Made by a program: the position numbers and the translations under genes. A DNA stretch of 35,163 bases from Puniceibacterium sediminis (GTDB lineage: Bacteria; Pseudomonadota; Alphaproteobacteria; Rhodobacterales; Rhodobacteraceae): NCBI RefSeq assembly GCF_900188035.1, contig NZ_FZNN01000028.1:1-35163 (forward strand), given 5' to 3'. Positions 1 through 35,163 of the stretch are shown piece after piece. The notes under the pieces are model-generated. The model had not been told where the DNA came from, ran no database searches, and worked only from the letters and a program-made list of their open reading frames with translations. The number at the start of each line of letters is the position of its first letter. The first letter of the stretch is position 1.

Positions 1-1
1 G

Positions 2-526
2 CCCTCATCATGGCGGCGTTGTGCGCTGCCTTCATCCCGAAACACAGGCCGTCAACTTCCCAAATCTTCGTCGGATCAGGTTGTTCAGCCTGAACCACTT
101 AACATCCCAAAAGATGACTTGAGAATTTGCATCGAAGCCCGAGAGCAGCAGTATAGCAGCCTGCTTTCGTTCATTAAGAAAATTCAAGAAAACCCTTTAG
201 ATACCCGCGCAACGCACATCAAAAATATAGATCGTTTTTCAATTACTGCCGTGCGAAAATCCGATGATGCATTGATGGCACTCTCAGATATAGGCGCAAA
301 CGCCATCTTTTCCGCTCTAAGGCGTGACGAACGTATGCACGGGCTAAGCGAAACAAGATATTTACGAGAGTTGCGTCATGTCTTCTTGTCGGGATCTGAT
401 GGAAATATTTTACCAAAAGGCCTGAAGCCAATTCACAGCATAAACGACTTAGATCTTCCTCAAGAAACAGTCGAAGAATTTGCTCTTTTAATCAATCCCC
501 GCAACGACTACCGCAGATTCAAATAA
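2..526 (+). CDS. Hypothetical protein, 5' end outside the window
   Basis: I do not recognise this protein. The reading frame is open from the first bases of the window, with no ATG in frame, so the gene most likely begins further left. The only in-frame candidate start is a TTG at 119, with no convincing ribosome binding site before it. The visible C-terminal part is about 174 residues, soluble, without membrane segments or a clear motif, and rich in Ser, Asn, Ile and Arg. Base composition is visibly AT-richer than the genes from 1194 onward (many AAA, ATT and AAT codons), which suggests transferred DNA. A second frame (frame 1) is also open from the left edge to a stop at 91-93, so a frameshifted or alternative upstream gene cannot be excluded. 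Confidence 0.5.
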   Translation, partial: PSSWRRCALPSSRNTGRQLPKSSSDQVVQPEPLNIPKDDLRICIEAREQQYSSLLSFIKKIQENPLDTRATHIKNIDRFSITAVRKSDDALMALSDIGANAIFSALRRDERMHGLSETRYLRELRHVFLSGSDGNILPKGLKPIHSINDLDLPQETVEEFALLINPRNDYRRFK

Positions 527-595
527 TAGAGACATACTTAGTTCTCCTGAAAACTACTACATTTCGCCTCGCTCACTCGAAATCAAGCCGCAGGC

Positions 596-759
596 GCCGG
601 GCAGTGCCTGCCCGTGTCGTGCCAGAGGCACGCCTGTGGCGTGGCGGGCTGGCGCTTGGGTGACGTCAGTGCCCACCTTAAATCCCCGAATGACCTTGCA
701 GGCATAACGCACACCGCCAGACCGTTGCAGTGCCATCCCACGACCAGGCGCTGCCCGGC
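596..759. repeat. Imperfect inverted repeat pair enclosing about 120 bp
   Basis: GCCGGGCAGTGCCTG at 596-610 is matched in reverse complement by 745-759 with one mismatch. After a 5-base insertion the pairing continues (GTCGTG at 616-621 with CACGAC at 739-744). A smaller hairpin CGTGCC-AGA-GGCACG sits inside at 618-632, and a TGACGTCA palindrome at 661-668. There is no open frame that looks like a gene here. It may be the remnant of a small non-autonomous mobile element or a structured RNA; nothing in the sequence decides between them. Confidence 0.45.
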
Positions 760-797
760 TCTCGTGGCACCTCTCAACCGACAACCGTAAGATGCGT

Positions 798-840
798 ATT
801 CACCCCGCACCGATTCGCGCGGGGTGAATCACCCCGCGCG
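798..840. repeat. Two overlapping, mutually exclusive hairpins
   Basis: ATTCACCCCGC (798-808) pairs perfectly with GCGGGGTGAAT (819-829). CGCGCGGGGTG (816-826) pairs perfectly with CACCCCGCGCG (830-840) around a 3-base loop. The middle arm is shared, so only one hairpin can form at a time. No T-run follows, so it is not a standard terminator. It lies about 350 bases upstream of the cold shock gene. Confidence 0.55.
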
Positions 841-941
841 ACACTCCAACATCCCGCCTGCCGACTCCGGATTTGCCCGAACAATGACTCAAACCTTTGT
901 CCACAGGCGCCTCCGCCCGCCAAACCCGCACCCAAACTCAG

Positions 942-981
942 CCATACGCGAGCCATACGGTTTCCATACGCCTTCCATACG
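942..981 (+). promoter_or_regulatory. Four CCATACG direct repeats at exact 11-bp spacing
   Basis: CCATACG occurs at 942, 953, 964 and 975, always with a 4-base spacer, and a fifth register begins with CCA at 986. A 7-bp half-site every 11 bp puts each copy on the same face of the helix, the layout of binding sites for PhoB/OmpR-family winged-helix response regulators. A near copy (CATACGG) lies at 1060-1066. The array sits about 210 bases before the cold shock gene and just before an A/T-rich segment (994-1004) that could hold a -10 element. The regulator is not identifiable from this window. Confidence 0.6.
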
Positions 982-1193
982 TTATCCAGAAGGATTTATT
1001 TAACGCTTACAAAGGCGGCGGTTTGTAGAAAATATGTTGCCAGACGTTTTCAGATATGTCATACGGCCCGTGCTGACGATCTTCTCTTCGACCATCTGTC
1101 TTCCCTAACCGGCTTGCAGGCTATCGATCCGAACGTGACCTCGCCGGGCTGTCGCATAACGTGGACAGCAGACTACTCTAAAGGAATATTCAC

Positions 1194-1400
1194 ATGGCTA
1201 CTGGCACAGTGAAATGGTTCAACGCAACTAAAGGCTTCGGCTTCATCCAGCCCGATGGCGGCTCCAAGGACGTGTTCGTGCACATCTCCGCAGTTGAGCG
1301 TTCGGGCCTGTCCGGTCTGAAAGACGACCAGAAGGTTACCTTCGACATCGAAGCCGGCCGCGATGGCCGCGAGAGCGCGATCAACCTCGCACTCGCATAA
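1194..1400 (+). CDS. cspA: Cold shock protein, CspA family
   Basis: This 68-residue single cold-shock domain (OB fold) protein binds single-stranded RNA and DNA and acts as an RNA chaperone in the cytoplasm. Both nucleic-acid-binding motifs are present: RNP1 as KGFGFI (about residues 13-18) and RNP2 as VFVHI (about 27-31), with the aromatic surface starting at VKWFN. Length is typical of the family. The ATG is preceded by AAGGA 8 bases upstream. The next upstream gene ends at 526, so a long 5' untranslated leader, as in other cspA-type genes, is possible. A strong terminator follows at 1424-1449. Alphaproteobacteria usually carry several csp paralogues, so whether this copy is cold-inducible cannot be told from sequence. 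Confidence 0.95.
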
Positions 1401-1423
1401 GTATTTGTCCTAGCGACAAAATT

Positions 1424-1449
1424 CGGCCGCCCCTCGGGGCGGTCGTTTT
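1424..1449 (+). terminator. Rho-independent terminator after cspA
   Basis: CGGCCGCCC (1424-1432), tetraloop CTCG, then GGGCGGTCG (1437-1445) forms a strong 9-pair stem (one G-T pair), followed directly by TTTTG. It begins 23 bases after the cspA stop codon. Confidence 0.85.
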
Positions 1450-1604
1450 GCTTTGTGGCACCCGTTGCATTCCAACGCAGGCCAGCGCGTGACCACCAAC
1501 CGCGTGAAAGATGCCACACAATCTTAATCCGATTCGACCTATACCGTTGAAATCCCGGCCGCATTGACCAACATATCCTAGTTCCAAACGAAAAGAGCGC
1601 CGCC

Positions 1605-2165
1605 ATGATCTCTCGCCGAACTTTTGTCACCGCCGCTGCCGCCTCCCTCAGCTTTCCGCTCCCGGCTCTCGCCCAGGGGTTTCAGGTGGCCCCAAGATTC
1701 GTGCCGCAACAGGTCACCTTCACACAGGCCTATGCTGCGGGTCAGATCCTGATCGTGCCCAAGGCACATTTTCTGTATTTCGTGACCGAACCCGGCATCG
1801 CCCTGCGCTACGGTGTCGGCGTCGGCAAGGCCGGGCTGGAATTCACCGGCACCGCGACCATCAGCGTCAAAAAGGAATGGCCCACCTGGCGGCCAACCAA
1901 CGAGATGATCGAACGGGACCCCAGCCACTATGGCGAATTCAAGGACAACGAATATGTCCAGCCCGGTGGCCCCGGCAATCCTCTCGGCGCGCGCGCTCTC
2001 TACCTGTTCCAGAACGGCCGCGACACCTATTTCCGCATTCACGGCACGACGGCCCCGGAAACCATCGGGCGTTCGGTGTCGAACGGCTGTATCCGCATGC
2101 TGAACGAACATGTGACAGACCTCTATGAACGGGTGCCTTTGGGGACGGTTGTCAGCGTCCTGTGA
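1605..2165 (+). CDS. L,D-transpeptidase (YkuD-fold) exported protein
   Basis: This 186-residue protein has a signal peptide with an SRRTF motif near the N-terminus, compatible with Tat export, followed by AAAASLSFPLPALAQ and a probable cleavage after ALAQ. The rest is a YkuD catalytic domain: the conserved His in FRIHGT (about residue 147) and the Ser-x-Gly-Cys-x-Arg active site in SNGCIRM (about 160-166) with the nucleophile Cys. The family makes 3-3 peptidoglycan cross-links or attaches proteins to murein in the periplasm; which of these applies here is not shown. The preceding 150 bases hold no other gene. The length is short but normal for single-domain members. Confidence 0.9.
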   Translation: MISRRTFVTAAAASLSFPLPALAQGFQVAPRFVPQQVTFTQAYAAGQILIVPKAHFLYFVTEPGIALRYGVGVGKAGLEFTGTATISVKKEWPTWRPTNEMIERDPSHYGEFKDNEYVQPGGPGNPLGARALYLFQNGRDTYFRIHGTTAPETIGRSVSNGCIRMLNEHVTDLYERVPLGTVVSVL

Positions 2166-2186
2166 CGCCACGCCGTGGGGGGCGTC

Positions 2187-3332
2187 GTGCCCAGGTTTGA
2201 TCTTTTGGTGCTGGGTGCTGGCCCGGCCGGAAGTGCTGCGGCCATTACGGCTGCGCGTGCTGGACTGCGCGTCGCCCTGATCGACAAACGGCGCTTTCCA
2301 CGCGACAAGCTCTGTGGGGGCGGCTTTACAGGCCGCTCCATGCGGTATTTCCGCGAGATTTTTGGGACCGACGCGCCCTACGATGGAATTCCGCACCGCG
2401 ATGCCATCAGCTTTTGCGCTTTTGGACAAGAGGTCGGGCAGTTCACCGGCATCCAACCGCTGCATATGACGATGCGCCGGGATCTTGACCACGCACTGGT
2501 ACAGGCTGCACTGGCGGCAGGCGCCACGGACCTCACCGGACAACGCGTCGATGCCATCGACGCCGATGCGCCCACAGTCACCCTCCGGGACCAATGCATC
2601 ACGGCGCCCCTCATGGTTGCGGCAGACGGTGTCAACAGCGCAACCGCCCGGGCCCTGTTCGGTCGGGCCTTCGATCCGCAAAAGATCGGCTTTGCGCTTG
2701 AAGTCGAAGTGCCCACTGAAACGCCCCCCGACACGCCTGTACGGATTGATTTTGGCGCTGCCGACTGGGGCTACGGCTGGGACTTTCCCAAGGTCTGCGG
2801 CCGCACGATCGGCGTCGGCGGGATGATGCAGCGCAACACGGATCTCAAGGCCTCTCTGGCCACCTACCTGTCCCAGCTGGGCGTCACGACCGACAGCCCG
2901 GTCAAGGGGCAGTTCCTGCCCTTTGGGTCCTATCGGCGCATTCCGGGCCAGGGTACCGTCCTGCTGGTCGGCGACGCGGCGGGACTGGTCGATCCGATCA
3001 CCGGCGAAGGCATCGCCTATGCGATGAAAAGCGGGCAGCTCGCCGCGCAATCAGCCATCGGGGCGCTGCACCGCGGGAATCCCGGCTCTGCCTTGCCCCG
3101 CTACCGCGCCGCCCTGCGTCCCATCCATCGTGCCATCGATCAGGCCCGCATGATCCGGCCACTGATCTTTCTCCCGGCATGCCGGAGCGGTTTTATCTCC
3201 GGATTCCGTAATTCTTCGACGCTGCGCACGGAATACATGCGGCTTCTTGCGGGCGAAACTGAATATGGCCAGATCACGCGCCGCACAATCGCCCGTCTGC
3301 CACGATTTATTGTTCGCAGTCTAACAAACTAA
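2187..3332 (+). CDS. Geranylgeranyl reductase family FAD-dependent oxidoreductase
   Basis: About 381 residues. The N-terminus has the FAD-binding Rossmann motif GAGPAGSAAA followed by an acidic/basic strand end (ALIDKRRFPRDK) and a CGGGFTGR segment, as in the ChlP/BchP-like family. The second FAD motif is GDAAGLVDPITGEGIAYAM (about residue 255). Family members reduce isoprenoid double bonds or hydroxylate; the substrate here is unknown, and no bacteriochlorophyll genes are next to it. An upstream GTG at 2175 is also in frame, but the GTG at 2187 has a run of G residues at the correct distance and directly precedes the conserved PRFDLLVLGAG start, so I prefer it. The gene starts only 21 bases after the L,D-transpeptidase stop, so the two are probably co-transcribed. 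Confidence 0.85.
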   Translation: MPRFDLLVLGAGPAGSAAAITAARAGLRVALIDKRRFPRDKLCGGGFTGRSMRYFREIFGTDAPYDGIPHRDAISFCAFGQEVGQFTGIQPLHMTMRRDLDHALVQAALAAGATDLTGQRVDAIDADAPTVTLRDQCITAPLMVAADGVNSATARALFGRAFDPQKIGFALEVEVPTETPPDTPVRIDFGAADWGYGWDFPKVCGRTIGVGGMMQRNTDLKASLATYLSQLGVTTDSPVKGQFLPFGSYRRIPGQGTVLLVGDAAGLVDPITGEGIAYAMKSGQLAAQSAIGALHRGNPGSALPRYRAALRPIHRAIDQARMIRPLIFLPACRSGFISGFRNSSTLRTEYMRLLAGETEYGQITRRTIARLPRFIVRSLTN

Positions 3333-3437
3333 AAATTTCCAAGGCCCGACCGCTTCTCTCTTCGCTCCGCCTGCGATCTTTACCAATTGGTATGTTAAAG
3401 GCTGCAGATTGAAGACGAAGTGGTTTAGGGACGACCC

Positions 3438-3650
3438 ATGGCGATCGTCGGTTTTTTGTTGGGTAGTGTCATGGGCGCCGCTAGTGGCTTGCTCGGATGG
3501 CTGGCGTTCGAAATTTCCATTTCCAGGGCCTTGGCCCTGTACTTCGTAACTGGTTTGACAATCGGAACGCTGATCCTCGCCCTGAGCTATCTTCGCAAAA
3601 CACAGCGCAAAGGGGCAGGTTCCAGAGCGCGCGGAACGAGGCGTACCTGA
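3438..3650 (+). CDS. Small membrane protein of unknown function
   Basis: This 70-residue protein has two predicted membrane segments (about residues 4-25 and 32-52), joined by a short loop and followed by a basic C-terminal tail rich in Arg and Lys (RKTQRKGAGSRARGTRR), which would face the cytoplasm by the positive-inside rule. AGGGACG lies just before the ATG. I recognise no family. It stands alone between the flavoprotein gene (ends 3332) and the convergent esterase gene. The hydrophobic pattern and the ribosome binding site support a real gene, but a longer homologue set would be needed to be certain. Confidence 0.6.
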   Translation: MAIVGFLLGSVMGAASGLLGWLAFEISISRALALYFVTGLTIGTLILALSYLRKTQRKGAGSRARGTRRT

Positions 3651-3802
3651 TCATGCAACACGTTAACAACACCACGTAGACGGCTGAATTTACTTAACAA
3701 TCCCGCCTTGTACATACGGCAATATAAGGAAAAAATTCACGTCACGGACATGGTTGAAGATATCACCCCCCCTAGAGATTTCGCCCTTACTGACCCGTGA
3801 GG

Positions 3803-4471
3803 TTAATCTTGCACCTGCTCGATCAGCGCCTCTACTGACGGACCCATTGCGGCGACGATCCGCATGACCCCTTCCGCATTGGGATGAATACCATCCGCCT
3901 GCATATAGGCGCGCACATCCTCCGGGCGACGATCACCTTCGGTCAAACCCTGAAAGAATTCCGGGAAATAAAGTGTGCCGTATTGGTTCGCCAGTTCGGG
4001 ATATATCGCATCAAAGCTGGTCTTGAATTGCGGCCCGTAATTCTCCGGCGCGCGCAGGCCGACCAGAAGCACAGGTAAATTGCGGGCCGCGGCCACCTTC
4101 AGTATCCCCTCCAGATTGGCCCGCGAATTTGTCGGATCGATGCCACGCAACAGGTCGTTGCCCCCCAGCGTGACAATCATCCCATCGGTACTGTCCGCGA
4201 GCGACCAGTCCACCCGGCTCAGGCCCCCCGCCGTCGTATCCCCGGACACACCGGCATTCACAACCGTCACATCATGCCCCCGTGCCCGCAGCCAGGCCTG
4301 CATCTGCGGCACAAACCCATCCTCGCGCGGCAGCCCGTAGCCTGCCGTCAAACTGTCGCCAAGCGCCACTATTTCGACCGGTTCGGCCTGCGCAAATGTC
4401 GCCCAGCCCAGCAACAAAGCCACTGCAAGCTTGCTCTGCAGCGCAGCAACCCCATATGTCCTTAAACTCAT
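3803..4471 (-). CDS. tesA: TesA-like SGNH/GDSL esterase, periplasmic
   Basis: This 222-residue protein has an N-terminal signal peptide (hydrophobic LAVALLLGWATFAQA, cleavage about residue 29) and an SGNH-hydrolase domain. All four blocks are visible: GDSLTAGYG with the nucleophile Ser, the oxyanion Gly in NAGVSGDT, GGND, and DGIHPN with the catalytic Asp and His. The family (arylesterase / acyl-CoA thioesterase I / lysophospholipase L1) hydrolyses short and medium acyl esters. It is divergent from a YbbA/YbbP-type ABC transporter, the same arrangement as tesA-ybbA-ybbP in Escherichia coli, which supports the assignment. Only 20 bases separate the two start codons, so at least one promoter must overlap the other gene's 5' end. 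Confidence 0.9.
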   Translation of the reverse strand: MSLRTYGVAALQSKLAVALLLGWATFAQAEPVEIVALGDSLTAGYGLPREDGFVPQMQAWLRARGHDVTVVNAGVSGDTTAGGLSRVDWSLADSTDGMIVTLGGNDLLRGIDPTNSRANLEGILKVAAARNLPVLLVGLRAPENYGPQFKTSFDAIYPELANQYGTLYFPEFFQGLTEGDRRPEDVRAYMQADGIHPNAEGVMRIVAAMGPSVEALIEQVQD

Positions 4472-4491
4472 GATGTTTGGACCCTTCCTTT

Positions 4492-5192
<701 letters not shown>

Positions 5193-5196
<4 letters not shown>

Positions 5197-7718
5197 GCCT
5201 TCGTATTGCTGCACGGTTCGCCCGCCGCGAGTTGCGCGGGGGCCTGTCGGGTTTCCGCATCTTCATCGCCTGCCTTGCTCTGGGCGTTGCCGCGATTGCA
5301 GGCGTCGGTTCCGTCCGTTCCGCGATCGAGGCCGGTCTGACCGATCAGGGGGCTGTTCTGCTCGGCGGCGACGCCGAGGCGCAGTTCACCTACCGCTTCG
5401 CCACACCCGAGGAACGCAGCTGGCTCGACTCCGTGGCAACCCGGGTGTCCGAGGTCACCGATTTCCGCTCCATGGCCGTGGTCGACCCGGACGGGGTCGC
5501 GGAACGCGGCCTGACGCAGGTAAAATCGGTCGACGCCGCCTATCCGCTCAAGGGCGAGATCCTGCTTGATCCGCCCATGCCCTTGGCTCAGGCGCTCGCA
5601 ACAAATGATCTGCCCGGCGCGGTCATGGCCCCAATTCTGGCCGACCGCCTTGGGCTGGAAACCGGCGACACCTTCCGTCTTGGCACCCAGGATTTCACCC
5701 TGAATGCCGTCATCGCGCGCGAACCCGACAATTCCGGCGCGGGCTTCTCCCTTGGTCCCCGCACGATCGTGCTGACGCAGGATCTCGCCAATTCCGGTCT
5801 GCTGACGCCGGGCACGCTGTTTGATTCCGAATACCGGCTTGATCTGCCGCCCGGCACCGACCTTGACGCCCTTCAGGTCCGGGCCGAGGATCGCTTTCGC
5901 GACACCGGACTGCGCTGGCGCGATGCACGCAACGGCGCGCCGGGTGTGGCGCGCTTTGTCGAACGTCTGGGCGCCTTCCTTGTTCTCGTCGGCCTGTCGG
6001 GACTTGCCGTGGGCGGCGTAGGCGTGTCGGCGGCCGTGCGATCCTACCTCGCGCGCAAGACGTCGGTAATCGCCACCCTGCGCACCCTTGGCGCAAGCCG
6101 CGCGACGATCTTTCAGACGTATTTCCTTCAGATCGGCGCGCTCAGCCTCGTTGGTATCGCTCTTGGCGTCCTGCTTGGTGCGATCATCCCGCTGCTCTTT
6201 GCGCCGCTCATCACCGCCTCCCTCCCCGTTCCGGCGATCCTTGCCCTGCATCCCGAACCGCTGATCGAGGCGGCGATATACGGCGCCCTCACCGCGCTTG
6301 TCTTCACCCTCTGGCCCCTTGCCCGGGCCGAGGAGGTGCGGGCCGCGACCCTGTTCCGCGATGCGCTGGAAAGCGCCAGCATTCTGCCTGCACCGCGCTA
6401 CGTGATCGCCACCGGCCTCCTGACGCTGCTGCTGGTTGGCACGGCGATGGCATTTTCCGGCAACGCTTGGCTTACCCTCTGGACGGCTGGCGGCATCTTT
6501 GGGGCGTTGATCCTGCTCAGCCTCGCCGCCATCGCCATCCGCTGGCTCGCCCGCAGGGCCGCCCCCGCCGCCCGTGGGAAACCGGTCCTTCGCTGGGCGC
6601 TGGGTGCCATTGGCGGACCGCGCGAAGGTGCCGCGTCAGTTGTGCTCTCACTCGGCCTCGGCCTGTCGGTGCTGGCCGCAGTGGGTCAGATCGACGGAAA
6701 CCTGCGCAATTCGATCAGCCGCGACCTGCCCGAAGTCGCCCCGTCCTACTTCTTTGTCGATATCCAGAAGGACCAGATGCCCGGCTTTCTGGAACGGCTG
6801 CAAGGTGACCCGGCCGTGCGCAAGATCGACAGTGCCCCGATGCTGCGCGGCGTGGTCACCATGATCAACGGAACCCCTGCGGAAGAGGTGGCAGGCGATC
6901 ACTGGGTCGTGCGCGGCGATCGTGGCATCACCTATGCCGACCGCCCGGGCAATGACACGACCATCACCGCCGGGGAATGGTGGCCCGAAGGGTACGACGG
7001 CCCGCCCCAGGTCAGCTTTGCCGCCGAAGAGGCCGAGGAAATCGGCCTCAAGCTGGGCGATACGATCACTGTCAACGTCCTTGGCCGCGACATCACCGCC
7101 ACGATCACCAGCTTTCGCGCGGTGAATTTCGCCACCGGCGGCATTGGCTTTGTCATGTGCCTGAACGCCGCCGCACTGGAAAACGCGCCGCACACCTTCA
7201 TCTCGACCGTCTACGCCACACCGGAATCCGAGGCTCAGATCCTGCGGGACCTTTCCAAGGCATTCCCCAACATCACCGCAATCCGCGTCGCCGACGCCAT
7301 AGACCGGGTGTCCCAACTGCTCGAAGGCATCGCTTCAGCCACCCGTTGGGGCGCGGCGGCCACCCTGCTGACCGGGTTCCTCGTTCTGATCGGCGCGGCG
7401 GCAGCCGGTGAACAGTCCCGCACTTATGAGGCGGCGGTCCTCAAGACGCTTGGTGCAAGCCGCATCCTTATCCTGCGCTCCTTTGCTCTGCGCTCGGCGC
7501 TTCTGGGGGCCGGGGCCGGTGTGGTGGCACTGGCGGCGGGCATATTGGGGGGATGGGCGGTCAGCACCTTCATCATGGAAACGGACTTCAGCGTGATCTG
7601 GTCATCCGCTTTCGGCATCATCGCGGGTGGGGTGCTGGCGACCCTGCTTGCGGGGCTTGCTTTTGCCTGGCGTCCACTGGCGGCACGCCCCGCCGGGGTG
7701 TTGCGCGCCCGGGAATAG
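5193..7718 (+). CDS. ybbP: FtsX-like ABC permease, YbbP type
   Basis: This 841-residue inner-membrane protein has the expected layout of a YbbP-type permease: one N-terminal membrane segment (about residues 18-40), a large periplasmic domain, a first FtsX block of membrane helices (about 255-385), further helices to about 455, a central anchor near 480-500, a second periplasmic domain and a second FtsX block near the C-terminus (about 720-835). The motif RTLGASRATIF in the first block recurs as KTLGASRILIL in the second, showing the internal duplication. It overlaps the ATPase gene by 4 bases (ATGA) and would form a transporter with it. Homologues in other bacteria are annotated only as putative permeases; the substrate is not established. 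Confidence 0.92.
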
Positions 7719-7787
7719 AACCTTGCACCGCGCGGCACGGGCTGGCATGGCTTTTGTCATCCCCAAATGGCCAAAGGAATCCCCCCG

Positions 7788-8657
7788 ATGACCGATCATC
7801 TGCCCATGACCATCCCCGCCGCGATCACCCCGGCGCAGCGCTCCAGCCTTATCAACCTTATCCGCCGCGCCGCCCGGACCGAGATCCTGCCCCGCTTTCG
7901 CGACCTGTCGTCGGTCCAGATCGACCAGAAGTCCGGCCCGCAGGACCTGGTGACCGAAGCGGATCGCGCGTCGGAAAAGATGATCGCCCGGGGCTTGGTC
8001 CGCATGTTCCCCAACGCCCTGATCGTGGGCGAAGAGGATGTGGCAGAAAACCCCGACATCGTGGACAAGATCGCCGATGCGCCGCTGGCATTCACCATTG
8101 ATCCTGTCGACGGCACCTGGAATTTCGCCCACGGCCTCACGCAGTTTGGCGTGATCCTGTCGGCGACGCGTTTCGGCATACCGGTCTTCGGTCTGCTCTA
8201 CGATCCGATCATGGATGACGTGATCGTCGCGGACACCACCGGGCCTTCTCAGCTGATCAAACCACGCCGCGCCACGCGCACCCTGAGCGTGTCCAAAGGC
8301 GGGGCCATCGGGGACCTTACCGGCTACCTCGGCCTCTACCTGCTGCCCAAGGACAAGCAGGCAGAGATGGCCGCCACCATGCCGAATTTTCAGCGTGTGA
8401 CCTCGCTGCGCTGCGCCTGTCACGAATTCCGGATGCTGGCGCAGGGCCATGTGGATTTCGTCTTTGCCGCCGGGCTTACGCCCTGGGATCATGCCGCTGG
8501 CGTCCTGATCGCCCGGCAGGCGGGCGGCCATGTGGCGCTGCTGGATGGGTCGGAATATCGCGCCGACGCGCCACGCTCCGGCTATCTTCTTGCCGCATCG
8601 GATGCCGCCACCTGGGCCCGCATCCGCGAACAGTTCGACTTCCTTCTCGCGGACTAA
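7788..8657 (+). CDS. Inositol monophosphatase family phosphatase (possible histidinol-phosphatase)
   Basis: About 289 residues with the metal-binding motifs of the Mg-dependent, Li-inhibited phosphatase family: GEED (about residues 77-80), DPVDGTWNF (about 105-113) and WDHAAG (about 226). The preceding TEADRASE segment is also conserved. Family members hydrolyse inositol-phosphate, histidinol-phosphate or 3'-phosphoadenosine-5'-phosphate; sequence alone does not decide which applies. I place the start at the ATG at 7788, because AAAGGA lies 9 bases before it; an ATG at 7767 is in frame but has no such site. It follows the YbbP gene by 69 bases and may be read from the same transcript. Confidence 0.85.
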   Translation: MTDHLPMTIPAAITPAQRSSLINLIRRAARTEILPRFRDLSSVQIDQKSGPQDLVTEADRASEKMIARGLVRMFPNALIVGEEDVAENPDIVDKIADAPLAFTIDPVDGTWNFAHGLTQFGVILSATRFGIPVFGLLYDPIMDDVIVADTTGPSQLIKPRRATRTLSVSKGGAIGDLTGYLGLYLLPKDKQAEMAATMPNFQRVTSLRCACHEFRMLAQGHVDFVFAAGLTPWDHAAGVLIARQAGGHVALLDGSEYRADAPRSGYLLAASDAATWARIREQFDFLLAD

Positions 8658-8710
8658 ACGGCCCTGCGATGACGGACCGCTCGCAATTCAAACCAGAAGC
8701 GCGTTAGTTG

Positions 8711-8743
8711 CCTTGGGCGGAAGAGTTGCTCCTCCGCCCAAGG
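8711..8743. terminator. Hairpin between convergent phosphatase and gcvP genes
   Basis: CCTTGGGCGGA (8711-8721) and TCCGCCCAAGG (8733-8743) form a perfect 11-pair stem with an 11-base loop, 5 bases from the gcvP stop and about 50 from the phosphatase stop. Position fits a shared bidirectional terminator, but neither strand shows a T-run, so it could instead be a 3'-end stabilising structure. Confidence 0.5.
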
Positions 8744-8748
8744 AGAAC

Positions 8749-11595
8749 CTACTCTGCCGCCTCGGCATAATCCGACATCGGCGGGCAAGTGCAGACCAGA
8801 TGCCGGTCGCCATAGACATTGTCCACGCGGTTGACCGGCGGCCAGTATTTGTCCACGCGGAACGCACCCGGCGGGAAACAGCCCTGCTCGCGGCCATAGG
8901 GCCGATCCCAGTCGCCCACCAGATCCTCCACCGTGTGCGGCGCATTCTTCAGCGGGTTGTTGTTGGCGTCGATCTCTCCGTCCTCAATGGCGCGGATCTC
9001 TTCACGGATCGCCAGCATCGCATCGCAGAACCGGTCCAGCTCGGCCTTGGTCTCTGACTCCGTCGGCTCGACCATCAGCGTCCCCGCCACAGGCCAGCTC
9101 ATCGTCGGCGCATGGAACCCGGCGTCAATCAGCCGCTTGGCGATGTCCTCGACCGTGACACCGGCGCTGTCGTCAAAGGGCCGCACGTCAAGGATGCACT
9201 CATGCGCCACCCGGCCCGCCTTGCCGGTGTACAGGATCTTGTAGGCCCCGCTCAGCCGTGTCGCGATGTAGTTGGCGTTCAGGATCGCCACGCGGGTCGC
9301 CTGCGTCAGCCCCTCACCACCCATCATCCGGATATAGGCCCAGCTGATCGGCAACAGCGACGGCGACCCGAAAGGCGCTGCCGACACCGACCCGACCCCG
9401 GGTTCAAGCGGATGCGACGGCAGGTGCGGCACCAGATGCGCCTTCACCCCAATCGGCCCCATGCCGGGTCCACCACCGCCGTGCGGAATGCAGAACGTCT
9501 TGTGCAGGTTCAGGTGACTCACGTCGCCGCCCAGATCGCCGGGGCGCGACAACCCGACCATGGCATTCATGTTCGCCCCGTCGATATAGACCTGCCCGCC
9601 GTGTTCGTGAGTGATCCGGCAAACGTCTTGCACAGTTTCCTCGAACACCCCATGGGTCGAAGGATAGGTGATCATGCAGGCCGCCAGATCGGTGGAATAC
9701 TTCTCTGCCTTGGCAGTGAAATCCTCTAGGTCAATCGAACCGTTCTCGTCACAGTTCACCGGCACCACCTTCCAGCCGACCATCTGCGCACTGGCCGGGT
9801 TGGTGCCATGGGCGTTGACCGGGATCAGACAGACATTCCGATGCCCCTGCCCCTGCGCACGGTGCCAGTCTGCAATGGTCAGCAGGCCCGCATATTCGCC
9901 CTGAGCGCCGGAATTGGGCTGCATCGACAAGCCGTCATAGCCGGTGATCTGGCACAGTTTTTTGCTCAGATCGCCGATCAGTTCAGAATATCCTTCGGCC
10001 TGATCAGCGGGCACAAAGGGATGCATGTCCGAAAAGGCGCGCCAGGTCACCGGCATCATCTCGGCGGCCGAGTTCAGCTTCATCGTGCAGGACCCCAGCG
10101 GGATCATCGCCCGGTCAAGCGCCAGATCCCGGTCCGCCAGACGACGCATGTACCGCATCATCTCGGTCTCGGCCCGGTTCATGTGAAAGACGTCGTGCTG
10201 AAGATAGGCGCTGGTGCGCAACAGCGCCTCGGGCAGGCGATACTGCGCGCTGCGATCCGCGTCCGATCGGATAATGCCAAACGCCCGCCAGACCGCCTCG
10301 ATCGTCGCGGGCCGGGTTGTCTCGTCGATGGTGATGCCGATCTTGGTCTCACCAACCGCGCGCAGGTTCACGCCCTGCTGCACCGCCGCCTGCATCACAC
10401 CCGTCTGGAACAGGCCCACATCCACCGTGATCGTGTCAAAGAAGACCTCAGGCTCGACCACAAATCCCGCCTCTTCCAATCCGCACGCCAGCCGGACCGT
10501 CTTTCGATGGATGCGCTGCGCGATGGCGCGCAGGCCCTTGGGGCCATGAAACACCGCATAAAAACCAGCCATCACCGCCAACAGCGCCTGCGCCGTGCAG
10601 ACATTCGATGTGGCTTTCTCGCGCCGGATATGTTGCTCGCGCGTCTGCAGGGCCAGACGGTAGGCGCGGTTGCCGTGGCTGTCGATGGACATGCCCACGA
10701 TCCGGCCCGGCATCGATCGCTTATAGGCGTCCTTGGTGGCCATATAGGCCGCGTGCGGGCCACCATACCCCAAGGGCACACCGAACCGCTGGGTTGACCC
10801 GACGGCGATATCCGCGCCCATCGCGCCCGGCTCCTTGAGCAGACACAGCGCCATGGGATCGGCGCTCACGATGCCGATGGCCTTGGCCCCGTGCAGCGCC
10901 GCGATCTCGGGCGTGAAATCGCGCACATGGCCATAGGTGCCGGGATACTGAAAGATCGCTCCGAACACCGCGTCGGGGTCCAGTGCATCCACCGCCCCGA
11001 CGATCACCTCAATCCCCAGCGGCGCCGCCCGTGTCTTCATCACGGCGATATTCTGCGGATGACAATTCTCGTCGACAAAGAACGCCATACTCTTTGACTT
11101 GGCCACCCGTTGCGCCATGGTCATCGCCTCGGCGCAGGCTGTCGCCTCGTCCAGAAGCGACGCATTCGCGATCTCAAGCCCGGTCAGGTCCGACACCATG
11201 GTCTGATAGTTCAGCAGCGCCTCCAGCCGACCCTGGGAAATCTCGGGCTGATAAGGGGTGTAAGCCGTGTACCACGCCGGATTTTCAAAGATATTGCGCT
11301 GGATCGCCGGTGGCGTCACCGTGCCGTGATACCCCATACCGATCAGGGACGTCAGAACCCGGTTCTTCTCGGAAACTTCGCGCATGTGAAACAGCAATTC
11401 GCGCTCTGACAGCGCCTTGCCAAAGCTCAGCGGCTTCTCCTGCCGGATCGACTTTGGCACCGTCTGATCGATCAGCGCCCCAAGGTCGGCAACGCCCAGC
11501 GTCTCGAACATGGCCGCCATCTCGTCCGGGGACGGTCCAATGTGACGGCGATTGGCAAAATCGTAGGGTTTGTAGTCGATCGGCTCAAAGGGCAT
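8749..11595 (-). CDS. gcvP: Glycine dehydrogenase (decarboxylating), P-protein of the glycine cleavage system
   Basis: The 948-residue product is a full-length, single-chain P-protein. It uses pyridoxal phosphate to decarboxylate glycine and passes the aminomethyl group to the lipoyl arm of GcvH. The N-terminal part starts with the family pattern FANRHIGPS. The C-terminal half holds the PLP-lysine region [21 protein letters not shown] (Lys about residue 702). Also visible are [13 protein letters not shown] and the [12 protein letters not shown] block. A GGGAGA ribosome binding site lies before the ATG. It is the last gene of gcvT-gcvH-gcvP, 176 bases after gcvH, with a possible repeat element between. 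Glycine riboswitch control is expected for the whole operon. Confidence 0.97.
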
Positions 11596-11689
11596 GTGTT
11601 TCTCCCGTCCGGCCGCGCGGGCCGTTTCCTGTGAACGGGCAACACCCGCTCCAACAGTTGAATTTCTCGAAAACCCCGGTCTTCATGTG

Positions 11690-11740
11690 TTCAAAAATAC
11701 TCGGGGGGTCCGGGGGGCTTCCCCTCCGGTTTTCGGCCCG
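11690..11740. repeat. GC-rich extragenic element between gcvH and gcvP
   Basis: The 176-base gap between gcvH and gcvP contains AAAATACTCGGGGGGTCCGGGG followed by CTTCCCCTCCGG, a G-run/C-run module able to fold on itself. Similar 'atactcggggggtccgg' modules are, from memory, common between genes in Rhodobacterales, so this may be a dispersed REP-like repeat. A single copy is present in the window, so the repeat status cannot be shown here. Confidence 0.4.
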
Positions 11741-11771
11741 GTGCCATCTGCACCGGGCCGGTCAAACGAAA

Positions 11772-12134
11772 TCAGCCGATGAATTTCTTGTAGGCGGCTT
11801 CGTCCATGTAATCGTCCATCTGGCTCATGTCCTCGACCTTGACCTTAAAGAACCAGGCGTCGCCTTCGGGATCGTCATTCACTTTGCCCGGCTCTTCCAC
11901 AAGGATCTCGTTGACCTCGACAATCTCTCCGTCAATCGGAGCGAGGATATCCGAGGCGGCTTTCACGCTCTCGATCACCACAACCTCGTCATCCTTGCTG
12001 ACGACCGTGCCGACATCGGGCAGCTCGACGAACACCACGTCGCCCAGTTGCTCTGCTGCGTGTTCGGTGATGCCGACCACAACCGTGCCGTCATCCTCGA
12101 TGCGCAGCCATTCATGCTCTTCGGTGAACTTCAT
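11772..12134 (-). CDS. gcvH: Glycine cleavage system H protein
   Basis: This 120-residue lipoyl carrier shuttles the aminomethyl group and the reduced lipoate between the P, T and L proteins. The lipoylated Lys is in ESVKAASD (about residue 58), preceded by the acidic loop EVVVIESVK typical of biotinyl/lipoyl folds; the GDVVFVELP strand and the C-terminal DAAYKKFIG-like end ([10 protein letters not shown]) are also standard. Length is normal. GGGAGA precedes the ATG. It lies 19 bases after the gcvT stop, clearly in the same operon. The lipoyl attachment enzymes are not in this window. Confidence 0.97.
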
Positions 12135-12153
12135 CTATGTCTCCCGTGACAGT

Positions 12154-13410
12154 TCAGCGTTTGAAATTAGCAGGGGTGAAGGGCACCTTCACCACCTCAA
12201 CGGCCAGCCGCTTGCCGCGGACCTCGCCGTATAAAACCGTGCCCGGCACCGCCATCGCGGTCGGCACATATCCCATTGCCACCGGCGCACCGACCGTCGG
12301 CCCGAAACCGCCAGAGGTCACCCGGCCCACAGGTTCCGGGCTGTCTTCGGCAGCGAACAGCTCCACGCCTTCGCGCATCGGTGCGCGCCCCCCCGGCAGC
12401 AGCCCGACCCGCATACGCGGCGCTCCCCCGACCAGTTCGGACAGGATGCGATCAGCGCCCGGAAAACCACCAGACCGCCCGCCGCCCGAACGGCGCACCT
12501 TCTGGATTGCCCAATTCAGTGCGCCTTCCACCGGTGATGTCGTCGCGTCGATGTCATGGCCGTAAAGGCACAGACCCGCCTCAAGCCGCAGGGAATCCCG
12601 CGCGCCCAAACCGATGGGGGCGACGTCATCATGCGCCAGCAGCGCCCGGGCAAGATCCACCGCCGCGGCCTCTGGCACCGAAATCTCATAGCCGTCCTCG
12701 CCCGTATAGCCCGACCGCGAAATCCAGCATTCGGCCCCGGCGAGCTCAAGCGTGGCCACATCCATGAACTTCATCTCGCGGACGGCTGGATTAAGGCCAG
12801 CCAGCACATCCTCGGCCATAGGCCCTTGCAGCGCCAGCAAGGCACGCGAATCGAGCAGCCGCACGATCACATCCGGTTCCAGCGCCGCGCGCATCCGCGC
12901 CACATCAGCATCCTTGCAGGCGGCATTGACCACGACAAGAAGATGATCGCCGCGATTGGCAATCATCAGATCGTCCTCGATCCCGCCCTCGTCATTGGTG
13001 AACATGGCATAGCGCTGGCGGCCTTCCTTCAGGCCGAGGACATCGACTGGCACCAGCCGCTCGAACGCCTCAGCGACGTTGGCAAGGCGCGATTGCAGGA
13101 TCACCTGCCCCATATGGCTCACGTCAAACAGACCGGCCTTTGCGCGGGTATGTTGATGTTCCTTGAGAACCCCCATGGGGTATTGCACCGGCATCTCGTA
13201 TCCGGCGAATTCCACCATTTTGCCGCCAAGTTCCAGGTGCAGGTCATACAGCGGCGTGCGCTTTGGCCCATGATCTTCTGAATGGTCGGCGTGGTGGTGC
13301 ACATGCCCGCCGGGTCCGTGATTGACACCACAGCCACAAACGTCGCTCACCTCGTACTGTGCCAGATCCGTCTTGCCAGCGTCGTCGGCCTTGCGCGTAT
13401 CGTCGGTCAT
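12154..13410 (-). CDS. gcvT: Aminomethyltransferase, T-protein of the glycine cleavage system, with Cys/His-rich N-terminal extension
   Basis: About 418 residues. The T-protein releases ammonia from the aminomethyl-lipoyl arm and makes 5,10-methylene-tetrahydrofolate. The canonical fold starts at KRTPLYDLHLELGGKMVEFAGYEMPVQ (from about residue 50), followed by the conserved LFDVSHMGQ and the folate-domain segments GYTGEDGYE and GLGARDSLRLEAGLCLYGHD. The 49 residues before this are unusual: two Cys in a C-G-C-G pattern (25, 27) and seven His (31, 36, 38-40, 43, 47) interspersed with Asp and Gly, which looks like a metal-binding tail. I place the start at the ATG at 13410 with a GGGGG site before it; the frame stays open upstream only because it crosses the riboswitch. 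First gene of gcvTHP. Confidence 0.93.
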   Translation of the reverse strand: MTDDTRKADDAGKTDLAQYEVSDVCGCGVNHGPGGHVHHHADHSEDHGPKRTPLYDLHLELGGKMVEFAGYEMPVQYPMGVLKEHQHTRAKAGLFDVSHMGQVILQSRLANVAEAFERLVPVDVLGLKEGRQRYAMFTNDEGGIEDDLMIANRGDHLLVVVNAACKDADVARMRAALEPDVIVRLLDSRALLALQGPMAEDVLAGLNPAVREMKFMDVATLELAGAECWISRSGYTGEDGYEISVPEAAAVDLARALLAHDDVAPIGLGARDSLRLEAGLCLYGHDIDATTSPVEGALNWAIQKVRRSGGGRSGGFPGADRILSELVGGAPRMRVGLLPGGRAPMREGVELFAAEDSPEPVGRVTSGGFGPTVGAPVAMGYVPTAMAVPGTVLYGEVRGKRLAVEVVKVPFTPANFKR

Positions 13411-13494
13411 AAATCCCCCGTCCTGTCTGGCCCGGGGTCGGAGTGAACCGGACCATGGGCATTCACCGTACGGGGACCTTCCCCGCATCCGGAA

Positions 13495-13650
13495 CGCCCC
13501 CTCTGTCCTGTCGCCTGAGATCATTATCCCTTCGGCGGACGCGACTGGCGCGCCTCTCTCCAGAGTCTTCGATGTCACGGCGGTCCTTGGGCCTGAGAGT
13601 TTCCGGGGCGGTTGCTCCTTCGGCACCGGCTGCTGCCGGTTCTCCCGTCG
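13495..13650 (-). ncRNA. Tandem glycine riboswitch in the gcvT leader
   Basis: Read on the minus strand, 13650-13557 gives the first aptamer (GGGAGA near the 5' end, GCCGAAGGAGCAA, ACTCTCAGGCCCAAGGAC, CTCTGGAGAG) and 13556-13495 the second (GCCGAAGGGATAATGATCTC, then AGGCGACAGGACAGAGGGG). These are the conserved cores of the gcvT RNA element, with the two-aptamer layout joined by a very short linker. The leader then runs about 85 bases to the gcvT start. A small stem (CGGGG at 13470-13474 with CCCCG at 13480-13484, plus strand) lies between aptamer and start and may belong to the expression platform. Glycine binding is expected to switch on gcvTHP. Confidence 0.93.
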
Positions 13651-13661
13651 TGACGAGGGTC

Positions 13662-13690
13662 AAGCTAGACGAGTCTCCCAGTTGACACAA
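13662..13690 (-). promoter_or_regulatory. Candidate sigma-70-type promoter of the gcv operon
   Basis: On the minus strand TTGTGT (13690-13685) and TAGCTT (13667-13662) are separated by exactly 17 bases. Transcription would start near 13655, directly at the beginning of the glycine riboswitch, which supports the call. The remaining bases up to 13820 show nothing else. Confidence 0.6.
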
Positions 13691-13820
13691 GCGCTCTGCC
13701 GCTGCTTTTGGCGCCACACGGACGCTTTTCCAGAGAGCGCAGCGGCTGGTCCTGGACAGACGCCGGGAAATCACCACAGCCTGTTTGACAAGCGCCAGTC
13801 CCCCACCCACTTATACCACC

Positions 13821-14384
13821 ATGAGCAACGCATATTTTTTCGGCTACGGCTCACTCGTGAACCGCAGCACCCACATCTACACCCCCGCCTTTCATGCCCG
13901 GGCCAGCGGCTGGCGGCGTGCCTGGCGCTGCACGCCGGACCGCGGACCGGCATTCCTGACCGTGATCCCTGATCCCACCTGCGAAATCGAAGGCCTTGTC
14001 GCCGGCGTGCCGGGGTTGGACTGGGCCGCGCTGGACCTGCGGGAATCGAGTTACGACCGCCTGCCCGCCTCGCATTGCGTGACCCACTGCCGTGGGGCCG
14101 AGGCAGATGTCGCGATCTATTCCATTCCCGAAGCATCCCGCCAACTTCCCGATGACGACCATCCGGTTCTGCTCAGCTATCTGGATGTGGTGCTGCAAGG
14201 GTATCTATGCGAATTCGGCACCGATGGCGCCGACCGGTTCGTCACGACAACAACCGGATGGGAGGCCCCGATTCTGGATGACCGTGCCAACCCGCGTTAC
14301 CCCCGGGCGCAGGAACTGACCGGAACCGAGCGTGACTACGTGGACCGCGCACTGCAATCGTTGGGTTGCAAGGTTCTGGTCTGA
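13821..14384 (+). CDS. Gamma-glutamylcyclotransferase-like (ChaC/GGCT-fold) protein
   Basis: About 187 residues with the N-terminal FFGYGSLVNR motif that forms the substrate-binding loop of gamma-glutamylcyclotransferase folds, and a downstream LRESSYDR segment containing the Glu expected to act as general base. ChaC-type members degrade glutathione to 5-oxoproline and Cys-Gly; AIG2-type members act on gamma-glutamylamines. The substrate cannot be assigned. I use the ATG at 13821 since the conserved fold begins 6 residues later; upstream in-frame TTG lacks support. It is divergent from the gcv operon and overlaps the DUF2254 gene by one base (TGATG), so the two are translationally coupled. 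Confidence 0.75.
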   Translation: MSNAYFFGYGSLVNRSTHIYTPAFHARASGWRRAWRCTPDRGPAFLTVIPDPTCEIEGLVAGVPGLDWAALDLRESSYDRLPASHCVTHCRGAEADVAIYSIPEASRQLPDDDHPVLLSYLDVVLQGYLCEFGTDGADRFVTTTTGWEAPILDDRANPRYPRAQELTGTERDYVDRALQSLGCKVLV

Positions 14385-15655
14385 TGCTGTCCAAGAGCCT
14401 GATGCTCGTTCTGCGCTTTGCCCGGCGGCTTGGCGTGCGCGTCGTGCTGATGGCTCTCCTCGCCGTTCTTGCCGCCCTCTTCGCCCCGCTGTTCACGGGC
14501 TTCATCCCTGATTCGCTCACTGAACGCTTCGGCTCTGAGGCGGTCCTGCCGATCCTGAACATCCTCGCCGCGTCGTTGCTGACCGTGACCACGTTTTCGC
14601 TGGGTGTCATGGTCAGCGCGTTTCAGGCAGCATCCAGCCAGGGCACACCGCGCGTCTATCGCGTGCTGATGCAGGACGGCACGACCCAGACCGTGCTTGC
14701 CACCTTCGTCAGCGGCTTTTTGTTCTCGCTCACCGCCCTCGTCATGTTCAACGCGGGCTTTTACAGCGAAGCCGCTGCAGTCGTGGTCTTTGGACTGACG
14801 ATTCTCACAATCCTGTCGATCATCGTGGCGATCCTGCGCTGGATCGACCTGCTCAGCCACCTTGGCAGCATGGATCACACCCTGTGGCAGGTCGAAGACG
14901 CGGCGAATGAAAGCCTGCAGACCATTGCCGGCTCTCCCAACCTCGGGGCGCATAGGATCACAGAAAAGGTCCCGCCGCCGCCCGGGGCGCACCCGGTCTG
15001 CTCAAAGCAATCAGGCTATGTGCAGTTCATCGACCTGGCCGGTCTGAACGACGCGCTGTCCGAACAGGACGGCACCCTGTGGATCACCACCATGCCGGGG
15101 AAATACGTCCTGCGGGGCCAGCCGATGGGACATGTTTCGGGCACGGATCAGGATCTGGCGGATCGTATCTGCGAATTCGTCACCTTAGGGCGCGAACGCA
15201 CGATGGAGCAGGATCCCCGCTTTGGCCTTGTCGTGCTGAGCGAGATCGCCGCACGCGCCATGTCCCCGGGCGTGAATGATCCCGGGACAGCCATCGACGT
15301 TGTGCATCGGCTGAAAAAGCTGCTGTGGGAATACAGTCAAAGTCTTTCGGCGCAGGACGCTGCGGAAAAGCCCGACGCAGAAGAGGTGCTTTATCCCCGC
15401 ATCCACCTGTCCGCGACCACCGCCATGGATCTGGTCGATGACGCCTATGGCGTGATCATCCGTGACGCCGCCGGACGGGTCGAGGTGATGGCGCAGATTC
15501 TTCACGCACTATGCGATCTGGCCAGTGTCAAAGGGGCCATGGGCGATGCCGCGCGGGTGGAAATCGCCTATGCCCGCGACCATGCCGAGGCCGCGATTTC
15601 GAACGAAGCTGACCTTGCCAAGGTCCGCAGCCTAGCGCCGGTTGAACAGGATTGA
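14384..15655 (+). CDS. DUF2254 family membrane protein
   Basis: About 423 residues. The N-terminal third has four likely membrane segments (about residues 15-42, 55-82, 103-125, 135-158). The C-terminal part is soluble and holds the features I associate with DUF2254: SGYVQFID, a VLRGQP stretch, RTMEQDPRFGLVVLSEIAARAMSPGVNDPGTA and a VH(R)LKKLL segment. The function of this family is not known to me. The ATG overlaps the stop of the cyclotransferase-like gene. The 3' end overlaps the convergent MATE gene by 24 bases (15632-15655), so neither can carry a separate terminator there. Confidence 0.85.
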   Translation: MLSKSLMLVLRFARRLGVRVVLMALLAVLAALFAPLFTGFIPDSLTERFGSEAVLPILNILAASLLTVTTFSLGVMVSAFQAASSQGTPRVYRVLMQDGTTQTVLATFVSGFLFSLTALVMFNAGFYSEAAAVVVFGLTILTILSIIVAILRWIDLLSHLGSMDHTLWQVEDAANESLQTIAGSPNLGAHRITEKVPPPPGAHPVCSKQSGYVQFIDLAGLNDALSEQDGTLWITTMPGKYVLRGQPMGHVSGTDQDLADRICEFVTLGRERTMEQDPRFGLVVLSEIAARAMSPGVNDPGTAIDVVHRLKKLLWEYSQSLSAQDAAEKPDAEEVLYPRIHLSATTAMDLVDDAYGVIIRDAAGRVEVMAQILHALCDLASVKGAMGDAARVEIAYARDHAEAAISNEADLAKVRSLAPVEQD

Positions 15656-17026
15656 GATCAGCCGCGCCTGACGCGGGGTGAATGGTTCGGCCGCTGGCAC
15701 AGCGCCAACACGCGACACAACCCGCATCGCCAGCCACCAGGCAAGCACACCAAACAGAACACCGCCGGCAGCCTGCCCCAGCAGAACCCCCGGCGCGCCC
15801 ATCCATGCCGATCCCAGCAGCACAAACGGAACCGTTCCCAGCGTATGGCGCCCCCAGTTGATCCATGTGGAATAATAGGGATGGCCAAGGTTGTTGAACG
15901 CCGAGTTACCGACGAAGATCACGCCGTTGAAGAACCACAGCAACGCCAGCGGCCCGCAGAACAGGAACACCAGATCCCGCGCGGCGCCATCCAGTCTGAA
16001 TAACACTTCAAGGGGGCCTCTCAGCGCGAACAAAACCGCGGCGACCAGCACACTGACCACAGCGGTAAAAATCAGCGCATCTCGGAACGCGGTTCTGACC
16101 CTTTCAGTAAGACCCGCCCCGGCATTCTGTCCGATGATCGGGCCCACCGCGCCTGACAGCGCAAACAACACGGCAAAAGCCACCGGCGTCAACCGGCTGA
16201 CGATGGCAAAGCCCGCCACCGCGATTTCTCCGTGTGTGGCCATGGCACGGGTCACGATCGCCTGCCCTATGGGCGTCGCCAGCTGTGTCAGGATCGCGGG
16301 CAGGGCAATGGCCAGAATGGGGCGCAGATCCTCGCCGACTTCGCTCAGTTTCGGGGTATCGAATCCGCCGTGATGCCGCTGAATTGCCCATAGGGCCGAC
16401 CCGGCGATCACGAACCGCGCGGTGACACTGGCAATCGCCGCACCGGTCAGCTCAAGGTCCAGCCCGAAGATCAGCAGCGGATCCAACGCCGCATTCACCA
16501 GCCCGCCGATCATCAGCACCGTCATCGACCGACGCGCATCCCCATGTGCCCGCAGAATGGCACCACCAACCACGCCGACCAGAAGCACCGGCAGGCTTGG
16601 CAGGATGATCTGCATGAAATCGACCGACAGGTCGCGCGTTTCCCCGACAGCCCCCAGAAGGGTGACCAGCGCCTGAAGGTTCGCCCAGACGATGCCGGCA
16701 AAGACCGCGCCAAAGGCAAAGCCGATGATCAATGCATTGGTTGCCCGCCGCCGCGCCAGCGCCCGGTCGCCGCGGCCCAATGCCCGCGCCACCAGCGCGC
16801 CTGCAGCAATGGCCATACCGACCCCGAAAGAGCCCGTGAAAAACAGGATCGCCCCGGCATAGCCGATTGCTGCCGCCAGCTCGGCCTTGCCCAGCATGGC
16901 GATAAAGATCATGTCGACGAAATCGACGGCGAATACCGCCATCAGCCCGACCGAAGCGGTCAGCGACATCACCGTCACATGCCGCATAAGATTGCCGGTC
17001 AGGAACTTTGCCTTGGCTTCCGTCAT
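15632..17026 (-). CDS. MATE family efflux transporter
   Basis: This 464-residue inner-membrane protein has about twelve membrane segments in two homologous halves, as expected for MatE antiporters that expel cationic drugs or metabolites using Na+ or H+ gradients. Typical stretches include GVGMAIAAGALVARALGRGD in the first half, LPVLLVGVVGGAILRAHGD in loop/helix 4, and SGAVGPIIGQNAGAG in the second half. It starts 19 bases after the gltX stop on the same strand, so it is probably transcribed with gltX. The substrate is unknown. Confidence 0.9.
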   Translation of the reverse strand: MTEAKAKFLTGNLMRHVTVMSLTASVGLMAVFAVDFVDMIFIAMLGKAELAAAIGYAGAILFFTGSFGVGMAIAAGALVARALGRGDRALARRRATNALIIGFAFGAVFAGIVWANLQALVTLLGAVGETRDLSVDFMQIILPSLPVLLVGVVGGAILRAHGDARRSMTVLMIGGLVNAALDPLLIFGLDLELTGAAIASVTARFVIAGSALWAIQRHHGGFDTPKLSEVGEDLRPILAIALPAILTQLATPIGQAIVTRAMATHGEIAVAGFAIVSRLTPVAFAVLFALSGAVGPIIGQNAGAGLTERVRTAFRDALIFTAVVSVLVAAVLFALRGPLEVLFRLDGAARDLVFLFCGPLALLWFFNGVIFVGNSAFNNLGHPYYSTWINWGRHTLGTVPFVLLGSAWMGAPGVLLGQAAGGVLFGVLAWWLAMRVVSRVGAVPAAEPFTPRQARLISILFNRR

Positions 17027-17045
17027 CGGCTCTTACATCTTCCGG

Positions 17046-18383
17046 TCAACCCCGAGCGAGGTCTTTGGCGCGGATAACCTGCATCAGCGGCAGCACGTCC
17101 GCCATTTCCGGCCCGCGTTGCTGACCGGTCACGGCCAGACGCAGCGGCATGAACAGCCCCTTGCCCTTGCGGCCAGTCGCCTCTTTCACCGCCCCGGTCC
17201 ACTTGCCCCAGGTATCCTGATCGTAAGGTCCCTCGGGCAGCAGGGCCATGGCCTGCGCAATGAATTCGCGGTCCTCATCGGCCACGACAGGCTCAGCCCC
17301 TTCGGAAAACAGCGTCCACCAGCCAGCCAGATCGCCGCGCACGGTGATATTTTCGCGCGCCACCTGCCAGAACAGCTCGGCCTTGTCGTCGGGCACACCC
17401 AGTGCCGCGATATCGCCCTTGATCGCGTCGAACGGCAGGCTGTGCAGCTTGCGCGCCGTCAGCGGGAAAAGATCCTGAACATCGAATTTTGTCGGAGCCG
17501 AGCCAAACTGTTCCAGTTCGAAACCGTCGGCGATCTCGTCCAGCGACATGCGCAACTCGACCGGCTGGGACGAACCCAACCGCGCCATCAGCGACAGCAG
17601 GGCCTCTGGCTCTACCCCCTGCCCGCGCAGGTCCTGCAACGCGAGCGAGCCAAGCCGCTTGGACAGCCCCTCGCCCTGCGGGCCGGTCAGCAGGCTGTGA
17701 TGTGCAAAGGCGGGCGGTGTGCCCCCCAGCGCGCGGATGATCTGAATCTGCGTCGCGGTGTTGGTCACATGGTCCGATCCACGCACTACGTTCGTCACAC
17801 CCATGTCGGTGTCATCCACGACCGAGGCCATGGTATAAAGGTTCTGCCCGTCCGCCTTGATCAGAACGGGATCGCTCAGACTTGCCGCATCAATCGACAG
17901 ATCCCCAAGGATACCGTCCTTCCATTCGATCCGCTCCTGATCCAGCTTGAAACGCCAGACACCGGGCCCGCGTTCGGCACGCAGCTTGTCCTTTTCCGCC
18001 TCTGACAGCGCCAGCGCGGCCCGATCATAGACCGGAGGCTTGCCCATGTTCAGCTGCTTCTTGCGCTTGAGGTCCAGCTCAACCGGACTCTCGAACGCCT
18101 CGTAGAAGCGCCCCATTTCGCGCAGCTGGTCCGCCGCTTCGGCGTAACGGTCCAGTCGTTCTGACTGCCGCTCGGTCTTGTCCCAGGTCAGGCCCAGCCA
18201 TTCCAGATCCCGCTTGATCGCGTCCACATATTCCTGCTTGGACCGTTCGGGATCGGTGTCGTCGATCCGTAGGATGAAGGTTCCGCCTGCCTTGCGGGCG
18301 ATCAGATAGTTGAACAGCGCGGTGCGCAGGTTACCAACGTGGATGAAACCGGTGGGCGACGGGGCGAAACGGGTGGTGGTCAT
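17046..18383 (-). CDS. gltX: Glutamyl-tRNA synthetase, cysteine-free short form
   Basis: This 445-residue class I synthetase charges tRNA with glutamate. The signature FAPSPTGFIHVGNLRTALFN contains the HIGH-equivalent HVGN, and the KMSKS-equivalent is GEGLSKRLGS (about residues 243-252). No cysteine occurs in the entire protein, so the zinc site present in enzymes such as that of E. coli is absent. Alphaproteobacteria often have two GluRS copies that differ in tRNA specificity; this compact form may be the one that mischarges tRNA-Gln for GatCAB, but that is inference. AGGAG precedes the ATG. It follows the MFS gene by 59 bases and is followed closely by the MATE gene. Confidence 0.95.
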   Translation of the reverse strand: MTTTRFAPSPTGFIHVGNLRTALFNYLIARKAGGTFILRIDDTDPERSKQEYVDAIKRDLEWLGLTWDKTERQSERLDRYAEAADQLREMGRFYEAFESPVELDLKRKKQLNMGKPPVYDRAALALSEAEKDKLRAERGPGVWRFKLDQERIEWKDGILGDLSIDAASLSDPVLIKADGQNLYTMASVVDDTDMGVTNVVRGSDHVTNTATQIQIIRALGGTPPAFAHHSLLTGPQGEGLSKRLGSLALQDLRGQGVEPEALLSLMARLGSSQPVELRMSLDEIADGFELEQFGSAPTKFDVQDLFPLTARKLHSLPFDAIKGDIAALGVPDDKAELFWQVARENITVRGDLAGWWTLFSEGAEPVVADEDREFIAQAMALLPEGPYDQDTWGKWTGAVKEATGRKGKGLFMPLRLAVTGQQRGPEMADVLPLMQVIRAKDLARG

Positions 18384-18442
18384 GGGTATCTCCTGTTGCT
18401 AACGCCTTTCCCACAGACCGGAGGCGTTGTCCAGATTTCCCC

Positions 18443-19750
18443 TCAGGACCAGCGTGGGTGCAGCGCATCGCGCACCCGGGGGTGGGCATGGGTCCGCATG
18501 CCCCCGTTGGCCTGCATATGCGGATCATCCTCGCTCAGTTCCGGATGCTGATGGGCCACCTCCTTGTGCCAAAGCAACATCGCCGCGATCAGCCCGCCCA
18601 GCGCCAGCACCGCCAGCAGGCCCATCGCTGCGCCCATCCCCAGACGCGCCCCGGTCCAGCCCGCCAGCGGATAGGTGATCAGCCAGCAAACATGGCTCAG
18701 TGCGAAATGTGCAGCAAAAAGCGCGGGCAGATCAGCACTGGCTCCCGACCTGCGGATCAACCGGCCCGAGGGTGTCAGTATCCCCGAATAGAGCCCGCCG
18801 ATCCCGGCCCAAAGCAGCAGAAACGCCCACCACGATGGCAATTCTGCCCTGAACCAGACAGCCAGCACAGCCATCAGCGCCACCAGCGCAAGGGTAGCAC
18901 CCAGCATCACGGACCGGTCGCTGACCCGTTTCAGCACACCTGGAAGCGCCAGCGCCACCACCATCGACCCCGCGCCAAAGGCGGCCATTGCCACGGCCAG
19001 CCCGCGTTCACTGCCGCTGTAACCGACGCGAACCATCACCACGGTATTCACCAGCACAAAGGCCGATGCTGCCGCCCCTGCCAAAGTCACTGCCAGCAAC
19101 CCGCGCAGACGTGGTGTCGCAAGATAAATCCGCAGCCCCTTTGTGGCCCGTTCCACAAACCCGGCTTTCTGGTCCACCTTCACGACGGGCAATACCGCCA
19201 CAAGAACAAGCACCGCAGATCCCAGAAACCCGATCACCGTGCCGACGAACAGGCCGGAATAGGACACCACGCTCAGCAGCAGCCCCGCCAGCGCCGGGCT
19301 GGTAAGGTTTTCAAGGTCGTAACACAGCCGCGACAGCGACAGCGCCCGGGTGTATTCCTCCTCGTCCGGCAGAACGTCGGGCAAAAGTGCCTGATAAGCC
19401 GGCGTAAAGGTGGCCGAGGCCGCCTGCAGCAGAAAGATCAGCACATAAACCTGCCAAAGCGCATCGACGAAAGGCAAAGCCAGCGCCACAGCCGCGCGCA
19501 ACAGATCTGCCCCGATCAGCACCGCCTTGCGCGGCAGCCTCGATGCCAGCGCCTGCGCGATCGGGCTGAGCCCGACATAGGCCACCATCTTGATCGTATA
19601 GGCGATACCCAGTACCGCCCCCGCCTGCGACCCCGCCAGATCATAGGCAAGCAGCCCCAGCCCGACGGTCAGCAGCCCGGTCCCGCTCAGCGCGACGATT
19701 TGTGCCGCCAGAAGTTTCAGATAGGTGGGGTTGCGCATCAGTGTATTCAT
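18443..19750 (-). CDS. MFS transporter
   Basis: This 435-residue protein has about twelve hydrophobic segments separated by a central loop near residues 190-205 (VVKVDQKAGFVERATKG), fitting a major facilitator superfamily exporter of the kind related to MFS_3/enterobactin-exporter-like proteins. The loop between helices 2 and 3 reads SRLPRKAVLIGADLLRA, the position of the conserved G-x-x-x-D/R-x-G-R/K-R/K motif. The C-terminal tail is rich in His (LWHKEVAHQHPELSEDDPHMQANGGMRTHAHP). The substrate is unknown. It is divergent from thpR, with 57 bases between the starts. Confidence 0.88.
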   Translation of the reverse strand: MNTLMRNPTYLKLLAAQIVALSGTGLLTVGLGLLAYDLAGSQAGAVLGIAYTIKMVAYVGLSPIAQALASRLPRKAVLIGADLLRAAVALALPFVDALWQVYVLIFLLQAASATFTPAYQALLPDVLPDEEEYTRALSLSRLCYDLENLTSPALAGLLLSVVSYSGLFVGTVIGFLGSAVLVLVAVLPVVKVDQKAGFVERATKGLRIYLATPRLRGLLAVTLAGAAASAFVLVNTVVMVRVGYSGSERGLAVAMAAFGAGSMVVALALPGVLKRVSDRSVMLGATLALVALMAVLAVWFRAELPSWWAFLLLWAGIGGLYSGILTPSGRLIRRSGASADLPALFAAHFALSHVCWLITYPLAGWTGARLGMGAAMGLLAVLALGGLIAAMLLWHKEVAHQHPELSEDDPHMQANGGMRTHAHPRVRDALHPRWS

Positions 19751-19807
19751 GCGCCAATCCTATGGCGTTCCCGTGGCGAGGCAAAGCCCCCCAAAACAAA
19801 GGCCCAC

Positions 19808-20344
19808 ATGCGCTGTTTCATTGCTCTCCCCCTGCCCGACTCGGATGTGTCCGTGCTCGAATCGCTTCAGAACCGCCTGCCCTTTGGTCGTCCGGTCCCG
19901 CCCGAGAACCTGCACCTTACCCTGGCCTTCCTCGACGAACAGCCGCTCGAAACGCTTGAAGAAATACATGAAACGCTTGAGGCGCTGCGCGCCCCGGCCT
20001 TCACCCTGACGCTGGCGGGGCTTGACGGCTACGGCAGTCAGGCGCTGGCGATCAATGCAGACGGAGGACCGGCCCTTCTGGAGTTGCACAAACGCATCCG
20101 TTCGCGCCTCCATGGGTTGGGGCTGCAACTGGACCGACGCCGCTTTCGCCCCCATGTGACGCTCGCGCGCCTGCCTGCACAGACCAACGCCGACCAGCAA
20201 GATCGTCTTGCCAAATTCCTCCTGCGCGAGGCGACGATAAAGATCCCCGACATCCCGATCCGCAGCTTTGCGCTCTATAGCTCTCTCCTGCGCTCGTCTG
20301 GCGCTGAACACGAGGAGTTGTCGCGCTATCCGCTCACGTCTTGA
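19808..20344 (+). CDS. thpR: RNA 2',3'-cyclic phosphodiesterase (2'-5' RNA ligase family)
   Basis: This 178-residue 2H phosphoesterase has both catalytic H-x-T-x motifs: HLTLAF (about residues 40-45) and HVTLAR (about 118-123). The N-terminus MRCFIALPLP is typical of ThpR. The enzyme opens 2',3'-cyclic phosphates on RNA ends and can ligate tRNA halves with 2'-5' bonds in vitro. The reading frame continues far upstream, but that part is antisense to the MFS gene and has no coding character, so the start is the ATG at 19808, directly before the conserved N-terminus. The zincin gene follows 48 bases later on the same strand. Confidence 0.93.
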   Translation: MRCFIALPLPDSDVSVLESLQNRLPFGRPVPPENLHLTLAFLDEQPLETLEEIHETLEALRAPAFTLTLAGLDGYGSQALAINADGGPALLELHKRIRSRLHGLGLQLDRRRFRPHVTLARLPAQTNADQQDRLAKFLLREATIKIPDIPIRSFALYSSLLRSSGAEHEELSRYPLTS

Positions 20345-20392
20345 CGCAAATGTCGGCCGCGCGCCCTTCCTGCGGGCCCTCACAGAGTCCAT

Positions 20393-20806
20393 ATGCAGGA
20401 TATGTCCGACCCAGATCTCACCGCCCCCGATCTCGATTCGTTCTACAGGATGGCGCTTGCCGCCATAGATCAGCTGCCGCCGGGCTTTCAATCGGCCGCA
20501 CGCGCCGTGATCCTGCAGGTCGAAGACATGCCGCAGCAGGACGTTCTGCGCGATCTTGATATCGATGACCCGATGGATTTGACCGGCCTCTACGACGGCA
20601 TCCCGATGACCGAAAAATGCTTTGCCGATCCCGCCCCGTGGCCAGACACGATCTGGCTGTTCCGAAAACCGATCCTCGCCGAGTGGCGTGATCGGGGCAA
20701 CGTCGGTTTGGCCGACCTGGTCACCCATGTGATGGTGCACGAACTCGCGCATCATTTTGGCTGGTCAGACGCGGATATCGCCACTGTCGATCGATGGTGG
20801 GAGTGA
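20393..20806 (+). CDS. Small zincin-like metallopeptidase family protein
   Basis: This 137-residue soluble protein ends in a zinc site HELAHHFGWSD (about residues 116-126), matching the extended HExxHxxGxxD pattern, with the catalytic Glu at the second position. The preceding LYDGIP and WLFRKPILAEW segments are usual for the PF06262-type 'possible zinc metallopeptidase' family. Substrates of this family are not known to me. The ATG at 20393 and another at 20402 (MSDPDLT) are both possible starts; only three residues differ. It probably shares a transcript with thpR. Confidence 0.88.
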   Translation: MQDMSDPDLTAPDLDSFYRMALAAIDQLPPGFQSAARAVILQVEDMPQQDVLRDLDIDDPMDLTGLYDGIPMTEKCFADPAPWPDTIWLFRKPILAEWRDRGNVGLADLVTHVMVHELAHHFGWSDADIATVDRWWE

Positions 20807-20922
20807 CGCAAACCACCCCGACCGAGCGCGTGCAAAAGTCTCCGGCGGGGGAATCACACGTACGACAGGAATGTGCTTGTGGCGCAACCTGCACGAACTG
20901 GCGCCAGTCACCGACCCTGCTG

Positions 20923-21969
20923 CTAACCTAACGCCAGCAGCGCCTCAATACGTTGGACAAACCTTGCCGGGGACAACTCCGTCGCTGCCGTTCTGCGTGC
21001 GGCGCCTGACATGCGCATCCGCAGCTCGGGAGAGGACACCAGTGGCTCCAACGCCGCCTCCAAAGCCCCGGAACGGCCCATCTCGACGCGGAGCCCATCC
21101 CGCCCTTCGGTCACATAGCCGGCACTGCCGCTGTCGGTCGAGATCACCGGGACGGTGCCGTATGCCATGCCCTCGACCGGAGCGATGCCCAGCGGCTCAC
21201 CGACCGAAGGCAGAACGCAGATATGGTGGGCTGCGTAGAGTTGCGCCATCCCGGCAAAAGGCACGTTCCCGAGGATATCGATCCAATCGCACGCTGCCGC
21301 TTCGGCGCGCAACGCGGCTTCGTGGTCGGAATCGGCGCCGCTGATGTCATGGCTGGTGGACCCTACCAGCGTCAGCCGCACACGCGCGCCCCCGCCAAGG
21401 GATTTCAGTGCGGCGATCAGCAGGTGCTGATTTTTGCGAACCTGAGCCAGTTTGCCAACGCAAAGTATCCGTACAGGCGTACTTGCCGGGTCGCGCTCTG
21501 CCCCGGCAGGCAAGGGCAGCGCTGCCGTCGGCCATGGCAGATAGAAGGCCCCGCCGTCGCGGGGGGCATCCGCATCAAGCCCCGGCACAGGCGTCACTCT
21601 TTGCCAAGGACGCCCCTGCATCCACAGCGAAACGCGTTTGCGCAAGGACCTGACCTGCGTCATAGGCCTGAGGTCGTAGCCAACCACCCGCAGTTGCAGA
21701 TCACGCCCCGCGCGCGCGACCTGTCTCGACAGCCCGCCCGAGTTGCGCAGCAATATCAGATCGGGGGCTGCACTTCTCAGCAAGCCCGCCACCTCCGCGC
21801 GCCCGGGACTGTCGCCCAGAACCTGTGGCTCCACGATTGAATGATCCTCCATCCCGACGGATTCGGATGCCGCCAGCACCGTGACCCGGTGCCCGGCATC
21901 AATCAGCGCGCGGGTGGCAAAAAACAGGTTGGTGTGGAACCGCGGCACGACAAAAAGGACATGCGCCAT
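20923..21969 (-). CDS. Glycosyltransferase family 4 (GT-B fold)
   Basis: About 348 residues. The N-terminal MAHVLFVVPRFHTNLFFATRALIDAGH is the acceptor-side Rossmann start of a GT-B enzyme. The C-terminal donor domain has GKLAQVRKNQHLLIAAL and the E-x7-E type nucleotide-sugar motif in GEPLGIAPVEGMAYGTVPVIS (about residues 263-282). Such enzymes transfer sugars from nucleotide-activated donors with retention, commonly in cell-envelope glycan synthesis; the product is unknown. The start is set at the ATG at 21969, 5 bases after the nadE stop; the frame continues upstream only as an alternative frame of nadE. No other polysaccharide genes are adjacent, so its partner pathway is elsewhere. Confidence 0.85.
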   Translation of the reverse strand: MAHVLFVVPRFHTNLFFATRALIDAGHRVTVLAASESVGMEDHSIVEPQVLGDSPGRAEVAGLLRSAAPDLILLRNSGGLSRQVARAGRDLQLRVVGYDLRPMTQVRSLRKRVSLWMQGRPWQRVTPVPGLDADAPRDGGAFYLPWPTAALPLPAGAERDPASTPVRILCVGKLAQVRKNQHLLIAALKSLGGGARVRLTLVGSTSHDISGADSDHEAALRAEAAACDWIDILGNVPFAGMAQLYAAHHICVLPSVGEPLGIAPVEGMAYGTVPVISTDSGSAGYVTEGRDGLRVEMGRSGALEAALEPLVSSPELRMRMSGAARRTAATELSPARFVQRIEALLALG

Positions 21970-21974
21970 ATCGA

Positions 21975-23633
21975 TCAGCTTCCGTCGCGCCAGCGGTTCA
22001 CGATAGGATAGCGCCGGTCGAGCCAGAAGGCACTGTCCGAAAGACGCGCGCCGGGGGCAGACTGAAAACGTTTGTATTCGCTGATATAGACCAGATGCTC
22101 GATCTTCTTGGCATCCGCACGGTCGTATCCGGCGGCAACGCAATCCTCGATCGACCCATCTGCGTCGATGAGAATCTGTAGAATGCCGTCCAATACCGGA
22201 TAATCGGGCAGTGAATCGCTGTCTTTCTGGTCCTCGCGCAGCTCGGCCGAGGGCGGCTTGTCGATGATCCGTTCTGCAATCACCTCGCCCTCTGGGCCCA
22301 TCATCCAATCCCGATGGTTGGCATTGCGCCAGCGGCAGGCATCAAAGACCCGGGTCTTGTACATATCCTTGATCGGATTGTAGCCGCCCGCCATGTCGCC
22401 ATAGATCGTCGCATAACCGACCGCGACTTCGGATTTGTTGCCGGTGGTCAGAAGCATCTCGCCAAACTTGTTGGACATCGCCATCAGCAGCAGACCGCGC
22501 AGGCGGGACTGGATGTTTTCCTCGGTCAGGTCAGGTTCGGTACCCGCAAAAATCGGTGCCAATGTCACCGTGATCGCCGCACGGCCTTCAGTGATGGGTA
22601 CAAAGTCGTAACGGCAGCCAAGCGCCTCGGCCACCGCCTTTGCATCCTCAAGCGACGCATCAGAGGTGTATTCGGAGGGCAGCATCACGCAGCGCACATT
22701 TTCAGCGCCGATTGCATCTACCGCGATGGTGGCGACAATGGCGCTGTCGATCCCGCCCGACAGGCCCAGAAGTACCTTCTTGAACCCGGTCTTGCGCATG
22801 TAGTCGCGCAGGGCCAGGACCATGACACGGTAATCCTGCTCCATCGCGTCAGGATGCGTGGTGAACGGCCCCGGCAGACAGCGCCAGCCATCCGCGCCCC
22901 GTTCCAAATCAACATGGGCCACAACCGCGTCAAACACGGGCAGCTGCACGGCGGGTTCGCCGCCGGGGTTGAGCACGAATGACCCGCCGTCGAAGACCTG
23001 ATCGTCCTGCCCGCCCACCATGTTGAGGTAGATCAGCGGAAGGCCCGTTTCGACCACGCGTGCGACCATCTGGTTCAGCCGCACCTCGTACTTGCCCCGA
23101 TGATAGGGCGATCCATTCGGTACCAGCAGGAATTCTGCGCCGGTTTCGGCCAGCGTCTCGGCCACATCTTCATACCAGGCATCTTCGCAGATCGGAGAGC
23201 CGATACGGGTGTTGCCGACTGAATATGGCCCCCCAAGGGGGCCGGCGTCAAAAATCCGCACCTCGTCGAACACCGTGTCGTTGGGCAGGTGGTGCTTCAG
23301 CACGGTCGAAGTGATCTTGCCGCCCTTGCAGATGAAATAGGCGTTGAACAACTCGGTCCCTTCGACCCACGGCCCACCAATGGCCAGCGCCGGACCATCG
23401 GCACAGTCTGCCGCCAGCGCGCGCACAGCCTGAATGGCGTCCGTGTAGAATGCCGGTTTCATGACCAGGTCCTGAGCGTTGTACCCGGCGATGAACATTT
23501 CGGGCAGCGCAACCATGTCGGCCCCCGCCGCACGCCCCTGTTCCCAGGCGTCACGCGCAAGCGCTGCATTGCCGACAAGGTCACCCACCGTCGGATTGAG
23601 CTGTGCCAATGTCAGCCGGAACCGCTCTGCCAT
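21975..23633 (-). CDS. nadE: Glutamine-dependent NAD+ synthetase
   Basis: This 552-residue, two-domain enzyme makes NAD+ from deamido-NAD (NaAD), ATP and glutamine. The N-terminal nitrilase-type glutaminase domain shows the triad: Glu in LPEMFIAGYN (about residue 44), Lys in KHHLPNDTVFDE (about 113), Cys in GSPICEDAWY (about 149). The C-terminal NAD synthetase domain has the pyrophosphatase P-loop LGLSGGIDSAIVA (about 292-304) and TGNKSEVAVGY. Length fits the glutamine-dependent form rather than the short ammonia-dependent one. The downstream glycosyltransferase gene starts 5 bases after the stop, so the two are co-transcribed. Confidence 0.96.
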   Translation of the reverse strand: MAERFRLTLAQLNPTVGDLVGNAALARDAWEQGRAAGADMVALPEMFIAGYNAQDLVMKPAFYTDAIQAVRALAADCADGPALAIGGPWVEGTELFNAYFICKGGKITSTVLKHHLPNDTVFDEVRIFDAGPLGGPYSVGNTRIGSPICEDAWYEDVAETLAETGAEFLLVPNGSPYHRGKYEVRLNQMVARVVETGLPLIYLNMVGGQDDQVFDGGSFVLNPGGEPAVQLPVFDAVVAHVDLERGADGWRCLPGPFTTHPDAMEQDYRVMVLALRDYMRKTGFKKVLLGLSGGIDSAIVATIAVDAIGAENVRCVMLPSEYTSDASLEDAKAVAEALGCRYDFVPITEGRAAITVTLAPIFAGTEPDLTEENIQSRLRGLLLMAMSNKFGEMLLTTGNKSEVAVGYATIYGDMAGGYNPIKDMYKTRVFDACRWRNANHRDWMMGPEGEVIAERIIDKPPSAELREDQKDSDSLPDYPVLDGILQILIDADGSIEDCVAAGYDRADAKKIEHLVYISEYKRFQSAPGARLSDSAFWLDRRYPIVNRWRDGS

Positions 23634-23790
23634 ACCGTGTCGCCTTTCGCTTCAATTCCGCGTGTCCACATAGCAGAACGCCGCCCGAGGGGAAGCACCT
23701 GCGGCCAAAAGAGATTGTATCGCGCGGCGGCGTCCCCTAGATTTTGGGCAGTTTCAGACAATGAGACACAGGCAAGGGCGGACGGGTGAC

Positions 23791-25203
23791 ATGACCATGA
23801 CATCGCGACACAACATAAAGCTCGCGGCAGCCTTGGCGCTGACAGCCGTTCTGGGCAGCGCGGCGCTGGCACAGCAGAGCGACGATGTGCTGACCAAACA
23901 GTACGACGATGGCGGCGTCTACGAGGGCACGTTCCGCAATGGCCTGCAGGACGGCACTGGCACCTACAGGCTGCCCAACGGCTATGAATATACCGGCGAC
24001 TGGAGCGATGGTGAAATTCGCGGCAAGGGCGTCGCACGCTTTCCCAACGGTTCGGTTTACGAAGGCCAGTTCGCCAAAGGAAAGCCCGAGGGGACGGGCA
24101 AGATCGTCTTTGCCGATGGCGGCACCTATGAGGGCACCTGGCTGGACGGCAAGATCACCGGTCAGGGCGTGGCGAATTACGCCAACGGCGTGCGCTACGA
24201 AGGTTCGTTCCGCGAGGCGCTGCATCATGGCCGCGGCACCATGACCTCGCCCGGCGGGTACAAATACGACGGCGACTGGGTCAACGGCGTGAAAGAAGGC
24301 AACGGCACCATCACCTATCCGGATGGCTCGGTCTATGCAGGGCGTGTCGCCGACGGGACTCGTGCCGGCGAAGGCAAGCTGACCATGCCCGACGGGCTGA
24401 TCTACGAAGGCATGTGGCAGGGTGGCCAGATCGACGGTAAAGGCAAGCTGACCCAGCCCAATGGCGACATCTACGAAGGCGATCTGGTCGCCGGTCGGCG
24501 TGAAGGCCACGGCAAGGTGACCTACGCCAATGGCGACATCTACGAAGGCACCTTCGTCGCCGACCAGCGGCAAGGTCAGGGCAACTTTGTCGGTTCGGAT
24601 GGCTATCTCTATTCCGGCAACTGGGTTGCGGGGCAGATCGAGGGCCAGGGCCAAGTCACCTATCCGGACGGATCGGTCTACGTCGGCCTATTTCGTGGCG
24701 ACCTTGCCAATGGTAAGGGAAAGATCACCTATCCCGATGGATCAACCTACGAGGGCGACTGGGTCGATGGGGTGATCGAGGGCAAAGGCAAGGCCGTATA
24801 CGCCAACGGGCTGATCTACGAAGGTGCCTTCGTAAATGCCCGCAACAACGGCTTTGGCGTGATGACCTATGCAGACGGCTACCGTTACGAAGGCGAATGG
24901 AAAGACGGCCAGCGTCATGGACAGGGCACCGCAAGCTATCCGGACGGCACTGTCTATACCGGAGCCTTCAGCAACGGCCAGCGCCATGGCAAGGGCGACA
25001 TCACAATGGGCGACGGCTTCAAATACTCGGGTAATTGGGCCGATGGCGAAATCGAGGGAACCGGCACGGCAACCTATTCCAATGGCGATGTCTATGAGGG
25101 GACCTTCAAGGACGGCAAGCGTCAGGGCAAAGGTACCATGCGCTACGCCACCGGAGAAGAGGCGACCGGCGAGTGGGTCAACGGCGCGCTGAGCGACGGA
25201 TGA
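23791..25203 (+). CDS. Exported MORN-repeat protein with 18 consecutive repeats
   Basis: About 470 residues. A signal peptide (MTMTSRHNIKLAAALALTAV, then LGSAALAQ, cleavage about residue 28) is followed by a short linker and 18 uninterrupted MORN repeats, each exactly 23 residues, from 23920 to 25161, with a 13-residue partial repeat closing the protein. The consensus is Y-E-G-x-(W/F)-x-x-G-x-x-x-G-x-G-x-x-x-Y-x-(D/N)-G-x-x. MORN repeats form an extended beta-hairpin sheet and in several proteins bind membranes or scaffold partners; no enzymatic domain is attached here. The ATGs at 23791 and 23797 give good signal peptides; one at 23761 would add a hydrophilic N-terminus and is less likely. 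It is divergent from nadE (157 bases apart) and stands alone before the leu leader. Confidence 0.9.
   Translation: MTMTSRHNIKLAAALALTAVLGSAALAQQSDDVLTKQYDDGGVYEGTFRNGLQDGTGTYRLPNGYEYTGDWSDGEIRGKGVARFPNGSVYEGQFAKGKPEGTGKIVFADGGTYEGTWLDGKITGQGVANYANGVRYEGSFREALHHGRGTMTSPGGYKYDGDWVNGVKEGNGTITYPDGSVYAGRVADGTRAGEGKLTMPDGLIYEGMWQGGQIDGKGKLTQPNGDIYEGDLVAGRREGHGKVTYANGDIYEGTFVADQRQGQGNFVGSDGYLYSGNWVAGQIEGQGQVTYPDGSVYVGLFRGDLANGKGKITYPDGSTYEGDWVDGVIEGKGKAVYANGLIYEGAFVNARNNGFGVMTYADGYRYEGEWKDGQRHGQGTASYPDGTVYTGAFSNGQRHGKGDITMGDGFKYSGNWADGEIEGTGTATYSNGDVYEGTFKDGKRQGKGTMRYATGEEATGEWVNGALSDG
23920..25161 (+). repeat. 18 tandem 69-bp units encoding MORN repeats
   Basis: The array is exactly 18 x 69 bp with no insertion or deletion. 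At DNA level units are diverged, sharing mainly the segments coding for TACGAAGGC/TAYGARGG-type Tyr-Glu-Gly starts and GGCAAGGGC-type Gly-rich turns, so it is an old, protein-level repeat rather than a recent expansion. Confidence 0.9.
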
Positions 25204-25401
25204 TCGGCGCGCCCACCAATGCGATTTACTGAGCGGGGTCTGCCGCCTGTTGATACCCGCCCGACTCGCCTGTGATGGAATAGCCATCGTTGCGGAAAAC
25301 CGATGCGCGATCTAAAAGCACGGCGCGGACGCGCCAATGGAATTCTCGACGATACAGCGCCCGCCCCCGATTTTCCGGGTTCCCATTTCAAAAACCGCAC
25401 C

Positions 25402-25407
25402 TATACT
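25402..25407 (+). promoter_or_regulatory. Candidate -10 element of the leu leader transcript
   Basis: TATACT at 25402-25407 resembles a sigma-70 -10 box; a weak TTCCCA at 25380-25385 is at 16 bases spacing. Transcription would begin near 25414, at or one base before the leader ATG (25415), so the leader peptide would be translated from a leaderless mRNA. The rest of 25204-25400 shows no gene. Confidence 0.5.
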
Positions 25408-25414
25408 GCGCGAT

Positions 25415-25531
25415 ATGACAACCACGCGCCATATCCCGACCCATAACCGCACTTTTCGTGCGGCTGTCGGTGTTGGTGGGCGCCCCTGTGGCGCGACTCC
25501 GCTTGGCCTACTTCTCCTAATTCGCCTCTGA
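25415..25531 (+). CDS. leuL: Leucine leader peptide (leuA attenuation)
   Basis: This 38-codon open frame ends in the codons for T-P-L-G-L-L-L-L-I-R-L followed by TGA, i.e. six Leu and one Ile in the last nine codons (25502-25528). It sits in the leader of leuA, 81 bases before its start. A Leu-rich peptide upstream of a leucine biosynthesis gene is the standard sign of ribosome-mediated attenuation; attenuation of leuA is described for several proteobacteria. There is no ribosome binding site before the ATG, which fits leaderless translation from the -10 box just upstream; the S. meliloti trpL leader is known to be leaderless. The name is by function only. Confidence 0.82.
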   Translation: MTTTRHIPTHNRTFRAAVGVGGRPCGATPLGLLLLIRL

Positions 25532-25594
25532 GCGTGCCGTCACGGCGCGAACGCTCAGAGGAGGCTGTTCCGCGCCGCACGAACTCAGGAGAAG
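25511..25594 (+). promoter_or_regulatory. leuA attenuator-like RNA structure
   Basis: CCTCTGAGCG (25525-25534) and CGCTCAGAGG (25552-25561) form a perfect 10-pair stem around an inner GCCG-TCA-CGGC hairpin (25536-25546). The upstream arm covers the leader peptide's last codons and stop. In addition, the leucine-codon run CTTCTCCT (25511-25518) is exactly complementary to AGGAGAAG (25587-25594), and TTCG (25521-25524) to CGAA (25580-25583), so an outer stem can enclose the inner one. A ribosome stalled at the Leu codons would break both. No T-run follows, so a classical intrinsic terminator is not evident. Confidence 0.7.
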
Positions 25595-25612
25595 AATAGA
25601 AAGAAATCCGAC

Positions 25613-27217
25613 ATGACCGATACGACCAATACCCCCGCCAATGACCGGGTGTCGCCAGTGACGGCGAAAGAACGTGTGGTGATTTTCGACACGACATTGC
25701 GCGATGGCGAACAATCCCCCGGCGCCACCATGACCCATGACGAAAAGCTCGAAATCGCCGAACTGCTCGACGACATGGGCGTCGATATCATCGAGGCCGG
25801 CTTTCCTATCGCCTCAGAAGGCGACTTTCGTGCTGTATCCGAAATCGCCAAGCGGTCAAAGCAGTCGGTGATCTGCGGCCTTGCACGCGCGCAGTATGGC
25901 GATATCGATCGCTGCTGGGAGGCGGTCAAGCACGCGGCCCAGCCGCGCATTCATACCTTCATCGGCACCTCGCCGCTGCACCGCGCCATCCCCAACCTGA
26001 CCATGGACGAGATGGCCGAACGGATCGAACAGACCGTGACGCACGCCCGCAACCTGTGCGACAACGTGCAGTGGTCGCCGATGGACGCCACCCGAACTGA
26101 ATGGGACTATCTCTGCCGCACGGTTGAGATCGCCATCAAGGCTGGAGCCACCACGATCAACATCCCCGACACCGTCGGCTACACCGCGCCCGTTGAATCC
26201 GCGGCCCTGATCCGCAATCTCATCGCCACGGTGCCAGGCGCGGATGATGTGATCTTTGCCACGCATTGCCACAACGACCTTGGCATGGCGACGGCCAACT
26301 CGCTGGCTGCGGTCGCGGGTGGTGCGCGCCAGATCGAATGCACGATCAACGGCCTTGGCGAACGCGCCGGCAATACCGCGCTCGAAGAGGTGGTCATGGC
26401 CCTGCGTGTGCGCGGCGATATCATGCCCTACGAGACGCGGATCGACACCCGCAAGCTTATGCACATCTCGCGCCGCGTCGCGACCGTGTCGGGCTTTGCC
26501 GTTCAGTTCAACAAGGCCATCGTTGGCAAGAACGCCTTTGCGCATGAAAGCGGCATCCACCAGGACGGCATGCTCAAGAACGCCGAGACCTTTGAAATCA
26601 TGCGCCCCGAGGATGTCGGCCTTTCGGCCACCAACCTCGTGATGGGCAAACATTCGGGGCGCGCCGCCTTGCGTGACAAACTGCGCCAGATGGGGGTCGA
26701 GGTCGGAGACAACCAGCTCAAGGATGTCTTTGTACGGTTCAAGGAATTGGCTGACCGCAAGAAGGAAGTCTATGACGACGACATCCTCGCTCTTGTCACG
26801 GCCAGCACCGAAGTCGATGACCGGTTGCAGATCCTGAACCTGCGGGTCGTCTGTGGCACCGGCGGCCCAGCCGAGGCGCAGCTTGAGATGGAGATCGACG
26901 GAAAGGAAGTCTCAGCCACCTGTTATGGCGACGGCCCGGTGGATGCGACCTTCAAGGCGGTGCGGGAACTGCATCCCAACACTGCCAAGCTGCAACTCTA
27001 TCAAGTGAATGCGGTGACCGAGGGAACCGATGCTCAGGCCACGGTCTCTGTGCGGTTGGAAGAGGACGGCATGATCGCAACCGGTCAATCTGCAGATACC
27101 GATACGGTGGTCGCCTCGGCCAGGGCCTATGTGAATGCTCTCAATCGTCTGCTCGTTCGGCGCGAAAAGATTCAGGGCAAGGACACCAAGGAAATCAGCT
27201 ACAAGGACGTGAGCTGA
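25613..27217 (+). CDS. leuA: 2-isopropylmalate synthase
   Basis: This 534-residue enzyme condenses acetyl-CoA and 2-oxoisovalerate, the first committed step of leucine synthesis. The N-terminal TIM barrel begins with [19 protein letters not shown] (metal- and substrate-binding DTTLRDGEQ, about residues 26-34). It continues with [16 protein letters not shown] (metal His residues, about 219-221) and the NGLGERAGN signature (about 247). The C-terminal regulatory domain (about 400-515) is the leucine-binding feedback domain. Full length for the LeuA type. GAAAG lies about 10 bases before the ATG. Expression is very probably controlled by the leader peptide and RNA structure directly upstream. The other leu genes are not in the window. 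Confidence 0.96.
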
Positions 27218-27281
27218 CCGCTCAGACCGCAGCTCCGGACACATCTTCGGGCTCGCGGCGAAACAAGCGCCAGAATACAGC

Positions 27282-27309
27282 AAAACGCCGGGCACAGCCC
27301 GGCGTTTTT
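27282..27309 (+). terminator. Rho-independent terminator after leuA
   Basis: AAAACGCCGGGC (27282-27293), loop ACA, GCCCGGCGTTTT (27297-27308) gives a perfect 12-pair stem ending in a T-run. The A-run on the left arm makes it usable in the opposite direction too, for the convergent gamma-glutamyltransferase gene ending at 27335. Confidence 0.92.
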
Positions 27310-27334
27310 CCTTTGGATCAAGTTTGGGGATGGG

Positions 27335-29122
27335 TCATTCCCCCAGAGCAATCCCCTCGCGGCGAGGATCCGCACCGCCACGCAGACCGTCAGGCCCCAC
27401 CGAAATCGCGTGCAGGCCCGAGTTCATATCCCTCACCGACACTTCATAACCCAACATCTCCAGATCCGGTCCCAACGTTTCCATCGGTGTTCCAGCCTCT
27501 AGGTCAAATGGCCCGAACCGGTTCACCCCGTGCGGCGCTGCAACTGCCTGCTGCACATCCATGCCCCAATCGACAAAAGCGATGACCGCCTGTGTCACAT
27601 ATCCGATAATCCGACTGCCCCCGGGGCTGCCCAGAACCAGCACGGGCTTGCCATCCTTGCGAACGATGGTCGGCGCCATCGAGGATCGCGGCCTTTTGCC
27701 CGGTTCGACACGGTTCGCAATCGGCACACCATCGACGTGTGAGCGGAACGAGAAATCCGTTAGCTCATTGTTGAGCAGGAAACCGTGAACCATGAGGCGA
27801 GAGCCAAAACCGTTCTCGATGGTCGTCGTCATGGATAATGCGTTGCCGTACTGATCGATGATTGAGATATGCGAGGTCGAGGGAAATTCGATACTCTCAT
27901 CCTCGGCCCAGAGGCTGGCATGATCAAAGGCCGGGTTGCCTGCGCTCACCTCTGGCAGGGCATCGTCACCGGCCAGAAGCTGCGAGCGTTCCGCGAGATA
28001 ATCCATGGACACCAGCCCCTTGGTCGGCATGGGCACGAAATCGCTGTCCGCCATATAGCGTCCCCGATCAGCAAAGGCGAGCCGCGAGGCATCACCGATC
28101 AGGCGCCAGGCTTCGGCATCCGCAGGACCCGGCAACTCGTAGCTTCCGAGCATCCCAAGTACCTGACCAACCGTCAACGCCCCCGAAGACGGCGGCCCCA
28201 TGCCACAGACCTCGTGCGCGCGATAGTCGACGCAGACAGCGGGCCGTTCCTTGACCGAATAGATCGCCAGATCGACTGACTCCATCACCCCGGGGTTGCC
28301 CTCTGCACCCTGCACCCGCGCAACGATGTCCTGCGCGATATCGGAGGTGTAGAGTACTCCGGCACCTTCTGCCGCAATGCGTTTCAGCACATCGGCATAG
28401 GGCTGGTTGGTCAGAAGCGATCCCGCCTGCAAGGGCCCACCACCGGGCAGAAAATAGGCAGCCGTGTCGGGAAACTGCGCCAGCCGTTCGCCATCATCCG
28501 CGATCAGTTCGGCCAGCCGGGGCGATACGGCGAACCCCTGCTCTGCCAGAGATATGGCCGGATCGAACAGACCACCCCAGGCCACCTTGCCCCAGCGGTC
28601 ATGTGCCGCCTGCATCAGCGCGGGCGTTCCAGGCACTCCAACGGAACGCCCCCCAACCACAGCATCGAAAAAGCTCAGCGGCGCGCCCGTCTCATCCTGA
28701 AATAACTGCGGCGTGGCCGCCAGAGGCGCGGTTTCGCGCCCGTCCAGAGTGGTGATCTCGCCGCTCTGCCCGTCGTGCCAAACCAAAAACGCACCGCCCC
28801 CGAGGCCCGAGGATTGTGGTTCAACCAGCCCCAGCACCGCCTGGACGGCGATCATGGCATCCGCAGCCGTGCCGCCCTGCCGCAGGACCTCTGCCCCGGC
28901 GGACACCGCATAGGGATTGGCTGCGGAGATCATCCAGTTCTGCGCCCGGACGGGTTTGCCATCGGCCTTGGCGGCCAGCGACGCCGCGACTTGCGCAGAG
29001 ATCGCATCGAAACCGGTCGCATCGGACGCTGGTTCCGGTGCCACCGTGTCCGCCGCCTGCTGAGCACATAATGGCCCGGCCAGAAGCATCACAAAAACAC
29101 TGACAAGTCTCGGGTATCGCAT
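27335..29122 (-). CDS. ggt: Gamma-glutamyltransferase, periplasmic
   Basis: About 595 residues. After a signal peptide (MRYPRLVSVFVMLLAGPLCAQ) comes a complete GGT: the large-subunit segment RQGGTAADAMIAVQAVLGLVEPQSSGLGGGAF, and the autoprocessing site PSTSHISIIDQYGNA, where the Thr at about residue 415 becomes the nucleophile of the small subunit. The oxyanion/substrate segment SSMAPTIV and LGSPGGSRI follow. The enzyme cleaves or transfers gamma-glutamyl groups from glutathione and related peptides. The start is the ATG at 29122, with AAAGG 9 bases upstream; a TTG at 29131 is less likely. Shares a bidirectional terminator with leuA. Confidence 0.95.
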   Translation of the reverse strand: MRYPRLVSVFVMLLAGPLCAQQAADTVAPEPASDATGFDAISAQVAASLAAKADGKPVRAQNWMISAANPYAVSAGAEVLRQGGTAADAMIAVQAVLGLVEPQSSGLGGGAFLVWHDGQSGEITTLDGRETAPLAATPQLFQDETGAPLSFFDAVVGGRSVGVPGTPALMQAAHDRWGKVAWGGLFDPAISLAEQGFAVSPRLAELIADDGERLAQFPDTAAYFLPGGGPLQAGSLLTNQPYADVLKRIAAEGAGVLYTSDIAQDIVARVQGAEGNPGVMESVDLAIYSVKERPAVCVDYRAHEVCGMGPPSSGALTVGQVLGMLGSYELPGPADAEAWRLIGDASRLAFADRGRYMADSDFVPMPTKGLVSMDYLAERSQLLAGDDALPEVSAGNPAFDHASLWAEDESIEFPSTSHISIIDQYGNALSMTTTIENGFGSRLMVHGFLLNNELTDFSFRSHVDGVPIANRVEPGKRPRSSMAPTIVRKDGKPVLVLGSPGGSRIIGYVTQAVIAFVDWGMDVQQAVAAPHGVNRFGPFDLEAGTPMETLGPDLEMLGYEVSVRDMNSGLHAISVGPDGLRGGADPRREGIALGE

Positions 29123-29253
29123 GAAACTCAACCTTTGGGTGTTCGATGTTGCGGAGACCCTAGCACGGCTTTTCCTTGGGCTCTGCCATTAAATTAATGT
29201 TCATGCCCAAAAAATACACAGTCGCCCGAAACCGCCGGACCGTCCCAGCCGGT

Positions 29254-30240
29254 TCAGAGCATTGACGGAACGACCTGATCGGGCGGGCGGTGGCCATCGG
29301 CAAAGGTTTTGATGTTCAGCAACACTTTTTCGCCCATCTCGAGCCGCCCTTCGACCGTGGCAGAGCCCATATGCGGCAACAGGACGACGTTGGGCAGATT
29401 GCGCAGCTCGGGGTTCACATCGACACCCTTTTCATAGACGTCGAGGCCCGCTCCGGCCAACTCCTTGGCTTTCAACATCCGCGCAAGGGCGTTTTCGTCG
29501 ATGACTTCACCACGCGAGGTGTTGACCACCACGGCCGTTGGTTTCATCAGCTTCAACCGCCGCGCATTGAGCAGGTGAAAGGTCGACGGCGTGTGTGGGC
29601 AATTGACCGATATCACGTCCATCCGCGCGACCATCTGGTCAAGGCTTTCCCAGTAGGTGGCGCCAAGCGATTCCTCGACTTCGGGGCGCAGACGGCGGCG
29701 GTTGTGATAATGGATCTGCATGCCAAACGCCTGTGCCCGGCGCGCCACGGCCATACCGATACGGCCCATCCCAAGGATACCCAGCCGCCGCCCGCCAAGC
29801 CGCCCGCCCAGAAAGGCCGTCGGCGCCCAGCCACTCCACGTGCCTGCCTGCATCACGGCCATACCTTCGGGCATGCGCCGCGTCACCGCAAGCAGCAGCG
29901 CCATGGTCATGTCGGCGGTATCTTCTGTTACCACGCCGGGCGTGTTGGACACCAGAATGCCGCGTTGCCGGGCTGTGGCGACGTCGATGTGGTCGATCCC
30001 CGCGCCAAAGTTGGCAATCAGCCGCAGCCTGTCGCCCGCCTGCCCGATCATGCCAGCGTCCAGCACGTCGGTGATCGTCGGGACAAGCACGTCAGCCGAC
30101 TGCATGGCCTGCGCCAGTTCGGTCCGGGTCATTGGCGTGTCGTCAGTGCGCAGCGTTGTTTCGAACAACTCGCACAGCCGCGCCTCGACCGGTTCGGGCA
30201 AGCGTCGCGTCACGACAACACTCAGACGTTTTGATGACAT
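29254..30240 (-). CDS. D-2-hydroxyacid dehydrogenase (glyoxylate/hydroxypyruvate reductase type)
   Basis: About 328 residues, with the NAD(P)-binding motif LGILGMGRIGMAVARRA (about 155-171) and the catalytic residues Arg in NTSRGEVIDE (about 240), Glu in the DVYEKGVDVNPEL region (about 269) and His in LPHMGSAT (about 288). The conserved ANFGAGIDHIDV segment is also present. Such enzymes reduce glyoxylate, hydroxypyruvate or other 2-oxoacids to D-hydroxyacids. The Arg in the NRR stretch after the cofactor strand (HYHNRRR) suggests NADPH preference, which is inference. The ATG at 30240 has GGGGAAG at good spacing; a GTG at 30255 is in frame but has no site. A neutral name is safest. Confidence 0.9.
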   Translation of the reverse strand: MSSKRLSVVVTRRLPEPVEARLCELFETTLRTDDTPMTRTELAQAMQSADVLVPTITDVLDAGMIGQAGDRLRLIANFGAGIDHIDVATARQRGILVSNTPGVVTEDTADMTMALLLAVTRRMPEGMAVMQAGTWSGWAPTAFLGGRLGGRRLGILGMGRIGMAVARRAQAFGMQIHYHNRRRLRPEVEESLGATYWESLDQMVARMDVISVNCPHTPSTFHLLNARRLKLMKPTAVVVNTSRGEVIDENALARMLKAKELAGAGLDVYEKGVDVNPELRNLPNVVLLPHMGSATVEGRLEMGEKVLLNIKTFADGHRPPDQVVPSML

Positions 30241-30346
30241 GCCATGCTTCCCCACTCTATCCCTGCCGTCAGTTTCCCGGCACAGTGCGTCATATCAAGA
30301 CGGGTCACAAGAACCCCGCCGGAAAAACTCTGAGCAGGACAAAAGA

Positions 30347-30862
30347 ATGATCGGTACAATGAAGGGATGGGTTGCGGCAGCCGCCCTGGCACTGGCCGTT
30401 TCTGGCGGCGTCGACGCGGCGCAAGCCGCACAGGAACGCGGCGCGGTGACCAATCTGCCGATTCCCCGCTTTGTTTCGATGAAGGCGTCCGAGGGCAATG
30501 TACGGCGCGGCCCCTCGCTGACCCACCGCATCGATTGGGTCTACAAGAGGCGCGACATGCCACTAGAGGTGACCGCAGAGTACGGCCACTGGCGCCGGGT
30601 GCGCGACCGCGATGGCGCAGGCGGCTGGGTACACTATTCACTGCTGTCGGGCGTCCGCACAGTTCTCGTCGAACAGGACATGCTCGAACTGCATAGCCGC
30701 CCGGAGGATAAGGCACCTGTGGTCGCGAAGCTGGCGCTTGGGGTGATTGCACGGTTGGGCGAATGCGAAACCGACTGGTGTGAGTTGACCGCCGGTGGAT
30801 ATTCCGGCTGGGCGGTCAAGCGGGCAATGTGGGGCGTGGATCCGGCCGAACTGCGCGAATAA
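30347..30862 (+). CDS. Exported bacterial SH3-domain protein
   Basis: This 171-residue protein has a signal peptide (MIGTMKGWVAAAALALAVSG, then GVDAAQA, cleavage about residue 27) and two successive SH3-like segments. The first runs from FVSMKASEGNVRRGPS to GGWVHYSLLSG (about 48-106). The second runs from MLELHSRPEDKAPVVAKL to GYSGWAVKRAMWGVDPAE (about 114-168). This is the SH3_4 type found in exported proteins that probably contact peptidoglycan. Two Cys (ECETDWCEL) may form a disulfide. AGGA precedes the ATG by 8 bases; the frame remains open upstream but there it is antisense to the hydroxyacid dehydrogenase gene. It ends 1 base before the convergent holB stop. Confidence 0.88.
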   Translation: MIGTMKGWVAAAALALAVSGGVDAAQAAQERGAVTNLPIPRFVSMKASEGNVRRGPSLTHRIDWVYKRRDMPLEVTAEYGHWRRVRDRDGAGGWVHYSLLSGVRTVLVEQDMLELHSRPEDKAPVVAKLALGVIARLGECETDWCELTAGGYSGWAVKRAMWGVDPAELRE

Positions 30863-30863
30863 T

Positions 30864-32015
30864 TCAGGCTCCTGCAGGTGCGCGCGCTTGGGTGGCAGCG
30901 CAATCGCGCAGGCGCAGCAGCGAATCCAACACAAGGGCAGTCGGATCGATATTGACGGCCCGCCCGTGCCGCGCACGATCCCCCGAGCTTTGCGCCAGTG
31001 CCGCCCAAGCCCGGCCCGCCATAGGCGTCGGCGCAAGGCGCGACATTGCCTGGGCCTCGCCGCGCGCAGCCTCGGGTACTGGAGGTGCGCCGGTGACCCC
31101 GGTACGGGCAAGTCGAAATACCGCCAGATCCAGCAGCGTGAACAGCAAGTCAAGTCGTTCTTCGCGGCCGCGGGCCGAAACGCTTTCGGCCAGGGCTATC
31201 GCGCGCGGGCGATCGAGATCCGGCAGACTGGCGATCATCGCGATCAGATCGCCATAAAGCTTTAGCCCATCAAGGTTCAGCAGACGCAGGGCTGCGCCAA
31301 CCGATCCTGCGGACAATGCAGCCAGTGCTTCGACCTCTTCCGGGGCGATATCGGCGCCTGCCTGAGCCAACGCCGCCGCCATATCCGGCGCGCTGAGGGG
31401 CGAGAGGCGCAATTCCCGGCATCGCGACCGGATGGTCGGCAGCAAGCGCGACGGCTGATGGCTGATCAGCAGCAGGACCGTCCGGGCGGGCGGCTCTTCC
31501 AGCAGTTTGAGGATGGCGTTGGCAGCACTTGGATTCATTTCGTCCACGCTGTCCACGAGAACGACACGGCGACCGCCATCGGTCGAGGATAGCGCGAAGA
31601 AACTCTTGAGTTCACGCACTTCGTCGACCGTAAGCTGGGTCTTGAGCCGCTTGGCCTTGTCATCCCAGGCACGCCGCACAAGCTTCAGCCCCGGTTCGGA
31701 CAGAGCCAGCGAGCGGCGCATTACGGGATGATCCGGCGGAATGGCAAGTGTTTCGGGCGGCGGCGGCGCACCGAACATCCCGCCGTCATCCGCCGTGTCC
31801 GGCGTTGCCAAAAGAAACCGCGCGATGCGCCAGGCCAGAGTGGCCTTGCCCAGCCCCTGCGGCCCGGTGATCAGCCAGCCGTGATGCAATCGATCAGCCG
31901 CAAAGGCCGACAGAAAGGCCTGCTCTGCCGCCCCCTGCCCGATCAGATCAAGGGTTTCTCGCGGATGCGGCGCCCCTTCGACGCGGTCGGGTTCAGGTCG
32001 GGTATCGTCACTCAT
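30864..32015 (-). CDS. holB: DNA polymerase III delta' subunit
   Basis: This 383-residue AAA+ clamp-loader subunit has a Walker A-like GPQGLGKAT (about 51-59), the NAILKLLEEPP segment (about 167-177) and a sensor-1/SRC-type SRCRELRLSPL (about 198-208) motif; the Walker B-like strand is VVLVDSVDEM. The Zn-binding Cys cluster of the E. coli delta' family is not visible. With tau/gamma and delta it loads the beta clamp. It is translationally coupled to tmk (4-base overlap), a gene order common in bacteria, which supports the identification. Confidence 0.92.
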   Translation of the reverse strand: MSDDTRPEPDRVEGAPHPRETLDLIGQGAAEQAFLSAFAADRLHHGWLITGPQGLGKATLAWRIARFLLATPDTADDGGMFGAPPPPETLAIPPDHPVMRRSLALSEPGLKLVRRAWDDKAKRLKTQLTVDEVRELKSFFALSSTDGGRRVVLVDSVDEMNPSAANAILKLLEEPPARTVLLLISHQPSRLLPTIRSRCRELRLSPLSAPDMAAALAQAGADIAPEEVEALAALSAGSVGAALRLLNLDGLKLYGDLIAMIASLPDLDRPRAIALAESVSARGREERLDLLFTLLDLAVFRLARTGVTGAPPVPEAARGEAQAMSRLAPTPMAGRAWAALAQSSGDRARHGRAVNIDPTALVLDSLLRLRDCAATQARAPAGA

Positions 32016-32659
32016 ACGGCGGCCCTTGCATGTTGGGGCAACGCCGGGGCCACGGCAGCCAACACATCAGCGGCAACTTCCGCCTCGTCCCGGGTGCCGT
32101 CAATCACGCGGATCCTCTCGGGGAACTCCTGCGCCAGCGCCAGAAAACCGGCGCGCATCTGGACCTGCAGATCCTTGCCGAAATCCTCGAACCGTTCCTC
32201 ATGCGTGGCGCGGGCCTTCGCGCGGGCCAGTGCGGCGTCCGGATCCATGTCGATCAGCAGGGTCAGGTCCGGCTCCTGCCCGATCATAAGGGCATGCAAC
32301 GTATCGACTGCCCCCCGCAAATCCCCGCGGGACAGGCCCTGATACATCCGCGTGCTGTCGGCAAAGCGATCACATATCACGATTTTCCCCGCTGCAAGGG
32401 CCGGGCGAATAGTGCGTTCCAGATGGTCGCGCCGTGCGGCTGTGAAAAGCAGCAGTTCCGTTTCTGCCGACCAGCGGTCTGGATCGCCCTGAAGAACCAG
32501 CGCGCGGATTTCTTCAGCGCCGGGCGAACCACCGGGTTCGCGGGTCAACAAAACCTCGTGGCCCAAACCGCGCAAGGTATCGGCCAACTGCCGCGCCTGC
32601 GTGGATTTTCCCGAGCCGTCGATACCTTCTAAACTGACGAATAACCCCGCCGAAGTCAC
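32012..32659 (-). CDS. tmk: Thymidylate kinase
   Basis: This 215-residue enzyme phosphorylates dTMP to dTDP. The P-loop is SLEGIDGSGKSTQ (about 8-20), the DR(Y/F) substrate motif appears as CDRFADSTRMYQG (about 95-107) and the Arg-rich LID segment as LARAKARATHEERFEDFG (about 144-161). Length is normal for the family. It overlaps dacA upstream and holB downstream by 4 bases each, so all three are read from one mRNA and probably are translationally coupled. Confidence 0.96.
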   Translation of the reverse strand: MTSAGLFVSLEGIDGSGKSTQARQLADTLRGLGHEVLLTREPGGSPGAEEIRALVLQGDPDRWSAETELLLFTAARRDHLERTIRPALAAGKIVICDRFADSTRMYQGLSRGDLRGAVDTLHALMIGQEPDLTLLIDMDPDAALARAKARATHEERFEDFGKDLQVQMRAGFLALAQEFPERIRVIDGTRDEAEVAADVLAAVAPALPQHARAAV

Positions 32660-33840
32660 ATCGTCCCCTCAGGCGATATCATCTCTGGTTCAGAGCTAAT
32701 TCGCGCGACCAGCGCCTTGCTGGCGGTCAGCATACGGTTGACAAAGCCGCCCCGGGCCACGGCGCTCTGCGCCACCAGTTGGACCCGATGTTCCGGTAGC
32801 CCCTCGGGGCGGACGATCAGTTCGGCCAATTGCGCACCCTCCGCGATTGGGGCCTGAAGCGGCCCGGTATAGACCACCTCGGCCTCAAGCGGAGCACCGG
32901 TCAGGGTCGGCAGCAGCAGGCTCACATCTTCCTTGGTGACAAGTCCTACGCTGTCCTGCGCCCCGTTCCAGACCTGCGCCGTAGCGACAGTCTTGCCTGC
33001 GGTGGTGATCTGCTTTTCAGCAAACTGACGGAACGCCCAGTTCACGACCGCCTCGGATTCTTCGGCGCGCGCGCGCGCACTGTCCAGCCCGGTCATAGAA
33101 AAGATGATCCGCCGCCCGCCTTGCTGGGCAGATCCGACAAGGCCATAGCCCGCCTCAGAGGTGTGCCCGGTCTTGAGCCCGTCCGCCCCGATCCCGAGTC
33201 CCAGAAGCGGGTTCCTGTTGGTCGAATTCTGCGGCGCGCGACCATCGAACTCGAACTTTTGTTCAGCAAAGATCGGATAGAAATCAGGATAGTCGCGAAT
33301 AATATGGCTGGCGAGAAGGGTCAGATCGCGCATCGACATCAGATGCCCCTCGGCCGGCCACCCGTTCGAATTCTTGAAGGTCGAACCAGTCATACCCATC
33401 TGGCGCGCGCGCCGCGTCATCAGTTCGGCAAAACCCGCCTCTGTCCCATCCGGACTTAGCGCCTCGGCGATCACCGCGCAGGCATCGTTGCCTGACAGAA
33501 CGATGATGCCGCGCAGCAGATCCGCGACGAGGACCCGGTCAGTCGTGTCCAGAAACATGGTCGAACCGCTATATGACATCGCGTGGCTCGACACTGGCAG
33601 GCGCTCTTCAAGGCTCAGCCGACCGTCCCTGATCGCCTCGAATGCCATATAAAGCGTCATCAGCTTGGACATTGATGCAGGCGGCAGCGACTGATCGGCA
33701 TTCTTTGCCAGCAGCACGGTGCCAGTGGATTGGTCCAGCACAAAGGCCGCCCGGGCACGGGTGTCGAAAGCCTGTGCCGATCCGGCCAGAAGGGCCGCGA
33801 CCGAAACTCCGGCAATGACCAAGCGAAGGGTCGGGATCAT
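32656..33840 (-). CDS. dacA: D-alanyl-D-alanine carboxypeptidase (PBP5/6 family)
   Basis: About 394 residues. A signal peptide (MIPTLRLVIAGVSVAALLAG, then SAQAF) precedes a low-molecular-weight penicillin-binding domain with the three active-site motifs: S-x-x-K as SMSK (about 57-60), S-x-N as SGN (about 116-118) and K-T-G in GLKTGHTSEAGYG (about 222). A PBP5 C-terminal domain (about 270-360) follows. The C-terminal GGFVNRMLTASKALVARI looks like the amphipathic membrane anchor. It trims the terminal D-Ala of peptidoglycan stem peptides. I chose the ATG at 33840 with GGAG 8 bases upstream over in-frame starts further up. First gene of dacA-tmk-holB. Confidence 0.94.
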   Translation of the reverse strand: MIPTLRLVIAGVSVAALLAGSAQAFDTRARAAFVLDQSTGTVLLAKNADQSLPPASMSKLMTLYMAFEAIRDGRLSLEERLPVSSHAMSYSGSTMFLDTTDRVLVADLLRGIIVLSGNDACAVIAEALSPDGTEAGFAELMTRRARQMGMTGSTFKNSNGWPAEGHLMSMRDLTLLASHIIRDYPDFYPIFAEQKFEFDGRAPQNSTNRNPLLGLGIGADGLKTGHTSEAGYGLVGSAQQGGRRIIFSMTGLDSARARAEESEAVVNWAFRQFAEKQITTAGKTVATAQVWNGAQDSVGLVTKEDVSLLLPTLTGAPLEAEVVYTGPLQAPIAEGAQLAELIVRPEGLPEHRVQLVAQSAVARGGFVNRMLTASKALVARISSEPEMISPEGTM

Positions 33841-33975
33841 GGCGGTAACTCCTTGCATTTCAGCGACAAGCACCCTCGCACTTGGCCAGAGCGCGGTGGG
33901 TTTCCTGCGATCAACTTTGGTCGGCGCAGGCGCAAATCAAGCCCGTTTGCCTGATCGACTTGATCAGCATTCACC

Positions 33976-35070
33976 TTAACCCCTCGCCGCGCCCAAGAAA
34001 AGGCCGCAGCACAGCACAGACAGAAATTCCTGTGCCCGCACTTTCAGAATCGCAAAAGGCGGTCTAAAGGCATCCGAACCGGAGGTTTGGCAGAGTGGTC
34101 GAATGCGGCGGTCTTGAAAACCGTTGGGCGTGAGAGCGTCCCCAGGGTTCGAATCCCTGAGCCTCCGCCACTCACGAACAAAAGTGGGCACCGAAGAACG
34201 GTTTGCCTGAGGTCTGGTTACGGCTCTTTCAAAATTTGAACGCTGCCCCATGATGGTTATGCAGTCCTCACCCACGACTATTTTGTCAACAAGAGCACGC
34301 AGGAGAGCTTTTTTTGCCGGTACTGAACCTCCTGAAAAAACTTTTGACATAGCGTTCACGAAGCCGGATATTTTTGCATGATCGATTTGGGCTTCAGGCT
34401 CAAATTCGGCAGCAACCTGATCTCGCTGCAGGCGAAAATTTTTGAGATTCTCGTTTGCTTCAAGGAAACGTTTTTTGAAGTCTGGGTCGGAAGCTTTCAC
34501 CATGCCCTCCTGAACCAGAGTGTACAGATTGTCGGCCACGCGTTGCGCCACGATGACCTCGGTCTCTCTTGCCGCAAGGTTTTTGGCTATCTTTTCGTGA
34601 GATTGACTCTGGCGGTTCGACAGAGGCGCAAGGATATCGGTTACTGCCTCAACGGACAGGAAGTTTTTCTCCAAGCACTTAATAATCAGGTCGTCGAAAT
34701 CCATCATAGGTACGCTTCGGCCAGCGCAGCTTTTCACACCTGTTCGCATTTTGTGTGAGCAAGAATAATACTTGTAAGCGCCGCCCTTCCCTGTGCGCAT
34801 GGTCATAGAATTTCCACAGTTGGGGCACTTGCATAAACCGGTCAGAAGGACCGGACCAGTAACCACACGCGGCGGCGTTTTTTTGGGATTCCTTTCAGTC
34901 AGTGTGCTCTGCACCACGTCAAATTCAGGCTTTGAAATAAGCGCAGGCACCTTCATAGGAACCTCACAGCCACCATCTTGAGCACTTTTAAAGATAGAAT
35001 TGCCATAGCAGGTGGGATCCCGAAGCATACGCTGCAGAACGCTTATTCCCCACTTTTTACCTTGCCGAGG
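33976..35070 (-). pseudogene. 3' part of a large serine recombinase, interrupted by an IS
   Basis: About 364 codons remain. The part read first (WGISVLQRMLRDPTCYGN) is the recombinase domain core that normally follows the catalytic resolvase domain. A zinc ribbon (CKCPNCGNSMTM...YYSCSHK...CAG, about 78-118) and a coiled-coil region (about 155-230, SHEKIAKNLAARE onward) follow. The N-terminal resolvase domain with its catalytic Ser is missing: upstream of 35070 the sequence turns into an IS end and the frame stops at 35103-35101. The last about 65 codons run antisense through tRNA-Ser and into host DNA before dacA, so the present C-terminus is a junction product. Composition is AT-richer than the core genes. 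Confidence 0.85.
34081..34170 (+). tRNA. tRNA-Ser(UGA)
   Basis: GGAGGTT (34081-34087) pairs with AGCCTCC (34160-34166), followed by discriminator G and an encoded CCA. The anticodon loop CTTGAAA has anticodon TGA. A long variable arm (about 34124-34142) marks a class II serine tRNA, and GGTTCGAATCC is the T arm. It is the apparent insertion point of the element carrying the serine recombinase. Confidence 0.95.
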
Positions 35071-35163
35071 CATTGTTGCACAACTCTGACTATGGACGAT
35101 TCACAACGTGAATCTATGCGGTTAGAGGGTCTTTATGAGCAAGCCACCTCCCGCCCGCTACCG
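35069..35163 (+). mobile_element. Left end of an IS5-family-like insertion sequence
   Basis: The recombinase coding sequence stops abruptly at GGCATTGTTGCACAACTC (from 35069), which resembles terminal inverted repeats of IS5-group elements from alphaproteobacteria, followed 66 bases later by a transposase start. The right end is outside the window, so neither the matching inverted repeat nor the target duplication can be checked. Confidence 0.7.
35135..35163 (+). CDS. Start of an IS5-family transposase (truncated by window edge)
   Basis: Only nine complete codons are visible, MSKPPPARY, matching the P-P-x-R-Y-R-T-T-N-W type opening of IS5-family transposases. GAGGG precedes the ATG by 6 bases. 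Its catalytic DDE domain is outside the window. Confidence 0.65.

Follow-up and report, generated by a model that had tools for sequence, protein, structure and literature searches.

The window analysed here is a stretch of 35,163 nucleotides from Puniceibacterium sediminis, an alphaproteobacterium of the family Rhodobacteraceae. It carries a gene for 2-isopropylmalate synthase, leuA, at 25613-27217 on the + strand (NF002087, 838.1 bits against a cut-off of 729), which we presume to be the regulated gene. In front of leuA lies a leader open reading frame (ORF) of 38 codons (25415-25531, + strand), with Leu at codons 30, 32, 33, 34, 35 and 38 and Ile at codon 36. The ORF encodes the peptide MTTTRHIPTHNRTFRAAVGVGGRPCGATPLGLLLLIRL, is probably leaderless, and has counterparts with a Leu run at the same place in relatives. 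A -10-like box, TATACT (25402-25407, + strand), lies 7 nt before the leader ATG, together with a -35-like TTCCCA at 25380-25385. The gene directly upstream of the leader (23761-25203, + strand) encodes a 480-aa protein with 12 MORN repeat matches, and a glycine riboswitch aptamer (RF00504, 58.9 bits) is found at 13571-13657 on the - strand.

The features discussed below are all on the + strand. Arm A consists of the Leu codons CTA CTT CTC CTA (25508-25519), the presumed sensor run. Its pairing core, CTTCTCCT at 25511-25518, is the exact complement of arm A', AGGAGAAG at 25587-25594, from which it is separated by 68 nt; the duplex is extended by TTCG (25521-25524) with CGAA (25580-25583). Arm A' resembles a Shine-Dalgarno (SD) sequence and ends 18 nt before the leuA ATG. 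Enclosed by A:A' is a perfect 10-bp stem, B:B', formed by CCTCTGAGCG (25525-25534) and CGCTCAGAGG (25552-25561), with the leader stop codon (25529-25531) inside arm B. Three further arms are C (TGCC, 25535-25538), C' (CGGCGCG, 25543-25549) and C'' (CGCGCCG, 25571-25577). A preliminary description of this DNA had reported the 38-codon peptide with its terminal run of six Leu codons and one Ile codon, the eight-base complement of the Leu codons with its TTCG/CGAA extension, and the ten-pair stem over the stop codon. All of these are present as reported, and the folding that it proposed for 25405-25640 returned both stems.

Distribution of the leader

In the window's genome the exact pattern and the two models R1 and R2 each match this single place. 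LeuA relatives at E <= 1e-100 occur in 43 of 60 related genomes, and a search by a simple rule picked out an upstream leader with a Leu run at 36 of 42 loci, a few of these being wrong places. Two of the six loci missed by the rule (L003 and L008) carry the leader before a cupin gene. Model R1 was made from alignment A1, which holds 28 of the 36 family loci; five loci without the strict core (L014, L019, L021, L023 and L026) and three taken for other families (L031-L033) were left out. R1 matches 239 of 246 family genomes, once in each except for one genome with two matches. For L026 there is no model match in the collection of family copies.

Most of our comparisons use 149 copies from two collections (64 and 85, after five short antisense hits had been dropped). 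The gene that follows is leuA in 137 of the 149 and a small cupin gene in the other 12. Behind the cupin gene leuA is seen in eight of the 12, and in the remaining four the sequence ends before it could appear. The cupin-type copies are L003, L008, L049, L053, L081, L089, L091, L193, L211, L216, L229 and L233; the gene was identified as Cupin_2 by Pfam, run on L008 only. The Leu codons in these copies mostly pair with the SD sequence of the cupin gene. At another locus, L012, a short ORF whose start lies about 8 nt downstream of the A' purine run seems to overlap the start of leuA as ATGA, an arrangement that suggests translational coupling.

Across the class, R1 matches 25 of 386 genomes, six of the family and 19 outside it, with leuA downstream in 18 of the 19. 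One R1 match (L070, E 0.0084) was discarded as a false positive, no leuA being seen beside it. The class-wide model R2 was made from alignment A4, with 25 sequences (eight from the family, 17 from other families), and matches 115 of the 386 genomes; a LeuA of the window's type was found in 194 of these genomes (E <= 1e-120). Among 150 listed genomes with leuA, 102 have an R2 match and 48 have none. There are 116 R2 matches. For 102 of them leuA follows on the same strand at a distance of under 600 nt (median about 54 nt), and one lies elsewhere. The other 13 are in genomes without a leuA among those listed; we read eight of them, and all eight precede leuA. In the phylum R2 matches 86 of 397 genomes, a total not split by class, and 85 of the 86 belong to the same class. 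The sole match outside the class (L320) is followed by an HU-like frame and no leuA, and the second R2 match in genome G091 is partial; both were rejected as false positives.

In five of the eight loci that we read (L300, L301, L302, L305 and L306) the leader precedes the other, actinobacterial-like type of LeuA. This type was recognised by the motif STDLRDGNQ or SVDLRDGNQ and, in L300, also by IPMS_D2 replacing HCS_D2. Going by these motifs, the enzyme at the five loci has apparently been replaced and the switch kept.

The Leu codons and their partner

The last 11 codons of the 149 leaders contain 842 Leu codons, with a mean of 5.65 and a range of 3 to 7 per leader (the leader frame was taken as the frame with most Leu and Ile). 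Codon choice in these leaders (CTT 0.342, CTC 0.316, CTG 0.203, CTA 0.119) differs from that in 18 long ORFs of the window, where CTG makes up 0.573 and CTA 0.020 of 855 Leu codons. The low share of CTG may mean that C-T-rich codons are needed for pairing, or that a sensor favours less used codons; the two causes are inseparable.

Arm A pairs better with the A' of its own genome than with that of other genomes. For the 149 family copies the own-genome duplex has a mean of -14.16 kcal/mol against -11.77 kcal/mol (sd 0.20) with permuted partners. The lowest of 5000 permutations is -12.51 kcal/mol and none reaches the own mean, in a test that ignores relatedness and takes the first ATG after the element as the gene start, which is possibly wrong in some rows. 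In 36 copies from other alphaproteobacterial families the values are -16.75 and -13.44 kcal/mol (sd 0.50), and again none of 5000 permutations reaches the own mean, relatedness being ignored here as well. The family member L033, which had sat among the "class" rows of two earlier tests (one using 37 of 38 rows, the other all 35 class rows given), is excluded from these 36.

One could argue that the pairing of A with A' is a by-product of pyrimidine-rich Leu codons lying opposite a purine-rich SD sequence. Permuted partners (-11.8 kcal/mol) and, in the family, shuffled partners (-10.3 kcal/mol) do pair fairly well too. However, own partners beat permuted ones in the family and in the other-family set, and changes outside the Leu codons are matched as well, for example TTAGC with GCTAA and TAACC with GGTTA. 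We find this explanation scarcely credible. The Leu run and the pairing are both conserved, and it is likely, as the preliminary description had supposed, that the same bases are sensor and pairing arm at once.

The partner of the Leu codons often falls on the ribosome-binding region of the next gene. A' and positions -18 to -5 of that gene share at least 5 nt in 10 of the 11 cupin-type rows and 95 of the 134 leuA-type rows, four rows of more than 130 nt having been set aside (among them L081, which proved to be cupin-type). In 18 of the 36 copies from other families an AGGA located 7-16 nt before the ATG lies wholly within the A:A' duplex. For the window, the overlap of A:A' with -18 to -5 of leuA is 6 nt.

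The inner core

In stem B:B' all 10 pairs can form in 139 of the 149 relatives, and 7-9 pairs in the other 10. Pairs with changes on both sides number two in alignment A1, four in A2, seven in A3 (90 rows, five of them short antisense partials) and five in the class-wide A4. In A4 the leader stop may be UGA, UAA or UAG, and the three are mostly matched on the opposite strand of the stem. The preliminary description had asked for covariation in relatives and was prepared to give up its reading if neither the Leu run nor the pairing turned out to be conserved. The family-wide comparison excludes this: the Leu run is conserved, B:B' covaries and A:A' pairs better within than between genomes.

A further helix, absent from that description, is formed by C' and C''. 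It crosses B:B', making a pseudoknot, and it also covaries. The A2 column pair 43-89, for example, is CG in 32 cells, GC in seven and UA in six, with 17 of 62 cells unpaired; at the outer pair 57-83, 30 of 64 cells do not pair. Over 146 of the 149 copies the own-genome mean for C':C'' is -16.44 kcal/mol against -14.86 kcal/mol for permuted partners, a value reached in none of 5000 permutations (relatedness ignored). Locally, C' can instead pair with C. C:C' is paired in 99% of cells, with little covariation, and own partners again do better than permuted ones (-6.56 against -6.16 kcal/mol, 0 of 5000, relatedness ignored). Sliding the arms by 3 columns gives equally good pairing, on few cells, and hence the slide control does not discriminate. 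The C:C' hairpin is present in the predicted fold of 25500-25625. Because C' can pair with C or with C'', two forms of the core are possible, a hairpin and a pseudoknot.

Stems A:A' and B:B' are contained in the predicted folds of both 25405-25640 and 25500-25625. The stability of the first fold corresponds to a z of -2.61, with 3 of 200 shuffles as stable; for the second fold the values are -1.94 and 5 of 200.

This topology has a precedent. The actinobacterial LEU element is described as lying before leuA. It has a leader peptide with a Leu run and a base stem in which the Leu codons pair with the leuA SD sequence, and carries a pseudoknot or alternative hairpin within that stem (Seliverstov et al. 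2005, PMC1262725). The both-sided changes in B:B' and C':C'' mark the alphaproteobacterial core, on the evidence of the alignments, as a predicted LEU-type pseudoknot inside a base stem.

Could a protein or a small ligand bind to the pseudoknot, with the Leu codons serving mainly as base-stem sequence? Some core bases (CTCTGAGCGTGCC and GGCGC) are nearly invariant in the family, where the core CCTCTGAGCGTGCC is common to the loci, and PMC1262725 preferred a protein for the actinobacterial element. Yet most of the invariant bases lie in helices, the inner loops vary across the class, and three to seven Leu codons among the last 11 of every one of the 149 leaders would be left unexplained. We consider a binding site of this kind quite improbable.

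Mode of control and related systems

The distance from a -10-like hexamer to a possible leader start codon downstream is 6-8 nt in 105 of the 149 copies and 4, 5 or 9 nt in seven; in 37 of the 149 there is none within 4-10 nt. The distances peak at 7 nt (64 copies) and 8 nt (31 copies), and this peak is the sole internal check on the hexamer count. The position fits a leaderless or nearly leaderless leader. The preliminary description had suggested that the box at 25402 would make the peptide's mRNA leaderless. This is supported in so far as a promoter that would give a nearly leaderless leader is conserved. Alphaproteobacterial precedents exist: 375 leaderless mRNAs are reported for Caulobacter (PMC4117421), and trpL of Sinorhizobium meliloti is reported to be leaderless (PMC10117765).

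A scan of 25200-25800 found no intrinsic terminator on the + strand. Between B' and the next gene, no stretch of 8 nt holds more than four T in 136 of the 149 copies; in the other 13 the maximum is five or six. The absence of a T-run, and with it of the classical attenuator terminator, had been claimed before for the window and extends to the 136 relatives without a U-run. No family of Rfam 15, with Leu_leader, riboswitches and T-box among them, matches the leader at the gathering score. Three matches at chance level, all upstream of the leader ORF, were rejected.

With no terminator, control would take another route, and the preliminary description had named RNA processing, Rho and translation. 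Of these routes the comparison favours translation, since in many relatives A' lies across the site where ribosomes would bind for the next gene. Under Rho-dependent attenuation, an untranslated leader and leuA would allow Rho to end the transcript before leuA, the folds hiding or exposing a Rho-binding stretch. The lack of an intrinsic terminator at the leader agrees with this, and Rho was proposed for terminator-less mycobacterial cys leaders in PMC1262725. Rho, however, would account neither for the matching of A with A' nor for how often the Leu codons have their partner in the ribosome-binding region of the next gene, and we regard it as unlikely.

The reading that we prefer, and believe to be probably correct, is that the leader is a LEU-type translational attenuator that turns leuA on when leucine is short. 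The parts, their conservation and complementarity, and the absence of a terminator behind them are what the sequences show. Where transcription starts, that the ribosome stalls, in which order the steps follow and how leuA translation is affected, we infer as follows. Transcription would start at or beside the leader AUG, so that a ribosome loads at once. When leucine is plentiful, ribosomes would cross the Leu run, terminate in B and depart, leaving A to pair with A' upstream of leuA. A:A' would then close round the compact B:B' core, with the C':C'' pseudoknot as an option, and leuA initiation would be held down. When leucine is scarce, a ribosome delayed at those codons would cover A, A' would stay single-stranded and leuA would be translated.

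Folding with part of the RNA blocked gives an impression of these steps. The model assumes a ribosome footprint from 15 nt upstream to 17 nt downstream of the first P-site base, and pseudoknots are outside it. In the window A' is predicted to be unpaired with a probability of 0.01 in free RNA and 0.01 with a ribosome at the start codon, of 0.57-0.65 with a ribosome on Leu codons 32-35, and of 0.64 with one at the stop codon. In 143 of the 149 relatives, positions -20 to -5 of the next gene are unpaired at 0.518 in free RNA, 0.603 with the Leu codons covered, 0.597 with a ribosome at the stop codon and 0.518 with one upstream (p 2e-8 for Leu-covered against upstream-covered). A gain of more than 0.1 is seen in 58 of the 143 family rows and in 17 of the 35 class rows. 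Covering the Leu codons raises the mean from 0.37 to 0.55 in cupin rows (n=11) and from 0.36 to 0.47 in class rows (n=35, with L033 of the family among them). In this model the direction of the shift fits an attenuator, and its size is modest. The site opens to the same extent whether the ribosome sits at the stop codon or on the Leu codons; hence the proposed attenuator would need quick release after termination.

The last step, the release of leuA, is less certain in the window itself because A' ends 18 nt before the ATG. Positions 25595-25617 are predicted to be unpaired at 0.76-0.79 in all ribosome states tried, with or without a ribosome on the Leu codons, so simple masking of an SD sequence is unsupported here. 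The closed stem may block access of the small subunit rather than hide an SD. Alternatively, the folds might govern RNase cleavage or the stability of leuA mRNA, not initiation, and it is true that A:A' in the window sits just upstream of a core initiation region that stays open. Control by the ribosome is nevertheless what the Leu run points to, as does the overlap with the SD sequence in relatives, and we give this alternative little chance of being right.

How does a translational attenuator of this kind compare with known systems? Classical leu operon attenuators (Rfam Leu_leader) combine a leader peptide rich in Leu codons with alternative folds and a U-run terminator; the leuA leader shares the first two, whereas the U-run terminator is missing. 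In erm and cat translational attenuation, a drug-stalled ribosome on a leader ORF frees the downstream ribosome-binding site. The mechanism proposed here would be similar in that the position of a ribosome on the leader ORF frees a site downstream. It would differ in its presumed trigger, scarce charged Leu-tRNA, and in that the sensor codons themselves would be the masking strand. The trpL/rnTrpL system of S. meliloti (PMC10117765) is alike in that a leaderless ORF precedes an amino-acid gene, again in an alphaproteobacterium; it is a transcription attenuator that yields an sRNA, whereas the leuA leader has no terminator.

The closest likeness is to the LEU element: position before leuA, the Leu run, a putative base stem, the inner pseudoknot or hairpin and the lack of a terminator. 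Of the base stem, complementarity is supported and overlap with the SD sequence is seen in many relatives, with A' of the window lying 18 nt before the ATG. The differences are that the two come from different phyla, that the sequences of stem and pseudoknot are not the same, and that in most alphaproteobacterial copies the enzyme is of another LeuA type than the actinobacterial one. Alphaproteobacteria have the stop codon within stem B; in the actinobacterial copies that we inspected it comes after arm B. Parts of the earlier literature bear on the actinobacterial mechanism: mutations in a Streptomyces leader are reported not to fit classical attenuation (PMC1262725), and in Streptomyces lividans the leader is described as leaderless and without a terminator (PMC8079986).

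We also looked at 80 actinobacterial leuA loci. By the simple rule, 16 of the 79 usable loci have leaders such as VFGLLLLSCRDES. R2 gave 29 weak matches at E<=10, with a best E of 3.1e-4; 28 of the 29 precede leuA and share its strand. In 27 of these 28 leaders, C':C'' beats permuted partners (10 of 5000) and A:A' is marginal (172 of 5000). That alphaproteobacterial and actinobacterial leaders share one design is supported. Common descent with the actinobacterial LEU element is possible, convergence being the alternative. Some alphaproteobacteria with the actinobacterial-like enzyme (the five loci named above) keep the alphaproteobacterial leader. With more doubt than conviction, we extend this to the view that one LEU design serves leuA in two phyla and with two LeuA types, that the switch would thus be older than the gene or have been exchanged independently of it, and that the Leu codons act as the anti-Shine-Dalgarno strand in leaderless transcripts.

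Judged by comparative sequence evidence, then, the leader is a real and widely conserved terminator-less leuA leader with LEU-element topology. It is a candidate regulator of leucine synthesis that is nearly universal in a large bacterial family and has no Rfam match at the gathering score. If our reading is true, it would be an amino-acid switch acting on translation whose sensor codons are the masking strand. Lopatovskaya et al. 2010 may already describe leuA elements in proteobacteria; we found no paper on a leuA leader in alphaproteobacteria among the open-licence literature matches listed. With this further sequence set of like topology, the question of the actinobacterial LEU mechanism is reopened and that mechanism becomes testable.

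One conserved feature of the leader lies upstream of the pairing arms. CATATC (25430-25435, + strand), the codons His6-Ile7, is conserved in relatives at the nucleotide level, and Leu sensing leaves this conservation unexplained. A start could be assigned in 112 leaders, and H[IMV] stands at codons 6-7 in 57 of them. Within the first 12 residues it occurs in 62 of the 112, spelled CATATC in 52 of the 62, and in a control stretch, residues 13-24, it occurs in one.
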